In this document: piece after piece, positions 1-64,000 of the stretch
Position numbering within the stretch: position 1 is the stretch's first letter
How the letters are laid out: the number at the start of each line of letters is the position of its first letter
Source: Candidatus Aramenus sulfurataquae
GTDB lineage: Archaea; Thermoproteota; Thermoprotei_A; Sulfolobales; Sulfolobaceae
NCBI GenBank assembly: GCA_000565255.1
Contig: ASRH01000003.1
Coordinates: forward strand, 124,001-188,000
Direction: 5' to 3'
Length of the DNA: 64,000 bases
The notes under the pieces: model-generated
What the model was told of the DNA's origin: nothing
The model's database searches: none
The model's input: the letters and a program-made list of their open reading frames with translations, nothing else
Made by a program: the position numbers and the translations under genes

Positions 1-1446
1 GAGACCTTTGCATTTTCTGCAGTCTTCATAATATTCCTTAGGTCGGGGCTAAGCCCTAGAGTTCTATTTGAGAGAATTCCTAAGGTAGGTGCATTCCAGT
101 ACGTATCACAGCTTATGCTCTACGGCTACAAGAGGATGAAGTACCTAGGCGAGAGCGTTGAAGACGCTCTCAGAGAGACCACGAAGGTCTCTCCCTCGAA
201 GCTCTTTAATGACTTCATAAGTACTTACATTACCGCGGTTAGAACTGGGGCCCCAGTGATCGAAACAATGGAGGCAAAGGTGAGAGCCCTGTTAAGAGAG
301 TTCGAACTACTTGGCGACAAAGCGGCTGAAAACTTATCTGGAGTAGGAGAGGGTTATGTAATATGGCTAGCGTCAGGCTACATAATGATATTCTTGGTGT
401 TGATACTTGAGGCAGTGTTCCCCCAACTAGGCGGGGGATTAACGCTCGGGCTTATGGGAGCAGTAGCCGTTGTGCTCATTCCGATGGTCAACCTAGTTTT
501 CGTCTTTATGGCTGACTCGATCCAGTTAAAGTTCCCTGAGAGGAATCTGAGCTCGTATAAGGTATTTTACGTGACTTTCCCCATTGGTATGATAGTGACC
601 TTCGTGATATTAGCGTTACAACACCAGCTTTTCAATTTGTTTACTTTATCTGGCACAGTCCAGGACATAGTTCCCACTTCGATAGCGATCTTGATCGGCT
701 TGCTAATAGCGTCTGTCCCTCCTGCAATCGTAACTAACAAGGAACTAAGGGAGGGGACAGGCTACGATCAGTACGTTGTGAACTTGCTTAGGACCATTTC
801 TGAAGGTCTGAGAGCAGGCCTATCCCCTGAGGCAGTCATAAGGAACTTGAAGGACTCCAAGGAAATGGGAAAGTTGAGATACGTGCTAAGGGCCATCGTG
901 GCTTACGTTAATCTAGGCTATCCCCTAAAGGACGCCATAAGGAAAGGTGCAGACAGGATAAACGACTTCACTTCTAAGATAGCCCTGCTATCCCTGGCGG
1001 ACATGTTGGACATAGGCAGCTTAACACCAGAGACGGTAGAGGTTCTTGCACAGCAAATAGATAGCCAGATCCTTGTGAGGAGCAAATACCTAAGCAAGGT
1101 AAAGATACTGATGGCGACTCCGTATGTAGGCGTTGTCATAGCCCTAATCGCATCAGTATTCCTAGGGATCGCTGTGGTCAAACTCATACTAGTCCAGAGC
1201 TTTTCCTACGGTCCGCTGGTTCTAGCCTCAGAACTCTTACCTAAGGCGGTGTACATTTCTGCAGTTTCCTCCATCTATAATGCGTATTTCGCCGGGTTCT
1301 TAGTGGGTAAGCTGGGCTCTGGAAAGATGGCAACAGGCTTCCTCCACAGCATCATATTAGCGGTAGTCACTACGGTAATGCTTATCGTAATGCTCCACGT
1401 TAACATAGGCTTCGTGACTCCCAGTAGTTCCTCAGCGACACTGTGA
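1..1446 (+). CDS. Type IV pilus/archaellum assembly membrane protein, TadC/FlaJ family (5' partial)
   Basis: The frame is open from the first base of the window, so the N terminus lies outside; 481 residues are visible. The protein alternates charged cytoplasmic blocks typical of T2SS-F domains (roughly residues 1-130 and 260-370 of the visible part) with hydrophobic helices, ending in three membrane segments. Proteins of this family form the membrane platform on which the secretion ATPase assembles archaeal pili or the archaellum. Sulfolobales carry several paralogues (ArlJ, AapF, UpsF). The partner ATPase and pilin genes are outside the window, so which filament it serves cannot be told. 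Confidence 0.8.
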   Translation, partial: ETFAFSAVFIIFLRSGLSPRVLFERIPKVGAFQYVSQLMLYGYKRMKYLGESVEDALRETTKVSPSKLFNDFISTYITAVRTGAPVIETMEAKVRALLREFELLGDKAAENLSGVGEGYVIWLASGYIMIFLVLILEAVFPQLGGGLTLGLMGAVAVVLIPMVNLVFVFMADSIQLKFPERNLSSYKVFYVTFPIGMIVTFVILALQHQLFNLFTLSGTVQDIVPTSIAILIGLLIASVPPAIVTNKELREGTGYDQYVVNLLRTISEGLRAGLSPEAVIRNLKDSKEMGKLRYVLRAIVAYVNLGYPLKDAIRKGADRINDFTSKIALLSLADMLDIGSLTPETVEVLAQQIDSQILVRSKYLSKVKILMATPYVGVVIALIASVFLGIAVVKLILVQSFSYGPLVLASELLPKAVYISAVSSIYNAYFAGFLVGKLGSGKMATGFLHSIILAVVTTVMLIVMLHVNIGFVTPSSSSATL

Positions 1447-1460
1447 ACTACACAAGTTTT

Positions 1461-2528
1461 TTACTTTGTTTTTATTTCTACAATATCTTTGTCCTCAAGT
1501 GGATGATCTCCTCCTACCTTCTGCCCAGGAAACTTGGCAGACGGACCCCAAACTCTGGCGTACTTAAAGTTCTCGGACAGCGCGCTGTGAAGTTTTCTTG
1601 CCACGTCGAGTACAGTAGCACCTCTCTTCATTATGAGGGGTTCTTGGGTGGGCTTTTCCCCTGGCTCCTTGGTGTAAACTCTTATTACGTCAAGGCTCTC
1701 GAACAAGTACCTCCTCAGCTTGTCCAACTCATCGAAGGTGGCCAGAGGAAAACCGACGTTAAACCTGGTTTCGGAAAGTATAACCATGGGCTTGTAAGTG
1801 GTTGCCTCAAATATAGCCTTTTCCACGTCGTCTAGAGTAACCTCTCCGATAACCTTGACGACTGCCGATCTTATGCCAAAGCCCTCTAGGTAGCTCCTTA
1901 CCTCGTTCTCGTCAGTATTGACTAGCTTGCCCATGTTTATAATCCTAATTCCGTCCTTGGGGCTCCTCGACTTCTCGATAACCACTCTACCTTTGGGCTT
2001 GCCGAGCAGGATGTTGTTCGACTCTAGGAACTCCCTAATCCTAGTGAACTCCACATCGTTGGATACTACTGCCAAGATAGCGTCCGCGTTCCTGGCTAGG
2101 CCTATTATTTTTCCAGCAATGAGCTTGGAGTCGAGGATCAAGGGAGGTGGGTTTACAAGCTGTATGGCAACGTCCTCATAGTACGTCATAGCGGGTACAG
2201 GAAGGTCTTTGGGATCCTGTCTTACGTTAGTCAGCATCCTAACTGCCTTGTTTTTCAGCTCCTGCTTACCCAAAACTAGAATTTGTCCCGCACCCTCCTT
2301 CTCCACAAAGAAGGAAAGCGAGGAGGATTTTTTGTGTCTCTGTTTCTCGCTCTCTTCCCTGAGCTCCGCTAGACGTCTTTTTGCCCAGTAGACCAGGTTT
2401 TCCGTCCCCTTGTGTTTTGGGACGTAGCTTAGGAAGTCTTGAATCGCTTTTATCTTCTCCTCAGGAGTCTTCGCCTCCATTACCTTTATCCACTTGGCTT
2501 TGGCCTCTGCAGGTAGGTTAGTTACCAT
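1461..2528 (-). CDS. TGS-domain protein related to DRG/OBG GTPases, with degenerate nucleotide-binding motifs
   Basis: The 355-residue protein has the layout of DRG-type GTPases: a helical lysine-rich N terminus (about 1-75), a G-domain-like core (about 80-280) and a C-terminal TGS domain (about 285-355) that begins around the EPLIMKRGATVLDVARKLH stretch. Where DRG proteins have a GxxxxGKS/T P-loop, this one reads LGKQELKNKAVRML, and the DxxG region reads VNPPPLI. GTP binding is therefore probably lost. It is the last gene of the aIF2 beta-DUF424-NMD3-RNase HII block and overlaps rnhB by 11 bases, which suggests a role near the ribosome. That role is inferred from position only. Confidence 0.75.
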   Translation of the reverse strand: MVTNLPAEAKAKWIKVMEAKTPEEKIKAIQDFLSYVPKHKGTENLVYWAKRRLAELREESEKQRHKKSSSLSFFVEKEGAGQILVLGKQELKNKAVRMLTNVRQDPKDLPVPAMTYYEDVAIQLVNPPPLILDSKLIAGKIIGLARNADAILAVVSNDVEFTRIREFLESNNILLGKPKGRVVIEKSRSPKDGIRIINMGKLVNTDENEVRSYLEGFGIRSAVVKVIGEVTLDDVEKAIFEATTYKPMVILSETRFNVGFPLATFDELDKLRRYLFESLDVIRVYTKEPGEKPTQEPLIMKRGATVLDVARKLHSALSENFKYARVWGPSAKFPGQKVGGDHPLEDKDIVEIKTK

Positions 2529-3162
2529 CTACATTCGACCTCCCCTTTTCGAGGTAGAAATTGGGCGCAATCCTGCGAAGGATTTTCCACGAACGCCTTA
2601 ATATCGGTGGAGGCGGCCCGCCCCTTTCATGGACTTTCATTACCCATTTTATGGTCTTAGGGTCAGAGGGGTAACCACTTCCGAAGTCCCCGAACTCCTT
2701 CTTCAAAGACTCTACTATTCTGTCCCTGATCACTTTAGCTATTATACTAGCTGAGCTACATTCAATAAAGTTTTCGTCGGCCTTGTGGACTACGTTAGGG
2801 GTAAACCCTAACTCAAGGATCCTCTTTATGACTTTTTCCTCGTTGCCAACCTTGTCCACTGTCACCACGGAGGGGGAGAACGGAGACATAGCCTCTATTA
2901 TCTGGATGACCTTCTCGTAGGTGACGTCGTTCAAGTTAGCACTGTCTATTTCCTCGGGAAAGGCCTTGGCTATAGCTATTGCCTCAGCGTTGTCGACTAT
3001 AACGTTAAAGAGCCTTTCTCTAGCATCTCTGCTCAGCTTTTTGCTATCCCTAACTCCGTAGTCCTTTAGCAATCTCTCCCTCTTTTCGTCCAAAAGCACT
3101 CCGGCTACGACCATTGGACCTATTAAGGGCCCTCTACCTGCTTCGTCTATTCCGAGCTTCAT
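2518..3162 (-). CDS. rnhB: Ribonuclease HII
   Basis: RNase HII cuts the RNA strand of RNA/DNA hybrids and removes single ribonucleotides from DNA. The 214-residue length is normal for archaea. The N-terminal GIDEAGRGPLIGPMVVAG motif supplies the first catalytic Asp and Glu, DSKKLS follows near residue 39, and SSASIIAKVIRD near residue 135 is a second family signature. It overlaps the NMD3 gene by 4 bases upstream and the TGS protein by 11 bases downstream, so all are probably translated from one transcript. Confidence 0.95.
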   Translation of the reverse strand: MKLGIDEAGRGPLIGPMVVAGVLLDEKRERLLKDYGVRDSKKLSRDARERLFNVIVDNAEAIAIAKAFPEEIDSANLNDVTYEKVIQIIEAMSPFSPSVVTVDKVGNEEKVIKRILELGFTPNVVHKADENFIECSSASIIAKVIRDRIVESLKKEFGDFGSGYPSDPKTIKWVMKVHERGGPPPPILRRSWKILRRIAPNFYLEKGRSNVDGN

Positions 3163-3866
3163 ACTCTAAGCGAAATAACTAGTTTAGCAGTCCTTTTACC
3201 TTTTTTAATGCTCTCGTCTTGGAAGCTCTCGTTAACGGTCACGTCAACAGAGGATGCCACGTAGGAGACTAACTTCCTCGCAACTGACTTCTTTATGAAG
3301 TAGTAGTCTACCCCCTCCTTTCCCTCAACCACGTCCGCCAAGTTAGTTATAACCTCCTCATTAAAGAACGACTCAAACAACCTCCTCTTCTCGCTCTCAA
3401 GACCGCTCTTTTTCCCCCTCAACTGTATTATTGCCTCATAGTACTTCGCTTTCCTCTTTTTACACGTGTCGCACAGAATGTACTCTATGCCCATGAAGGA
3501 GTCTCCCTTGACCTCGATCCTCCTTTCCCTCAGCGAACCCCTGGCTACTATTTCGACGTGGTCCCTGCCGTTGCTGTCCCTCCACACTTCTCCAAGTTCT
3601 ATGGAGTAGTTGCTCACGTTCTTGTCCACTTCCACCCTCTTGGAGAGCTCTCTAAGGGTTAGATCCTTCACGGCGTTTTCCACGTCCTCGTGGATCCTCT
3701 CCCACTTCCCCTCAATAAACTCAGCCCCACATACCCTGCACACCTTTCCCTTAATTTCCTTGGGAAAAGCGAAGAGGCTCTTTGTCTCCAAGTAACAGTC
3801 TATGCACAGTCTGTCAATTAGCTCCACGTTTTCCTTTCCGCATCTTACGCAGAACTTTCCCGGCAT
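3159..3866 (-). CDS. NMD3-related 50S subunit assembly/export-type protein
   Basis: This 235-residue protein carries the paired zinc-ribbon cysteines of the NMD3 N terminus (C6/C9, C21/C24, C43/C46, and a later CDTC near residue 135). In eukaryotes NMD3 is the adaptor for nuclear export of the 60S subunit. Archaeal homologues lack the export signal and are thought to act in large-subunit maturation or subunit-joining control. It sits directly after DUF424 and aIF2 beta and overlaps rnhB by 4 bases. Such clustering with translation genes is common in Sulfolobales. Confidence 0.85.
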   Translation of the reverse strand: MPGKFCVRCGKENVELIDRLCIDCYLETKSLFAFPKEIKGKVCRVCGAEFIEGKWERIHEDVENAVKDLTLRELSKRVEVDKNVSNYSIELGEVWRDSNGRDHVEIVARGSLRERRIEVKGDSFMGIEYILCDTCKKRKAKYYEAIIQLRGKKSGLESEKRRLFESFFNEEVITNLADVVEGKEGVDYYFIKKSVARKLVSYVASSVDVTVNESFQDESIKKGKRTAKLVISLRV

Positions 3867-3872
3867 AAGGTA

Positions 3873-4169
3873 TCACAAGTTGTAAACTTGTGCGAACTTA
3901 ACCCCCGATACCTCAAGAATACCCTCCTTGTGGACGTACCCCCTCCTTACAGCTTCTTCCACTACCTTATTCCCGACTAGGCTGACGACGGTGGCTTCCT
4001 CAAATAGGGAAAACGCGTACTCCATGTCCACCTCGTCCCCACCGTAAAATTCCTCGTTTATGTAGAGGATTACCTCGTTTTCCCTAAACTCCCTTCCTAG
4101 TAGCTCCTTCTCGCACACGTTTACAAATACGTTCCCTTGCTCTCTTATGACGTTCAAGATAACCTTCAT
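3873..4169 (-). CDS. DUF424 family protein
   Basis: The 98-residue protein resembles the archaeal DUF424 family, which is found next to aIF2 beta in many archaea and has no firm function. It begins MKVILNVIREQGNVFVNVCE and ends with a KFAQVYNL tail. The upstream gene aIF2 beta ends 6 bases before its start and NMD3 starts 6 bases after its stop, so it is operonic. A role in translation initiation or ribosome assembly is an inference from this context. Confidence 0.8.
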   Translation of the reverse strand: MKVILNVIREQGNVFVNVCEKELLGREFRENEVILYINEEFYGGDEVDMEYAFSLFEEATVVSLVGNKVVEEAVRRGYVHKEGILEVSGVKFAQVYNL

Positions 4170-4175
4170 GTCCTC

Positions 4176-4589
4176 TCACAGCGGTTTAACAGACGTTTTG
4201 GCTCCACAAGCTAGGCACTGGATGTACCAGACCTTCTTTTCCTTAACTAGTACAGTGTCTAAGCTCTTGCACGTACTGCACTGGACATAGGTCTTTATGA
4301 ATCTCTCCATCAAGGTCTCTATTACGGACGAAGAGAATTTACCTTGTATCACCAGCTGACCGTTCTCTGTCACAGATCCTGCAGCTGCCAACTCCTTTAG
4401 TAAGTACCTCATACATATCTTGTCTTCCCTCCTTAGCCTGTCGCAGTACTCTGCGAAGTTCCTTATTATTGTAGTGCTGCCTATGTTCAGTATCTGCAAA
4501 GAGGGTAAATTCTGAGTTCCCTCGCTGGCCTTCTTGGGCAGTTTTGCGTAGACTCTATCGAGCAAGTACATGTAGTCCTTATCTGACAT
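4176..4589 (-). CDS. Translation initiation factor aIF2 subunit beta
   Basis: This is the 137-residue beta subunit of the aIF2 heterotrimer, which brings initiator tRNA to the small ribosomal subunit. The N-terminal helix that contacts the gamma subunit (MYLLDRVYAKLP) is followed by the central alpha/beta domain and a C-terminal zinc ribbon with Cys 104, 107, 125 and 128. It is the first gene of the leftward translation block. Its promoter lies in the 47-base divergent gap facing the e-MtaB gene, where an A/T-rich TATA-like stretch can be seen around 4600-4611. Confidence 0.95.
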   Translation of the reverse strand: MSDKDYMYLLDRVYAKLPKKASEGTQNLPSLQILNIGSTTIIRNFAEYCDRLRREDKICMRYLLKELAAAGSVTENGQLVIQGKFSSSVIETLMERFIKTYVQCSTCKSLDTVLVKEKKVWYIQCLACGAKTSVKPL

Positions 4590-4636
4590 GTTCCTACATT
4601 AAATCTATAAACGCAGGGGTTTAAATATGTGGTGAA

Positions 4637-5893
4637 ATGAAGGTATACTTTGAGACTTATGGATGTGCTCTGAACAAGGGAGACACCTACATTATGATGA
4701 CACTAATTAAGGACAGAGGCCACGAGGTTACTGGGTCACAGGAAGACGCCGACGTGATAGTCATCAATACGTGCGATGTTAGGCTTGAAACCGGAGAGAG
4801 GATGAAAAGGAGAATACGCCAGTTGAGCAACACTGGTAAGAAGCTAGTGGTTGCGGGATGCTTTTCTGGGGCCGAGCCCGCTGTGGTCAGAAGTATAGCC
4901 CCCAACGCCTCTATTCTTGGCCCCCAAGCTATCAGCAAGATTGTCGAGGCAGTTGAGTCGCAAGAGAGGAAGGTATACTTGTCGTCAGATCAACCCGTCT
5001 ACACGCCGAGGATTGCGGAGGGCAAGATAGGCGTAATCCCAGTGGCTGACGGCTGTGCGGGAGACTGTAACTTTTGCATAACAAAGTTGGCCAGGAGCAA
5101 GCTTAGGAGCTATCCCCTTAGAAAGATAGTAGAAAGCGCGAAGGCATTAGTAAGTCAGGGCGTAGTGGAGATAGAGATCACTGGCCAAGACGCGGCAGCC
5201 TACGGTCTCGACTACGGTGGGAAGATCACCCTAGCTGACGTGGTCAAGGAAGTGAGCGAGGTAGAGGGGGAGTTCATGATCAGAGTAGGTATGATGACGC
5301 CAGAGCAAGCACTCAGGATCTTGGACGACCTATTGGAGGCGTACAAGAGCCCCAAGGTATATAAGTTCTTCCACCTGCCAGTACAGAGCGGAGACGATGG
5401 AGTCTTAAAGGCCATGAACAGGAAGTACACTGTCGACGAGTACAAGGAGCTCGTAAGGGAGATAAGGAGAAAGATACCACTGGCTAACATAACTACTGAC
5501 ATAATAGTAGGCCATCCAGGGGAAGACGAGGGGGCCTTTCAGAACACCTTGGATCTAGTCAAGGAGATCAGATTCGAAAAGATGCACATAGCCATTTACT
5601 CGCTAAGGCCCAACACAAAGAGCTCCTCTATGCCCCAGATACCGGACAAGGTTAAGACTGAGAGGCTAAAGAGAATAAACTCACTCTACGAGGAAATAGC
5701 TAGGCAGAATCACTCGGAGTATCTGGGGAAAGTTTCAAAAGTTGTCGTTACAGAGGAAGGAAAAGGAAACACAAAGATAGGTAGGACTGTAAACTACATT
5801 CCAGTGATCCTTGAAGACGTCGAGCTGGGAAAGTGGTATAACGTGAAAATTACGGATTTCTCGTTTTACGATGTGAGGGGGATTGTTATTTAA
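4637..5893 (+). CDS. tRNA threonylcarbamoyladenosine (t6A37) methylthiotransferase, e-MtaB/CDKAL1 type
   Basis: This radical-SAM enzyme converts t6A at position 37 of ANN-decoding tRNAs to ms2t6A. All three MiaB-family parts are present. The N-terminal methylthiotransferase domain has Cys 10, 46 and 75 for the auxiliary cluster. The radical-SAM core has CAGDCNFC at 140-147. The C-terminal TRAM domain runs from about residue 355 to 418. The length of 418 residues fits archaeal e-MtaB. It diverges from aIF2 beta, so two translation-accuracy genes share one promoter region. Confidence 0.9.
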   Translation: MKVYFETYGCALNKGDTYIMMTLIKDRGHEVTGSQEDADVIVINTCDVRLETGERMKRRIRQLSNTGKKLVVAGCFSGAEPAVVRSIAPNASILGPQAISKIVEAVESQERKVYLSSDQPVYTPRIAEGKIGVIPVADGCAGDCNFCITKLARSKLRSYPLRKIVESAKALVSQGVVEIEITGQDAAAYGLDYGGKITLADVVKEVSEVEGEFMIRVGMMTPEQALRILDDLLEAYKSPKVYKFFHLPVQSGDDGVLKAMNRKYTVDEYKELVREIRRKIPLANITTDIIVGHPGEDEGAFQNTLDLVKEIRFEKMHIAIYSLRPNTKSSSMPQIPDKVKTERLKRINSLYEEIARQNHSEYLGKVSKVVVTEEGKGNTKIGRTVNYIPVILEDVELGKWYNVKITDFSFYDVRGIVI

Positions 5894-5926
5894 AAAGTTT
5901 AAAAAGTATGAAATCTACATTAGCAC

Positions 5927-7117
5927 ATGGCAGAAGTTTACATAGTATCAGCCGTTAGGACGCCCATAGGAAAGTTTGGCGGCGTATTTAAAGACGTATC
6001 GCCTGTGGATCTAGGATCGGCCGCCATAAAGGCTGCTATGCAAAAGGTAAACCTAGACCCAAAGGTAGTCGACATAGTGATTATGGGAAACATTTTAAGG
6101 GCTGGACATGGTCAGGACTTAGCTAGGCAGGCGGCTTGTAAAGCAGGTATACCATACGAAATAGATGGATATTCAGTCGACATGGTGTGCTCATCTGGAA
6201 TGATGAGCGTAATAAACGCCTCGCAAATGATAAAGAGCAATGATGCAGACGTGATAATCGCTGGAGGTATGGAAAGCATGAGCCAAGCCGCCCTGGCCCT
6301 ACCATCGAACGTTAGGTGGGGAGTAAAGTTCCTTATGGACAAAAAACTGGAGTTTATAGATACAATGCTCATTGACGGATTGACCGATCCCTTTAACATG
6401 TTTGCCATGGGGAGGGAAGCTGACATGGTTGCTAAAGAGCGCGACATCAGCAGAAAGGAGTTAGACGAGGTAGCCTTCGAGAGCCACAGAAGGGCTGCTG
6501 AAGCAACTAACAAGGGATACTTCTTAAGCGAGATTACCCCAGTTGAGGTTAACGGTAGTCTGGTTACAAAGGACGAGGGAATTAGGGCTGACACCTCCAT
6601 TGAGAAGCTGTCTAAGCTGAAGCCTGCGTTCTCGGAAGGAGGTTTCCACACCGCGGGTAATTCCTCCCAGATATCGGACGGCGCTTCTGCCCTTATTTTG
6701 ATGAGCGAAAAGGCGGTAAGGGAGTACGGTGTGGAGCCTATAGCGAAGGTAATTGGTTACTCTTGGGTAGGGATAGAGAGCTGGCGCTTTACTGAGGCTC
6801 CCATCTTTGCAGTGAGGAAGCTCCTGAAGAAGCTCAACACGGAGATCTCAGACTTTGACTACTTCGAAAACAACGAGGCCTTTGCAGTGAATAATGTCCT
6901 AGCTCACAGGTATCTGGGCATACCCTATGAAAAGCTGAACGTGTTTGGAGGGGCAATTGCTTTAGGCCATCCAATAGGCGCCAGCGGTGCCAGAATTATA
7001 ACTACCTTGATAAACGTGCTATCTAAGATGGGCGGAACTAGGGGTATAGCCAGTATCTGTCACGGTACAGGAGGCTCTACAGCTATTGCTATAGAGCTAC
7101 TCAAGCCCCTAAAGTAG
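5927..7117 (+). CDS. Acetyl-CoA C-acetyltransferase (thiolase)
   Basis: This 396-residue thiolase condenses two acetyl-CoA or cleaves acetoacetyl-CoA. The acyl-carrying nucleophile is Cys88 in VDMVCSSGMMS. The C-terminal motifs GGAIALGHPIGASGAR and CHGTGG supply the catalytic His and second Cys. In autotrophic Sulfolobales the last step of the 3-hydroxypropionate/4-hydroxybutyrate cycle is an acetoacetyl-CoA thiolase. This gene could fill that role, but no other cycle gene is in the window. A TATA-like run at about 5892-5905 suggests its own promoter. Confidence 0.9.
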   Translation: MAEVYIVSAVRTPIGKFGGVFKDVSPVDLGSAAIKAAMQKVNLDPKVVDIVIMGNILRAGHGQDLARQAACKAGIPYEIDGYSVDMVCSSGMMSVINASQMIKSNDADVIIAGGMESMSQAALALPSNVRWGVKFLMDKKLEFIDTMLIDGLTDPFNMFAMGREADMVAKERDISRKELDEVAFESHRRAAEATNKGYFLSEITPVEVNGSLVTKDEGIRADTSIEKLSKLKPAFSEGGFHTAGNSSQISDGASALILMSEKAVREYGVEPIAKVIGYSWVGIESWRFTEAPIFAVRKLLKKLNTEISDFDYFENNEAFAVNNVLAHRYLGIPYEKLNVFGGAIALGHPIGASGARIITTLINVLSKMGGTRGIASICHGTGGSTAIAIELLKPLK

Positions 7118-7166
7118 CCTTAAGTTTTTATTCGGAGAGATAAGTTATCAAGTGGTGGTCAATTAG

Positions 7167-7490
7167 TTGCGTAAAAAGGATAGGGGAGAGGCTCCCACTA
7201 AGGAAGTTATGAAACCAGAGGAAGGGGAAGTAATATGTGTAGTTAAGAAAATGCTAGGAGCGGAGCACATAGTGGTCCTCTGCGTGGACGGGAAGCAGAG
7301 GGTAGCGAGGATACCCGGTAGGATGAGGAAAAAGGTCTGGATAAAGGAAGGGGACGTAGTCTTGGCAGCTCCATGGGACTTCCAGTCTGAAAAGTGTGAC
7401 ATTATTCACAAGTACGGTAATGACGAGATAAAGAAGCTAGTGGAAGAGAAGGTAATCTCCAGGGAAGTGATAGATCAGCTAAGAGGTTGA
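7167..7490 (+). CDS. Translation initiation factor aIF1A
   Basis: The 107-residue OB-fold protein matches archaeal aIF1A, which binds the small-subunit A site and helps start-codon selection. The OB core (about residues 20-90) contains [21 protein letters not shown] and the conserved [12 protein letters not shown] strand. The start is TTG at 7167, preceded by the GGTGGT run as a weak Shine-Dalgarno match. RIO1 follows 4 bases after the stop, so aIF1A, RIO1 and the KH protein form a small-subunit operon. Confidence 0.95.
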
Positions 7491-7494
7491 AGTT

Positions 7495-8241
7495 TTGGAA
7501 AAAAAGAGGAAGGAGGAGAAGAGGAGGAAAGACGAAGACCTATTTAAAGTAGTAGACTCCACGATTGACCCAAGGACCTATTTAGTCCTGGAGAAAATAG
7601 CGTCTAAGCTCAAGATAGACACTTATTTAGGAGCTATTTCCTCGGGCAAGGAGGCGAAGATCTATCCAGCTAAGACAATTGACGGTAAGTTCTATGCGGT
7701 AAAGATTTACTACGTCAGCACGGCTTCCCACAAAAGGGCAGTGGAAAAGTACACTCTAGGCGATAAGAGGTTTGAGAAAATAAAGGTCTCCAACACTAGG
7801 CAACTAATTTTTACTTGGGCAAAGAAGGAATTCAAGAACTTAAAGAGGATGTACGAGGCTGGCGTTTGGGTTCCCGAACCAATACTGGTAATGGAGAACG
7901 TTCTCGTTATGCAGTTCATAGGGGACAACGGAGTGAGAGCACCCCTGCTTAAGGAGCTTCCAGACGACGAGATCGACCAAGATCTCTACGATCAAGTGGT
8001 AAGCCAAATTCAGCTAATGGTGAACAAGGCGAAGCTGGTTCATGGAGACTTAAGCGAGTACAACGTGATGGTGTACGACCACATCTACATCATAGACGTG
8101 AGTCAGTCCTTGCCGGTAGACCACGAGAACGCTAGGGAACTCCTCTTAAGGGACATAACCAGGGTAAATGAATTCTTCTCCTCCAAGGGCGTAAAGGTTC
8201 TAGACATAGAAGAAATTTTAAAGAAGCTAGAAATACCTTAA
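7495..8241 (+). CDS. rio1: RIO1-type serine protein kinase
   Basis: RIO1 is an atypical kinase/ATPase needed for late maturation of the small ribosomal subunit. The ATP-binding STGKEA-like loop reads SSGKEAKIY at residues 49-57, with the lysine at 70. The catalytic loop is HGDLSEYN at 183-190 and the metal-binding aspartate lies in IIDVSQS near 201. The start is TTG at 7495. The neighbours aIF1A and the Dim2/Pno1-like KH protein act in the same process, and the three genes are almost contiguous. Confidence 0.95.
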   Translation: MEKKRKEEKRRKDEDLFKVVDSTIDPRTYLVLEKIASKLKIDTYLGAISSGKEAKIYPAKTIDGKFYAVKIYYVSTASHKRAVEKYTLGDKRFEKIKVSNTRQLIFTWAKKEFKNLKRMYEAGVWVPEPILVMENVLVMQFIGDNGVRAPLLKELPDDEIDQDLYDQVVSQIQLMVNKAKLVHGDLSEYNVMVYDHIYIIDVSQSLPVDHENARELLLRDITRVNEFFSSKGVKVLDIEEILKKLEIP

Positions 8242-8250
8242 TTAGGGACA

Positions 8251-8790
8251 ATGTTTATCAGCGTACCTGACGAGAAAATAGAGCTAGTTAAATCCCTTTT
8301 GCCCAGACTACAGGAGATCTCTGGAGTAAAGATAATTTACGACGAGAGGAAGAAGATTTTCGAGATTGACCCTACAAATGAAAATCCGTACAGTGCCTTC
8401 AAAGCAGCCTCAGTCATAAGGGCACTCGGTCTCGGGTTTTCCGTAAACGACGCTATGAAGTTGATGAGCGATGAGTACCAGCTAGAGGTAATTGACTTAA
8501 AAGCTATACTAGGAGGCAATCCTGACACAATTAAGAGGATTAAAGGAAGGATAATAGGAGAGGGAGGCAAGGCGAAAAAGATCCTCCAAGAGTACACCTC
8601 TGCTGTAATCTCCATCTACGAGCACTACGTAGGCATAATCTCTACAAACGAGCAAACACCAATAGTCAGGAAGGCCATTGACATGCTCATCGAGGGGAGG
8701 GAGCACTCTACCGTTTACAAGTTCCTAGACAAGGCAGAAGCTGACCTGGTGAGGCAGTTCTCAAAGAACAGACCTAACTATTTGAAGTAG
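8251..8790 (+). CDS. KH-domain RNA-binding protein (archaeal Dim2/Pno1-like)
   Basis: The 179-residue protein has two KH-type folds. The second is clear from KGRIIGEGGKAKKILQEYT around residues 95-115, with the GxxG loop GEGG. It matches the archaeal KH protein related to Dim2/Pno1, which binds the 3' region of 16S rRNA during subunit maturation. It is the third gene of the aIF1A-RIO1-KH run, 9 bases after RIO1. Its last 30 bases overlap the convergent nuclease-like gene on the other strand. Confidence 0.9.
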   Translation: MFISVPDEKIELVKSLLPRLQEISGVKIIYDERKKIFEIDPTNENPYSAFKAASVIRALGLGFSVNDAMKLMSDEYQLEVIDLKAILGGNPDTIKRIKGRIIGEGGKAKKILQEYTSAVISIYEHYVGIISTNEQTPIVRKAIDMLIEGREHSTVYKFLDKAEADLVRQFSKNRPNYLK

Positions 8791-9300
8791 GCTGTCGTTA
8801 GGTATCTTGTTGGCGTACTCTGAGACTACTCTTCCGTAGTTTGCCACAACCTTTCTGTTTCTGTCATCGTCTAAGAAAGTTTTTACCTCAGATAGGTCTC
8901 CCCAAAATAGAAGCCTAAAGAACTTCAAGAGTATTCTCTTTGGCTCGCTGAGCACGTCCTCAGTCAAGAAGATCGTCGGCTTAGGCGTCATAAGTAGGGT
9001 TAGGTGAGTTCCGTCTAGCCTTGCAATCATAGCTATCTTGTAAGCTGAGTACTCTTTTGTAGGTGGCCTCTTGCTGGCCTTCACTTCAATAAAGTACTTG
9101 TGGCCGTCCTTTTCAGCCTCAATGTCATGGCTAGGTAGATCTACTGACCTAATGTTAGTAAAACTGAGGTCCTCCAGCACCTTTCTGGCTCTGTACTCCA
9201 TTGCATAGCCCAGAATTATCCCCTTTGCTTTGTCCAGGGCGTATGAAATCTCCTCATCCGTCAATCCAAATTCTTGCATCAGTTCGCCTAGTGTATTCAC
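8761..9300 (-). CDS. Predicted PD-(D/E)XK-fold nuclease-like protein
   Basis: This 179-residue protein is not a family I can name. Its middle contains a plausible PD-(D/E)XK core: SHDIEAEKDGHKYFIEVKAS, with Asp near residue 59 and the E-x-K pair in FIEVKAS near 71. An N-terminal helical part and a C-terminal helical part flank it. Similar domains occur in DUF3883/Mrr-like nucleases. It lies tail-to-tail with the KH gene, overlapping by 30 bases. The nuclease fold is inferred from the motif alone. Confidence 0.6.
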   Translation of the reverse strand: MNTLGELMQEFGLTDEEISYALDKAKGIILGYAMEYRARKVLEDLSFTNIRSVDLPSHDIEAEKDGHKYFIEVKASKRPPTKEYSAYKIAMIARLDGTHLTLLMTPKPTIFLTEDVLSEPKRILLKFFRLLFWGDLSEVKTFLDDDRNRKVVANYGRVVSEYANKIPNDSLLQIVRSVL

Positions 9301-9567
9301 ATACTATCATCCAACTGCGTTAGATAAAAGCGTTTCCCAAATTTTAATAACTTAAAATGGATAAATCTGAATAGATGCGCATATATCTTTGGAGTAATCT
9401 AGGCAGGACGCTTAACTTTGTGACTAAAACCTAATGCTTTCCTGTGTAACTTCCTCGAGACTGTTCAGAAAACCCTAAGAAGGTTTTAGCTAAGTTGAAG
9501 CAGCTCTTAGCGCAGTGGCGCTAAGTTTCCGAAATCCTTTTTAAATTTCGTGATTTAAGTAGAGTAA
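9301..9567. other. 267-base gap with two hairpins and a promoter
   Basis: No gene was found here. Two inverted repeats are visible: AAAACC...GGTTTT at 9469-9487, and a perfect 8-bp stem CTTAGCGC/GCGCTAAG with a 4-base loop at 9506-9525. The second ends 12 bases before the TATA box of the next gene. A start-proximal hairpin of this kind could be a regulator site or part of a small RNA; neither can be shown. Confidence 0.5.
9538..9545 (+). promoter_or_regulatory. TATA box, leaderless promoter
   Basis: The run TTTTTAAA lies about 26 bases upstream of the ATG at 9568, the usual distance in Sulfolobales from TATA box to transcription start. The mRNA would then begin at or next to the start codon. 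Confidence 0.65.
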
Positions 9568-10089
9568 ATGAAAGCTCTAAAGATAACTATACCTCTCTCT
9601 CTCGCGACGTGGTGGATCCCTATACTTGGCCCCATTATAAACGGCATAGCTAACGCGTTTCTTGAGAGGAGGATTCGTCCATCGGTGTTATCTGCAGTGG
9701 TTTCTTCCTCCGTAGCGTCTACCCTTTACGTTTTTCTAGCCTTAAAGTTCCTCTTTGTGCCCTTGTTTGGGAACCTGTTTCAGTTTCTCGCCGTATTGCT
9801 TTCGGTTATAGGCATTGGTATAAGTACGTCTGTGGCCTACGTAGTCTCTCGGCACATGACTTATTCATATTACTCCGGTGATTCACTTAACGTGGAGTTT
9901 TACGCTAAGAACCAAGAAGAGATAGAGCGGAGGCTAGGTCCCTTCTTAGAAGGATGTGGAGAACCCATCTATTCTTTCTCAGAGAAGAAAATCATAGTGA
10001 AGAGGAATTGCAGCCAATACGCTATGGAATACGAGATAACCCAAGAAGGAAGGAAATACAGGGTTAGCGCGCATATAAAGCGCATATAA
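9568..10089 (+). CDS. Hypothetical membrane protein with C-terminal soluble domain
   Basis: The family is not recognised. The 173-residue protein has three hydrophobic segments (about 8-30, 40-62 and 68-92). A charged region of about 75 residues follows that looks like a small alpha/beta domain and contains two cysteines (GCGEP, KRNCSQ). The start is supported by a TATA box 26 bases upstream. The maleate isomerase-like gene begins 41 bases downstream on the same strand and may be co-transcribed. Confidence 0.7.
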   Translation: MKALKITIPLSLATWWIPILGPIINGIANAFLERRIRPSVLSAVVSSSVASTLYVFLALKFLFVPLFGNLFQFLAVLLSVIGIGISTSVAYVVSRHMTYSYYSGDSLNVEFYAKNQEEIERRLGPFLEGCGEPIYSFSEKKIIVKRNCSQYAMEYEITQEGRKYRVSAHIKRI

Positions 10090-10130
10090 GAGCGTAGTAA
10101 GTTTTAGCCCATCTGGCTCATTATAAGGCT

Positions 10131-10766
10131 ATGCTATCCTTAATAGTATCTGAAGAGAACACAGTCTTACCAAGGGACATTGAGGCTGCATACAAAGACG
10201 TCCAGACCATTTATATGAAGTACTACCCTGGGCACGGGAACACTAAAGCAGAGAGAATTAGAATGACGAATGAACTGCTAAGCGTAAAAGGGCAGGCAGA
10301 GAAGGGAGACGTAATAGTCTACGCAAGATCGTATGGTGTCTTCTATGAGGAAGGCATGAGAGAAATAAGGAGGATTTTCTCAAAGCCAGTGGTAATTTCC
10401 ACGGAAGCAATAATTAAGAGGCTAAGAGCACTAGGGGCCAAAGACCTCTTCCTAGTGACGCCATATAATCAGAAGAGGCATGAGTATGAAATTAAATGGT
10501 TACGAGACTTCGGGTTCAACGTTATAGGTTCCATAGCCTTGGGGAGAACAGGAGGAAAGGCCATTGCGTCTACGCCCCGCGAGCTGGTAGTGGAAGCGGT
10601 CAGGGTAGCTCAAATGTCTTCTGCAGATGCCATATACGTGGCGTGTACAATCCTTTCTACTTTACCCATCCTTGAAGAGCTCAATGGCAGAATTGACGTC
10701 GTTACAGCGGCCTCAGCTATCGTGGACGAGGTCAAGAAGATCGTTAATCTCGGAAACCACAGTTAA
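10131..10766 (+). CDS. Asp/Glu racemase-maleate isomerase superfamily protein lacking the first catalytic Cys
   Basis: The 211-residue protein has the two-lobe pattern of the aspartate/glutamate racemase superfamily. The second catalytic cysteine is Cys172 in IYVACTILS. Where the first cysteine is expected (after VIVYA) the sequence reads ARSYG (65-69), so the two-base racemase mechanism is not possible. Arylmalonate decarboxylase, in the same superfamily, also works with a single cysteine, which gives one idea of chemistry. The substrate is unknown. The last 54 bases overlap the convergent downstream gene. Confidence 0.7.
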
Positions 10767-11597
10767 AAAGTCCCTGGCCCATATGGTGAAAACTTTGTCC
10801 TTCTCTAGCTCGTTAAATCCGTAGGGGTGAAGTATTCTAGAAAGGTTAGAGTAAGTTCTCCTCAAGGTGGAAACGTCCTTTCCTTTAATGTGACCTGCGA
10901 GGCCAATTAAAGCGCTGGCCTTTGGCATAGAAAGGGTGAAGTACCTTGCCCTTCTACTACATAGGTAACACTTAGCGTCTATTTTAAAGCCTAGAGCTCT
11001 CTCTATTTTCTTTACTTCCATTGAGAACTCAGGGAACTTCAAGTGTTTTTCGCAAAGAGGTCTACCCATTAAGTAAACTGATACGCCGTCTAGCTTTACC
11101 TTGTGCCTTGCAAACCTCTTAATCCTTCCTAGGCCCTCCCCTTCGTTCCTTATGATAAGCCCTTCGTCTACAAGGATGTGCCATTTCCTTGACTTCAATA
11201 AATCCAGATACTTTTTCGTGGTCGAGGTAACGAAAACGGAAAGACATGCCCTTTCGATCATGAATCTGTTGCTCTCCTCTGCCGACCTCAGGAACCCCAT
11301 TAGGGCGTTCTTGTATCCGCTGTACATAGCCGAGATTATGTCCTCCCCTAAAAGCACGCCGTGTAACGACTTTTCCTCCTCCTTTATGATCCTTCTGATC
11401 ATCTTCTTTAGCCCGGGATAAGCTTTCGGAGCCTTGTCGATTATCTCTAGTGTTCCGTCTTTAGTGTGGAGAAAGTCTTGGATTTCCTTGCAAGCCTCTG
11501 TTTTGCACTTTCTGGCTTCCTCCCGCCCTAAAGGGCGAGGGTTCCGGACATCAAGACCTTTAGAGTCCCTCATTTGCCGAGCAGTAGAGAGGGCCAA
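10713..11597 (-). CDS. Hypothetical protein, N terminus apparently fused to a tnpB remnant
   Basis: The 294-residue frame has an odd start. Residues 1 to about 35 ([21 protein letters not shown]) match the C-terminal tail of IS200/IS605 TnpB proteins and continue the decayed tnpB upstream in a shifted frame. The rest is an unrecognised, basic, probably cytoplasmic protein with a possible zinc site (CEKH near 185 and CYLC near 210). The native start may be Met66, at base 11402. It overlaps the racemase-like gene by 54 bases tail-to-tail. Confidence 0.6.
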
Positions 11598-12000
11598 GAT
11601 CTCATCCCATAAAGGTCCATTACAGCAATAACGTCGCGGTCGTTCTCATAACCGCAGGAAGCACATCTAAATTGCCTATGAGCGTATTCCTTCATTTCGC
11701 CTTTACATTTAGGACAACGACTATATAAGTGTAAAAAGCCGGAAACTTAATCGCTTTGAGGCCGTGCCTTGTCACTTGCACTCAATTTAACGTTAAATGA
11801 GGCGATAGTACACTAGCAGTAATTTATCATGAAATGGTTTGGCCAACTTATCAATATGCCTAATTACGTTGTTTAAGTCTTCAATAAAACGACTGACGCG
11901 CTGTACATTTTAGCTACATCAATCGCCAACTTTTCCGCTTTCTTAGCAAAATCATTTAGGATCCTAGCAGCTTTCTTAATGAGGATTAGATTTGCCCCCC
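11470..12000 (-). pseudogene. tnpB: Decayed IS200/IS605-family tnpB (OrfB)
   Basis: Pieces of TnpB can be read on the minus strand in changing frames. At about 11990-11885 the sequence encodes KKAARILNDFAKKAEKLAID. At about 11885-11814 it encodes EDLNNVIRHIDKLAKPFHDK. At about 11735-11610 lies the zinc ribbon CPKC...[20 protein letters not shown]. The tail LSTARQMRD continues into the next frame. At least three frameshifts separate the pieces, and no TnpA or complete ends were found. This is a dead insertion-sequence relic. Confidence 0.85.
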
Positions 12001-12361
12001 CTTAACTAGGCTGCCCATGGCAGAGAATAATTGCGCAATTAGTTTAAAGGACTTTTACCTCCGCAATAAATAACTAGTTTTTCGTTATTCTAAAACTACA
12101 TCCCCGCCATGGTGAGGCTTTCACTATTTGTAAACTTCATTACGCTTATTATCTACGTCAAACCCTTATCTTTTTCCTGGAACTAACCAATGCATAATAC
12201 TTCACGCCTTGAAAGTGTTACTTACTCTGTATTTTACGCCATATTAATCTATATCTGCTAATATAATTAAAATGTATCCCGTATTTATTACTTTAGTAGT
12301 TAATAGACTATAAATATAATCTCGAAAAGATTTTTAAGGTAGGCTTGAATTCGGTAACTAC
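11598..12361. other. 764-base stretch without an intact gene: tnpB relic plus A/T-rich promoter region
   Basis: Bases 11598 to about 12000 hold the decayed tnpB. From about 12000 to 12300 the sequence is A/T-rich with stops in all frames and I recognise nothing in it; it may be the eroded N-terminal half of tnpB. The last 60 bases contain the TATA box of the downstream membrane protein. Confidence 0.6.
12330..12337 (+). promoter_or_regulatory. TATA box, leaderless promoter
   Basis: The run ATTTTTAA lies about 27 bases before the GTG start at 12362 and supports that start, since no Shine-Dalgarno sequence is present. Confidence 0.6.
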
Positions 12362-14083
12362 GTGAACAAATCAAGCTTGCTTTTACTTAACCTGTCGATT
12401 TTCGTATTTGGGCTGGACATGCTGATTTACGCTCAGCCAGATTACCTTAACCTTGGGTTGATAATCCTAAACCTTGCGTTGCTTACAATAAGCGGAGTAC
12501 TGCCGTTTTTGCCCTTAAAAAGGATTTCGAGGTACTACTATCTTGTAATTCTCGTCGAGTACGTGGTCCTTTTGCCTGTTCTCTTTGACCTATACCTCGC
12601 TCCAAGAGGTGCTTTAGTGGACTATGCCTTTCTTCTTTTTTACTATTCACTACTCCTTGTAGGCTACTTGATCAAAAGGGAGGCAGAGAGCGTTCTGCTA
12701 GCGTTCCTTGCATTCACGTTTCTAGTGGTTCACTTCGCGTACTTTGGAACCGACGAGTTGGCCATTGACTTCTACTCTGCTTACAACTTTATCCACGGAA
12801 TCGACCCTTACATCCCCTCCTCAACTGCAGATCTATATACATGGATAAGGAACTACGACCCATCCTTCAACGAATACTACTTCGGGACCCCCCTAACGAC
12901 GGGTGGTATGGTAACAAACTTAGGTTACCCAGCGTTGTCGTTCATCCTAGAAGTCCCTTCTTTGCTCCTCCATTTCCCCCCAACTTATACGTTCTTTTCC
13001 TTTTACTTGCTAACAGTTTTCGCTATATACGCCAAGTTCAGGAGAACAAGCGTCTTCACGGCAATGATGCCCGGGATCCTTGCTAACCCCAACTTTGCCT
13101 ATTATCCTGCAGGTGGAGTTACGGATATAGTATGGGTATTCTTTGTGGTCCTCTCTTTAATTGTCTCAGATGCTAAGTTAAAGGGAGTGCTCTACGGGCT
13201 TGCTGTGTCGTTTAAGCAGACCCCTTGGATACTCCTCCCATTTTATATACTCCACATGAAAAGGGAGGGAAAAAGCGTAGTTGACTTTGCCTTTTACTCG
13301 TTGCTTGTGTTTCTAGTTATCAATGGATATTTCATTGCGATCTCTCCCGTCCTCTACTTCAAGGACATTCTATCTCCAGTTACTTCACCTCTCTTGGGAA
13401 TAGGGTTTGGGCCATCGATTTTAGCTTTCAACGGCTTCTTTTACGTTTCCAGGGACTTTTTTACGTTCGCGGCCTTGGTAATCGCGATAACAGAAATCTA
13501 TCTATTCATTAAGGATTACAACTACTTCAGGGATAAGTGGACCCTTTTCCCCTACTTCGCGTTTTTCTTCATGTACAGAGTCTTGTGGAATTACCTAATA
13601 TACTGGCCTTGGTTGGGTTTCATACAACAGGGCGAATTGGGTGAATTGAATGCAAAAGGAAGGGGAACGGCAAAGCAGGTACTCTTGCCAGTAGCCCTAA
13701 GCGTGATGATATTAGTAGGAGCTTTTGCCTACATGCACTACAGCAGCTCCAATTACTTCGACTCGATAAAGGTCGACATTTTAAAGGTAGTATACCAAGG
13801 GGACCAGGTATCGTGTATCGTGGTAAACGTTAGTTATAACCCAGGCAACGGGATGCCAGATCCAATATACCCCCAATTTAGGGCTTTGACGTTCTCCCCT
13901 ATGCCATCAGCAAACGGTTACCTCTTTATGTATAACGACTCGCCAATCTATGAGGGGTGGAAGTTAATGGTACTACGCTCGCCTCCAGGCTACGGTATTC
14001 CTAAGGGAGTGGGGTTCCAGCTTCAAGTTTATTACGGGAACTTACTGAGCGTTGCGTACTTTACCCCATCTCAAGCCTCTTAA
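12362..14083 (+). CDS. Polytopic membrane protein, probable GT-C-fold glycosyltransferase
   Basis: The 573-residue protein has about ten to twelve membrane helices, then a C-terminal extracytoplasmic domain of about 100 residues with several N-x-S/T sequons. The loop after the early helices, [11 protein letters not shown]...[17 protein letters not shown], and the later [16 protein letters not shown] resemble GT87/GT-C-type mannosyltransferases, which use polyprenyl-phosphate sugars outside the membrane. A role in N-glycan or glycolipid assembly is inferred. Translation starts at GTG with a TATA box 27 bases upstream. The 3' end overlaps the UPF0210 gene by 23 bases. Confidence 0.65.
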
Positions 14084-15401
14084 TACCGTTTGGCATGTGA
14101 CCGGCCAGTCTGGTGAACTTGGATACGTCAATGTCCTTTAGCTTCATCACCACTACCCTTCCTAGTAGACCTCCTAAGTCAACGTACTCCCCTGGGTTGG
14201 CGTCAAGGGGTATAACTCTCACCCCTAGTATCTTGTCTAGCATTATCCCCATGGCTAGCACGTCTAAAATGAGGCCTATCACTTTGTCCTTTCCTTGCCT
14301 CTTACTAACTCCTACCATATCTATTCCAGAATTGCACACTGAGGACAACGCGAGTAGGGTGAAGAAGTCTATAGATCCTTCTATAGCTCTCTCCGCCATC
14401 ACAGAGTCCTCGCTCACTGGTATAAACGCGCTACTGAGCCCTCCAACGGAGGAGGTAGCCATCGAGCCTCCCTTCTTAACAGCGTCCATCATAAGGGCAA
14501 GGGCAGCCACAGACCCGTGGCCACCCAGCCTTTCGATCCCCATCGTCTCTATTATGGAGGCAACGCTGTCCCCTACCTTAGGCGACGGTGCCACTGAAAG
14601 ATCAACTGCCCCGAAGCTGACTCCCATCTGCTTTGCAACGCTCCTACCTATAAGCTCCCCAAGTCTAGTTATTTTGAACGACGCCTTTTTGATTACCTCG
14701 TAAAGCTCCACGAAGCTCTTAGGCGACGTTGCCCTTATTGCGCTCTCTATTACTCCTGGTCCGCTTATTGCCACGTTAACCAAAGCGTCTGGTAGCCCTT
14801 CTCCATGGTGTGCTGAGGGCACAAAGGGAGAGTCCTTTGGGGAGTTAGCTAGAATGGAGGTTCTAGCCGAGGCATCAGCTCTCATGGAAAAAATTTGGTC
14901 CACGAAGAGCTTTACTGCCTCCACGTTTACGCCGTCCATGGTCGAAGCGGCGTTTATGGCCCCTGTGAGCCTCTTGGTAGAATTTAGTGCAGATGACAGG
15001 GAATCCAGGAGAACCTTTGCACCCTTGCTCAGCCCCCTTTCTGCATGTGCTGAGTAGCCGCTAATGTAGTCTATCGAGTTCCTCTCAGCGATCTCGTCAA
15101 GCTTCTTTGCCAACTCTACTCCGAAGCCTTCCTTACTTATCACTTCTAAGAAGTACTGAGCTGGGGACACCGAGACCCTCTTCGTTACTATCCTTATTCC
15201 GTATTTTTCCTCTACTTTGTTTACTGCGTCCACAAACTTGGAGACGAGCTCATTTATTTTCTCTAATTTCCTCAGGACCTTCTCTTCCTCATCGGAGACC
15301 GCAAACAAGGTATTTACGCTTAGCGTCACAGACCTTATGTCTAAGTCTTGCTCGTTTAGCATTTTCACTACTTCTACGATTTCCTCGGCGTCGTACTTCA
15401 T
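14061..15401 (-). CDS. UPF0210/DUF711 (PFL-like) family protein
   Basis: The 446-residue protein matches the UPF0210 (DUF711) family, which is related in fold to pyruvate formate-lyase-like proteins but has no proven reaction. Long glycine/serine-rich stretches such as [20 protein letters not shown] and [14 protein letters not shown] are typical. It follows the ACT-domain gene by 32 bases. This ACT-UPF0210 pair is conserved widely in bacteria and archaea, so the ACT protein probably senses a ligand for it. Confidence 0.85.
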
Positions 15402-15433
15402 GAGGTCTTTCTAAGGTTGCGAAAGTAAAAAAC

Positions 15434-15706
15434 TTAAATCCTTTCTATGAACTGGAAGACCTCTCCATGGTACACTAGGACTTCGACGCCCAGCTCCTTT
15501 CCCCTCTGCTGTAACTCCTCCCTCAGCTTCCCTAGGCTCACAGTGCTCTTAGACACGTCGACTATCATAATCATAGAGAAGAGACCTCTCAACACTGTCT
15601 GTGAAATGTCAACTATGTTGACGTTTCTCTCAGCCAGTTTGCTGGAGATCCCTGCCACTATTCCTGGCCGGTCAGTTCCTATTACAACCACTACAGCAGG
15701 CTCCAC
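15434..15706 (-). CDS. ACT-domain regulatory protein (UPF0237)
   Basis: A single ACT domain fills the 90 residues, starting with VVVVIGTDRPGIVAGISSKLAERNVNI, the classic ligand-binding loop after the first strand. UPF0237 proteins pair with UPF0210 proteins, as here. The start is GTG at 15706. The opposite-strand carboxypeptidase Taq gene starts 62 bases away, and a shared A/T-rich element around 15737-15747 may serve as TATA box in both directions. Confidence 0.85.
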   Translation of the reverse strand: MEPAVVVVIGTDRPGIVAGISSKLAERNVNIVDISQTVLRGLFSMIMIVDVSKSTVSLGKLREELQQRGKELGVEVLVYHGEVFQFIERI

Positions 15707-15768
15707 AGGAGATAGACGTGAAAGGAGTAAAAAAACTCGCTTAAATCCTTGAAGTTGAAGTTAAGTTT

Positions 15769-17232
15769 ATGGACGCGAAGGAAGTGTTGGAAAAGATTTT
15801 AAGGGAGTACAGAAGAGCGTGGAGCATAGCGTACGCTAGATCCCTACTTGTGTGGGACCTAGAGACTTACATGCCTCAGGAAGGGGCGAGGGCCAGGGGA
15901 GAGGCGTTGGCCAACCTCTCTACCTTGTATAGGGAGAAGGTTATGGCCCTCGAGAGGGACGTTGAGGGGCTGAAAGACGAGGACCTTGACGATTTTGGGC
16001 GGGGAGTTAAGAGGGTTCTAGGCAGGGAAATCAAGTACTTTAGTGCTGTGCCTCCAGAAATAGACGAGGAACTGAACAGGACGACGAGTGAAGCTGAAGT
16101 GGCGTGGAGGAAGGCTAAAAAAGAGGGTAAATTCTCGGAGTTTAGGCCTTATCTCGAGAAGATCGTGGATTTAGAGAGAAAGATTGCAGAGAGGCTTGGA
16201 TATGAGGGTCACCCTTACAACGCGTTGCTCGACCTCTACGAGGAGGGACTAACGGTGAACGACGTCGACAGCGTTTTTTCTTATCTCCTGCCTGAGTTAA
16301 AACACGTCTTAGAGAAAGTCAGATCTGAGGGAAGGTTCCCAAGTAAGCATGAACTCGAGGGCGTGGAGTATAAGGTAGAGGACATGGAGAAGGTAAACCG
16401 CGAGGTTATAGGAATGTTGGAAATGCCAATGACCAGGTTCAGGCTCGACGTGTCGCCACATCCTTTCACAATAAGGATCTCGGCAGATGACGTTAGGATA
16501 ACAACAAGGTACGAGGGTAAGGACTTTAGGTCTACTATGTTTTCCGTTATCCACGAGAGCGGACACGCCATGTACGAACTCATGATCGACAAGTCCATGG
16601 AGTTTACGCCTTTAGGCCAGGGCGTCTCCTCTGGTATCCACGAGTCCCAGTCAAGGTTTTGGGAGAACATAATAGGAAGGAGTAGGGAGTTCGTCCACCT
16701 CGTTTATCCAATACTGAAGAGGCACCTAAAGTTCTTAACTCAGGACGAGGAGGAGCTCTACAAGTACTTTAACGTTGTGAGGCCCAGCTTGATAAGGGTG
16801 GACGCAGACGAGCTCACGTACAACTTCCACATAGCGGTAAGGTACGAGATAGAGAAGAAGCTCATTGCAGGGGAAATGTCGGCCTCAGACGTCCCGTCGA
16901 TGTGGTACGACCTCATGGATAAGTACTTAGGAGTAAGGCCGAGTAAAGACTCAGAGGGAGCCTTACAAGATATTCACTGGTCGCAGGGATCTTTTGGTTA
17001 CTTCCCCACCTATACTATCGGAAACGTGGTAGCAGGCATCTTGTACTACCACTTTCCAGTAAAGGAAAAGGTGAGAGATGGGAAGCTTAACGACGTTAAA
17101 GAGTACTTAAGAGAAAAGGTGTGCAAGTATGGGGCTACCTATCCTCCCAAAGAGCTCCTGAGGAAGTCGTTCAGAGAAGGATATAACCCAAAGTACCTAG
17201 TGGATTACTTAAGGGAGAAATACCTAGCGTGA
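15769..17232 (+). CDS. Carboxypeptidase Taq (M32 metallopeptidase)
   Basis: This 487-residue zinc carboxypeptidase trims C-terminal residues from peptides in the cytoplasm. The zinc motif HESGH is at 262-266, and the downstream GIHESQSRFWEN holds the third ligand. The near-universal M32 motif of the family is also seen in IRVDADELTYNFH (about 344-356) and in the DIHWSQGSFGYFPTYTIG segment. Length is normal for the family. The last 9 bases overlap a minus-strand micro-ORF. Confidence 0.95.
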   Translation: MDAKEVLEKILREYRRAWSIAYARSLLVWDLETYMPQEGARARGEALANLSTLYREKVMALERDVEGLKDEDLDDFGRGVKRVLGREIKYFSAVPPEIDEELNRTTSEAEVAWRKAKKEGKFSEFRPYLEKIVDLERKIAERLGYEGHPYNALLDLYEEGLTVNDVDSVFSYLLPELKHVLEKVRSEGRFPSKHELEGVEYKVEDMEKVNREVIGMLEMPMTRFRLDVSPHPFTIRISADDVRITTRYEGKDFRSTMFSVIHESGHAMYELMIDKSMEFTPLGQGVSSGIHESQSRFWENIIGRSREFVHLVYPILKRHLKFLTQDEEELYKYFNVVRPSLIRVDADELTYNFHIAVRYEIEKKLIAGEMSASDVPSMWYDLMDKYLGVRPSKDSEGALQDIHWSQGSFGYFPTYTIGNVVAGILYYHFPVKEKVRDGKLNDVKEYLREKVCKYGATYPPKELLRKSFREGYNPKYLVDYLREKYLA

Positions 17233-17331
17233 CCAATTTTCCCTTCTGTCTTCATCCGTGATTGCGTAGCTTTTACATATCTCGAATCCTTGGAGTTTTT
17301 CGCATACCTCAAAAGCCCCGTCGACGTGCAC
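17224..17331 (-). CDS. Possible 35-residue protein
   Basis: A GTG start at 17331 opens a 35-codon frame reading HVDGAFEVCEKLQGFEICK and then SYAITDEDRRENWSR. A TTTTAAA element centred about 27 bases upstream (17355-17361) would give a leaderless mRNA. The composition is protein-like, with two cysteines and amphipathic spacing. It overlaps the stop of the carboxypeptidase gene by 9 bases. No family is recognised, and a frame this short could arise by chance. Confidence 0.35.
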   Translation of the reverse strand: MHVDGAFEVCEKLQGFEICKSYAITDEDRRENWSR

Positions 17332-17440
17332 GGTAATATAGTGCTCCAGTAAGGTTTAAAAGACTTATTGCACATTAAATTGTTTAAACCTATAAACTTT
17401 GACGCCGGGAATAAACTAAAAATAAAAGATGTAAAACTTT

Positions 17441-17602
17441 CTAAAAAAGTTTAAACTCCAGTGGACTAGATAGCGAGCTCTGTCTGTCTAGCACGCATGC
17501 TATTAGGCTACACTTCTCCTTGCCATCCTCTATACTACACTCGAATAGGCCGTAGTTGGTGTGGCATCTGTCAGTTCTCATTACAGTGTAAAATCTGTTC
17601 AT
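17441..17602 (-). CDS. Possible 53-residue cysteine-containing protein
   Basis: An ATG at 17602 opens a 53-codon frame beginning MNRFYTVMRTDRCHTNYGLF. Four cysteines are spaced through residues 13-36 (DRCHT, FECS, EKCSLIAC), which could suit a metal site. A TTTATATG element on the minus strand lies at roughly the leaderless distance upstream. No family is recognised. Both the promoter and the cysteine spacing argue for a real gene, but nothing else does. Confidence 0.45.
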   Translation of the reverse strand: MNRFYTVMRTDRCHTNYGLFECSIEDGKEKCSLIACVLDRQSSLSSPLEFKLF

Positions 17603-17730
17603 AGATTTACAATCATGTAGACAAACATATAAACTTTTTTATTGAACAAGTTTTAATGAAAACTAAATAATATAAATCTATTTATAAGACTATTATTCAT
17701 TAATGACAAAAAGGAATTACACATAGTTAA

Positions 17731-17738
17731 GTATAAAG
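17731..17738 (+). promoter_or_regulatory. TATA box deciding the start at 17761
   Basis: GTATAAAG lies about 27 bases upstream of the ATG at 17761. An in-frame ATG at 17743 would fall before the expected transcription start, so 17761 is the better start. Confidence 0.6.
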
Positions 17739-17760
17739 CAAAGTGTTCTGTACATATTAT

Positions 17761-18156
17761 ATGGAACTCTTTAAGAAGGAGAAAACTTACCCGCCAGTAA
17801 AAGACCTAAACGCCGTCGTAAATCAGTTCGTGCAATACCTACAAAGCCAAGGCTTCAAAGTGCAACAGAAAATTGAGAATAACAAGGCAGTAGTGCAGGC
17901 ACAGAAGGGAGGCATATTGAGGGACTTAATCGCTGCAGACCGGGCATTGACGTTCACATTTGAGAACAACCCAGATGGACTAAAGGTTACAGCCGGTATA
18001 GGCAAGTGGCTTCAGAACATACTAGTTACCGCGATTGAAACGCTGTTAATAAGCGGGCTATTTCTAGCAGTGGACGTACCGGAGATGCTTTGGACTTCAC
18101 ACGTCGAGTCCAACATTCTAAAAGAACTGGACAAGATCGTAAGTTCTACATCATGA
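17761..18156 (+). CDS. Hypothetical protein with one membrane segment
   Basis: Starting at the ATG of MELFKKEKTYPPVKDLN, the product is 131 residues. The first 85 residues form a charged alpha/beta region (NKAVVQAQKGGILRDLIAADRA), followed by one hydrophobic segment (about residues 85-108) and a short tail. It resembles small Sulfolobales proteins of unknown role; I cannot name the family. The ParA-like relic follows on the same strand about 30 bases on. Confidence 0.65.
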   Translation: MELFKKEKTYPPVKDLNAVVNQFVQYLQSQGFKVQQKIENNKAVVQAQKGGILRDLIAADRALTFTFENNPDGLKVTAGIGKWLQNILVTAIETLLISGLFLAVDVPEMLWTSHVESNILKELDKIVSSTS

Positions 18157-18188
18157 TTTTTTATTTTAAACTTTTGTATCCTTTTTAA

Positions 18189-18968
18189 TCTAGACTAGAG
18201 AACAAGAGGATATCCATAATAAGCGCAAAGGGCGGAGTAGGTAAGTCAACTATATCTTTACTTCTGGGAAAGGCGCTAGCAGAGCTAGGAGATGACGTCT
18301 TAATCACTGACAGGGATCCACTTGCTTACGTTTCTAACGTTTTCGGGGTAAAAGGTCAAGGAACAATTCAAAGCGTGGTGTAAGGCAAACCACCCAGGGA
18401 TTGCGTTAAGACTTTGGGGAATTTGTCCGTCTTAAAGTGCTTTGACCAGGGGCCTAGATACATAGTTGACCTAGAAAAGCTGTCTAAGTCGCAAGAGCTG
18501 TTAAATAAGGCTTATAATACTTACTTGGCTGCAGTGCTTCAAAAAGACTACAAGTTTTACGTTGTGGATAATCCTTCCTTGGTCCTCGTTGAAGACCCAA
18601 TAGTGGAAATGGAGTTAAACGCCTTCTTAAAGGTAAAGCCTAAGGAGAACGTTGTGAGGATCTACGTTACTGACCCAATAGATTACACTATAAGGCTGAC
18701 GCTAGAATACCTTGGTAGAATGGAGGAAAGTAAGCCAATAGGTAAGCCTTACGCCCTTATAGTAAACCTCGTCCCTCCATTTAAGGACGTTCTGGAAAGA
18801 ACGGAGATAAAGTTGAAGGAAATAATTTCTGAAAAGGGGCTTGAAGAAGGAGCTATCATACCGTTTAGCGAAGAATTGTTTAATTTATCATCCGCAGACG
18901 TGAAAGTACCGGAAGAAGTAAAAATACTTGCCTTAAAAATAAAGGAAAAGGCTAGACAATCATCTTAG
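18189..18968 (+). pseudogene. ParA/MinD-like ATPase broken by an in-frame stop and lacking a start codon
   Basis: One continuous frame reads ENKRISIISAKGGVGKSTIS (a deviant Walker A motif), runs to an in-frame TAA at 18381-18383, then continues without a shift into 190 more codons that include YVVDNPS, a Walker-B-like segment. No ATG, GTG or TTG lies between the upstream stop (18186) and the Walker A motif. The half downstream of the TAA could be re-initiated at TTG 18414 but would lack the P-loop. It is read as a recent pseudogene of a ParA-type ATPase. Its end overlaps the MMPL gene by 17 bases. Confidence 0.75.
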
Positions 18969-21900
18969 GCCTTATCTTGAAAGCCTTGTAGAGTATTACA
19001 AGCAAAGACGGTGCTAGGAAGTACCATAACACAGAGGTCTCTAGGATGGCAGCAACGGCCAGAGCGAATCCTATCTCTTGGAGAATAGCGGCGTTAACGA
19101 GCATTAGGGATCCCATAGTACCTGCGAATATTAGCCCTAGGAAGAGAATTGTCCTACCTATCGACTTCCTCGCTATTTCAACGGCCTCTTCCATGTCCTT
19201 TCCCTTGTCCAATTCTTCGTGGACTCTAGCTACCAAGAAGATGTTGTAATCCATACCAATTCCTATTATTATTGCCACCAAGAACAGCGGAACTATAGCG
19301 AAAATTGAGTAGCCTAGCTCGGTAAATATAAGCCTCTCAAGCCCTAGTGTTATTGCAACTGCTGACATTATGGTAAAGATAATTACTCCGGATACCGAGA
19401 ACGACCTAGTCATGACCACAAGGATTACGTACATTGTGATTGTGATGAGCAAGAAGATCTCCGCGAAGTCGGTGTTTACAAAGTTAAGTATGTCGTAGGC
19501 GTCTACTGGTCCGCCTCCAACGTAACCTCCCTTGCCCACAGCTGAGAGCACTTGTTTTACTACATAGAACGCGTTGTTGGAGAAAGGCGGATATTTCTGG
19601 TTTACCACAAACAACATGTGTCCATCTGCCAAGTACTGGGTGTAGTTATACTCTGACAAGTTTTGGTAAGGTACTAGTGAGCCAAAGGGGGACACTGGAG
19701 AGTTCACAGCTGTTACCCCTTGTATGGAGGAGAGCTTTTCGTAAAGCGAGACGGCGTAGTTGTAGGTGCTCAAGTTAAACGTTCCGTTTATCGGGACTAC
19801 TACGTATATTGGGAACACGTTATCTGTTGTGAACTGTTGACTCAGTATGTTAACTCCCTGCGTTGCCTGGTTTGGAGGGAGGAGGTCTAGTACGTTGAAG
19901 GTCAGTGGCGTGCTTACGGCATATATTGCCAAGACCACTACTACAGCTGTTATTATCCCCACGGTAAGCCCTGGTCTAGATACCTTGGACTCTTCCCTAT
20001 TATTCTTCTTTGTGAACTTCCTGGGGAAGAACAGTTTGTCCCCAAGGGCTGAGAGCACTGACGTGTAAAGGGTTATCGACGCTATCCACACTACGAGGAC
20101 TGCCAGCATCTCGGCCAACGCTGTGTCGGAGAAGAACGGGACGTTATAAACGTAGAGGAACAGGAAGGATAGCATGACGACTAGGGCAGTGATAGTAACA
20201 GCCCTACCGCCCCACCTTACCGCCTCCTTCACTGCCTCTTCTTTGCTCAGTCCTTTCTCCCTCTCTTCTATGTACCTGCCAGAGATGAAGACCACGTAGT
20301 CTGTACCTAGGCCCAATGCGAGGAGTAGTACTTGGCTTGGCGTCAAGAAGTCCACCGTAATGTTGAGTAGTTTGATCACCACAGCGTAAATCACCACGGA
20401 CGAGGCGAGGTAGGCTGCTAAGTAAGTCCCCAAGGGGGCAAACGCCGCAGTTATGGATCTAAAGTAAATTCCCGCTAGGATTATGGCCAAGGCTATGCCA
20501 ACGGGAATTGCGATGGAGAAGGCAGAGTTAGCGAGGTTCTTAAGGGAGTGGGATATTGGTTCCGACCCGGTAAGGTAGGTGCTCAAGTGGGTTACGTTCT
20601 TGACGTAACTTTCAAGGTTCTCTGCCTCCTTGTACGTGAAGTTGCCCTTCAGCACTAGGATGTAAAAGCTAGAGGAATAGAGGTCCTTGGTAACGTTCAA
20701 GTTCGGCTGTATTGGAAAGAGGTTTTCGGCTATGAGCTCGTTAACCACTTTCTGGACGCTCGAGTTAGTGGTGAGCATTGAGTAAAGTACTTGTTTTAAC
20801 TCTACCTTGTCCACTGTTATTAATGGAGTAGAGTTTACAACGTTAGAGATTAGGATTGAAGAGACGTTTGAAGCTTTGTCCCAGGTGGCGTTTATGAGGT
20901 AAACGGAGATCTCCTTGGGCGTTATGTTGGACCTATTGAGCAGGAAACTGAGCTTTCCAAGTTTGGAGGAAACTAGATACGCAGTTAAGTTGCCGTAGTC
21001 GTGGGACGTAGCTAGGCTAACTAGGAACCACGCAGGTATAGTTGAGTTCGCCTCCTTTGACGCCACGTAGTTCAAGAACTGTGTGTAAGAGGTGAAGTTT
21101 GCAACCTCGGCTACCACTTCAGGAGATACGTTGGACACATTGCTAACGTATTTCACGGCAAAGTCAAATGAAGTGACGTTTATGTTATTATAGACGTCCT
21201 CTAGGAACTCCCTTTCTTGCGTGGAGTTAACCTTGCTCTGGAGGACTTGGAGAGAGAGGTTAAGGTAATCCGTACTGGAGTAGACCTCGAGGAGCAATGG
21301 TATGGAAATCCCAGTCTTCTCGTGGTAGAAGTTGAGGACTAAGGCTAGCGGGACTGATCTATTGGTCGTGTAAAGCTCCTCTGCTATCTCCAAGGGTACA
21401 TGGTAGGTTTGATTGAAGTAGGTTGTGACGAACTCCTCGTAAGGCTCAGGAGACATGAAGTTGGTCACGTTGAAGAACTTGAACATTGCGTCAACCAGCG
21501 CGAGTTCGGTCTCGTTATTGCGGAAAAACGCGTAGCTTGCCTCGTGCACGCTCTCGTCTGCAACTCCAAACGGGGCAGACTGGTTCTCAGGGAAGGAACT
21601 GAGCGTTACGTAGTTCGCAGTGGTGTTCCAAAAGTGGAAGAACTCTTGGAAGAATTCCCTGGCAATCGGGTTGCTAATGCTCTTGTTAACGTAAGTAAAG
21701 GCGTAGTAGTTGGACAGAAAGACGTTGTGGTAGGTTGGGAGGGTGGAGTTATCGTAAAGCGATATCCACACCTTAACGAAGTAGTACTGCGCTTGGAACA
21801 ATAAGGCTGAAAGGTTACTAACAGAGGAGTTCAGATCAAGTTCGCCTTCCATTACTTTATTGAAGGCAGTGACGTTCTCCATCATGCTCTTATGAAGTCC

Positions 21901-22449
21901 CGCTACAAGCATAGAGGTGTTTAGCAGTTCTTGCTTGGCATTATAGAAGTTCCCCTCCACAGCCCTAGTGAAGTTGCTCAGTTTCTCTAGCTCTTGGACG
22001 CTTGAGTTAAGCTTGAGGGACTGGTTCTGAAGCTTCTTCTCTATTTCAGTCTCGTTTTGGCCTAGGATGTAAAGCTGACGAGTCAAGTTTAGCGCTGTTG
22101 GGTAAACCTTACTTAGGGAGGAGTTAAGAAGGGTCTTCTCTATACTGTAGAAACTAGTCACAGAAATGTTGCCGTAAGAGGTGAGGTTTGAGAGGAAAGA
22201 GGAATAACTTGACGCGTTCCCCTCTATTAGGATTATCCCATTTGCCGCCGAGACGCCTGATAACTTAAAGTGCGAGACGAGTTCTTCTGCCTTATGTGAC
22301 GTACTCCCTGGTATAGATATAGCCACTTGGTAGCTTACTGATTTAAAAAACAAAGAAGAAAGGGGAGCGGAAAAGACCAAGACTATAACCCAAGCCACAA
22401 GAAGTACGTACCACCTTTTCGAGACTGTCTTCGCAAGACCGTTGAACAC
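18952..22449 (-). CDS. Large MMPL/RND-superfamily membrane transporter
   Basis: At 1165 residues this is the largest gene in the window. It has one N-terminal membrane helix, then about 600 extracytoplasmic residues very rich in N-x-S/T sequons. Next come a six-helix MMPL block (about 645-830), a second extracytoplasmic loop (about 850-980) and a second six-helix block to the C terminus. RND/MMPL proteins export lipids or hydrophobic compounds using the proton gradient. Conserved transmembrane residues appear in [18 protein letters not shown] and [17 protein letters not shown]. The substrate is unknown. The start is GTG at 22449. Confidence 0.85.
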
Positions 22450-22527
22450 TAGTGGTCAACAGAATTTTAAGATATATCTAAATAAGCCTTTCCAACAGAC
22501 TTAAAGTCGCAAACGCTAGGGAACTTT

Positions 22528-24165
22528 ATGGATTATAACGACCTCTTTAAGGTAAAGCCTGTATCAGACTACGACGTAAAGGATGGAAAGGTTGCGTTAG
22601 TCGTGGAGGAAAAGAAACCGGTAGTCCACGTGATGGGAGAGGGGAAGGTGGAGGGGGACTTTTACGCAGACGAGGTTAGTTGGATAGACGTCAAGAGACT
22701 CGCAATAGTGGGAGACCCCAATGGAGGGGAAAAGAGGGAGATATACTTATTTGACGGTACCCTAACCCCCATTCTGAAGGACAATTACGACAACTTTTCT
22801 CCTTTGTTTATAGGACAGGATAAGTTCTACTTTCTCTCAAACAGGGAGGGGGAGACGATTCATCTCTACTTATACGAAGGGGGCGAGATAACGAGGATAA
22901 GCAAGGGGAAGGAGCCGGTAAGCAACCTTTGCGTCTCGAGTGGCGGAAGGAAGGTAGCGTACTCTCAGGGAATTTACGACGACGACGTGCATTTAGTAGA
23001 CGTTGAAACTTGGGATGAGGAAGTAATAGGGTTCAAGAGTTCAGAGGAAGTGCCAGCCTCCTCGGAGTGCTTTACCTCTGAAGGCGTAATCTTCCTAAGC
23101 AACAGGGACAACTTCTTCGACGTGGGAGAGTACAGGGGAGGGAAAATAAGTTGGCTGAGGAAGTCCAGTTGGGATAAGCTAGAGGCTCTCCTCTTTAACG
23201 GAGAGCTAGCGTACGTAGAGGACGTAGTAGGAGACTTTAAGCTCATTTTAGGAGAAAGGGAGGTGGTAAGCAAGGGCTACAACAGGGAGCTTAAAGTGGA
23301 CCAGGGGTACTTGTACTTCCTTGGTTCCTATCACGGTCGTTTTACCGATTTGTACAGAGTAGGGAAAGATGGGGTAGTCGAGAGGCTCAGCGACTCCATG
23401 CAGGGAGTCTCAGGGGACTTCGTGGAACCCAAGAAGGTAAGCTACGAGTCGTTTGACGGGACTACAACACACGCCCTCCTTTACGCTAGGGGCAACGAGG
23501 ATCGCGGGGTGGTATATATTCACGGAGGGCCTGACTGGGAGTGCGTCAATTCCTTCTCGCCTACCATACAGTTTTTAGTAAGCAAAGGCTTCAAGGTCAT
23601 CTGTCCAAATTACAGGGGATCAACGGGATTTGGGAGGAAGTTTAACCACATGAACGACGGCGACCTGGGAGGGGGAGACCTAAAGGACGTAGTCTTCTCT
23701 ACGAAGGTTCTAGGCGTCAGAAAGATAGCTATTACAGGCGCTAGCTATGGGGGGTACTTGACCATGATGGCAGTCACAAAGTATCCAGACATCTGGTGTA
23801 GGGCCGTGGCTGTGGTGCCTTTCGTAAACTGGTTTACTGAAAAGCAGTTGGAAAGGGAGGTCTTAAAGCAGTATGACGAAGTGAAGATGGGCAACAATCC
23901 TGACCTCCTAAGGGATAGATCGCCTATATTTTTCGTGGACAGGATAAAGACCCCTCTATTGCTCTTAGCTGGGGAAAACGACCCGAGGTGTCCCGCAGAA
24001 GAAACGCTTCAAGTGGTGAATAAGCTAAAGGAGAGAGGGGTGGAAATAGAGTACACAATATATAAGGACGAGGGGCATGGTTTCTCGAAGATCGAGAACT
24101 ACGTCGACTCAATAAGGAAAACTGTGGAGTTTATAAGTAAATGTGAGGAGGAAAATACTAGATGA
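22528..24165 (+). CDS. S9-family serine peptidase (acylaminoacyl/prolyl oligopeptidase type)
   Basis: The 545-residue protein has an N-terminal beta-propeller (about 1-290) and a C-terminal alpha/beta-hydrolase domain. The nucleophile is Ser406 in GASYGGY, the acid Asp485 in AGENDPR and the base His517 in EGHGF. The HGGP oxyanion motif lies near residue 334. Such enzymes release residues from short or acylated peptides. The stop codon TGA at 24163-24165 lies inside the predicted box C of the C/D box RNA that follows. Confidence 0.9.
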   Translation: MDYNDLFKVKPVSDYDVKDGKVALVVEEKKPVVHVMGEGKVEGDFYADEVSWIDVKRLAIVGDPNGGEKREIYLFDGTLTPILKDNYDNFSPLFIGQDKFYFLSNREGETIHLYLYEGGEITRISKGKEPVSNLCVSSGGRKVAYSQGIYDDDVHLVDVETWDEEVIGFKSSEEVPASSECFTSEGVIFLSNRDNFFDVGEYRGGKISWLRKSSWDKLEALLFNGELAYVEDVVGDFKLILGEREVVSKGYNRELKVDQGYLYFLGSYHGRFTDLYRVGKDGVVERLSDSMQGVSGDFVEPKKVSYESFDGTTTHALLYARGNEDRGVVYIHGGPDWECVNSFSPTIQFLVSKGFKVICPNYRGSTGFGRKFNHMNDGDLGGGDLKDVVFSTKVLGVRKIAITGASYGGYLTMMAVTKYPDIWCRAVAVVPFVNWFTEKQLEREVLKQYDEVKMGNNPDLLRDRSPIFFVDRIKTPLLLLAGENDPRCPAEETLQVVNKLKERGVEIEYTIYKDEGHGFSKIENYVDSIRKTVEFISKCEEENTR

Positions 24166-24210
24166 GGAGATGAAAGAACTGAACGATGAGGAACCGTGTT
24201 TCAGCTGACT
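24160..24210 (+). ncRNA. Probable C/D box sRNA guiding LSU rRNA 2'-O-methylation
   Basis: All four boxes fit archaeal spacing: C (ATGAGGA, 24162-24168), 10 bases, D' (CTGA, 24179-24182), 3 bases, C' (ATGAGGA, 24186-24192), 12 bases, D (CTGA, 24205-24208). The C boxes differ from RUGAUGA only at position 5. The D guide ACCGTGTTTCAG is complementary to UGAAACACGG, a conserved large-subunit rRNA segment, over ten bases plus one G-U pair. By the five-base rule the target is the middle adenosine of GAAAC, the site methylated in yeast by snR39/snR59 (from memory). The D' target is unknown. Box C overlaps the peptidase stop codon. Confidence 0.75.
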
Positions 24211-24282
24211 TTTGAAAAAGTTTTTAACGCGTGATTCCCACCTCGCTTCATATGCGTTATCCGTTCTGTGAGAGGAGAAGAA

Positions 24283-25206
24283 ATGACGATATCAGTAAAG
24301 GGGCTAGTTAAGTACTATGGAAATAAGGAGGTGTTAAAAGGCGTTTCGTTGACGGCGGAAAGGGGAGCAGTAACGGCTGTCTTGGGACCTAACGGTGCCG
24401 GTAAGACCACAACCATTAGGATAATAATGACCCTCATCTTCCCTACGAAGGGCGAGGTTTCAATCCTTGGTCAAGACCCCTTCAGACACAAAAAGGTCTT
24501 CAGGAAGGTCGGATACGTCCAGGAGTTGCCAAACTTACCACAGTTCCTTACTGGTAGGGAACTACTGAGGATGAGCAGTAAAATAAAGGGTGCAAGCAAG
24601 GAGGACGTGGATAGAGTACTTAAAATAGTAGGGATGGAGGAGAACGCCGACAAGAAGATAGCCAAGTACAGCAAGGGCATGACTCAGAGGATAGCTATAG
24701 CTGAGGCCCTCCTTGGGGACCCAGAAGTGCTGGTAATGGACGAGCCAAACATAGGCACCGACCCTGTGCTCAACTACAACATGAGGGAGACGTTGAAGGA
24801 GATGAAGAAAGAGGGAAAGACCATCTTAATGACAACGCACGTCTTGGAGGACGTGAAGAAGGTGGCTGACAAGGTCTACCTGCTCTACCAAGGTAAGGTG
24901 TTCTTCGAGGGCACTCCAGAAGACCTCGTGAAGAAGTTCCTTGGGGTAGTGGTGATAACGGAAGCGTCAAACGTGGAGGTGGCGGAAAGATCGCTTAAGG
25001 AGTTGGACTACGTCAGGGGATTTAAGGTCGAAGGGAACAAGCTAGTGATCAGGCTCAGCGAGGATAGGAGGGAGGAGCTCTTGCATTACTTGGTGACTTC
25101 GGGCGTAGGGATTAGGTCGTTTTACCTCGACCAGGAACTAGAGGAGGCCTATATAACGGCCCTAAAGGAGGCTGAGAAGGTTGATAGAGAAAATAGTAAC
25201 CTATGA
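24283..25206 (+). CDS. ABC transporter ATP-binding protein
   Basis: The ATPase has Walker [10 protein letters not shown] (about residue 40), signature [10 protein letters not shown] and Walker B VLVMDEP. The usual LGLD after the Walker B is replaced by IGTD. The chosen ATG at 24283 has the purine-rich GAGGAGAA directly upstream; an earlier GTG at 24268 would swallow that site. The C-terminal 80 residues follow the DrrA/CcmA-type layout. The permease gene starts 26 bases before this gene ends, so the two form a drug- or lipid-type exporter. Confidence 0.9.
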
Positions 25207-26020
25207 AATAAAGAGGGCAGTGGCGAGGAAGAAGGTCATCACTATAATAGGGATAACGTTGCTCTTTGAAGTAGGGGTTTACGTTGCCCTCTCGCAAGTG
25301 AAGACTCCCAGAATAGAGACAATCCTAGGGCCTATATCCTCGTTGTTATGGTTAGTTGGAGTCCTTTTGCCCCAGAGTCTGTTACTGCATTTTATTACGA
25401 TTTCAATTTCCTCTGGAGCCCTATCCGAGGAGTACGAACAGGGTACTGTGGACTTCTTCCTCACTAAGCCGATAACGAGGTTGCAGTTCCTCACGGGAAA
25501 GTACTTGGGAGGTTTTCTTCTAGTTACGTTAGTGTACGCCTTTATGGTCTTTCTCTCCTTGATGCTCTCAGAGTTGCTTTTCGGATCCCAGATAGACCTA
25601 GGATACTTGCCAGCGCTCTTCCTGTCGGTAGAGTTCTCCTCCCTTACGTTCTTCTCCATAGCATTCATGATAGGCGAGGTCTTAAGGAGGAGCAGTCTAG
25701 CCTTTCTAATATCTAGCACCGTCCTAATAGGTTCAATACTTATAGGGACAGTTCTGGAGTTCGTGAGCAGGCTGACTGGGTCTTCCATTTTCACGTCTAT
25801 AGCAATAGCCCTCCCTGCCTGGGGTGCAGTGGAGCTCCCCTACATATACGCCCAAGGCATACCTAACGCATCGCTTATAGTTCAGGCTTTGGAGATCTTT
25901 CCCGCGATCTCTGGCACGGAGATAGAGGCTATAGCCTACGTTGTACTATACTCGGGGGTGTCGACAGTGTTAGCCTTTGTGAGTTTCCTAAATAGGGACA
26001 TTCCTAAGAGGGTAAGCTAA
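25181..26020 (+). CDS. ABC-2 type transporter permease
   Basis: The 279-residue protein has six predicted membrane helices with the [20 protein letters not shown] amphipathic segment typical of ABC-2 permeases between the second and third. It starts with TTG inside the end of the ATPase gene (26-base overlap), indicating translational coupling. Two copies would pair with two ATPases as an exporter. Its substrate is not evident. A perfect 16-base palindrome follows the stop immediately. Confidence 0.85.
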
Positions 26021-26036
26021 AAGCGTTTAAACGCTT
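26021..26036. promoter_or_regulatory. Perfect 16-base palindrome between the ABC operon and a molybdoprotein gene
   Basis: AAGCGTTTAAACGCTT begins one base after the permease stop codon and ends just before the TATA-like run at 26037-26046. It could be an operator covering the BRE/TATA region of the molybdoprotein gene, or a 3'-end structure of the ABC transcript. Confidence 0.5.
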
Positions 26037-26065
26037 GTTTTTAATTTCTCCGTTAAAGGTTGTTT

Positions 26066-26662
26066 ATGGAGACTCAAGTACCTAAGGGACAGAAGTATAT
26101 AAAGAAGTTCATATATTACGCCGCCCTTGGAGTGCCAGAAGTAGACATAACCAAGTACAGACTTACTGTCACGGGGTTAGTGGAAAATAAGCTGGAGTTC
26201 AGCTACGAGGAGCTACTCAAGATGATAGATGTTGACTACGTTAGGGACTTTCATTGCGTGACTGGCTGGAGCGTAAAGGACGTAAGGTGGGAAGGTATCA
26301 AAATAAGGAGGCTGGCCGATATGGCAAAGGTGAAGGAAAACGCTAAGTGGGCAGTCTTTTACAGCTTAGATGGTTATACTTCTGTAGTTCCGGTGGAGGA
26401 TGTGTTACACGAGGACGCCATTATCGCCTTGAGGATGAATGGAAAGCCCCTAACCTTAGAGTCAGGATTCCCAGCCAGACCTTTTATACCTCACTTGTAT
26501 GGGTGGAAGAGCGCGAAGTGGTTAACGGAGATAGAGTTCGTGGACAAGTACGTGGACGGTTTTTGGGAAGAGAGAGGTTATCACGAGAGGGGCAACGTCT
26601 GGGAAGAGGAGAGATTTAAGGGAAATAGCGGGAGGCACACCCCCAAGAGGCCCATACTTTAA
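26066..26662 (+). CDS. Sulfite oxidase-like molybdopterin-binding protein
   Basis: The 198-residue protein is a single oxidoreductase molybdopterin-binding domain (SUOX/YedY type). The molybdenum-ligand cysteine is in [10 protein letters not shown] (about residue 64), and [18 protein letters not shown] is the conserved cofactor-binding stretch. There is no Tat or Sec signal and no dimerisation or heme domain, so it is a minimal cytoplasmic form. The ATG at 26066 is preferred over TTG at 26060 because a TATA run lies about 25 bases upstream. Its substrate could be sulfite or another S- or N-oxide. It ends in a 4-base interlocked stop with the next gene. Confidence 0.85.
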
Positions 26663-26925
26663 ATGGAACCTACGCACTCACTAACCCTTATCGCTATGCT
26701 TCTTATCTCTTCAGGCGGAAGGGCTGGGACGAAAACTCTCCAGCTCTCGTCATTAAGGGACGGAGAGGATAAGATGGCTTGCAGTAGATCTTTACACTCC
26801 TTTGAAATTTCCTTGGTCTTTAGGTCGCCCACTCTATCGGACACGTATTCCTTTATGACCAACATTGCCATCAGCGGTTTTCCAATCTCGGCTAGCCTTA
26901 TTGCGTACCAGAGGGAATCGTCCAT
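26659..26925 (-). CDS. Small helical hypothetical protein
   Basis: The 88-residue product is mostly helical ([20 protein letters not shown]...) and lacks membrane segments or signals. It is not recognised. The gene lies tail-to-tail with the sulfite oxidase-like gene, sharing TTAA as two opposite stop codons. It might be a helical-repeat protein; nothing supports a role. Confidence 0.6.
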
Positions 26926-26984
26926 GCTATCTAATTTCTGCTCATGCGATTAAATCTTTTATTAAGACTCCCCCTGTCTCGGAT

Positions 26985-27114
26985 TTGCGAGGTGTGAGAG
27001 CAAGATAGCGTTATAATAGCAGGAGGACATGTAGAGGTTGATGCGAGGGCAGTCTTAAACCCAGAAGCTTCTGTACATATTCATGCTGATGTAATCTTTA
27101 TAAAAACAAAATAA
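26985..27114 (+). pseudogene. Possible small gene with a frameshift near its start
   Basis: A 35-codon protein-like frame (SVIIAGGHVEVDARAVLNPE, then ASVHIHADVIFIKTK) runs to TAA at 27112-27114. No ATG, GTG or TTG exists in that frame after the preceding stop. A TATA-like TTTTATTA (26957-26964) would place transcription start at TTG 26985, which opens MRGVRAR and then hits a stop in the neighbouring frame. One base change around 27000-27006 would join the two. No family is recognised. Confidence 0.35.
27096..27105 (+). promoter_or_regulatory. TATA box, leaderless promoter
   Basis: CTTTATAAAA lies about 27 bases upstream of the ATG at 27127 and sits inside the last codons of the small relic frame. 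Confidence 0.65.
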
Positions 27115-27126
27115 CAAGTTATTAAT

Positions 27127-27450
27127 ATGAGAATTAAATCAATAATCGCCGAAAAGGACACGGTAGAGTTCTGTTACGAGGGTTCATCAGTTAAGATTTT
27201 AGTAATGGACAAAGAGTTAAGGATATTCGAGGAAATAGGTTACGAGGTAGCTACAGGGCCAATTTACTCCAAGATTCAGCTTGCAGTTAGAGGGGGCAAT
27301 GTATACGTGATAAGTCCATTTGGAGAGAACGAGGTAAAGGATCCCAGCAACATCCTAAAGGGCATAATGCAGCTCGCCGAGTTAGTGAAGGAAAAGCACA
27401 AGGGGCTTTACGAAAAAATACAACGCGTCATCGGCACTGTACCTACTTAA
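27127..27450 (+). CDS. Hypothetical protein, 107 residues
   Basis: The family is not recognised. The protein is soluble, with an N-terminal beta-rich part (MRIKSIIAEKDTVEFCYEG) and a helical C terminus (NILKGIMQLAELVKEKHKGL). The start has a TATA box at the leaderless distance. It overlaps the 93-residue hypothetical gene by 8 bases tail-to-tail. Confidence 0.65.
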   Translation: MRIKSIIAEKDTVEFCYEGSSVKILVMDKELRIFEEIGYEVATGPIYSKIQLAVRGGNVYVISPFGENEVKDPSNILKGIMQLAELVKEKHKGLYEKIQRVIGTVPT

Positions 27451-27724
27451 TCTCTCCCATTCTCTTTACGTTTCCTTCGTAATCTTCGAAGATCACTTCC
27501 CCGTTTTCCTTGAGTACTATGTAGCCGGTCTTTCCTTCGCATTTATAGGGAAAAGCCAATAGCCCAGAGGTTTTAGTTGACGTAACTGCATAAATAGGGT
27601 AAAGACTGTCGTCCATGTTTAGTGCAACACAGTTAGGTACCACTTTGAACAAAAGGTTGAGGACGTCGTTCAAAAGGCTCTCGTACTCTTCGCCTACCTC
27701 CTTCAGCCTTCTTACTCTCTCCAC
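27443..27724 (-). CDS. Hypothetical protein, 93 residues
   Basis: The product begins with an amphipathic helix (RRLKEVGEEYESLLNDVLNLL) and continues as a small beta-rich domain with two cysteines. The pattern resembles a roadblock/LC7-like or profilin-like fold (VAVTSTKTSGLLAFPYK), but the family cannot be named with confidence. It is read toward the 107-residue hypothetical gene. The MFS gene lies 23 bases upstream on the same strand, so the two may share a transcript. Confidence 0.6.
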   Translation of the reverse strand: MERVRRLKEVGEEYESLLNDVLNLLFKVVPNCVALNMDDSLYPIYAVTSTKTSGLLAFPYKCEGKTGYIVLKENGEVIFEDYEGNVKRMGEIK

Positions 27725-27747
27725 AACTTAAGATAGCCTAGCGGGCT

Positions 27748-28821
27748 TTAATATGTAATCGTAACCGCCCTTCTCCTCCTCACTCCGAGTAGCAGAAGCA
27801 AGAACATGGAGACCAACGTAATGGTTGAAGCTAACACTTTCACGTCTATGGAGCTGACCACTGGCACGAAAACACCTCCAACAGCAGCTGCGTTCAGCGC
27901 TATTCCCATATTCCTGGCATTTGCTCCGTAAAGTTCAGCTACCCTAGGAGCCACTGAGTTTATTCCTAGGCCGAAAGCGTTGAATGGAACCAACGCCAGT
28001 GGGCTGTCAGTAAGGAAAAAGGTCGCTCCAGAGACTGCAGCGATAACAGCAGAAGTGGTTAACGCCCTAGTCTCCCCAAAGACCCTCGACAATGCGGGAA
28101 TCAAGAAGTACATGGGTATTGACGCGACGTAACCTACTACTAGCCAGACTATTCCACCTTCCCTCTCTAGCAACGAGGGCGCTAGCTGTAGCACGAAGGC
28201 AGGCTCAAATGAGAGAAAGAACACAAGAACTGCTGCAAATGACGGCATTTCCAACTTCAACGCGGGAGTTGTCCCCTCAAAAGCCTCTACCTTCCTATAG
28301 AGCAAAGAAAGCGGAAAAGTGACTGCTCCAGACAAGGTTGCAAGGTAAAAGTTAGCCATAGAAGTATACGCTAGGGCTCCCATGATCCAACCTACTGCCC
28401 ATCCGCTAAGGGTTGACGCTTGGATCAGCCTATTTCCTGATCTCACTGCCTGCTCCATAGCGAGAGACGTTGCTAGTCCGAACGAGACTCCAACTAGAAA
28501 CCTAACGAGTATAAGCAAGATAACGTTGTAGGTCAGCGCACTTGACAGCGCTAGGAAACCAAGGGAAGTAAATGAGGCTAAGTACGTCAGCTTGGAGCCC
28601 AGGAGCGCTATAACCCTCTGGTACGCTATCGCTCCCACTATCCTACCACCAAAGGGTATTGACACCACGAGGAAGGAAAGCCACGTGGGCAGGCGTAAGG
28701 AGGACACGAAAAACGCGGGCGTAACCAGAACGTAAGTTGGAACAGTGTAAGCAAGGAAGGAAGTGATGTAGTTTCCCCTGAAAGTCCTCGTAACGGATTC
28801 ACCGATTATCGAATTCTTCAA
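27748..28821 (-). CDS. MFS transporter
   Basis: The 357-residue protein has about ten to twelve membrane helices with MFS character, including VSIPFGGRIVGAIAYQR (the loop between helices 2 and 3) and a second half beginning around LALEMPSFAAVLVF-like sequence. It is shorter than the usual 400 or more residues. The substrate is not evident. The promoter lies in the 180-base divergent gap that also carries the 28.9-kb hairpin repeat and the start of a second MFS gene. Confidence 0.8.
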   Translation of the reverse strand: MKNSIIGESVTRTFRGNYITSFLAYTVPTYVLVTPAFFVSSLRLPTWLSFLVVSIPFGGRIVGAIAYQRVIALLGSKLTYLASFTSLGFLALSSALTYNVILLILVRFLVGVSFGLATSLAMEQAVRSGNRLIQASTLSGWAVGWIMGALAYTSMANFYLATLSGAVTFPLSLLYRKVEAFEGTTPALKLEMPSFAAVLVFFLSFEPAFVLQLAPSLLEREGGIVWLVVGYVASIPMYFLIPALSRVFGETRALTTSAVIAAVSGATFFLTDSPLALVPFNAFGLGINSVAPRVAELYGANARNMGIALNAAAVGGVFVPVVSSIDVKVLASTITLVSMFLLLLLGVRRRRAVTITY

Positions 28822-28896
28822 TATATTTTTAAATTTTAGGCCTGTAGTATATAAGTATACTTAGAAAAGTATAAATTTACCATTAATGATAGAAGA

Positions 28897-28943
28897 ATGA
28901 CAAACCTCGCCTTTTAAGGCGGGGAAGGGGTCAGATTTGTCAT
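28897..28943 (+). repeat. Solo hairpin repeat resembling an IS200/IS605 right end
   Basis: An inner stem CCTCGCCTT/AAGGCGGGG (28905-28924) is enclosed by ATGACAAA (28897-28904) and TTTGTCAT (28936-28943), also inverted. The 32 bases at 28900-28931 recur in inverted orientation at 43380-43411 with about two differences. A related hairpin, with more differences, ends the tnpB relic (about 11523-11545). It is read as a solo transposon end or orphan guide-RNA scaffold. Confidence 0.6.
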
Positions 28944-29001
28944 CACTTTAGTTAAGTTCGATTTTAAGTAAGTTTAATAAATAGTAGTATAACTGTCTCC
29001 T

Positions 29002-30201
29002 ATGAGCAATAGGGCAAACTACTTGGGCTCTTACGTCTCTTGGCTCATGGACTCGTACGATCTAGGTGCAGTAGTGATAACTGCAACGGTCTTGGAAAAG
29101 CTATTCTACCCTACCTTAGGTCTCGTAGGTTCTGTATTACCTATAGTCTTCACCGTAGTCACTAGACCTCTAGGAGGCTTTCTATTGGGCTACTTGTCTG
29201 ACCTCTACGGCAGGAAGAGGACTTTGATCTTTACTGTCTTGGGCTACTCATTGGCAATTGGGCTAACCGGCTTGCTTCCCACGTACTATCAAATAGGAGT
29301 GCTAGCCCCGGTTCTGCTTTCTATACTAAGGATGGTACAAGGGATCTTCATAGGTGGAGACGTTTCGTCTAGCTTTACCCTAGCAATGGAAAGCGTGAGG
29401 AAGTGGAGGGGCTTAGCGTCTGGGGTAATGCAGTCTGGGACGCTGGTTGGTTTTGTTATAGTTGATCTGCTGTTTAGCTACCTTTCCCTCCAACCCGGTT
29501 TCATTGAAGTAGGATGGAGGATTATTTTCCTACTTGGCGCGATCCCCGCAGCTCTAGCGTTAATAATAAGGTATAAGATGACGGAGTCCAAGGTCTATTT
29601 GGAGTCTGAGAAATTACCTCCGCTTAAGGGGCTAAAGCCCGTTCTGCAAACCATTGTAGTAATGATAGGCTTTTGGGTAATGATATACGCGGGCCCCCAG
29701 TTCGTTCCAGTCTTCCTAGGCTCAGTGTTGAAGCTAAAGCCCTCGGTATACGGAGAGTTAGCGCTCTTTATGAACTTGATAGGCATTCCAGCAATGACGA
29801 TCTCTGGGGTTATTTCAGACTTCATAGGCAGGAGAACTATGGCGTTAATAGGCATAGGAGTGGCGTTGGCAACTGCGTGGAGCTTCTACTTCTTTGCTAT
29901 TCATGACCTCTTATTGTCGATTCTTGTCTTTGGCTTTGGAATGAACCTCCCCTCAGCTATAACGCCTGCGTATCTAGCTGAAAGGTTCAAAACGTTTAGT
30001 AGAGCAACTGGTGTGGGGTTCTCTTACAACGGCGCGTTCATAGTTGCTGGCTTTACTTCTCTCGTAATCTCGCTCCTCTCCAGATATGCGCCAACAAACG
30101 CTGTGGCGTTCTCAGTCCTAGCTTTTGGTTCGGTACTGTCAGTTATAGGTCTTTTAGCAGGCCCAGAGACAATAAAGCAGAGCGAGCTAAAAGTCAGTTA
30201 G
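29002..30201 (+). CDS. MFS transporter, metabolite:H+ symporter-like
   Basis: The 399-residue protein has twelve predicted membrane helices. The loop 2-3 motif [13 protein letters not shown] and the acidic DSYDLGAVV in helix 1 are typical of the metabolite:H+ symporter branch, whose members import dicarboxylates, sugars or aromatic acids. A TATA-like GTTTAATAAAT (28972-28981) about 25 bases upstream supports the ATG start. The substrate cannot be assigned from the sequence. Confidence 0.85.
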
Positions 30202-30280
30202 TTTTTACAAAATTTAATAGAATAAGAAAAAACCTAGAAAAGTTTTTTTAACTTTAACAAAAGTATGTATTTGAGGACAA

Positions 30281-30829
30281 ATGTCCGGAAAAGAGTTACT
30301 TAATCCAGGCAATAGCACTAGGCTAGAATACTTGTGGCCAGTTAGGTTCGCTGTAGGCTGGATGTATTTAGATGGAGGACTAAGGAAGGCAGTCTTGAAG
30401 CCAGCAAAGCTTGATCCCAATTCCTCCTCTTTCGTTGGAGGGAAACTAGTCAACTTCCTACCACACGCAGGCCCATTTAAACCCTTCCTGCTGATGACCT
30501 TAGAAAACAAATCCCTAGACGTCACGTTCTTAACGGTCTTTAGCTATATAGAGCTACTAGTAGGTCTATTCCTCGTGATAGGCCTATTGAGCAGGTTAGC
30601 GTCCCTCGGAGCTCTAGCTATGGCAGTTGGTTTTGCACCTGCCTACTGGCTGGGTTCCACTTGCGAAGATGAATGGCAAATAGGTGCTCTACTCACTGCG
30701 GGCTCAATAACCCTAATGCTGGCCGCGCCAGGAAGGGTACTAGGTCTCGATTACTTCCTTTACAAGAAGTTCGGAGATAGACCCTTGGCCAAGAACGTGC
30801 CAATACTGAAGTGGATTAAGCTGTGGTGA
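30281..30829 (+). CDS. doxD: Thiosulfate:quinone oxidoreductase subunit DoxD
   Basis: DoxD is the membrane subunit of the enzyme that oxidises thiosulfate to tetrathionate and passes electrons to caldariella quinone. The 182-residue protein begins with the [20 protein letters not shown] stretch typical of DoxD, and has four membrane segments. The doxA gene begins 5 bases after its stop. The pair is a hallmark of sulfur-oxidising Sulfolobales. The mRNA has a short leader, since a GAGGAC element precedes the ATG. Confidence 0.9.
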
Positions 30830-30834
30830 CATTA

Positions 30835-31335
30835 ATGGATAGAGTGACTATCGTTGCAATAGTGTTTTCAATCCTTGTAGCAGGGTGGATTCTGGGAACT
30901 GGTCAGTGGGCTTACGGAAACGTTGTAGGTACTTTGGTGAATAACTCAAAGCTACCTAAACTTCAAATTACGTATGCCAAGATGACCTCGACAGGCAATG
31001 GCACTGAGCTAATACTGAACATAACCGACGTAGATGGACCAGACGCGTATCCTGCCTCCGGCACAATGCTGATAATAAGCAACTCTACGTATACGTTAGT
31101 CTTGAATTCCAGCCAAGTAGCTCACGATACTGTTAAGATCATACAAGCCCCTTGGAACGAGAACAAGAAGGACTCCGTGAACTGGTATTCCGGTTTTGTG
31201 ATAGTGTTAGGCAGTGAGGCCCAGTTCCACCTAATAATCCCAGTGCACCTCAGTCCGGGCACATATAAATTAACAATAGTGACGCCTGCAGTTTCCCAGT
31301 CTAGGTGGGCTACTGCAAGCGTGACTTTAAGCTAA
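30835..31335 (+). CDS. doxA: Thiosulfate:quinone oxidoreductase subunit DoxA
   Basis: DoxA is the small partner of DoxD. The 166-residue product has one N-terminal membrane anchor ([20 protein letters not shown]) and an outward beta-rich domain with several N-x-S/T sequons, as expected for a pseudoperiplasmic protein. The ATG at 30835 is chosen over GTG at 30823 because GGTGA, overlapping the doxD stop, lies 5 bases before it. This spacing suggests coupled translation with doxD. Confidence 0.85.
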
Positions 31336-31363
31336 GGGATAAAACTCTTTTTTTGGGATTAAA

Positions 31364-32092
31364 ATGAGGAGACACGTTCTAAGCGTCGTCGTTTTAATCT
31401 TAGTTGTTTTCTTCATAATTTCCTTCTCGCTTTGGAGCCCCATCGTTTCCATCTTTTACCCAGTGCCGCTAGAACACCTTGTGAAGGTGTCTGGAAAGGA
31501 CTTTGACAATGGCTCAGTTGCCGTCTATTTTATAACGTGGTATGGATGTCCCTACGGCGCAACAGTTTCTTGGCCCCTCTATGTGTTCCTGGAGAAGTTC
31601 GGAAACGTCACTGTAGAGCCCCACTACAGTATGGTCGAGGGGGATATAGGCTCCCCAGTCCCAGGTTTACTGTTCTTAAATTACTCGTCAAAGCTGATCT
31701 CCTTTCACGTCCTTTACCTTTACAACCAGTACCTTAATGCCACTCCTAATGGGACGAGAATAGATAACTTGGTAACGTATGGTCTTGGTGTAATAAAACA
31801 GGAGGAACCACCTTGGGTGTACTCGCTAATTAAGGAATACGAAGTAGACCTACCTCTTGTGTCTCCCTGGACCAACGTCGTTAACTCCGGTAACCCTCCG
31901 CACGTGGCTACTGCCTTAATTATAACCTCACCAAAAGGTACCTTCATGCTCATAGGCTATCCCTCAACGCTTTCCCCTCAAGATGTTCTTAGCATATCCT
32001 CCAACGCCACTTACTTGCTTGCGCTCGTAAACTCGGGTAAGGTCCCCCCTCAGATACTCTCCTTCTCTGAACAGCTTGTCCAAGACGTTTAG
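31364..32092 (+). CDS. DUF929 family protein, thioredoxin-like, membrane-anchored
   Basis: The 242-residue protein has an N-terminal membrane anchor (about 5-28) and an extracytoplasmic domain. YFITWYGCPYGATVSWPLY (about residue 55) resembles a thioredoxin-fold strand plus redox loop with a single cysteine, as in DUF929 proteins of Sulfolobales. Several sequons follow. It lies 28 bases after doxA on the same strand. A role in thiol or sulfur chemistry outside the membrane is plausible from this position but unproven. Confidence 0.7.
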   Translation: MRRHVLSVVVLILVVFFIISFSLWSPIVSIFYPVPLEHLVKVSGKDFDNGSVAVYFITWYGCPYGATVSWPLYVFLEKFGNVTVEPHYSMVEGDIGSPVPGLLFLNYSSKLISFHVLYLYNQYLNATPNGTRIDNLVTYGLGVIKQEEPPWVYSLIKEYEVDLPLVSPWTNVVNSGNPPHVATALIITSPKGTFMLIGYPSTLSPQDVLSISSNATYLLALVNSGKVPPQILSFSEQLVQDV

Positions 32093-32135
32093 GTTTTCCT
32101 CAAAAAGTAGAAAAGGGACCTAACGGAATATTCTT

Positions 32136-33590
32136 ATGCTCAAGAGAACTCTTGAAGTTGCCTTTAAGCTTCTTCCGAGAATACTCATGTTAAGACATTA
32201 CAGAGACCTTTACCTTAAAGGTAAGGAAATTGACGAGAAAGATGTGGAGGAAGAGGCAGAAAAAATGCTTAATGCGCTGATTTCCCTAGGTCCCACTTTT
32301 ATTAAGATAGGCCAGATGCTCTCAGTACACTCAGATGTGTTGCCTGAGGGATACCTTAAGGTCCTCTCGAGGCTCCAAGATCAAGTTCCGCCCTCCCCTT
32401 GGGACAGCGTAAAGCAAATTATTGACGAGGATTTGGGAGAGAGAGCAAAGGAGCTGGAAATAAACCCTGTGCCCCTTTCCTCTGCTAGCATAGGGCAGGT
32501 CTACTTAGCCAAATACAAGGGAAAGGACGTCGTTGTGAAGGTGAACCGACCGAGGATAAGGGAAACAGTAGAGGAGGACATCCAAGTTATAAAGAGACTG
32601 ATGCCATTTCTTAAGTTCCTATTTGACGAGTCCTTTTACGAGAGCTTCAAGGCCATAGTCAACGACTTTTCCTCCAGGATATTCGAGGAGATGGACTTCA
32701 CAAAGGAGGAGTTTTACATGAGAAAGATAGCCGAGGAGCTCAGCGCGTTCCCTGACGTTATAGTGCCAAAGCCCTACTTCTCGACTAAGAGGGTGTTGGT
32801 TATGGAATACGTCAAGGGATATAAGGTTATAAGCGAGGAGGCCAAGAAAATTGTGGAGCCAAGCTACCTTGCGTACAAGGTTTTCAAGGTTTTCATGGTT
32901 ATGTTGTTAGAGAAGGAGTACTTCCATGCAGATCCCCATCCAGGGAACGTAGCAGTGGACGAAAAGGGAAACTTAATCATTTACGACTTCGGTATGGTCG
33001 GGAGGATGGATAAGGACACTAGGAACAAGTTAATTAGGGCGTATGCTTCTCTAGTTAGGCTAGACGGCATAGGGCTAGTTAAAGTCTTGGAGGAGTTGGG
33101 CGCAGTTCAGCCGGAAGCAGATAGAGAGCTGTTGGCAAAGGGGATAGAGATTTTCTTGAGCGGCTTTAGTGGCGTAACGCCGGAGACGTTAGAAGTCGAG
33201 CAGTTCTTGAACGCGGCCAACGAGGTATTTTACAGGTTCCCTTTGAGATTGCCCCAGAAGTTGGTGCTATCCATAAGGATGACGTCTACGTTGGGAGGGA
33301 CTTGTCTGCAGATAGATCCAGAGTTTAAATTCTTCGAAAAACTAGTGGAGCTCATAGAAGAACAAGGGCTAGAGCTCCCTGCCATGGTGGACGAGATCAG
33401 GGACACATTTTCCTCAGCTCTGAGGAAGTTTAGGTTGTCTCTGCTGGAGAAACCCATAGTCACTAAGAAGGAGAAGGTAGATAAAATACCCATTGTATTC
33501 GTTATTATAGCTTTGATTATATACTTGGTACTTAAACAGCCGGTTCCCTCTATATTAGTAGCAATACTGGGGCTCGCATTAAAAAGGTGA
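32136..33590 (+). CDS. ABC1/UbiB-family atypical kinase
   Basis: The 484-residue protein has the UbiB/ADCK hallmarks: the KxGQ motif (FIKIGQMLSVHSDVLP near 55), the A-rich nucleotide loop (PLSSASIGQVYLAKYKGKDVVVKV), HADPHPGN (about residue 266) and YDFGMVGRM. Two membrane helices end the protein. In other organisms such proteins support quinone biosynthesis. Archaeal caldariella quinone could be its context here, and the neighbouring DoxDA reduces that quinone. The link to doxDA is inference. Confidence 0.85.
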   Translation: MLKRTLEVAFKLLPRILMLRHYRDLYLKGKEIDEKDVEEEAEKMLNALISLGPTFIKIGQMLSVHSDVLPEGYLKVLSRLQDQVPPSPWDSVKQIIDEDLGERAKELEINPVPLSSASIGQVYLAKYKGKDVVVKVNRPRIRETVEEDIQVIKRLMPFLKFLFDESFYESFKAIVNDFSSRIFEEMDFTKEEFYMRKIAEELSAFPDVIVPKPYFSTKRVLVMEYVKGYKVISEEAKKIVEPSYLAYKVFKVFMVMLLEKEYFHADPHPGNVAVDEKGNLIIYDFGMVGRMDKDTRNKLIRAYASLVRLDGIGLVKVLEELGAVQPEADRELLAKGIEIFLSGFSGVTPETLEVEQFLNAANEVFYRFPLRLPQKLVLSIRMTSTLGGTCLQIDPEFKFFEKLVELIEEQGLELPAMVDEIRDTFSSALRKFRLSLLEKPIVTKKEKVDKIPIVFVIIALIIYLVLKQPVPSILVAILGLALKR

Positions 33591-33592
33591 TT

Positions 33593-33973
33593 TTACTCAA
33601 TCTTAATGGTTACAGTGCCCTCAATTGGTAACCTAAGCGTAAGAACGCCGTTCTCGTACTTGCCTGTTATCTCTCCGCCTTTCTTGGCAGTTATTGGGAG
33701 CCTTATTACCTTATACACTTTCTTGGGACGCTGGCTTATGTACCTCTTTCCAGCCTCGCTTATTTCCCTCTCCGCCTCTATGACTAGCTCGTTCTGTGGC
33801 GTTATCCTCGCCTTAATGTTCTCCTTATTGAAACCAGGCATGTCCGCTACGATTACGAGGTACCCTCCTTCCTCGTAGACGTCAACAGGGGGATAAGTGG
33901 CCTCGTAAAACCCCCTGCTCAGCTCTTCTGCCCTCTTTATCAACTCGTTTTTAATGGCCGAGGTTATGCTCAC
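33593..33973 (-). CDS. Hsp20/alpha-crystallin small heat-shock protein
   Basis: The 126-residue protein has a central alpha-crystallin domain (PPVDVYEEGGYLVIVADMPGFN to YENGVLTLRLPI) and a short N terminus. The C-terminal I-x-I/V anchoring motif is reduced to VTIKIE. Small heat-shock proteins hold unfolded proteins for refolding. The start is GTG at 33973, preceded by two purine-rich runs including GGAGGTGA. The stop lies 2 bases from the UbiB stop, tail-to-tail. Confidence 0.9.
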   Translation of the reverse strand: MSITSAIKNELIKRAEELSRGFYEATYPPVDVYEEGGYLVIVADMPGFNKENIKARITPQNELVIEAEREISEAGKRYISQRPKKVYKVIRLPITAKKGGEITGKYENGVLTLRLPIEGTVTIKIE

Positions 33974-34073
33974 TCCTGGCTCACCTCCTCCTTAAAAGGA
34001 ACTTGAAAATTCTATATAGCAAATACCATCTAAGTAGTCTCATAAAGATAAAGTGTCATCCTTCATTAATATA

Positions 34074-34085
34074 CTTTTTTATTAT
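34074..34085 (+). promoter_or_regulatory. TATA element deciding the start at 34108
   Basis: CTTTTTTATTATAG lies about 27 bases upstream of the ATG at 34108. An earlier in-frame ATG at 34003 would add 35 residues of low-complexity sequence and lie before the likely transcription start. Confidence 0.6.
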
Positions 34086-34107
34086 AGATGATGTCTTTTC
34101 CTCATCT

Positions 34108-35085
34108 ATGAGAGCGTTGTTTTTCAACGAGAACGGTATAGATAACCTAAAGTACGGAGAACTCCCGGAGCCGTCCTTAACCGAGGGCGAGGTCCTAATT
34201 AGAGTCGTAAAGGCTGGGGTTACCCAGTTGGATTACATGACAGTAAGCTCAATGAAGGTCAGCCCTCTACCCCACGTCCCGGGCTCAGAGTTCGCCGGAA
34301 TAGTGGAGGAAGTGAAAGGAAAAGCTAGCGTAAACCCAGGGGATAAGGTGGCAGTGTACACTAGGACTTTCGACGGAACTTGTAGCTTCTGCAGGGAGGG
34401 AAAGGAGATGCTATGTACATCGGGGAAGAGGATAGGGATTGACGAGAACGGCGGTTACGCGGAGTACGTAAAGGTACCGTCAAACTTGGTGGTAAAGGCT
34501 GACCTCCACTGGGACTTAATGGCGTCCTTGTCCATTTCCGCCCTGGCCCCTTACCACGCGCTCAAAGAGGCCAGAGTTGGAAAAGGAGCGACAGTAGTAG
34601 TTTTTGGAGCGTCGGGGAGCACTGGGATTTTTGCCACTCAGTTAGCGGAGATCATGGGGGCCACGGTAGTGGCAGTAACAGACCACGACTTCAAGATCTC
34701 AAGGCACACAGTTTCCTATTCGCAGGCTGAGGACTACGTGAGGGCTCTCACAGATGGGGAAATGGCAGACGTCGTCGTGAACCCCCTTGGCGCAAAGTAC
34801 TGGGATCTTGGTGTGAGGCTGTTAAGGAAGTCTGGAAGGATGGTGTTTTTCGGCACTCTTACTGGGAGTAAGGTCACCTTAGATCTAAGCTCTGCTTACT
34901 TGTCCCACGTGAGCTTCATAGGTACATTTAGGGGCTCTTTCCAAGAGTTTAAGGAACTGGCGGAGCTTTGTCGGAAATGCAAGCCGTACACGTGGAGAGA
35001 GTTCTCGCTGGAAGAGGGAAAGGATGCTCTCCTCGCGTTAAAGTCGCCAGAGAGAAAAGGAAGGATTATGCTTAAGGTTACTTAA
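34108..35085 (+). CDS. Zinc-type alcohol dehydrogenase/quinone reductase family protein
   Basis: Starting at MRALFFNENGIDN, the product is 325 residues of the medium-chain dehydrogenase family. GTCSFCREGKEMLC (about 91-104) looks like a partial structural-zinc lobe. The Rossmann motif is VVVFGASGSTGIFATQLAE (about 160-178). The usual catalytic-zinc cysteine near residue 40 is replaced by a TQLD sequence, so it may reduce enones or quinones rather than oxidise alcohols. It ends 8 bases into the convergent MarR gene. Confidence 0.8.
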   Translation: MRALFFNENGIDNLKYGELPEPSLTEGEVLIRVVKAGVTQLDYMTVSSMKVSPLPHVPGSEFAGIVEEVKGKASVNPGDKVAVYTRTFDGTCSFCREGKEMLCTSGKRIGIDENGGYAEYVKVPSNLVVKADLHWDLMASLSISALAPYHALKEARVGKGATVVVFGASGSTGIFATQLAEIMGATVVAVTDHDFKISRHTVSYSQAEDYVRALTDGEMADVVVNPLGAKYWDLGVRLLRKSGRMVFFGTLTGSKVTLDLSSAYLSHVSFIGTFRGSFQEFKELAELCRKCKPYTWREFSLEEGKDALLALKSPERKGRIMLKVT

Positions 35086-35485
35086 GCTCCTTTTCCAACT
35101 CCTTTTCCACTTCTTCAAAGAACTTGATGACCTCCTCCTCGTTCACCCTCTTAAGGATCGATGTGAGGGCCTTCTTGTACTCTTCCCTAGTGCTGTCCAA
35201 CACTTTTTTCCCTTCTTCAGTTATCGATATCCTAACGTACCTTTTGTCCTCCTCCTGTTTTTCCTTAGTCACCAGCCCTTTCTTTTCAAGCTTTTCCACA
35301 AGCTCAGTTACTGTCGATTTCCCTATTCCTATCTGCTCCGCTATTTCCGTTACGTTCTTGGGGCCAATGAAAACTTGGAACAGTACTTGGATTTCGGTGT
35401 AGCTATAACCGTGCTTTTCAGACTCTCTTTGGAGTAACCTCTTCAGGTTTCTGAACCCTTTCAGTATTTTTTCCCAGTTCTCCAA
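35078..35485 (-). CDS. MarR-family transcriptional regulator
   Basis: The 135-residue winged-helix protein has the MarR layout. The recognition helix is in TEIAEQIGIGKSTVTELVEKLEKKGLV (about 56-82), and the wing KQEEDKRYVRISITEEGKKVL follows. The first 68 bases overlap the end of the DHA2 efflux gene on the same strand, so both are likely on one transcript. It probably controls that pump in response to a drug or phenolic ligand. It may also affect the convergent dehydrogenase gene. Confidence 0.85.
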   Translation of the reverse strand: MENWEKILKGFRNLKRLLQRESEKHGYSYTEIQVLFQVFIGPKNVTEIAEQIGIGKSTVTELVEKLEKKGLVTKEKQEEDKRYVRISITEEGKKVLDSTREEYKKALTSILKRVNEEEVIKFFEEVEKELEKELK

Positions 35486-37100
35486 GATTTTCAGCCCTTC
35501 TCCCTGATCTTACTAAAGAGAGGATGCCAGAGATAATAAGTATGACTATGGAGATGAGGACGATCTCCTTAAAGGACGATGCAAAGGCTGGAGCAATGGC
35601 GAGGGAGAAGAACTGCGGACTAGATATTTCTTGGGCAAGGGAAGGTGGTAGGTGAGAGGCTAAGGGGGACAAGGGATCGTAGCCTAAGAGAGCTGAGAAG
35701 AGGGCAACGCTAGCGGGTATATTTGGCACAGCAGTTATGCCTGCTGAGCTTAGGGCAGAGGACAGGGCAGAAGGCAAGGCAGACGCCATCCCAGAGATTA
35801 CTATCACGAAGTAGAGGGCAACGCTTGCAGTGGAAGCAGTGTTGCCTAGTGCTGCCCTCATTCCAGATGCAGCCCCTCTAAAGCTGGGAGGAACGGAGCT
35901 CATTATGTCTGCTAGGTTTGGCGAGTTAAAGAGCCCAAGACCAGCGCCTATGACAAAGATGCTAACCGCGAAGTCGAAGTAATTGAAGTTGTACGGAAGG
36001 AAGTAAAGGAATGCGAAGCCAATGGCTGAAAGGAAGAGGCCCCCAGAGGTAAAGTACTTAGAGCCATACCTGTCTGCTAAGTATCCACCAAGCGTCCCGA
36101 ATATAGCAAAGCCAACTAGGTTTGGTATCAAGTAGATTCCGGCCCAGAAGGGCACAGAGGAAAAGGAGTAGCCATGTAGCGGTAGCCATATCGCCTCCAA
36201 CAGTAGGATGAACATTATCGTAATCCCCTGTCTCACTAGCGACGACGTTATGTTGGTCAAGTTGGCTATGGAGAAGTCCCTTATTCTAAAAAGAGAAAGG
36301 TTGAACATAGGGTCTTTGACCCTTCTCTCGACGAACACAAAGGCTATTAGCATTATTAAGGAAGTAGGAAGACCTATCCAGAATATTGGGTTTCCAAAGC
36401 CTAGCTGGGAATTACCATAAGGTATGAGGGCATAAGAGACTGCTATTAAGAGCAGGGTTATGAAACCAGTGAAGAGCAAGTTGCCTGCAAGATCTATCCT
36501 TCCCTTTCTCTTCTCCCCTATATCCTTTAAGGTCTTGTATGCCCAAACTGCGGCAAAAGCTCCTATAGGTACGTTTACTAGGAAGATAAGCCTCCAGTTT
36601 ATGGCGGAAAGCACTCCTCCCAGTATGAGCCCAGCTATTCCTCCCACTAGTCCTGCAACTTGGTTTAGTCCTAGGGCCCTACCCAGTTCTTGCCTAGGGA
36701 AGTAGTCTGCAAGTATAGCAGCGCTGTTGACCATGAGAAATCCACCACCGACTCCCTGTAGGATTCTGAACACGATTAGCTGGAGCACGCCTGCTGTCCC
36801 CTTGGCCGAGACTGAGGAAAGAAGCAAGGAAGCCACTGTGAAGATCACTAGACCAATGACGTAAAGCCTTGCCCTTCCATACGCGTCTGAGATCCTCCCT
36901 AAGGTGACGGTGAATGAGGAGGTTATTATCATGTAACCTAGTATCAGCCACAGCAAGTAAGCCACCGCGCCAGCGTTTGTGGGGTTAAAGTCCAGCCCCT
37001 GAAATATAGCTGGCAACGAGATAATTATCATATTGTAGTTGGCGAAAGCCATGAAAATTGCTATGGTAGTATTAGTAAGGGCTATCCACTTTCTGTCCAT
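35418..37100 (-). CDS. MFS drug-efflux protein, DHA2 (EmrB/QacA) family
   Basis: The 560-residue protein has fourteen predicted membrane helices, with GRISDAYGRARLYVIGLVIF (loop 2-3) and the RILQGVGGGFLMVNSAAILADYF motif C region typical of DHA2 antiporters. A hydrophobic insert of about 70 residues near the C terminus (SALPSALSSALSSAG...) lengthens the last loop. The downstream MarR gene overlaps its end. Upstream, a palindromic GTTTATAAAC at 37123-37132 contains the TATA box. Confidence 0.85.
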   Translation of the reverse strand: MDRKWIALTNTTIAIFMAFANYNMIIISLPAIFQGLDFNPTNAGAVAYLLWLILGYMIITSSFTVTLGRISDAYGRARLYVIGLVIFTVASLLLSSVSAKGTAGVLQLIVFRILQGVGGGFLMVNSAAILADYFPRQELGRALGLNQVAGLVGGIAGLILGGVLSAINWRLIFLVNVPIGAFAAVWAYKTLKDIGEKRKGRIDLAGNLLFTGFITLLLIAVSYALIPYGNSQLGFGNPIFWIGLPTSLIMLIAFVFVERRVKDPMFNLSLFRIRDFSIANLTNITSSLVRQGITIMFILLLEAIWLPLHGYSFSSVPFWAGIYLIPNLVGFAIFGTLGGYLADRYGSKYFTSGGLFLSAIGFAFLYFLPYNFNYFDFAVSIFVIGAGLGLFNSPNLADIMSSVPPSFRGAASGMRAALGNTASTASVALYFVIVISGMASALPSALSSALSSAGITAVPNIPASVALFSALLGYDPLSPLASHLPPSLAQEISSPQFFSLAIAPAFASSFKEIVLISIVILIISGILSLVRSGRRAENLGELGKNTERVQKPEEVTPKRV

Positions 37101-37300
37101 GGGATATTTCGTAACAGAACGCGTTTATAAACTTTCTTTACGATCCTACATTATAAATAATGACATTAAACAAAAAATTTGAATTAATCTAGAAATTAAG
37201 GCCAAAGGAGTTTTTCAATGACAGAAAGGCAGATGCCTTTTAGGTTTAAGAGCACAGAATGCAAAGTTTAAATGTTCAGTATCGAAATTTTTGAATAAAT

Positions 37301-38218
37301 ATGATAGAGACGCTGGAATTAACCAAAGTGTACTCATTGAAGGGTAAGGAAGTAGTAGCCTTGTCCTCTGTCACCTTCTCTACTAAGGGAGGCATAACTG
37401 CCATTGTAGGGCATAACGGTGCAGGTAAGACAACGCTGATCAAGGTGCTCTCCACGTTGGTTATTCCCACCTCTGGTGACGCGTTCGTGGAGGGCTACAG
37501 CGTTACCAGGGACGAAAAGAAGGTGAGGGAGTTGATAGGCCTAGTTAGCGTGAGCGAGAGGCAGTTCTACTATAGGCTGTCCGCCATGGACAACTTGCTC
37601 TTCTTCTCCTCTCTTCAAGGGCTCTCCTTGAGGGAAGCGAGGTCGAGGGTAAGGGAACTCCTGGAAATGCTGGGCCTTAGGGAGTGGGAAAACGTGCCTT
37701 ACATGAAGTTCAGCACTGGAATGCAGAGGAAACTTGCTCTGGCGAGGGCCCTAATAACCGACCCTCCTGTGCTACTCTTAGACGAGCCTACCCTTGGCCT
37801 AGACCCAATTTCTGCCAGGGAGTTCAGGAACTTGCTAAAGGGACTAAGGGGGAAAACTGTGCTCTTCTCATCTCACTACTTAAAGGAGGTGGAGGAGCTA
37901 GCGGATAAAGTAGTATTACTGAAGAGGGGGAGGAAAGTCGGGGAAGGAACGCCAGAGGAACTCAAAGCCAAGCTAGGCAGGATGGTGGAGGTTAGGGTAA
38001 AGAGCGTGCCTAGGGGAATGGAAAGGTTTGTGGTGGTAGATCACGGAGGAGTATCTGTCCTTAGGTTACCAGAAAAGGAAGTGGACAAGGTAGAGGGCTT
38101 CGAGGAGTTAAGGGTAGTGGAGCCGACACTAGAGGACGTTTACGCCTACTTTGTGGGGGAGGAACAGGACACCGCAAGGATGGAGAGGGTGAGGAGAAGG
38201 TGGATGCCAAGGGACTAA
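37301..38218 (+). CDS. ABC transporter ATP-binding protein
   Basis: The 305-residue ATPase has Walker [10 protein letters not shown] (about 38-46), signature [15 protein letters not shown] and Walker [13 protein letters not shown], followed by the H-loop [15 protein letters not shown]. The C terminus (about 225-305) has the extra domain seen in DrrA/CcmA-type drug or lipid exporters. The permease gene overlaps its end by 19 bases. No regulator is directly linked. Confidence 0.9.
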
Positions 38219-39021
38219 TGAGTGCGTTGTCGAAGCTTTACGCTTTCCTCTACTTGAGGGGACTTAAAGTATGGCTCTCCTATAGGACTCAAGTTATCCT
38301 TACAGTGCTTTCGTGGACCCTCCCGGTGTTTACCTATTACTTTGTGGGCACTTCCCTTGGGAACAGCTTCGTGGAAGACATAGGCGTCAAGGACTACACA
38401 AGCTTTTTCGTTATAGGTCTCGCCTTCCAGGGCTACGTGTCTTCTGTGATAACCACTGTAAGCCAGAGGATCAGGAACGAGCAACTGTACGGCACTATAG
38501 AGTATTACGTCCTGTCGAGGTCAGGGGTAACCTCATTCCTCTTCTACTCTTCGCTTTGGGGATTTACGGTAAACACGGTAAACGCGGTGATAATACTCCT
38601 TGTGGGCTTGGGCTTGGGGGTTAGGTACAACGTTAACGTTCTCCCCTCCTTAGCAATAGTAGCGATGCTACTGCTCTCAACGCTAGGCCTCGCGTTTTTG
38701 TCAGGGGCCTTTACGATGGTAATAAAACAGGGCAACCCAATATCGTTCTTTTTCTCCACGTTTACTACCTTAACTACTGGAGTTGTGTTCCCTGTAACTG
38801 TGCTTCCCCCATTGGTTAGGGACGTGAGTTTTGCTCTACCCCTTACGTGGGCCCTCGATGGCCTTAGGCTCACGATGCTAAATGGCTATTCCTTGACGCA
38901 AGTTGCCCCCATACTAGAGGTTTTAGCGCTATTTGATATAGTGCTAGTTCCCCTAGGGATATGGGCCTTTAAATACGCGTTCAAAATAGCTAGAGTTAAG
39001 GGCACCCTAGGAGAGTATTAA
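38200..39021 (+). CDS. ABC-2 type transporter permease
   Basis: The 273-residue protein has six predicted membrane helices and the amphipathic [22 protein letters not shown] segment after helix 2 that marks ABC-2 permeases. It overlaps the ATPase gene by 19 bases and is surely co-translated. It belongs to a different subgroup from the permease at 25.2 kb: helix order is similar but there is little sequence likeness. The exported compound is not evident. Confidence 0.85.
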
Positions 39022-39109
39022 GTGAAGTAGCCCTTTTTTGACCTATCGCAACATACTACCCTCAAAGGGACTAGGCTATCGAGACTTATCGTTAGGCTTC
39101 CTTAAAGCT

Positions 39110-39891
39110 TTAGCCTCTCTCAAACTCTTTGTTAAGGAACTCTTCCACTGGTATTTCGTATATCGTCATTTCGCCCTTTCCACCTAACGTAAGCATTCTA
39201 GACAGTGCCTCCTCTCCATAATACTTATGCCCTTCTAGTTCTAGTCTAGCATTTTCTATCTTATCGTCACTAATAATTGCTTTGAATTTAAAGTTATCAC
39301 CCTTTATTATCATTAATCCAAATTTAATATCTGGGAGCGATTTCATATTCTCTATTATCTCTGTCGTGGAACCGGTTACCCTTTTCACTTGATTAAGCGT
39401 AAAGTCCACTTCTGGGTTAATGGACCTTAGGTGGGGAACCAAGTGTTTATCTACTACGTGTTCCGAGACGTTCCCTAAGGAGCTCCCAAAGAGTTTTTGC
39501 AGGATGCTGTGCTTGAACTCTGTTATTGCCAACACCCTTACCTTTGTCACCTCGTCCTTTTGCGTCAAGTAGAAGGACACCTCAAGACTCATCTTACCGT
39601 CGTCGCTTTCTCCCTTGTACGAGATGGAGTTTGGGGAGATCTCTGGACCTATCATGGTCCCTCTAATGCTGTTTAGTTTACCCTTGTTGTCTTCAAAAAC
39701 GAATACCGCTCTGAACTTGTTGATTGGGGCGATTGCGTCCCTTCAGGGACGAAGTTTCCCTTTTCCTTGTCAAACACCGTGTAAAACACCAAATGCCCCG
39801 TAATTCCCGCGAACCTATATGGGTCGGCAAGTATAGAGACTAAGGAGGACTTGCTTCTCTTTACAGAAATTTCCTGAGAGTAACTTTCCAT
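39110..39891 (-). pseudogene. SRPBCC-like Sulfolobales protein split by a one-base frameshift
   Basis: Two minus-strand frames join into one protein of about 260 residues. The first (from 39891, MESYSQEISVKRSKSS) ends with ...FVPEG at a GGG run (39740-39742). The second resumes with APINKFRAVFVFEDNKG and runs to 39110. Adding one G to the run restores EGDAIAPINKF. The sequence resembles the Sulfolobales STK_08120-type SRPBCC proteins in its N-terminal half. It is a frameshifted gene or a sequencing error in a homopolymer. Confidence 0.65.
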
Positions 39892-40064
39892 GGTTTATTA
39901 AAATTATCTGATATATATTAACTTTTCTATAAAAACCCTGCGAGAGTTTACATTCTAATGATAAATTTGCCTATATTTAACAACAATTACATACCGTGTG
40001 GCTCCCTACGCTTTCCTTCCCTACAACTTCTCACTGACCGCTTGCACGTAAACTTCCGTAAAGA

Positions 40065-40074
40065 GTTTTATACT
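40065..40074 (+). promoter_or_regulatory. TATA box, leaderless promoter
   Basis: GTTTTATACT lies about 27 bases upstream of the GTG start at 40098. Confidence 0.6.
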
Positions 40075-40097
40075 AAATGTGGTAACTGCTCACTACA

Positions 40098-41246
40098 GTG
40101 TCGAGAGACAAGTACATTGTTATTGGTCTTATTGTCATGTTATTTAACTCCCTGTATCAGTACTCTTGGAACGCCCTAGAACCTCTAATCCAGGAAGTCC
40201 TTAAGAGCGGAATAGTCCACGTTGAGGTGGCCTTCTCCCTGTTTACCTTGTTCTCAACTACCTTCCAGATAGTTGGAGGCCACATAGCCGACTCAAGGGG
40301 ACCGAAGAAAATCGGCTTAGTATCTTCCATTTTATCGTCATTAGGATTTCTAGGTTCATCTTATTCTACTTCAATACTTTGGTTCTATTTCTTTTGGTCT
40401 ATTGGGAGTATAGGAGAGGGAATTCTTTATGGTATTGCTTCTAATTTAGCTATAAAATGGTATAAAGAGAGGAGAGGACTAGCAACAGGTATAGTATCAC
40501 TAGGTTTCGGTTTAGGTGCAACTATTGCGAATCCCTTGATATTAAAGGCGAATAGCTTTAGGGAGGTGGGGTTAGCCATAGGGCTAGTTGAGTTGGCGAT
40601 CCTGCCTGTTCTCCTTTACCTGTCTGACTACCCATCAAGGGACGTCTACGGGATGAGGGTTAGGGAGGTGCTGTCAAGAAAGGACTGGTGGCTTATCTAC
40701 TTTTCCTTCGTGCTCTCCTCCGTTCCCCTACTCGTGGTCTCCTCTTCCCTAACTGCAATAGGAAAGGGTCTGCCATTCAACGATCTAGCCCTCCTGATAA
40801 CCATATTTCCGCTGTTGAGCGGGGCGAGCAGGCCTATCTTAGGGCTAGTCTCAGACAAGATAGGGAGAGTTAAGGCGTCCTTACTTACCAACACAGCAAT
40901 CCTCCTTGGATCGTCGTTACTCTTCGTCGGCGCTACGCCAGTAGCGGTGGTGCTAATAGGATTCTTTGGAGGTAGCCTCATCACTCTTTACTTTTCCTTG
41001 ATAGGCGACTTTTTTGGCACTAGGTTCTCTACGTCTAACAATGCAGTCCTCTACACGGGAAAGGCCATCTCCGGTGTCCTAGGTAGCGTATTCTTCAGTT
41101 ATCTCTTAACTGTCTCGATCGGAGTAGCAGGCTTGTACGTAACAGTCTCCTCGTTAATAGGTACAATGTTCTTAGTACTTTTCACATTAAGGAGGACGGG
41201 AAGCGGTATGTCCAAGAGTCATCGAGAGAAATATGAAAATATTTAA
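40098..41246 (+). CDS. MFS transporter, OFA-like
   Basis: The 382-residue protein has twelve membrane helices. HIADSRGPKKIGLVSSI after helix 2 and RPILGLVSDKIGRVKASLL in the second half are MFS loop motifs, and the general pattern resembles oxalate/formate or monocarboxylate carriers. GTG is the start, backed by a TATA box. The following membrane-protein gene has its TATA box inside the last codons of this gene, so it is transcribed separately as well. Confidence 0.8.
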   Translation: MSRDKYIVIGLIVMLFNSLYQYSWNALEPLIQEVLKSGIVHVEVAFSLFTLFSTTFQIVGGHIADSRGPKKIGLVSSILSSLGFLGSSYSTSILWFYFFWSIGSIGEGILYGIASNLAIKWYKERRGLATGIVSLGFGLGATIANPLILKANSFREVGLAIGLVELAILPVLLYLSDYPSRDVYGMRVREVLSRKDWWLIYFSFVLSSVPLLVVSSSLTAIGKGLPFNDLALLITIFPLLSGASRPILGLVSDKIGRVKASLLTNTAILLGSSLLFVGATPVAVVLIGFFGGSLITLYFSLIGDFFGTRFSTSNNAVLYTGKAISGVLGSVFFSYLLTVSIGVAGLYVTVSSLIGTMFLVLFTLRRTGSGMSKSHREKYENI

Positions 41247-41250
41247 ATAT
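41241..41250 (+). promoter_or_regulatory. TATA box deciding the start at 41272
   Basis: ATTTAAATAT overlaps the stop codon region of the MFS gene and lies about 27 bases upstream of the ATG at 41272. It favours this start over the in-frame ATG at 41233. Confidence 0.65.
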
Positions 41251-41271
41251 TTCTGGTTATACATTTATTCA

Positions 41272-41952
41272 ATGTCTGAGTCGTTATTAAAGCCAGGCAC
41301 AACGCCGTGGGAGATAGTTGTTGGGTATTTTGTGGTTGCTGCCGCAGTAGCGGGGCTCATCCTCTGGAAAGCTAGGCCTAAGTTCACCACGCTAGATCTG
41401 GTTTACGTTGCCATAGGAGGGGCTATGACGGCAGTTGCCGATCACGTTGTTGGAGACGCGATATTTCTTCCTTCGCCAATATACCCCTTAGTCAACCCGC
41501 CAGTCTGGTTTAGGATCATCGTCTTCTTTATTACAGTAGGTCTAGTGAGGAAAGTTGGGGCGGGGATGTTTGGTATGGCGGTATTTGACCTTGTTGGAGA
41601 CCTACTTCACTTCGGCTTTGGAGGAGAGCCCTTGTGGTTGTTCGAGGACGTGCTGACCTACGGGTTTATGGTCGACTTAACCATTTTTCTGACTAAGGGA
41701 AAGATCTTCGGGATCGGCTCTAAAGGAAGTAATTACGCTATGGCCCTAATCGAAGGCCTTTTACTGGGCTTCGCGTTTACCTTCGTGCACCCGTTCTTCA
41801 CGTACGGGTTCTTTGCCCCCTTAATATTTGGTTTTGTGCCAGACCAAGCAAGGATCTTGTACTTGTTTATAAGTTACTTACCAGGAGACTTGATTATAGG
41901 GGCAATCTCTGGAGTAATATCATTAAGGGTTGCAAAAACAGTTGCTATATAA
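41272..41952 (+). CDS. Polytopic membrane protein, possible ECF-type substrate-binding component
   Basis: From MSESLLKPGTTPWEIV the product is 226 residues with six membrane segments. The pattern is a short N terminus, AIGGAMTAVADHVVGDAIF near residue 50, then long hydrophobic helices. This resembles S components of energy-coupling-factor vitamin transporters, but no ECF ATPase or T component is nearby. The family is not certain. It could serve with a transporter encoded elsewhere. Confidence 0.55.
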   Translation: MSESLLKPGTTPWEIVVGYFVVAAAVAGLILWKARPKFTTLDLVYVAIGGAMTAVADHVVGDAIFLPSPIYPLVNPPVWFRIIVFFITVGLVRKVGAGMFGMAVFDLVGDLLHFGFGGEPLWLFEDVLTYGFMVDLTIFLTKGKIFGIGSKGSNYAMALIEGLLLGFAFTFVHPFFTYGFFAPLIFGFVPDQARILYLFISYLPGDLIIGAISGVISLRVAKTVAI

Positions 41953-41993
41953 AATAAAATAAAAAATAAAAAGAAAGGGATGAAGGAGTAAAC

Positions 41994-42197
41994 TTAGAAG
42001 TCTTCTTGTGGTCTTGCTAACGAGGCTGAAAAAGATAAGCCAGAGATGGTAAGCAACAGAACTCCAAGGTATAATGGCACTTCGGGGGCGTGTGCGAAGT
42101 AGGCTATTTGTCCAAAGATGGAGGTCAATATTAGAAAGGCTCCTACTATTCCTACTATGCCACAACTGCAAATCCTAAGTATTCTCATTTTTACCAC
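41994..42197 (-). CDS. Small membrane protein
   Basis: The 67-residue product has two membrane segments (about 12-30 and 40-58) and two N-terminal cysteines (RICSCG). The start is GTG at 42197 or ATG at 42188; an A/T-rich TATA element lies 25-30 bases upstream of both. It is not recognised. Confidence 0.55.
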   Translation of the reverse strand: MVKMRILRICSCGIVGIVGAFLILTSIFGQIAYFAHAPEVPLYLGVLLLTISGLSFSASLARPQEDF

Positions 42198-42359
42198 AAG
42201 ATAATAATGGAGCGAAAATTTAAAAATTTAACTATTTTTCGAAAATAACATTTCTAGATGAACTTTAATCTTATCTCCTGAAGGTAGTGATAGAAGTGTA
42301 TTCCAAGGCCAAGAGTACGTAAAAAATTTTAACAACGGAATGTCACGATTGTAAGAGCC

Positions 42360-43397
42360 ATGCTCTTGGACACGCTTATAGCCCTCCCAGTTCTATTGGA
42401 CCTAGGTCTGCTGTACCAGATCTGGAAGGAGAGGGACTTCTTCAAGAACTTTGGTTCCTTTCATGCTTTTGCGTCGGTGATCGTCCCGGTAAAAGGAATA
42501 GACAACGGTTTAGAGGATAACGTGAAGTCCTTACTCTCGCAGGAATACCCAGACCCCTACGAAGTTATATACGTGGTAGAAGAAGATGACCCTGTTCAGG
42601 AAGTCCTAAAGAAGTTCAACGTTAAGGTTGTGAAGGCGGAGGACTTATGTGACAAGTGCAGCGGAAAGATAAGGGCACAGCTTACTGGATTGAAGTACGC
42701 CAAAGGAAACGTTATTGTATTTGCCGACTCAGACACGCGATTCCACAGGAATTGGCTAAGGGAACTAGTAGCGCCCCTTGGAGCTTACATGGCTTCAACT
42801 ACCTTTTCCATAGCGAAGCCCGCTAGGCTAACCCTAAACAACGTGTTGAGGGCTGGGTTCTGGACGTTAGGCTTTGAGTCGCAAGCGTTAGGGGGCACGT
42901 TCCTGTGGGGAGGGTCAATGGCGTTCAAGAGGGAGTTCTTCGACGAAGAGGTCATAAAGGAGCTCTCGAGAGAGTGGTGCGACGATTGTACCCTTACTAG
43001 GATAGTGAAGAGAAGAGGAGGGAAGATAGCTCTCGTAGGGAGGGCAGAGCCGTTGAACGTTTACGACGAGAAAGACTTGTGGAAGTGGGCAGAGAGGCAG
43101 GTAATTACTGTGAGGGTCTACTCTAGGAGAGGGGCAAAAGCCTTCCTGCTGATAGGGGCGTACTTCGTTCTCCTCCTGGCTCTGCTTTTCGTCACATTGA
43201 GCCTGGTTTACGTCTCCCCATACTTTCTTTGGATAGTAAAGAACTTGCTCAGGACGAGGAGGAGGGAAGCTTTACTACCCTCAATTGCTTCAGTCCCTGG
43301 GGTAGTATTTGCGTGGTTAGTGCTAATAGCTAGCTGGAGGAAGAAGGAAGTAGTCTGGAGGGGAAGGGTCTACCAGATTACCCCCTCCTCGCCTTAA
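42360..43397 (+). CDS. Family 2 glycosyltransferase, ceramide glucosyltransferase-like
   Basis: The 345-residue protein has one N-terminal helix, a GT-A catalytic domain and two or three C-terminal membrane helices. FADSDTRF (about 121-128) is the DxD-type metal site, and WCDDCTLTRI (about 207) holds the acceptor-activating Asp. RQVITVR stands in for the Q-x-x-R-W motif. Such enzymes add sugar to lipids at the inner membrane face. The last codons and the stop (ITPSSP*) lie inside the 32-base hairpin repeat, so the natural C terminus may have been lost. Confidence 0.8.
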   Translation: MLLDTLIALPVLLDLGLLYQIWKERDFFKNFGSFHAFASVIVPVKGIDNGLEDNVKSLLSQEYPDPYEVIYVVEEDDPVQEVLKKFNVKVVKAEDLCDKCSGKIRAQLTGLKYAKGNVIVFADSDTRFHRNWLRELVAPLGAYMASTTFSIAKPARLTLNNVLRAGFWTLGFESQALGGTFLWGGSMAFKREFFDEEVIKELSREWCDDCTLTRIVKRRGGKIALVGRAEPLNVYDEKDLWKWAERQVITVRVYSRRGAKAFLLIGAYFVLLLALLFVTLSLVYVSPYFLWIVKNLLRTRRREALLPSIASVPGVVFAWLVLIASWRKKEVVWRGRVYQITPSSP

Positions 43398-43411
43398 AAG
43401 GCGAGGTTTGT
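43380..43411 (-). repeat. 32-base hairpin repeat, second solo copy
   Basis: A perfect palindrome CCTCGCCTT-AA-AAGGCGAGG lies at 43387-43406. With flanking bases, the segment matches 28900-28931 in inverted orientation in about 30 of 32 positions. It contains the stop codon of the glycosyltransferase gene and is followed by TTGTTCTTTT, so it may also end that transcript. It resembles the tnpB 3' tail. Confidence 0.65.
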
Positions 43412-43425
43412 TGTTCTTTTATCAA

Positions 43426-43548
43426 CTAGCCGTACTTGCACTTTACCCCTCCCTCTGGGAACTTAAACCTTATGGCGTTAAAAGGGCAGATCACCAGTGC
43501 TCCCCAGCACTCTAGGCATCTCTCGTAGTGTACCACTATTCCCTCCAT
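43426..43548 (-). CDS. FixX-like mini-ferredoxin with a missing cluster cysteine
   Basis: The frame encodes 40 residues. YERCLECWGALVICPFNAIRF aligns with the second half of FixX-type ferredoxins, where the motif is C-x2-C-x2-C-x3-CP. Here the third cysteine is Ala, and an extra Cys follows in VKCKYG at the C terminus. A TATATAAAAC element (43558-43567) lies about 27 bases before GTG 43536, which would give a 36-residue protein, so expression is likely. The protein may carry a [3Fe-4S] cluster or none. It could be a remnant of a larger ferredoxin. Confidence 0.6.
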   Translation of the reverse strand: MEGIVVHYERCLECWGALVICPFNAIRFKFPEGGVKCKYG

Positions 43549-43634
43549 ACACAAAGTTTTATATACACAATAAGATTGAGTAACTCAAGTTCTTTTCTGG
43601 CGGTTTAAACCATTATTATCTCTCATTGATATAA

Positions 43635-44042
43635 TTAGAGAAGTAATTCTTTTAAAGATCCTCCCAAAACGTACGCTATTGCCCCGGACATTACAATCCA
43701 CATGGCAATTGCAGTGTTCACTTCCTGGGATATAAGGAAGGGAGAGAACGGGTACGCGGAGTTGGAGTACTGCGGGAACTGGAGGAGGAATACAATGGAG
43801 TAAACAGTGTCGGCCGTCATCCAGACTATCAAGAGTCCTAGTTTCTTCATTATTGAAAGGCTACCTGCACATATTCCTGCCAGTACCCCTGAGGCTGTCA
43901 TAGAGGCGTCATTCATCGCCCTGAAAGTTGGGAAAGCCCCTGCAAGCGCAAAGAAGTAGGGGAGGTGCCAGAGCACTGCGAGAAAAGCTGAGGGCACTAT
44001 CCACACTGAAGAGCCTCTTATAACCTTCGGGAGGAATAGCAC
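43635..44042 (-). CDS. Membrane protein, DUF1404-like, possibly N-terminally truncated
   Basis: The 135-residue product has four membrane segments and the VLWHLPYFFALAGAF stretch that recalls DUF1404 proteins of Sulfolobales. Those are usually longer, with additional N-terminal helices. Here the GTG start at 44042 follows a stop codon directly, so the N terminus may be lost. The function of the family is unknown. A small membrane ORF is read divergently from the same gap. Confidence 0.55.
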   Translation of the reverse strand: MLFLPKVIRGSSVWIVPSAFLAVLWHLPYFFALAGAFPTFRAMNDASMTASGVLAGICAGSLSIMKKLGLLIVWMTADTVYSIVFLLQFPQYSNSAYPFSPFLISQEVNTAIAMWIVMSGAIAYVLGGSLKELLL

Positions 44043-44062
44043 TTATAGCGATTTCCATTATT

Positions 44063-44203
44063 ATGTTCTTCTTGGCCATATTTACCTCCGCTCTGGACTA
44101 CTTCGCGCCAGAACCTAGGTTGTTCGTCCCGTCCATCCTGCTCTTAATAGGGGTATTCATGGTAGGGCTATCCAAAACTAGGTTCGGCTATAGGCTAGAG
44201 TAA
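44063..44203 (+). CDS. Possible small membrane protein, 46 residues
   Basis: The ATG at 44063 opens a frame with two hydrophobic segments (MFFLAIFTSALDYFAPEP, then a second ending GVFMVGLSKTRFGYRLE). CTTATAAC at about 44017-44024 could act as TATA box. The frame extends upstream without another common start. It is not recognised, and it might be a piece of a longer membrane protein gene. Confidence 0.4.
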   Translation: MFFLAIFTSALDYFAPEPRLFVPSILLLIGVFMVGLSKTRFGYRLE

Positions 44204-44221
44204 TTTTGCATTTCCTCTTCA

Positions 44222-45379
44222 TTAAGTAAATATCCTTTTTGATATTATCATTTTCATGACGTTCATAGCTCCCTCAGCTCCAACTAAGTAAGACATTATT
44301 CCCCTATAGGCGATCTCAACCAAGGCGCCCTTTGTATAACCATAAGCTCCCATCCACATCATGACCGACTTTATTACGTCAAACGCCGTCTGTGGACCAA
44401 CCAGCTTGGCCATTGCAGAGTAGGCCGGTATCTGGTCTCTGAACTTTTCCTCGTTGTCCAACATCCACGCTGCCTTGTAGGTTAACAGCCTCGCCATCTC
44501 TAGCCTTGTATAAAGTTCTGATGCCTCGAAGGCTATAGCCTGGTGGTCCTTCAGCTTCTTCCCAAAGGCTTCCCTGTCTTTCGCGTAATTTAGTCCCATT
44601 TCGAGTATTGCTTCAGCACTACCTATACAAGCTGCTGAAACCAAAACTCTCGCGTGGTTAAAACCATCCATAGCGTAATAGAATCCCTTGTTTTCCTCTC
44701 CTATCAAGTTCTTAACTGGGACTTTAACTCCTTGATACCTCATGATACCCGTTGAGATCCCCATCCTGCCCGAGTTGGATATTAGGGACGTTTCAACTCC
44801 CTCTAGGTCTGTTGGTACGTATATCATTGAGATCCCTCTATGCCCTTCCGGCGAAGTCCTAACCAGCGTCAAGTGACCTCCTCCCCACTTCTTTGCCTCG
44901 CCCACCCCACTAATGTAAGACTTCTCCCCTTCGATTACGTAGTAGTCGCCCTCTTTCCTAGCCAATGTCTTGAGGTTGGCCACGTCGCTCCCGCCAGAAG
45001 GCTCAGTAGAGGCTATCCCAAGGAACCAATCACCGGAGACCACCTTTGGCAAGACTTCTTCCCTTATTCCCTTGCCGTATTTGTCCAAGACGTAACCCCA
45101 AGAGGCCTCCAAGAGGAACATCACAGCTGTGGCCATGCTGAAATCTGCCCTCGCTACTTCCTCCGCTGCTATCGCAGTTAACGTGAAGCTAGCTTTTTGT
45201 CCACCTACGTCTTCTGAGACGGGCATAGCCCACAGCCCAAGTTTGACCATATCCTTTACTAGATCCCTTGGTATACCTTCCTCGTCTATCTTCCTGACAA
45301 TTGGTCTGACCCTCTTAGAGAGGAAATCCCTTAGCTCCTCCCTGAAGAGGGCCTCTTCCTCTGAGAAGGAAAAGTCCAT
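44222..45379 (-). CDS. Acyl-CoA dehydrogenase
   Basis: The 385-residue flavoprotein has the N-terminal helical domain, the ACAD signature ITASTEPSGGSDVANLKT-like stretch (here FLGIASTEPSGGSDVANLK) and C-terminal GAYGYTKGALVEIAYRG. The catalytic base expected near residue 370 lies in LVGAEGAMNVMK. It oxidises acyl-CoA to enoyl-CoA and passes electrons to an electron-transfer flavoprotein. The etfB copy at 55.5 kb is intact but its etfA partner there is truncated, so a partner must be elsewhere. Confidence 0.9.
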   Translation of the reverse strand: MDFSFSEEEALFREELRDFLSKRVRPIVRKIDEEGIPRDLVKDMVKLGLWAMPVSEDVGGQKASFTLTAIAAEEVARADFSMATAVMFLLEASWGYVLDKYGKGIREEVLPKVVSGDWFLGIASTEPSGGSDVANLKTLARKEGDYYVIEGEKSYISGVGEAKKWGGGHLTLVRTSPEGHRGISMIYVPTDLEGVETSLISNSGRMGISTGIMRYQGVKVPVKNLIGEENKGFYYAMDGFNHARVLVSAACIGSAEAILEMGLNYAKDREAFGKKLKDHQAIAFEASELYTRLEMARLLTYKAAWMLDNEEKFRDQIPAYSAMAKLVGPQTAFDVIKSVMMWMGAYGYTKGALVEIAYRGIMSYLVGAEGAMNVMKMIISKRIFT

Positions 45380-45400
45380 AAATAATATTGCATTTTGGGG

Positions 45401-45592
45401 TTAAATTTCCGAGTTTCTTAAGCTCACGCACTCCGAGATTACATACACTTTCGACCTAGTGTCCTGGAGGCAGATCATTGCTGACGCCAATCCCTTTTCT
45501 CTTAATATTCTTATCGCCTCCCGAATTGTCCTCTCTGGGAGGCGCGTCTCTCCCTTAATTTCCTTGCGAACTCTGTATCAAAATCTACTTTA
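45401..45592 (-). pseudogene. Winged-helix transcription factor remnant
   Basis: One minus-strand frame reads PERTIREAIRILREKGLASA, a clear recognition-helix pattern, and runs on to a wing-like VYVISECVSLRNSEI end. The upstream part DFDTEFARKL is in another frame, so a shift of one base lies around 45555-45570. No common start codon precedes it at the expected distance from a TATA-like CCTTATAAAG. It is a decayed regulator of about 60 residues. Confidence 0.55.
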
Positions 45593-45626
45593 TAAGGAAA
45601 AATTTATAACTTACTATAAAATAGAG

Positions 45627-45858
45627 GTGCCGTTCTTTGAACCAGTGGTAATACCCAAGGACAAGGTAGGAAAAAGTAGAGGAAGGAGTGCCCCCAGATG
45701 AACTTTGTACCCTCATAAGTGAGGTGGCAAAGAGGGGAGTCCTCATAGCTGGGACAACAATAGACGGCAAGGTATCTTACTACAACATTTCCCCTAACAA
45801 GAAATGCATAAAGATAACGCTAAAGGACGGTAGAGTGTTCTACGTGAATAGGGACTAA
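45627..45858 (+). pseudogene. Small hypothetical gene with a frameshift in an A-run
   Basis: From GTG 45627 the frame reads PFFEPVVIPKDKVG; one base later, across GGAAAAAGT (45671-45679), the neighbouring frame continues KVEEGVPPDELCTLISEVAK and runs to TAA at 45856. A TATA run AATTTATAAC lies 25 bases upstream of the GTG. The join would give a protein of about 76 residues with a C-terminal beta-rich tail. It is not recognised. Either a frameshift mutation or programmed slippage on the A-run is possible. Confidence 0.5.
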
Positions 45859-45948
45859 ACCTTAGGAGAGACGTTCAATCACTAAAGTTTAAAAATTTTT
45901 ATATTTTTCAATAATTACGCTTTTATATTTTTCCGTGAGAAGTATATT

Positions 45949-46416
45949 ATGGTAGACGTAGGAGAAAGGGCTCCACGAGTGGAGCTCGTGGACACAGAGC
46001 TAAAGAAAGTCGTGATTCCGGACGATTTTAAGGGAAAAACGCTAGTAATAGCTTTCTACCCTGCTGCGTTCACGTCGGTTTGCACCAAGGAGATGTGTAC
46101 CTTTAGGGACAGCCTTGCCAAGTTCAACGAGTTAAACGCGGCAGTGGTTGGGATAAGCGTCGACCCTCCCTTCAGCAACAAGGCCTTTAAAGAGCACAAC
46201 AAGATAAATTTCCCCTTGTTAAGCGACTTCAACAGAGAAGCGGTAAAAGCTTTTGGAGTAGCTGGAGAGCTCCCCGTGTTAAAGGGCTACGTGCTGGCCA
46301 AAAGGTCCGTGTTCGTCGTGGACAAGGAGTCCGTTATAAGGTATAAGTGGGTCTCGGAAGATCCAGGGAAGGAGCCCAACTACGAGGAAATAAGGGAAAT
46401 GGTGTCAAAGCTCTAG
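45949..46416 (+). CDS. Peroxiredoxin (BCP/Prx type)
   Basis: The 155-residue thioredoxin-fold protein reduces hydroperoxides. Its peroxidatic cysteine is Cys45 in YPAAFTSVCTKEMCTF and a resolving cysteine is at 50, the spacing of BCP-type enzymes. A TATA box at 45920-45929 gives a leaderless mRNA. The gene meets merA tail-to-tail with a four-base CTAG overlap in which both stop codons interlock. Confidence 0.9.
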   Translation: MVDVGERAPRVELVDTELKKVVIPDDFKGKTLVIAFYPAAFTSVCTKEMCTFRDSLAKFNELNAAVVGISVDPPFSNKAFKEHNKINFPLLSDFNREAVKAFGVAGELPVLKGYVLAKRSVFVVDKESVIRYKWVSEDPGKEPNYEEIREMVSKL

Positions 46417-47741
46417 TCCACGCAACAGCTCATCTTCGTAACGTCCCTGTAAAAAGACAGTGAAGCTATTTTTAACGCCTCTCCCATGGTTGGGAACACA
46501 TGAACTGTATCTATTACGTCGTCTATGGTGGCCCTAAGCTTGATCGCTAGGGCAGCCTCGTTTATTACTTCGGCGGCGTTCTCTCCCACCATCTGTACGC
46601 CTAGAATCCTCTTAGTGGACCCATGTACAACCATCTTTATTAGTCCCTCGCTTCCCAAGATGTTGGCCTTGGTAACGTCCTCCATTCTAACTATCCTACT
46701 TACGGACTCGGTGGCCTCGTAGGAGGTCAGGCCAACTCTAGCTGCGTTGGGTTGCGTAAATATTGCCTGTGGCACGCTCAGCATGTCTACGCTCTTCTTG
46801 CTACCCGTCAAGGCGTTCTCTGCAGCTATTGCTCCCTGTTTCCCAGCCAAGGCCTCGAGCATCGTTTCGCCTATAACGTCGCCCGCAGCGTAGATGTTGG
46901 GGTTTGTGGTAGAGAGGTCTTCGTTTACCTTAATTCCTCCACGTTCGTTTAGCTCTATCCCTGCAGCGTCCAAGTTCAAGTCAACGTTGGGCTTCCTCCC
47001 GGTAGCTACGAGTATCTCATCTGCCTCTATCTCACCCTTGTTAGTTACTACCGCTTTTCCAGTTCCCTTTCTTATCTCCTTTATTAATACCCCCGTGGCA
47101 ACGTGTATTCCGTCCCTGATCAGCACTCTTTCCATTTCTGCTGAGATCTCTGGTTCCCAGTCCGGGATAAGTCCATTACTCCTCTGCAGCACAGCAACCT
47201 CTACGCCCAGCCTTCTGTAAATTTGCGAGAACTCTAGTGCCAAAGCTCTACCTCCAATTACGACTAGAGAGTCTATCTTCCTGTCAGGGTTTAGGGCCTC
47301 TACGTTAGTCCAGTACCCCACTTCTTTTAGTCCCGGGATTTCAGGTATTGAGGGGGAAGAACCAGTAGCTATGATGAACTTTTCCCCCTCTACGACCTTA
47401 GAGCCTACCTTAACTGCGTTTGGCGAAACGAAGTGGGCTTTCCCCTCAATGAGCTTTACGTCGTACGAGCTTAGCACATCCTCGTATTTCTTCTTCCTCA
47501 GCCTCTCCACCAGTTCCCTCGTCTCCTCAAATGCGCTGAAGAAGTCCGACAACGAGTCGCAGGCCTTCAGCGTTTCCCCCATGTGTAACAGCTTTTTAGT
47601 TGGGACGCACCCTACGTTAACGCACGTACCTCCCAGAGGACCGTAACCTATTAGCGTTGGCTTGTAGCCTAACTCGTTTGCCCTAATAAGTGCAGCGAAG
47701 CCTGCAGCTCCGTAGCCAATTATTACGAGGTCCTCTGTCAT
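46413..47741 (-). CDS. merA: Mercuric reductase
   Basis: MerA reduces Hg(II) to volatile Hg(0) with NADPH. The 442-residue flavoprotein has the active-site pair Cys40/Cys45 in GGTCVNVGCVPTKK, FAD and NADPH Rossmann motifs, and the C-terminal vicinal cysteine pair in TKMSCCVD, which is diagnostic for MerA. The N-terminal NmerA metal-binding domain of many bacterial enzymes is absent. Its start overlaps the merH stop by 4 bases. The usual downstream merI of S. solfataricus is not present; a peroxiredoxin gene follows in opposite orientation. Confidence 0.95.
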   Translation of the reverse strand: MTEDLVIIGYGAAGFAALIRANELGYKPTLIGYGPLGGTCVNVGCVPTKKLLHMGETLKACDSLSDFFSAFEETRELVERLRKKKYEDVLSSYDVKLIEGKAHFVSPNAVKVGSKVVEGEKFIIATGSSPSIPEIPGLKEVGYWTNVEALNPDRKIDSLVVIGGRALALEFSQIYRRLGVEVAVLQRSNGLIPDWEPEISAEMERVLIRDGIHVATGVLIKEIRKGTGKAVVTNKGEIEADEILVATGRKPNVDLNLDAAGIELNERGGIKVNEDLSTTNPNIYAAGDVIGETMLEALAGKQGAIAAENALTGSKKSVDMLSVPQAIFTQPNAARVGLTSYEATESVSRIVRMEDVTKANILGSEGLIKMVVHGSTKRILGVQMVGENAAEVINEAALAIKLRATIDDVIDTVHVFPTMGEALKIASLSFYRDVTKMSCCVD

Positions 47742-47884
47742 TTCCCCTCGTACCTATCGGCGCAGTGAGAACAGCAGAAGTAGTGCGTCTCCCCATTTAT
47801 TGATCTAGTGTACGCCGTGTCCTCTGTTACTGGCACTCCACACGTCTCGCACCTCAGCTCTTTTACATTCATCCTCAATTTCAT
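47738..47884 (-). CDS. merH: MerH-type TRASH/YHS metal-binding protein
   Basis: The 48-residue protein has five cysteines at 12, 15, 37, 38 and 41 (LRCETCG, YFCCSHCAD), the pattern of the TRASH/YHS domain of archaeal MerH, which passes mercury to MerR or MerA. The gene lies directly upstream of merA with an ATGA overlap, the order merH-merA of Sulfolobus. Translation could also start at the internal ATG, residue 5. It is easily missed because of its size. Confidence 0.85.
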   Translation of the reverse strand: MKLRMNVKELRCETCGVPVTEDTAYTRSINGETHYFCCSHCADRYEGK

Positions 47885-47914
47885 ACAAACTCACAAATGT
47901 ATTCTAGTTTACTA

Positions 47915-47923
47915 GTTTATAAG
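47915..47923 (-). promoter_or_regulatory. TATA box of merHA
   Basis: CTTATAAAC on the minus strand lies about 35 bases upstream of the merH ATG, allowing a leader of a few bases. Confidence 0.6.
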
Positions 47924-47926
47924 CTC

Positions 47927-47946
47927 ATATGAACATTTGTTCATAT
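47927..47946. promoter_or_regulatory. MerR operator palindrome in the divergent mer promoter
   Basis: ATATGAACA-TT-TGTTCATAT is a perfect inverted repeat. It sits between the merHA TATA box (47915-47923) and the merR TATA box (47948-47955), overlapping the BRE side of both. The ArsR-family MerR product is the likely ligand-responsive protein that binds here and controls both directions. Confidence 0.8.
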
Positions 47947-47979
47947 ATTTTTTAATAACTTTAGCGTGAGAGTGTACTT

Positions 47980-48348
47980 ATGGGCAACAAGGAGCCTCTA
48001 CTGAGTGAGCTAGAGAACTTCTTTCAAGCGCTCTCCGACAAGACTAGGCTCGAGATCGTCCTCTTACTTTTAGAGGGAGAAAAGAACGTCCAGGAACTCT
48101 CTGCCTCCCTGGGGAAGTCTCAGTCCCTAATTTCACACCACCTTGCCTGCCTTAGGAATTGTGGTGCGGTAAAGGTAAGGAAGGTTGGTAAGTTTGTGTA
48201 CTACTCAATAGCCGACGACCACGTCAAGGACATACTTAGCCGAGCTATAGACCACGTTAGCGAGTACAGTAAGTCAATACTCTCCTGCGAAATAGTGAGC
48301 CAGGAGAAGGGACAGGGGGTTAAAGCGGAACAGACTGAAACTCGATAA
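47980..48348 (+). CDS. merR: ArsR-family regulator of mercury resistance (MerR of archaeal type)
   Basis: The 122-residue winged-helix protein has the ArsR fold: ALSDKTRLEIVLLLLEGEK (helix 1-2) and the recognition helix SQSLISHHLACLRNCGAVKV, with cysteines at LACLRNC and ILSCEI that can bind Hg. In Sulfolobus the divergently transcribed merR represses merHA and is unrelated to bacterial MerR. A TATA box at 47948-47955 and a palindrome just upstream fit this. It has a longer polar C-terminal tail. Confidence 0.9.
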   Translation: MGNKEPLLSELENFFQALSDKTRLEIVLLLLEGEKNVQELSASLGKSQSLISHHLACLRNCGAVKVRKVGKFVYYSIADDHVKDILSRAIDHVSEYSKSILSCEIVSQEKGQGVKAEQTETR

Positions 48349-48395
48349 CATTTTGTATTAACTAACTTTATAACTTGCTAAAATAAGGATATCAC

Positions 48396-49748
48396 ATGGA
48401 AGACGAGTTTAGCAAGGTGGACTTCTCTAAGTGGACCTCCTCCCACTGGTCGCTCTTCACTTCCCTAGCCATTGGTTTCTTCATGTGGGGGGTCATAGCT
48501 TCCATAGCACCGTTGTTTTACCCTTCGGTGAACCAAGTCTGGTTCCTGATAGTGCCCATTGCAGCTCAGCTGGCAGGAGACCTAGGTATATCGGCTCTCT
48601 CGGACCTTAAGCTAGGGAGGAAGGGGACTTTCTTCCTCACGATGGCCCTCTATGGCGCTGGGTCCCTCTTGATCTTTGGAGCGTCTACTTTGAGCGTTTA
48701 CGGCGTGATTCCCTCATCCTCTCCCCTGTTTCTGGGGCTGGTCACCTTGGGGATTATACTGGGCAACCTAGGGATAGAGGGCGAGGTGCCTACAGCGTTA
48801 TCTTACGCATCTGAGACAATGCCCTTGAGGCTGAGGGAGACGATGCTGGTGCTTCTGCCGAATTTCGACAACATAGGGGCAATGGTGGCGTCTCTAATAG
48901 CCTTGGTGACCTATAACTTAACAGATTCCTACTTAGTGGAGCTAAGGCTCTTGGGACTCTTCGCAATTATCTTAGTTGGCGTGGCCATCTTTGTGAGGTA
49001 CAGGATCCCAGAGAGCGTTAGGTGGCTGGTGAAGGCTAAGAAGGAGGAGAAAGCTAAGGAGGAACTAAAGAAGTTCTCTCCGGAGGCAATGGAAGAGTAC
49101 GTAAGGCTGAACAAGAGGACTTCGTTAGCCACTAGGTTCGCCTTCCTTGCAATCATATCTGTGTCCCAGTACTTAACTTACGGACTCATGGCCTACGTAA
49201 TAGCCGACTACTACTTCTCTGGGGCCTCAGTTGACCAAGTAATCTTCGTGGCAAACCTGGGTGCTTCGCTTGCTGGGTTCTTGGCTTCTGCCTTGGCGAA
49301 CAGGATGGCTTCAAGGATCTTCGCGCTGTTCTCCTACTTAGGTGGTGCCTCCACCATGGGACTAATTGTGGGATACGTAATAATTCCCAGCTTGCTGACT
49401 TACGCTCTCCCAACGCTCTACGTAATGTTTTACGCTCTTCTTTTCCTCAACATGTTCTTCAGTGAGTTTGGCTGGGCCGTGAGGACAATATACGAACCTA
49501 CCTTGATGCCCATAAGGGCAAGGGCCTTTTTCATTGGACTAATAAGGGTGTTCCCAATGGTCTCCTACGCCCTCTCCATACAGCTGACCAGTGGGTTCAA
49601 CGAGCTTCAGTTCGTGATGTATAACCTGGCCCTGTGGCTGTTGGGGGCAGGTGGATCGCTGATGTGGTTCTTTAAGGGCTACGACGTAAATATGGTTCCA
49701 ATAGAGCAAACTTCGCAAGAAGACGTCAAAAAAGGCGCTATAACTTAG
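48396..49748 (+). CDS. MFS transporter, sugar-transporter-like
   Basis: The 450-residue protein has twelve membrane helices with the sugar-transporter-like loops ALSDLKLGRKGTFFLTM (2-3) and VRYRIPESVRWLVKAKKEEKA (after helix 6, PESPRWL-like). Its substrate could be a sugar or organic acid. A TATA-like ACTTTATAAC in the 47-base gap after merR gives it a separate promoter, so it need not belong to the mer locus. It overlaps the convergent HTH gene by 11 bases. Confidence 0.85.
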   Translation: MEDEFSKVDFSKWTSSHWSLFTSLAIGFFMWGVIASIAPLFYPSVNQVWFLIVPIAAQLAGDLGISALSDLKLGRKGTFFLTMALYGAGSLLIFGASTLSVYGVIPSSSPLFLGLVTLGIILGNLGIEGEVPTALSYASETMPLRLRETMLVLLPNFDNIGAMVASLIALVTYNLTDSYLVELRLLGLFAIILVGVAIFVRYRIPESVRWLVKAKKEEKAKEELKKFSPEAMEEYVRLNKRTSLATRFAFLAIISVSQYLTYGLMAYVIADYYFSGASVDQVIFVANLGASLAGFLASALANRMASRIFALFSYLGGASTMGLIVGYVIIPSLLTYALPTLYVMFYALLFLNMFFSEFGWAVRTIYEPTLMPIRARAFFIGLIRVFPMVSYALSIQLTSGFNELQFVMYNLALWLLGAGGSLMWFFKGYDVNMVPIEQTSQEDVKKGAIT

Positions 49749-50085
49749 TGTTCCTCATAGACTCGGCGCACTTGTGGAGGTCCACCTTTACCTTATCCCA
49801 TAGGTCCGTAGGCAAAGAGTAGACGTACTTCGGTCTCCCTATCCTAGAGCCCTCAAGTTTTTTCCTGACGACAAGCCCAAGGTCTATTAACCTCCTCAAG
49901 GACGACTCTACCGTGGTCTTGCTGAACCTCATTATACCTGCAAGTTCTTGAGAGGTCACAGGCTTCCCTAACTCGTTTAGTTTTATAAAGCACGCCACTT
50001 CTGTCTCCGATAGCCTATAACAGCACTTTATGTTGTGCCACTTTTCGTTCTCGTTTTCACGATTTAGTAAACTTTCTTCCATATG
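49738..50085 (-). CDS. Winged-helix transcription regulator
   Basis: Starting at the ATG of MEESLLNRENENEKW, the product is 115 residues. The HTH segment is SQELAGIMRFSKTTVESSLRRLIDLGLVV (about 55-83), and the wing follows (GSRIGRPKYVYSL). The type is close to TrmB/MarR-like regulators with an N-terminal CCYRLSETEV block carrying two vicinal cysteines. A TATA-like CTTTTTATG about 25 bases upstream fits the chosen start rather than the ATG at 50103. It may control the adjacent MFS gene. Confidence 0.75.
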   Translation of the reverse strand, partial: HMEESLLNRENENEKWHNIKCCYRLSETEVACFIKLNELGKPVTSQELAGIMRFSKTTVESSLRRLIDLGLVVRKKLEGSRIGRPKYVYSLPTDLWDKVKVDLHKCAESMRNTKL

Positions 50086-50214
50086 ATAATTGAGGATAAT
50101 CAAACATAAAAAGTTTTTAAGTTTTTTAGTGAATCTATTTTTATGAATTTTAACTTTGCACTATCCTAAAATTAAGTTACAGTGGGGAGGAGGAAGGCTC
50201 CTGCTGTGGATAGC

Positions 50215-50237
50215 AAGACTAAAGACGGCTTAGTCTT
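50215..50237. terminator. Hairpin AAGACTAA/TTAGTCTT in the AlaX leader region
   Basis: A perfect 8-base stem with a 7-base loop lies 39 bases before the alaX start and is followed by a T-rich run (CCCTTTTATTTTTT). It may end an upstream transcript or be part of a small RNA; the T-run also supplies the TATA region of alaX. Confidence 0.4.
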
Positions 50238-50275
50238 AGGAAACCCTTTTATTTTTTATCCATTAAAGAGATGTT

Positions 50276-50725
50276 GTGAGCTACGCGGAAGTGAGGACTC
50301 ACACGGCTCTCCACGTGGTCAAGGGGGCCGTGAGGAAAGTCTTGGGGGCGAAGTGGACAGCTAGCACCTACGTTGAAGGGCAACACGGGAGGTTAACTGT
50401 CCAATTTGAGAGGAAGCCAGAGGACAAGGAAATGGAAGAGGTCTTTCTCCTGGCCAACAAGAAGGTCGAGGAAAACTCGCCAGTACTTGTAGAGGAACTG
50501 CCCAGAGAGGAGGCTGAGAAAAAATACGGCGACGAGATGTACGACCTCTTTCCAGTTCCCCCAGAGGTGAAGATCCTAAAGGTTGTCGTCATCCCAGACT
50601 GGAACGTCAACGCTTGCAATAAACCCCACACTAAGACTACGGGCGAAGTCGGGAGGATCTCCCTAGACCACTGGAGGTTTAGGAACTCCAAGAAGCTCCT
50701 CGAGATCTCATTTAACGTAGGGTAG
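50276..50725 (+). CDS. alaX: Alanyl-tRNA editing protein AlaX
   Basis: AlaX removes serine (or glycine) from mischarged tRNA-Ala. The 149-residue protein keeps the four zinc ligands of the editing site: HTALH (His9, His13) and CNKPH (Cys114, His118). It lacks the long N-terminal extension of AlaX-L, fitting the short AlaX-S class. The start is GTG at 50276. It shares one base with the start of the GlcE-like gene, so it is the first gene of an operon with flavin dehydrogenase genes, an unexpected grouping. Confidence 0.9.
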
Positions 50726-51699
50726 TGAAGTTGGACTGGGTAGACAAGCTCTCTAAGGTAGTTGAAGTCAAAGGAGGTATATCCTCTGGTGACGTCAACA
50801 CCAAGGTCGAGGTGTATCCTGCAACTTACGAGGAATTCGCAGAGGTAGTGAGGCTGTGCGCTGAGGAAAAGTTGAAGGCGTACGTACACGGGTTCAATGC
50901 CCACCACATAGGCAAAAATGTGTTCGCTGACGTTGGAATATCAACGTTGAGGCTCAACAAGGTCATTGAGATTTCCGAGGAGGATTTGTACGTCAAGGTC
51001 CAGGCTGGAGCGTCTTTCAGGGAACTTAAAGAGGAGTTAAAGGCCCACAGCCTCACTGTACCCTTCAACTACGGCGGGAGCGTAGGGGGTTTCGCGTCAA
51101 CTAATTTACCTTCAGTGTTCACCTCATTGGGGTATCCAAAGGACTGGTTGTTGGGCGCGATAGTTGTGACAGGACTCGGCGAGGTGGTGAAGAGCGGTTC
51201 TACGACCACGAAGTTCTCCTCAGGCTATAAGATATGGAAGGTGCTTTCTGGCTCTCTGGGGTGGTTGGGGGCATACGCTGAACTCAACGTAAGGCTACTT
51301 CCCTATTTCGAGTACCATTTTGAAGAGGTAAAGGATCACGAGAGGGCGTTCAAGGATAGGGCATTGGGAGTCATTGGCGTTAAGGTTGGGGGAGAAGTGA
51401 AGAAGTTTGCAGTGAAGAAGGGTGATGGAGAGAAGTTGGAGATACCGGAGGTATTTGACTTCTCCATTCTGACAATCAGAGGTAAGGAGTTTGAGGAAAT
51501 TGAAGGCGTCAACGCTGACTTTTGCGTCGCCTATTACGGTCTGGGCATAGTGAGGTGTTTAGGTGGTACTCCACCTAAGGGCAAGAAGTTAGTTAAGGAA
51601 AGGGGATGCGAGGGGGACTGCTTTAACGCAAACTACACTTCCCTTAAGCTCTTAAAGAAGTCCCTAGACCCCGAGGGCGTTTTCTTCGACGTTATCTGA
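50725..51699 (+). CDS. GlcE-like FAD-binding (PCMH-type) oxidoreductase subunit
   Basis: The 324-residue protein has the FAD-binding PCMH fold seen in GlcE, the second flavin subunit of glycolate oxidase. The N-terminal PATYEEFAEVVRLCAEEKLKAYVHG is the FAD-site start, GGSVGGFASTNLPSV the pyrophosphate loop. It is shorter than GlcD and lacks a full C-terminal substrate domain, as GlcE does. A GTG start overlaps the alaX stop. GlcD- and GlcF-like genes follow, completing a 2-hydroxyacid dehydrogenase set. Confidence 0.8.
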   Translation: MKLDWVDKLSKVVEVKGGISSGDVNTKVEVYPATYEEFAEVVRLCAEEKLKAYVHGFNAHHIGKNVFADVGISTLRLNKVIEISEEDLYVKVQAGASFRELKEELKAHSLTVPFNYGGSVGGFASTNLPSVFTSLGYPKDWLLGAIVVTGLGEVVKSGSTTTKFSSGYKIWKVLSGSLGWLGAYAELNVRLLPYFEYHFEEVKDHERAFKDRALGVIGVKVGGEVKKFAVKKGDGEKLEIPEVFDFSILTIRGKEFEEIEGVNADFCVAYYGLGIVRCLGGTPPKGKKLVKERGCEGDCFNANYTSLKLLKKSLDPEGVFFDVI

Positions 51700-51744
51700 G
51701 ATGTGAAAGTGTCGATTTTTAAACTGTAAAAACAACTTTGACTA

Positions 51745-53112
51745 GTGATAGAAGAACTAAGAAAGATAGTGGGTGACAAGTGGGTCATAACTGGGGAGGA
51801 GAGGAAGCTATACTCCTTTGACGGGTTCACTGCAGTCTCTGGGGAGCCCTCGGTAGTAGTCCTTCCCGGGAACGAAGAGGAGGCAGTTGAGGTACTGAGG
51901 TACTTGTTTTCGAGGAAGGCGAAAGTGGTTATAAGGGGCAGCGGGACTAGCCTGAGCGGAGCTACTGTTCCCCTCCAAGGGGAAGTGGTCGTTGCTATGA
52001 CTAGGCTGAACAAGGTCTACTCAGTGGAGGGGTATGAGATCGAGGTTGGCCCCGGGATAGCGAACGCCATGGTCACCAAGAGCGCTCCAAAGGACTTGTT
52101 CTACGCCCCAGATCCCTCAAGCTACGTGGTCTCCTCAATAGGCGGTAACGTGTCCCACGACTCCGGAGGGATGAGGGTGGTGAAGTACGGCCCAACCTTC
52201 AACAGCGTGCTTTCGCTGAAGGTAATACTAACAAATGGGGAGGTAGAGGAGTTTACTCCTTCCCCTTTCTTCAACCCTACCTCCATTTTCGTGGGGTCTG
52301 AGGGTACCCTTGGAGCCATACTGAGGGCAAGGCTTAAGCTAGTGCCAAAACCTAAGGCAAGAAAGACCATAGTGGGCGTCTTTCAGACAGTGGGCGACGC
52401 GTCAAGGGCAGTAGTGGGCATATTCAAGGCGGGAGTGGTTCCTTCAGCCCTTGAGATGATGGACAAGACCTCTGTGTCCATAGTAGAGAGGAGCAGGTAC
52501 AAGGCTGGTCTTCCCCTCGCCCACGTACTCCTCATAGAGTTAGACGAGGACCTAGAGGAGAGTATAGCCCGAGTAGTCAAGGTAATAAGGGATAACGACG
52601 GGGAGTTCTTTGAGCCAGAGGACGACGCACCTTACTGGAACGCTAGGAAGGGGGCGTTTCCAGCTATGGGCGTAGTGTCAAGGGCATATCTAACGCTTGA
52701 CTGCAACGTGCCTAGGGCAAAGCTACCCTTGATCCTCTCCAAGGTGGAGGAGATGTCAAGGAATAAGGGAGTTACAATAGCAAACGTCTTCCACGCGGGG
52801 GATGGGAACCTTCATCCCTTAATACCCTTTGATCCCGATGACAAGGCCAGTTTAAGGAAGGCGATTGAAGTGGGTAGTGAGATAACGGAGTTAGCCATCA
52901 GCCTCGGTGGAGTGCCCTCAGGGGAACACGGGATCGGCTTGGAGAAGGTCAAGTTCCTGGAAAGGTATTACAACGCGACTGACCTCGAGGTCATGGAGAG
53001 GATAAGGAAGGCCTTTGACCCTCACGGCCTCCTAAACCCTTGTAAGTCCTTCCTTAAGGAGAAGTGTCAACCCAAGGATGAGGTGTTTAGGTGGCTATGG
53101 GAGTGGGACTAG
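51745..53112 (+). CDS. GlcD-like FAD-linked 2-hydroxyacid (glycolate/D-lactate) dehydrogenase
   Basis: The 455-residue protein has a complete PCMH FAD domain (VVIRGSGTSLSGATVPLQG, then NVSHDSGGMRVVKYG). The FAD-linked oxidase C domain bears the substrate site NVFHAGDGNLHPLIPFD and GVPSGEHGIGLEK. It oxidises glycolate, D-lactate or a related acid. GTG 51745 is preceded by GATTTTTAAAC about 27 bases upstream, an internal promoter. The GlcF-like gene begins 22 bases before its stop. The substrate cannot be told from sequence. Confidence 0.9.
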   Translation: MIEELRKIVGDKWVITGEERKLYSFDGFTAVSGEPSVVVLPGNEEEAVEVLRYLFSRKAKVVIRGSGTSLSGATVPLQGEVVVAMTRLNKVYSVEGYEIEVGPGIANAMVTKSAPKDLFYAPDPSSYVVSSIGGNVSHDSGGMRVVKYGPTFNSVLSLKVILTNGEVEEFTPSPFFNPTSIFVGSEGTLGAILRARLKLVPKPKARKTIVGVFQTVGDASRAVVGIFKAGVVPSALEMMDKTSVSIVERSRYKAGLPLAHVLLIELDEDLEESIARVVKVIRDNDGEFFEPEDDAPYWNARKGAFPAMGVVSRAYLTLDCNVPRAKLPLILSKVEEMSRNKGVTIANVFHAGDGNLHPLIPFDPDDKASLRKAIEVGSEITELAISLGGVPSGEHGIGLEKVKFLERYYNATDLEVMERIRKAFDPHGLLNPCKSFLKEKCQPKDEVFRWLWEWD

Positions 53113-54110
53113 AGCTTGACAAACTAGAGCTGGACAAATGCGTCCACTGCGGTTTCTGCCTAGAGGTCTGTCCTACTTACGTGATAACTAGGAGCGAAGT
53201 CCACTCTCCCAGGGGGAGGATACTGGCGGTTAGGCTGGGGGTAAAGAGCGAGGGTCTTGAAACGTGCGTGTTTTGCAGAAGGTGTGAAGCGGCATGCCCC
53301 AGCGGAGTCGAGTACGGTAAGGCTATCTCTTCTTATAGGAGGGCGGACGCCACTAAGAAGCTGGCACACAGGATTCTGGAGAACCCCGGCCTACTTTACG
53401 CCTCCTTAAAGGTGTACTCTAGGTCTTCCTCCCCCATAGCCTTGAGGATTAAGGAATTCGTGAAAAGCTACCAACCTCCTCTCCAGTACAAAGACGAAAA
53501 CGCTGAACTATTGCTCTTCCCAGGATGTCTAAACTCTGTCGTGTACAGAAGCACGGTGGAGAAGGCCACCAACTACTTGAGGCGGTTCTACAAGGTCGAA
53601 GTGTACAACGGTTGCTGTGGCCTTCCTCATTACGCTGAAGGGGAAAAGGAGAGGGCGCTGAAGATAGCCGAGAAGCTAAGGGAGGCGTTTAAAGGGAAAG
53701 TTGTAGTCTCCCTATCGTCAAACTGCACTGCCCACATGAGGGAGATGGGTCTTGATGTCTTCGACTTCGCAGAGTTCGTGGTGAAGAAAAACCTCCCATT
53801 GCCACAAAGGGAGATAACTGTGACAGTCCACGACCCTTGCCATGCGTCCCTCGTTGGACTAAACAAGTACACCAGAGAGATGTTGAAGAGGATGGGGGCA
53901 AAAATAGTGGAGATGGAAGACCCGTCCTTTGAATGCGGTGCTGGAGGGACTTACTTCATCTTCAACCCGGAGCTTTCCCGAAGAATCGCGGAAGAGAAGG
54001 GTAGAAAAGTCAAGGCAACTGGCGTTGAGAATATAATATCAACCAATCAAGCTTGCAGTTTAGCCCTTTCCTTGCACGGAAAAGTGTTCCACGTAGCTGA
54101 TCTTCTTTAG
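53091..54110 (+). CDS. GlcF-like iron-sulfur subunit (two 4Fe-4S, CCG domains)
   Basis: The 339-residue protein has two [4Fe-4S] motifs: CVHCGFCLEVCP (Cys 17, 20, 23, 27) and CVFCRRCEAACPSG (near 60). The CCG domain follows with NGCCGLPHYA and ECGAGGTYF motifs. It carries electrons from the GlcD/GlcE flavins to the quinone pool. It starts 22 bases before the GlcD-like stop. It overlaps the DUF3211 gene by 4 bases with interlocked stop codons. Confidence 0.9.
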   Translation: MAMGVGLELDKLELDKCVHCGFCLEVCPTYVITRSEVHSPRGRILAVRLGVKSEGLETCVFCRRCEAACPSGVEYGKAISSYRRADATKKLAHRILENPGLLYASLKVYSRSSSPIALRIKEFVKSYQPPLQYKDENAELLLFPGCLNSVVYRSTVEKATNYLRRFYKVEVYNGCCGLPHYAEGEKERALKIAEKLREAFKGKVVVSLSSNCTAHMREMGLDVFDFAEFVVKKNLPLPQREITVTVHDPCHASLVGLNKYTREMLKRMGAKIVEMEDPSFECGAGGTYFIFNPELSRRIAEEKGRKVKATGVENIISTNQACSLALSLHGKVFHVADLL

Positions 54111-54520
54111 ATCTTCCTTTTTATTCTCTCCAGCCTTACTTCCTCGTTTAAGTTTTTGGCGAAATTCTCTAACCACTTTCTTATAAGGAACGTCCCCGCC
54201 AACCTATGCATAAAGCCCTCGAAGTCGAGCTTTATGGATCCGCTCTCGCCTAGGGCACTGACGGTGAGCCTACCGCTCCCCTTACCGCCCTTTGCGCTTA
54301 GTGTGAAGGCGTAAGTCGCTGAGTTCTCTCCGGTGAAGACGTTTCCGCTAATGGTAAAAGGCACAACCATGTATTTGCCGTAAGCCACGAACCTACTCCC
54401 ATTTACCTCTACACTATACACTGGAGGGATCACCTTCGGAATCAAGAACGACGGATCGGAAACTACTTTTAGGAAAGCGTCGGTCTCATGCGTGAGCCTA
54501 AATACAACTTCTATTATCAT
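54107..54520 (-). CDS. DUF3211-like (SRPBCC-fold) protein
   Basis: The 137-residue protein resembles the Sulfolobales DUF3211 family, of which the S. tokodaii STK_08120 structure shows a ligand-holding SRPBCC fold. RLTHETDAFLKVVSDPSFLIPKVIPP and the C-terminal helix SKDF-type FLIRKWLENFAKNLNEEV fit. The function of the family is unknown. It is tail-to-tail with the GlcF-like gene and lies upstream of none of the dsrE-like genes, so context gives no hint. Confidence 0.7.
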   Translation of the reverse strand: MIIEVVFRLTHETDAFLKVVSDPSFLIPKVIPPVYSVEVNGSRFVAYGKYMVVPFTISGNVFTGENSATYAFTLSAKGGKGSGRLTVSALGESGSIKLDFEGFMHRLAGTFLIRKWLENFAKNLNEEVRLERIKRKI

Positions 54521-54571
54521 TAAAGTTCACTTGGAATATAAAATAAAAATGTTGCTATGAAAGTGTTTTTA

Positions 54572-54949
54572 CTAGACGGATACTATTTGAGCATCCTCGG
54601 TGTCCATGGAGAAGCTCGTTATACCCGCTATCTCGTCAACGAGTTCGTTGTAGTCAGCCTTCGTCAAGTTAAACAGCTTGCTGGCGTAGGAACAGGCATA
54701 TATCTTGACCTTGTTGGTCTTCTTGGCCTTCTTGAACAGACTTATGTAGTCCTCCTCCTTTTTCTCAACCATTGCCTTCGACGCTACGTCCTCTGTCTTG
54801 ACCTCAGGAGTCTTAGTGAACGCTTTTACAGCGTCCATTGTTAGAAAGACGTATACCTCGTCACCCATGGAAGAGATTATAACTGACGTCATCGCAGCGT
54901 AGGCTAGCCTGGAGGCCTCGTTGGAGCCTATGATGATTCCCGTCTTCAT
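54572..54949 (-). CDS. DsrE/F-like sulfur-carrier protein
   Basis: The 125-residue protein begins with MKTGIIIGSNEASRLAYAAM and carries the candidate persulfide cysteine Cys86 in KIYACSYASKLF, as in DsrE proteins. These accept sulfane sulfur with TusA during sulfur oxidation. Here the gene remains intact, but the neighbouring tusA is frameshifted and other pieces of the locus are truncated, so the pathway unit at this site is broken. Confidence 0.75.
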   Translation of the reverse strand: MKTGIIIGSNEASRLAYAAMTSVIISSMGDEVYVFLTMDAVKAFTKTPEVKTEDVASKAMVEKKEEDYISLFKKAKKTNKVKIYACSYASKLFNLTKADYNELVDEIAGITSFSMDTEDAQIVSV

Positions 54950-54955
54950 CCTTTC

Positions 54956-55161
54956 TCACTTTTGTAGCACTAGGATGTACTTGTTTCCTCCTGTTTGTCC
55001 TCCACTACAGTTAAGTTCTTCTTTGACCAGTCTAGTATGTCTTTCTTGGTTGCCTCGTCTCCTAGTATTACCTTTACTGCCTCTCCCTTTTCCATCTCGT
55101 CTACCACTCCAGATAGTTCCCCTATGGGTCCAGCACACGACGAGCTCGTTAGATCTAATTC
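54956..55161 (-). pseudogene. tusA: tusA remnant with frameshift and lost start
   Basis: The minus strand reads LDLTSSSCAGPIGELSGVVD and continues ...KGEAVKVILGDEATKKDILDW, the TusA fold with its CxGP persulfide cysteine. A stop codon (TAG) lies two codons before KELDLT, where the start should be. Near base 55000 the frame changes by one base, after which GNKYILVLQK and a stop follow. At least two defects make it a pseudogene. The gene is adjacent to dsrE, as in sulfur-oxidation clusters. Confidence 0.75.
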
Positions 55162-55332
55162 CTTCTAAAGAGGGTCGTAAGGAAACTGGACACAATAAAC
55201 AGCGTGTTAGACAAGGTTGAGGAGCTCAACGCCACGGGTGCTCTCGGCGCTACAACGAACATGGCATACGCGGCAAAGACCTTGAGGGACATGCTAAATG
55301 ACGAGGCCCTCGAGCACATATCCGGAAGTCCA
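55158..55332 (+). pseudogene. DUF1641 protein fragment, inverted relative to its neighbours
   Basis: The plus strand encodes LLKRVVRKLDTINSVLDKVE and ELNATGALGATTNMAYAAKT up to HISGS, the conserved core of DUF1641. No start exists and the frame ends at the junction with the etfA piece. DUF1641 genes occur in heterodisulfide-reductase-like sulfur oxidation clusters and near formate dehydrogenase. As a lone internal fragment it marks a rearrangement. Confidence 0.75.
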
Positions 55333-55489
55333 CTAGGCCGTCCTCCTCGACCTTGTCCGCTAGGTAGAGCTTCCTCGTGAAGTTGACCTTCTGGGTGAAG
55401 ACGCCGACCGTGTCCTCTGTCAAGGACTGGGCCAACGCAGAGGCCATCTTGAAGAACTGGAGTGCCTCCGAAAACACTACTACCTTCAT
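55320..55489 (-). pseudogene. etfA: etfA (electron-transfer flavoprotein alpha) 5' fragment
   Basis: The ATG at 55489 overlaps the etfB stop by 4 bases, as in intact etfBA operons. About 56 residues (MKVVVFSEALQFFKMASALA to EEDGLVDFR) match an EtfA N terminus, then the frame runs into the antisense of the DUF1641 piece and ends. EtfA needs its C-terminal FAD domain, so the product cannot work. The break is at about 55320-55335. Confidence 0.75.
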
Positions 55490-56214
55490 AGTAACCCCTC
55501 CGACCTCAGGAGCTCTATTAACTTGTCCACTGCCTTGCCCATATCCCCCTCTTTAATCACTACCCTTTTCCTCTTTACCACTATGGGCTTCACGTCCTTC
55601 ACCTTTACCTTTGTCTCCAAGCTAAAGTTGACTTCCTTCACCGGCTTCTTTGAGGACTCCATTATCTGCCTGACGCTGGGTATCCTTGGAGTGTTTATTT
55701 CTCCACCTACTGAGATCACTGCAGGAAGTTCTCCCTCCACCTTCTCCGAGTAAGACACCATGCCCCTCTCAGCAACGAACTTCTTTCCCTCTAGCGAGAA
55801 AGACCTTACGTTTGACACAAATGGCATCCCCAGGAGCTCCGCTACGTACCTGGGTACTCCAGTAGTACCGCTGTCGACTGTCTGCTCCCCGAAAATTATC
55901 AAGTCCGGGTTTAGGCCCCTGACGTTCTCGGATATGGCCATGGAGGTGTCGTAGACGTCGAGGTCGTTAGACTTTACTACTATGACTTCGTCCAAACCCA
56001 TGGCTAGCGCCTCCCTTATGACCTTCCTGTCTCCAGCCCCTACTGTAATGCCTATAGCCCTCCCGCCGTTCCTCTCCTTTAGGCTCACCGCCTCTTCGAT
56101 TGCGTTCTTATCGTAGGTGTTGAGCTTTAATGGGACGTCTAAAAGTAACTTGTCCTCTGACACCCTAATGAGGGACTCATCAGGGACTACTTTGAAGCCT
56201 ACAACTATATTCAT
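55486..56214 (-). CDS. etfB: Electron-transfer flavoprotein beta subunit
   Basis: The 242-residue protein is a full-length EtfB: NIVVGFKVVPDE at the N terminus, TYDKNAIEEAVSLKE, and GEQTVDSGTTGVPRYVAELLG (AMP/FAD region). EtfB pairs with EtfA to accept electrons from acyl-CoA dehydrogenases or FixC-type enzymes. Here the coupled etfA is truncated after about 56 residues. Unless another etfA exists in the genome, this subunit is orphaned. Confidence 0.85.
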   Translation of the reverse strand: MNIVVGFKVVPDESLIRVSEDKLLLDVPLKLNTYDKNAIEEAVSLKERNGGRAIGITVGAGDRKVIREALAMGLDEVIVVKSNDLDVYDTSMAISENVRGLNPDLIIFGEQTVDSGTTGVPRYVAELLGMPFVSNVRSFSLEGKKFVAERGMVSYSEKVEGELPAVISVGGEINTPRIPSVRQIMESSKKPVKEVNFSLETKVKVKDVKPIVVKRKRVVIKEGDMGKAVDKLIELLRSEGLL

Positions 56215-56308
56215 AAATTAAGTATATTTTTGGTATAAAAAAAAATAAAGATTATCTATGGACGTCCACTTTTGCCAGTTGGACTTGCCCTTTTTAAAAA
56301 CGCTTATA

Positions 56309-56325
56309 TGTTCGCTAACGAAACA
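56309..56325. promoter_or_regulatory. Imperfect palindrome downstream of a TATA box
   Basis: TGTTCG-CTAA-CGAA-ACA (56309-56325) lies between the TATA box CCTTTTTAAAAACG (about 56288-56301) and the ATG at 56333, around the expected transcription start. A repressor of the efflux gene may bind here. Confidence 0.4.
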
Positions 56326-56332
56326 GTAATTT

Positions 56333-57748
56333 ATGAGGGCTGAGCAGGTAGTATTGGCAGTAGTAGTCCTAGGGGTAATGATGGGCGCCATTGACTCCAC
56401 TATAGTCATCCTGGCGTTGCCCACCATGGTTCAAGATCTGCATTCAGACCTCTTCACCATGATATGGGTCATCCTTATTTACTTACTCGAGATTGCCGTG
56501 CTTACTACGCAGTTGGGAAGGATAGGGGACTCCTTCGGTAGGGGAAAGATTTACAACGTTGGGTTCATAATCTTCACTATAGGTTCCGCCCTCTGTGGGG
56601 CTTCGCCTTCAGCCTATTTCCTCATAGGCTCAAGGGGAATACAAGCCATTGGAGCGTCGATGATGCAGGCCAATAGTGGGGCCATCGTGTCTGACTACTT
56701 TCCTCCCAATAGGAGGGGGAGGGCCTTCGGCTTTACATCAATAGGCTGGAACGTCGGCGCAATGTTGGGCATAGTTCTTGGGGGCATAATAACCACCTTC
56801 GTGGGCTGGAGGTACATATTTTACATTAACGTACCTATAGGCATAATTGCTGCGTTGATAGGTTTCAGGGTAGTAAAGGACGTGAACAAGGTTAGGAGTA
56901 AGGTTGACTATGTAGGAATGACCATCTTCGGGCTTTCCTTGGCTTCCATAACTTACGGTGCGGCAGACATAGCAGGAGAGGGGCTTGCGCTCAAGAACGA
57001 GATTCTCCTAGCTGTAGGCGTAGCCCTTCTAGCTGTGTTCGTCTTAGTTGAGACCAGAACCGAGTCCCCACTTATAGACCTTAAGGTATTCAGGAACAGG
57101 GTACTCACGGCGTCTTTACTTGCCTCGTTCTTTCAGAGCAGTGGCTACTTAGCAACGGCGTTCCTGCTAATAATGTACCTCCAGGGGATTAGGGGGCTTT
57201 CCCCCTTCTACGCTTCCCTCCTGTTAGTCCCGGGCTATGTGGCAGCAGGATCCATAGGTCCCTTCGCGGGGAGGCTCTCCGACAAGATAGGGGCCAGGAT
57301 TCCCGCAACTTTGGGTATATTCCTCATGGCGATGGTCTCGTCTTTCTACGCGCTAGAGTTGTCGACCAACACACCTCTGTATTACATTATAATAGCCTCA
57401 GTTATTGGAGGGATAGGCTCGTCCCTGTTTTACCCGGCTAACAACAGCGCTGTTATGGCAAACGCCCCAAAGAGCTTGTACGGTGCCGTCTCCGGAATGC
57501 TGAGGACTCTTGGAAATACCGGCATCTTGGTGAGCTATGTTTTGGCCATAACCGTTGCTTCACTTTCTGTCCCTAGGTACGTCGCATTTGAGGTTTTCCT
57601 TGGAACTTCCAACCTAATAGGAGGCGTTGGTGTTAAGTTCCTCGAGGGACTCCACACGGCTTTCCTGGTATCAATAGCTATACTTTCAGTTGCAGCCTTG
57701 TTATCAGCGTTGAGAGGTAGGGAAAATAGGGCAGAGCTTGCTAAGTAG
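56333..57748 (+). CDS. MFS drug-efflux protein, DHA2 (EmrB/QacA) family
   Basis: The 471-residue protein has fourteen predicted membrane helices. [23 protein letters not shown] (helix 1), [20 protein letters not shown] (loop 2-3) and [23 protein letters not shown] (motif C) mark DHA2 antiporters. It is a closer length to typical members than the pump at 35.4 kb. A TATA box about 35 bases upstream and a palindrome at the start suggest local regulation. No regulator gene is adjacent. Confidence 0.85.
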
Positions 57749-57952
57749 TTGATATTGATGGCAGTCAGCGAGGGGCCCCAGCCAATGCAGTTTGGGTTAA
57801 ATGCGTTGCTCCCTTCGGTCTATTACTTTTTCCCCTTTTACCTCTGTGGCTATTGAAAATATTTATTTAATTCTCAACAGATTGTGAACTTCTGTGGGAC
57901 ATATTAGCTGTTGCCTCAAAAGTAATAAAGGGGAAATCAGTGGTGGGCAGTC

Positions 57953-59761
57953 GTGAACTACGGAGTGCTGAGCCTCTCCCTTCTTGTAACTCTGCTGTTA
58001 GCCTTCGTAATGGCTAGGCTAAAGGTAAGCCCGGTCATTGCCTACCTCCTTGGGGGGTTTATGGCGTCCACCCTCCTCGGTTTCAGCTTTAGTTCCCCTG
58101 ACTTTAGTCTGTTGAACTTCCTAGCGTTGAACTTGCTGGCGTTTGAGATAGGGGCTTCCTTCAACATATCCGCCACAAGGGAGCTGTTCCGTAGGGCGCT
58201 AGTAATAGCCCTAACGGAGATGATGTTCATCTTACTCCTCTCCTACTTCTTTGGAATCTACTTCCTCCACCTAGATCCCTTCCTCTCACTCTTCTTGGTC
58301 TTAGCGTCGATAGACACCAGCACTGCAATCCTTTATAAGTTAACTGAGAAGACCCTCGACCACGATACTAGAAACCTCCTGGTGGCAGTGGCGTCCATAG
58401 AGGACATAGAAGTGTTTTTCCTATATTCCATTATAGTTGCCCTTAACGGTACTTTCAGCCCGTTGAGGGTCACGTTCACCGTAGTTGAGGTCATCTTAGC
58501 GGCGCTAACAGTTTACGTGTTTGCTAAGTACTTCATTTCTGGCCTCTCCAGAGTGTTTAGAGGGATAGAGGAGACGAGCATTTCAATACTCCTTCCAGTT
58601 GTTCTCGTCTTCGTTTTCGAGTACGTATCCGAACTGACCGACATACCGGCTACCTTGACAATGATACTTGCAGGCCTTGCGTTCTCGACAGTTAGCGGTA
58701 GCGACAGGGTGCTTAAGCTGACTTCCCCTATTAGGGAGTTTGCCCTAATATTCTTCTTTCTATCAGTGGGGAGTTACTTCCAAGTGACACCCGCGTTTCC
58801 GCTGCTTTTCGGCATCTCATTAGCGGTGTTAGCGATCAAGTACTTCTCCTTCAGCACTGCGTCCTGGATAACGGGGGAGAACTTCGTCCACGCCTTTAGG
58901 AATGGGCTCTACATGTTGCCCATAAGTGAGTTCGGTATAATAGTGTCCCTCCAAGCCCTACAGCAGGGATTAGACGTTATGCCCATATACTACGTGTCGG
59001 TGACCGTGGTGTTGGTATCATCAGTATTAGCGTCAGTCATAGCTAACAGGGTTAGGGAAATAACTAAGCTCATAAATAGGGCGTTCTCGAGTTCATTGAT
59101 ACTAAAGGAAATGAACAGTTTGATCATGACCGTAAACCACGCTGTGATTAAGGACGTGGAGCAGGTATCTAAAAACAGGATATTTAGGGATTTCGTGTGG
59201 GCAATGCTTTACGTGTTTTTACCCTACGTAGTTTTTCCCATCGTAGTAAAGGTAGAAGAGTTGATAATCTCTCCACTCCCGCAGAGCCAACTACTGCTTC
59301 AAGTAATTTACGCGTTTGAGATTGCACTAGCGATCCTGTTCTCTTACCAGTTCAGTAGGATAATGTCGAGGATTTTCAAAACCCTGCTGAACTTTGCAGA
59401 GCTCTCTGTAATGAGGCTTAGGACTAGGAGCTCCGTAAAGAAGATATTTTCGTTCTTTACGTCAAGGCTAATAGTCCTTCCCTATTACCTAATCGCCTTG
59501 CTTTACATAGTCTTAACAGCCATACCTCTTTCGTATAAGCTTCCCCCCGTTGCAATACTCATATTCGCGCTTGTGTCCATAGTGGTCTCTGCGCTTGTAC
59601 AACCACTGACGTTCGGCTTCTACGACAAGAACAAGGAGCCAGAGATCGTGAAGGAGACCCTGAGGGCGATCAAAAGGCTTAAAAAACGTAGAATTCCCTT
59701 ACCCCGTAAGGGGGACAAAAACAGGAGGAAAGAGGTCATAGTCTCTCAACAGACTCCCTAA
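57953..59761 (+). CDS. CPA2-family monovalent cation:proton antiporter
   Basis: The 602-residue protein has about twelve membrane helices of the Na+/H+ exchanger fold (GGFMASTLLGF, LASIDTSTAILYKLT, AVASIEDIEVFF with the paired acidic site). A C-terminal block of about 230 residues with three or four more membrane segments and a basic tail follows. It may regulate internal pH or K+/Na+. Translation starts at GTG 57953. Its end overlaps the aminotransferase gene by 26 bases. Confidence 0.85.
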   Translation: MNYGVLSLSLLVTLLLAFVMARLKVSPVIAYLLGGFMASTLLGFSFSSPDFSLLNFLALNLLAFEIGASFNISATRELFRRALVIALTEMMFILLLSYFFGIYFLHLDPFLSLFLVLASIDTSTAILYKLTEKTLDHDTRNLLVAVASIEDIEVFFLYSIIVALNGTFSPLRVTFTVVEVILAALTVYVFAKYFISGLSRVFRGIEETSISILLPVVLVFVFEYVSELTDIPATLTMILAGLAFSTVSGSDRVLKLTSPIREFALIFFFLSVGSYFQVTPAFPLLFGISLAVLAIKYFSFSTASWITGENFVHAFRNGLYMLPISEFGIIVSLQALQQGLDVMPIYYVSVTVVLVSSVLASVIANRVREITKLINRAFSSSLILKEMNSLIMTVNHAVIKDVEQVSKNRIFRDFVWAMLYVFLPYVVFPIVVKVEELIISPLPQSQLLLQVIYAFEIALAILFSYQFSRIMSRIFKTLLNFAELSVMRLRTRSSVKKIFSFFTSRLIVLPYYLIALLYIVLTAIPLSYKLPPVAILIFALVSIVVSALVQPLTFGFYDKNKEPEIVKETLRAIKRLKKRRIPLPRKGDKNRRKEVIVSQQTP

Positions 59762-60983
59762 CTATTCTAGTCCCCTTTATCGCTAGTTCCTCCTCGATAG
59801 TTAACGGAGGAAGTAGCCTAACCACGGACTCTCCTGCACCTATGGGAAGGGCTCCCGCGCGGAAGGACTCTATTAAGGCCTTTTCTAGCCCCTCCTTAAA
59901 GGGCCTTTTCCCTTTCCTCAGTTCTAGGCCTATCATAAGCCCCTTACCTCTGACCTCGTGGACATAGGGAGACCTCGCATCCATCAGCTCCTCCATTATC
60001 TCTTTTCCTACGTCGTTTACTCTTCTAAGAAGCTTGGGCACCTCTTCGAGGACTACCTTGGACGCTGAAAGGGCTAATGGGTTGCCACCAAAAGTGTTTG
60101 CGTGGGAACCAGGGGGAAGGTCCATCACCTCCGACCTGCCAACCACTGCTCCTAGGGGCAGGCCTCCGCCCAACGCCTTAGCCAAACACACGAGGTCAGG
60201 CTCCACGTTGTAGTGCTCAAAGGCAAACATCTTCCCGGTCCTTCCTATACCGGTCTGTACCTCGTCCACTATTAGTAGGATGCCGTGTTTTTTGGTGAGA
60301 GCCCTCAACTTGGGCAAGAAGTCGTCCGGAGGTACCACTACTCCTCCTTCTCCTTGTATTGGTTCTAGGACGAACGCGGCTACCTCGTTTGGGTCTACTA
60401 CCTTCTCGAATAGCCAGTCTTCTACGAACTCCATTAAGGAATCAACGTCCTTAAATAGCGGGTTCCTCTTGTCTGGGTAGGGTATTAGGAGAGTGGAAGG
60501 GAGGAGAGGAGAAAAGAAGCTTCTTTGTACCGACTTGCTTGAAGTAAACGAGAGGGAGCCCATTGTCCTCCCGTGGAAAGAGTTAATAAAACCCACTACG
60601 TACTGCCTCTTGGTGTGCCACCTGGCGATCTTTATAGCGCCTTCAACGCTCTCCGTTCCGCTGTTAGTGAAGAACACCTTTGCGGAAAATGGCATGAGAG
60701 AGGAGAGCTTCTTCGCCACGTCTACTGCAAGCTCGTAGTAGAAGTCAGTTAAGCTGTAGTGGAAGAACTTCTCCATCTGCTCAGCTATGGCCTCCTTGAT
60801 TTTTGGATGGTTGTGGCCCAATGCGACGACTCCTATCCCTGCGTTGAGGTCTATGTACTCCCTCCCCTCTACGTCGTATACTAGGGAGCCTATAGCGTGG
60901 TCTACGACCAGAGGATACCATCTCCTAAAGGACTGCATAAGATACTTGGAGTCCTCTTCTATCACTTTGTTGACTTTGTTCAT
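59736..60983 (-). CDS. Class III aminotransferase (GABA/acetylornithine type)
   Basis: The 415-residue PLP enzyme has the class III pattern: FFTNSGTESVEGAIKIARWHT (cofactor phosphate site), LLIVDEVQTGIGRTGKMFAFEH (Asp pairing with the PLP nitrogen) and LAKALGGGLPLGAVVGR (PLP lysine). Members transfer the omega-amino group of GABA, ornithine, acetylornithine or acetyllysine. Substrate class is not certain from sequence. It lies between two antiporter genes; P5C reductase is about 1.9 kb away, so an ornithine/proline link is possible. Confidence 0.85.
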   Translation of the reverse strand: MNKVNKVIEEDSKYLMQSFRRWYPLVVDHAIGSLVYDVEGREYIDLNAGIGVVALGHNHPKIKEAIAEQMEKFFHYSLTDFYYELAVDVAKKLSSLMPFSAKVFFTNSGTESVEGAIKIARWHTKRQYVVGFINSFHGRTMGSLSFTSSKSVQRSFFSPLLPSTLLIPYPDKRNPLFKDVDSLMEFVEDWLFEKVVDPNEVAAFVLEPIQGEGGVVVPPDDFLPKLRALTKKHGILLIVDEVQTGIGRTGKMFAFEHYNVEPDLVCLAKALGGGLPLGAVVGRSEVMDLPPGSHANTFGGNPLALSASKVVLEEVPKLLRRVNDVGKEIMEELMDARSPYVHEVRGKGLMIGLELRKGKRPFKEGLEKALIESFRAGALPIGAGESVVRLLPPLTIEEELAIKGTRIVRESVERL

Positions 60984-61026
60984 AAAGTAAAGTTTGTTTT
61001 AGAACGTATTAAGTGTTAGTCCTTTC

Positions 61027-61224
61027 CTATGTCTTGGCCTTCTTCTTTGCCTTTACCTTCCTTGCCTTCCTCTCCGGGAGCTTAAAGGAGATTAGCTCGT
61101 AGTTATACCCTATGAGTAATACAACTACTATGGGGATTAGGAGAATGGCTAGGGCTATTTCAGGGAAGTAGCCTATGTAAACTGGAGGAGGGGGAACGGT
61201 TGCACTCGCTGTGTTAGTTACCAT
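61027..61224 (-). CDS. Small single-pass membrane protein
   Basis: The 65-residue product has a short extracytoplasmic-looking N terminus (SATVPPPPVYIGYF), one membrane segment (about 20-40) and a very basic C terminus (KLPERKARKVKAKKKAKT). The basic tail would lie in the cytoplasm. It is located 32 bases downstream of the CBS-domain antiporter and 43 bases before the aminotransferase on the same strand, so it may be an antiporter accessory. No family was recognised. Confidence 0.6.
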   Translation of the reverse strand: MVTNTASATVPPPPVYIGYFPEIALAILLIPIVVVLLIGYNYELISFKLPERKARKVKAKKKAKT

Positions 61225-61256
61225 CGCATATTCTCAACCCAAGCTGGTATTAAGTT

Positions 61257-62765
61257 TTATGATGAGAGTAGGCGGAACAGTTCCCTCTCGTACACCGTTG
61301 CCCTTAGCTTTCCGTTTGACATTACTGCTATTACTATGGCCTCGGTTTCTCTAAATTTCCTAAGCACGTCTAGGACCCTCGCCTTCTCGTCAACTATTAC
61401 CACTTCGTCTAGCGGGACTTCACACGCCCTTAACCTCCCGTAGTCCTCAGGGTTAATCTCAAGGAGGGTGGAAACACTGAGGACTCCCATCGGTCTCCCA
61501 TTGTTTACTACCACTATTCCCCTGAGTCCCCTCTCGTTGATCTTTTCGATAACTTCCCTTAAATAGGACTCACAACTGACCGTGATAAGGGGTATTTGGT
61601 TCAATACTTCCTTAAGCCTCGTGTTTAACCTAGCCCTACTTGGTTTAGCAACCTTAAACCCTCCCCTTAACTTAAATAGGATTGGCACTAGTAGGGCAGA
61701 GAACGATATAGCAAGGGTAGAGTAGGAGTACTCTTGGGAAGATATGGCCCCTGCGTTAAGTGCAGTTATCAGCAAGGATACGTCTACACCTCCTTTCACC
61801 GAAGTGCCCAAGCCGTTGAGTATTGGGTCGACGTTGACTAGCCTGCTCGACATAAAACCGGACAGGAACTTTGAGGATATCACAGCTGTCATAAGCACAA
61901 GGCTTGAGAGGAGGAGCTGTGGCGTAAGCCTCACGAAGTAGAGCCCGATGCTCACGAAGAACAGGGGCTCGAAGAAACCGTACGTGAACCCCCTGAGTTT
62001 TTCCAGGAGATCCGGTCTGTCCTTAAAGTAATTCCTTAGGAGGAAGCCCAGGAAGAGGGCAGAGATGGCGGAGTTAAACTTCAAGTAGTCCGCCAAGAAG
62101 CCCACAATGAGTATGACGGATATTACCGAGGCGAACTCAATCTCCCTTACCTTCACGTAGCTTTCCACTTTTTCCAGAAACTTAGCTATGAACGGACCAA
62201 CGGCGAAGATCGAAATTATGAGTCCTAATATCTCCAGCGTAGTTGGAAGGAGATCTCCCCTTGATTGGAGGAATATGGAGAAGATAACCACCGACACGAT
62301 CTCTACCAAGGTAGCTTGGTAAAAGAGTGTCGTGCCTACCCTTTCCTTTCCAATGCCGAGGTCTATCAATAGTCTAGTGAGGGGTCCAGCGCTGGTCATT
62401 ATGAGGGGAACAAGGACTACAAAGGGACTAGGCAATCCCATCCTTATGACCACTAGCAGGACGACTACTAGGGGTATAACTAATTGTAGCGCCGACGCTG
62501 GGATAACGTTCTTAGGTATGTCGTGGTCAACGCTTATTTCTTCTACGCCTGCTAGGAACAACAGGAGTACTATGCCGAGAGACGATATAAACGAGACAAT
62601 TTGGTTAACTTGAATTGCCCCTGTCACCCCTGGGCCAAGCAAAATCCCTAAAAAGATGGAGCCTACAAATGGTATTAGCCCAAGCCTTGAGAATCCCTCC
62701 TCAGCTACTTTAGCCAGGATCAGCATTATTCCAAGATAGAGTAAGGTAATTACTAGGACGCTCAT
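61257..62765 (-). CDS. CPA2-family cation:proton antiporter with C-terminal CBS domains
   Basis: The 502-residue protein has about twelve membrane helices of the CPA2 fold (FVGSIFLGILLGPGVTGAIQ, VSVDHDIP-like helix) followed by about 130 cytoplasmic residues. These hold two CBS-type motifs (VSCESYLREVIEKINERGLRG and PLDEVVIVDEKARVLDVLRKF), which could bind adenine nucleotides and gate transport. It is unlike the 602-residue antiporter in its tail, so the two are not recent duplicates. Confidence 0.85.
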   Translation of the reverse strand: MSVLVITLLYLGIMLILAKVAEEGFSRLGLIPFVGSIFLGILLGPGVTGAIQVNQIVSFISSLGIVLLLFLAGVEEISVDHDIPKNVIPASALQLVIPLVVVLLVVIRMGLPSPFVVLVPLIMTSAGPLTRLLIDLGIGKERVGTTLFYQATLVEIVSVVIFSIFLQSRGDLLPTTLEILGLIISIFAVGPFIAKFLEKVESYVKVREIEFASVISVILIVGFLADYLKFNSAISALFLGFLLRNYFKDRPDLLEKLRGFTYGFFEPLFFVSIGLYFVRLTPQLLLSSLVLMTAVISSKFLSGFMSSRLVNVDPILNGLGTSVKGGVDVSLLITALNAGAISSQEYSYSTLAISFSALLVPILFKLRGGFKVAKPSRARLNTRLKEVLNQIPLITVSCESYLREVIEKINERGLRGIVVVNNGRPMGVLSVSTLLEINPEDYGRLRACEVPLDEVVIVDEKARVLDVLRKFRETEAIVIAVMSNGKLRATVYERELFRLLSS

Positions 62766-62850
62766 AGTGGAAATAACTAGTTCAGCTTATAAAATTAAAC
62801 CAACACGTGCTCGTCCTGACGTTAGGCGCGTTTCACGGGAACGAAAACCG

Positions 62851-62859
62851 AATTATACC
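62851..62859 (+). promoter_or_regulatory. TATA box deciding the proC start
   Basis: AATTATACC lies about 25 bases before the ATG at 62879. The in-frame upstream start at 62807 would place 24 non-conserved residues before the family N terminus. Confidence 0.65.
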
Positions 62860-62878
62860 CCAGCGCTATAGTTTGCCT

Positions 62879-63676
62879 ATGCACAAAGTGGCAGTGATAG
62901 GGACTGGCAAAATTGGTACAGCTATAATAAGGGCCCTACTTGAGAGCTACCCTTCAGTTAGGATCATATCCACAGGGAGGAGAGATGAGACGTTGATGAA
63001 GGCTAAGAGCATGGGCGTTGAGGCGACCAAGGACAACGACTACGCGGTGAGGGAGAGCGATCTAGTAATCCTCAGCGTAAAGCCCCAGCACTTCTCCACA
63101 GTGCTCTCCCAAGTGAAGTCTTGGGAGGGAAAGAAGGTGGTCTCTGTGATGGCTGGGATAAGGGCGTCCACCCTCTCTTCCCTGCTCAAGGGTGCTAAGG
63201 TGGTCCGAGCGATGCCTAACATTAACGCAATAGTCAAGAGGTCTGTAACAGCCATAGCGGAGAACGGCGGGAGGGATGAGGAGATCGAGGAGGTATTTAG
63301 GGCGCTGGGCACTGTTTACTGGGTCCCGGAGGAGATGCTTGACGTCTGGACGGCCCTTGTGGGGAGCGGACCTGCATTTATCTCGGAGATAATAGATGGA
63401 CTGGTCCTAGGGGCGGTGGAGTGCGGGATGCCCAGGGATTTGGCCTACAACGCTGTCCTTGACATGATAGCAGGGACTGTGGAGAACTTGAGGCTTAACG
63501 GAGATCATCCAGTTACGTTGAGGGACTTAGTGACCACCCCTTCTGGCACTACGATCAGGGGGTTGATGACTATGGAGGAACAGGGGGTCAAATCAGCGCT
63601 AATTAAGACCGTCGAGTCTGCGTACCGCAGGGCTAAAGAGATAGGTAACGAAATAGACAGAAAAATAAGGGATTAA
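62879..63676 (+). CDS. proC: Pyrroline-5-carboxylate reductase
   Basis: P5C reductase makes proline from pyrroline-5-carboxylate with NAD(P)H. From MHKVAVIGTGKIGTAIIRAL the product is 265 residues, the usual size. It has the Rossmann GxGxxG, the SVMAGIRASTLSSLL segment and the C-terminal signature TPSGTTIRGLMTMEEQGVKS. The gene has its own TATA box. It ends in a TTAA overlap with wrbA on the other strand. Confidence 0.95.
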   Translation: MHKVAVIGTGKIGTAIIRALLESYPSVRIISTGRRDETLMKAKSMGVEATKDNDYAVRESDLVILSVKPQHFSTVLSQVKSWEGKKVVSVMAGIRASTLSSLLKGAKVVRAMPNINAIVKRSVTAIAENGGRDEEIEEVFRALGTVYWVPEEMLDVWTALVGSGPAFISEIIDGLVLGAVECGMPRDLAYNAVLDMIAGTVENLRLNGDHPVTLRDLVTTPSGTTIRGLMTMEEQGVKSALIKTVESAYRRAKEIGNEIDRKIRD

Positions 63677-64000
63677 GAAGACAGTTTTTTGGCCACTTGC
63701 GCTAGCCTCTTTCCCTGAAACCTCGCTATCTTCCTTTCGTTCTCGTCCAGCTCCTTCTTTATCCCCAAATGCGACGCCCCATATGGCGAGCCGCCAGTGG
63801 TAGTGTTGAAGAGCTCCTGGATGCTGTAACCCACGGGAACTATTATCATACCGAAGTGGTAGGCATAGGTGCTCATTGTCAATATTGTGCTTTCGTGACC
63901 TCCGTGCACAGTCGACGCTTCCGTAAAGAACGTTACAGGCTTTCCGTAGAGCTCTCCCTTCATCCATAGCTCGGCAGTGGTGTCCAGGAAGGTCTTTAGC
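63673..64000 (-). CDS. wrbA: WrbA-type NAD(P)H:quinone oxidoreductase (5' partial)
   Basis: The visible C-terminal 108 residues end a flavodoxin-fold quinone reductase. The frame is open to the end of the window (LKTFLDTTAELWMKGELYGK), so the start lies beyond 64000. GKPVTFFTEASTVHGGHESTILTMST and TTGGSPYGASHLG match the FMN-binding loops of WrbA. It reduces quinones with two electrons and so limits oxidative stress. Confidence 0.9.
   Translation of the reverse strand, partial: LKTFLDTTAELWMKGELYGKPVTFFTEASTVHGGHESTILTMSTYAYHFGMIIVPVGYSIQELFNTTTGGSPYGASHLGIKKELDENERKIARFQGKRLAQVAKKLSS

Follow-up and report, generated by a model that had tools for sequence, protein, structure and literature searches.

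The window, i.e., the whole 64 kb stretch of DNA analysed here, belongs to a 1.8 Mb genome (G000) and contains a peptidase gene whose 3' end runs into a group of four short boxes and two guide-length intervals arranged as in a box C/D sRNA. The features of this locus are the following:

22528–24165, forward strand: S9 (prolyl oligopeptidase family) peptidase, the host gene (PF00326, E = 1.6e-45)
24130–24136, forward strand: TATA-like TTTATAA, a possible own promoter of the sRNA inside the peptidase gene
24160–24210, forward strand: approximate predicted ends of the RNA, with a putative AG/CU terminal stem around boxes C and D
24162–24168, forward strand: box C, AUGAGGA, the same in the congener G001
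24169–24178, forward strand: D' guide, GAUGAAAGAA, 10 nt, rRNA target not secure
24179–24182, forward strand: box D', CUGA
between 24182 and 24186, forward strand: D'-C' spacer of 3 nt, ACG
24186–24192, forward strand: box C', AUGAGGA (GUGAGGA in G001)
24193–24204, forward strand: D guide, ACCGUGUUUCAG, 12 nt, pairing with 23S UUGAAACACGG
24205–24208, forward strand: box D, CUGA, with a pyrimidine (Y) at position 2 in relatives

Two neighbouring features were also noted. The reverse-strand gene at 18952–22449 encodes a 1165-aa membrane protein that appears RND/MmpL-like by eye, and directly 3' of box D lies GAAAAAGTTTTTAA (24214–24228), an archaeal BRE/TATA-like sequence that is the apparent promoter of the genes for an ABC transporter (viz. 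ATPase, 24268–25206, and permease, 25181–26020).

Archaeal C/D guide RNAs are recognized by their boxes C/C' (RUGAUGA) and D/D' (CUGA), which permit the G·A pairs of kink-turns, by guides of about 10–13 nt and a fixed distance from D/D', by pairing with rRNA of the same organism that includes the N+5 nucleotide, and by a fibrillarin gene in the genome. All four boxes in the window fit RUGANGA or CUGA, both guides (10 and 12 nt) fall within the expected length of about 10–13 nt, and the spacings of 10, 3, and 12 bases described in the earlier note are present exactly as stated. The overlap with the peptidase gene described there is likewise found, the stop codon TGA (24163–24165) being the UGA within box C. 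A degenerate pattern of the four boxes, searched on both strands of the 64 kb, has a single match (24162–24208), and no four-box match was obtained in 100 windows simulated with an order-1 Markov model. The putative terminal stem comprises just 2 bp, and RNA folding of the linear strand is uninformative (z = −0.18).

The D guide finds its complement, UUGAAACACGG, in the organism's own 23S rRNA, which carries CGUCUUGAAACACGGGCC around the target; the duplex of 10 Watson-Crick pairs and one G-U pair is that anticipated in the earlier note, and the nucleotide designated by the five-base rule (N+5) is A675 in the organism's own 23S numbering, the central A of GAAAC predicted there. Equal pairing anywhere in the 16S or 23S rRNA was reached by 30 of 2000 shuffled D guides; hence, the pairing constitutes modest evidence by itself and strong evidence when the boxes and their conservation are added. 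The target segment is unchanged in all 13 of the archaeal rRNAs where it was read, and it is also found in eukaryotic 28S rRNA, where it is the site of the standard 28S primer GACCCGTCTTGAAACACGGA. A675 presumably corresponds to A807 of yeast 25S rRNA, and the target of snR39/snR59 is presumably the same conserved LSU segment as that of the window's D guide. Methylation of yeast A807 is guided by snR39/snR59 (PMC5295604). These RNAs are methylation guides as well, differing in that they are eukaryotic snoRNAs, intron-encoded in RPL7A/RPL7B.

The best rRNA match of the D' guide is at 23S 661–672, which overlaps the D target by two bases, with a score of 7.9 for the 12-nt extended guide (the best across 16S, 23S, and 30 of the 45 tRNAs). 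This score is equalled by 161 of 3000 shuffles in the region ±100 nt around the D target, and the match is therefore a hint of a second target. The half from box C to box D' is conserved between two congeners only, and when the family was searched for a paralogue from which it could derive, the matches were no more than chance would give, their number being close to that obtained with the reversed control.

Both C boxes have G at position 5, the U-to-G change that had been pointed out earlier and that is retained in the C' box of G001 (GUGAGGA). This G faces U2 of box D, forming G-U in place of the usual U-U, and in relatives the corresponding pair is G-C; the change is not alarming for a guide RNA. 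In the families f7 and f8, C boxes with G5 occur together with CCGA boxes D (L014, L015, L104, L106, and L107), and a C box with C5 occurs together with CGGA (L016). These pairable combinations, which were read by eye, lend support to the box register. Also by eye, position 5 of box C and position 2 of box D appear to covary in these two families (U occurring with CUGA), and Watson-Crick pairs would thereby replace the U-U pair of the kink-turn.

The conservation of the second half of the gene extends well beyond the genus. The pattern CGTGTTTCARCYGA is present in 17 of 214 genomes of the order (reversed control: 1), and a sequence profile of the 23-nt C'-guide-D half matches (E ≤ 0.01) in 49 of 229 genomes of the class, representing 24 of 87 genera. 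Across the order N-CCGUGUUUCA-R is conserved, the box-guide-box spacing of 12 nt is retained in the aligned relatives, and the guide itself does not vary save for the form CCGUGUUUAAG, in which several families (L102, L103, L105, L109, and L110; also G060 and G195) have A for C close to the D box; the third base of this form, counted from that box, would not pair with UUGAAACACGG. A compensatory change in the 23S rRNA was considered and rejected, since the 23S of both G060 and G195 retains UUGAAACACGG; the CCGUGUUUAAG guide is thus mismatched near the D box. Between the window and G001 there is one difference in 24145–24208, a purine-to-purine change in box C', vs. 23 in the surrounding 360 nt. 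The earlier note had named as grounds for rejecting the gene the lack of a match to the guide in this organism's 23S rRNA and the lack of conserved boxes in close relatives; the match is present and the boxes are conserved.

No Rfam family matches the window at its gathering cut-off. The sR9 family (RF01312), for which this cut-off is 36 bits, gives an alignment of 18.2 bits (E = 0.17) at 24182–24236, in another register, and three Saccharolobus-type copies of the gene score above the cut-off. The guide N-CCGUGUUUCAG, the box spacing and the predicted 23S site are common to Saccharolobus-type sR9 and the window; the guide occupies the D' half in sR9 and the D half in the window, and their other guides are unrelated. 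The presence of the guide in these sR9 copies indicates that the window gene is an ordinary guide RNA carrying a known guide. The weak sR9 alignment would also suit a different register, in which the conserved half represents box C-guide-D', as in Metallosphaera, with boxes C' and D lying beyond 24208. However, neither CUGA, CCGA nor a C' box is found at the required downstream places, where the stretch is promoter-like, for the next gene, and a good box C and box D' lie upstream at archaeal spacing; we regard this register as very unlikely. The low Rfam scores could likewise be expected if the boxes were a chance arrangement in the 3' end of a peptidase gene, where UGA stop codons ease the formation of kink-turn boxes. 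The simulated windows, the target in the organism's own 23S at the right register, and the occurrence of the half-module in other genera all argue against such an origin, which we consider extremely improbable.

At the 3' ends of orthologous S9 peptidases from other genera no remnant of the sRNA was found, and most of these proteins are shorter by a few residues at the C-terminus, which indicates that the sRNA is a lineage-specific arrival; the stop codon now used by the peptidase may have come with box C. As far as the account of Tripp (2017) given in PMC7994747 extends, about 25% of archaeal C/D genes overlap the 3' end of an ORF, nearly half of the ORF-overlapping genes have the stop codon in box C, and sRNAs of this kind need no promoter of their own. 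On the frequencies in that account, the stop codon in box C is an ordinary arrangement, and nothing notable in it separates the window gene from other sRNAs overlapping the 3' end of an ORF. The motif TTTATAA is centred 24–27 nt before the predicted 5' end of the sRNA, a distance that would suit a promoter; it lies in codons, a relative without the sRNA (L005) has TTTATA there, and coding constraint may explain it. Release of the sRNA by processing of the 3' end of the peptidase mRNA is plausible and would match known practice.

We conclude with high confidence that this locus harbors an archaeal box C/D sRNA, shaped like a double guide and about 50 nt long, which would originate from the 3' end of the peptidase transcript and guide fibrillarin to A675 of the 23S rRNA. 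A gene for fibrillarin is present in the same genome (PF01269, E = 5.7e-101). The probable source of the sRNA is the terminal portion of that transcript, cut back to the sRNP, an internal promoter also being possible. The C/D kink-turn and the C'/D' kink-loop would be the binding sites of L7Ae, Nop5 and fibrillarin would assemble on the L7Ae-bound sRNA, and upon pairing of the D guide with its 23S segment fibrillarin would methylate the ribose of A675.

The place of this guide (guide A) within the sRNA differs among relatives, an aspect that goes beyond the first reading and was missed there. Guide A is in the D (3') half in the window's genus (g1) and in the D' (5') half in Metallosphaera (g10), as well as in two other Sulfolobaceae genera (g5 and g3). 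Metallosphaera and Saccharolobus-type genomes are among the relatives of G000 in its family, and the name Metallosphaera was assigned through loci identical to those in records of M. javensis and M. yellowstonensis. In a 23S tree g1 is the sister of Metallosphaera (support 98/99); hence, it is simplest to suppose that the order changed in the lineage of g1. In other families of the order, guide A is paired with a guide B whose predicted site is exactly 20 nt downstream, and both orders occur, viz. A-B in f7 and B-A in f2, f3, and f5, the B sites of the latter three being predicted on 23S from other families. In f6, guide A is 5' in one copy and 3' in others, and for the B guide of G060 a second site, some 127 nt downstream, gives a better fit. 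Family f8 has the order A-B, with a displacement of guide B by 1–4 nt. The window gene has lost guide B, and its own rRNA differs at the B site. Tentatively, these genes may form one orthologous family in which a pair of targets 20 nt apart has been kept and the order of the guides has flipped repeatedly, g1 having flipped after its split from Metallosphaera.

The change in g1 may possibly have been a circular permutation of a Metallosphaera-type sRNA, by which the old C'-guide-D half would have moved to the front of the gene, ahead of the old C-guide-D' half. The opposite placement of guide A in sister genera, with its D' location shared by g5 and g3, agrees with such an event, as does the occurrence of the same guide pair in both orders elsewhere in the order; moreover, some Metallosphaera copies have as their C' box AUGAGGA, the very sequence of the first box C here. 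A precedent is the "circular rearrangement" of Methanopyrus kandleri sR88 vs. sR39/sR119, in which a guide moved between the D' and D halves (PMC4644070), the difference being that those are paralogues in one genome, whereas here apparently orthologous guides are concerned, in sister genera and across families. However, homology of the first-half spacer GATGAAAGAA to the second guides of Metallosphaera was rejected, 980 of 2000 shuffles of it being as alike, and thus it is the change of place of guide A that is established and permutation of the whole RNA is unproved. An independent origin, with guides convergent on a conserved target, would fit the differing genomic neighbors among genera and the view that convergence is common for archaeal guides (PMC4644070). 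Nevertheless, most copies with the guide at full length have in common a G beside the D box, though A would pair equally or better, and the 12-nt spacing is also common to them. Shared descent explains this common G, which forms the G-U pair, and the common spacing more simply than convergence, and we consider an independent origin unlikely.

The box C/D sRNA reported here comes from a little-studied genus of Sulfolobaceae and is a well-supported methylation guide, overlooked by Rfam, with a conserved site in the LSU rRNA as its predicted target. The gene is ordinary in kind, and the change in guide order is the point worth following, as it presents a clear case in which the order of archaeal C/D guides changes and their targets stay. 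If the flipping suggested above is true, the sRNA gene behaves as if it were circular, perhaps via circular sRNA or tandem-copy intermediates, and it would also relocate to new 3' ends of genes. The case therefore bears on the movement of C/D genes and on the question of whether permuted genes can be a legacy of circular sRNAs.
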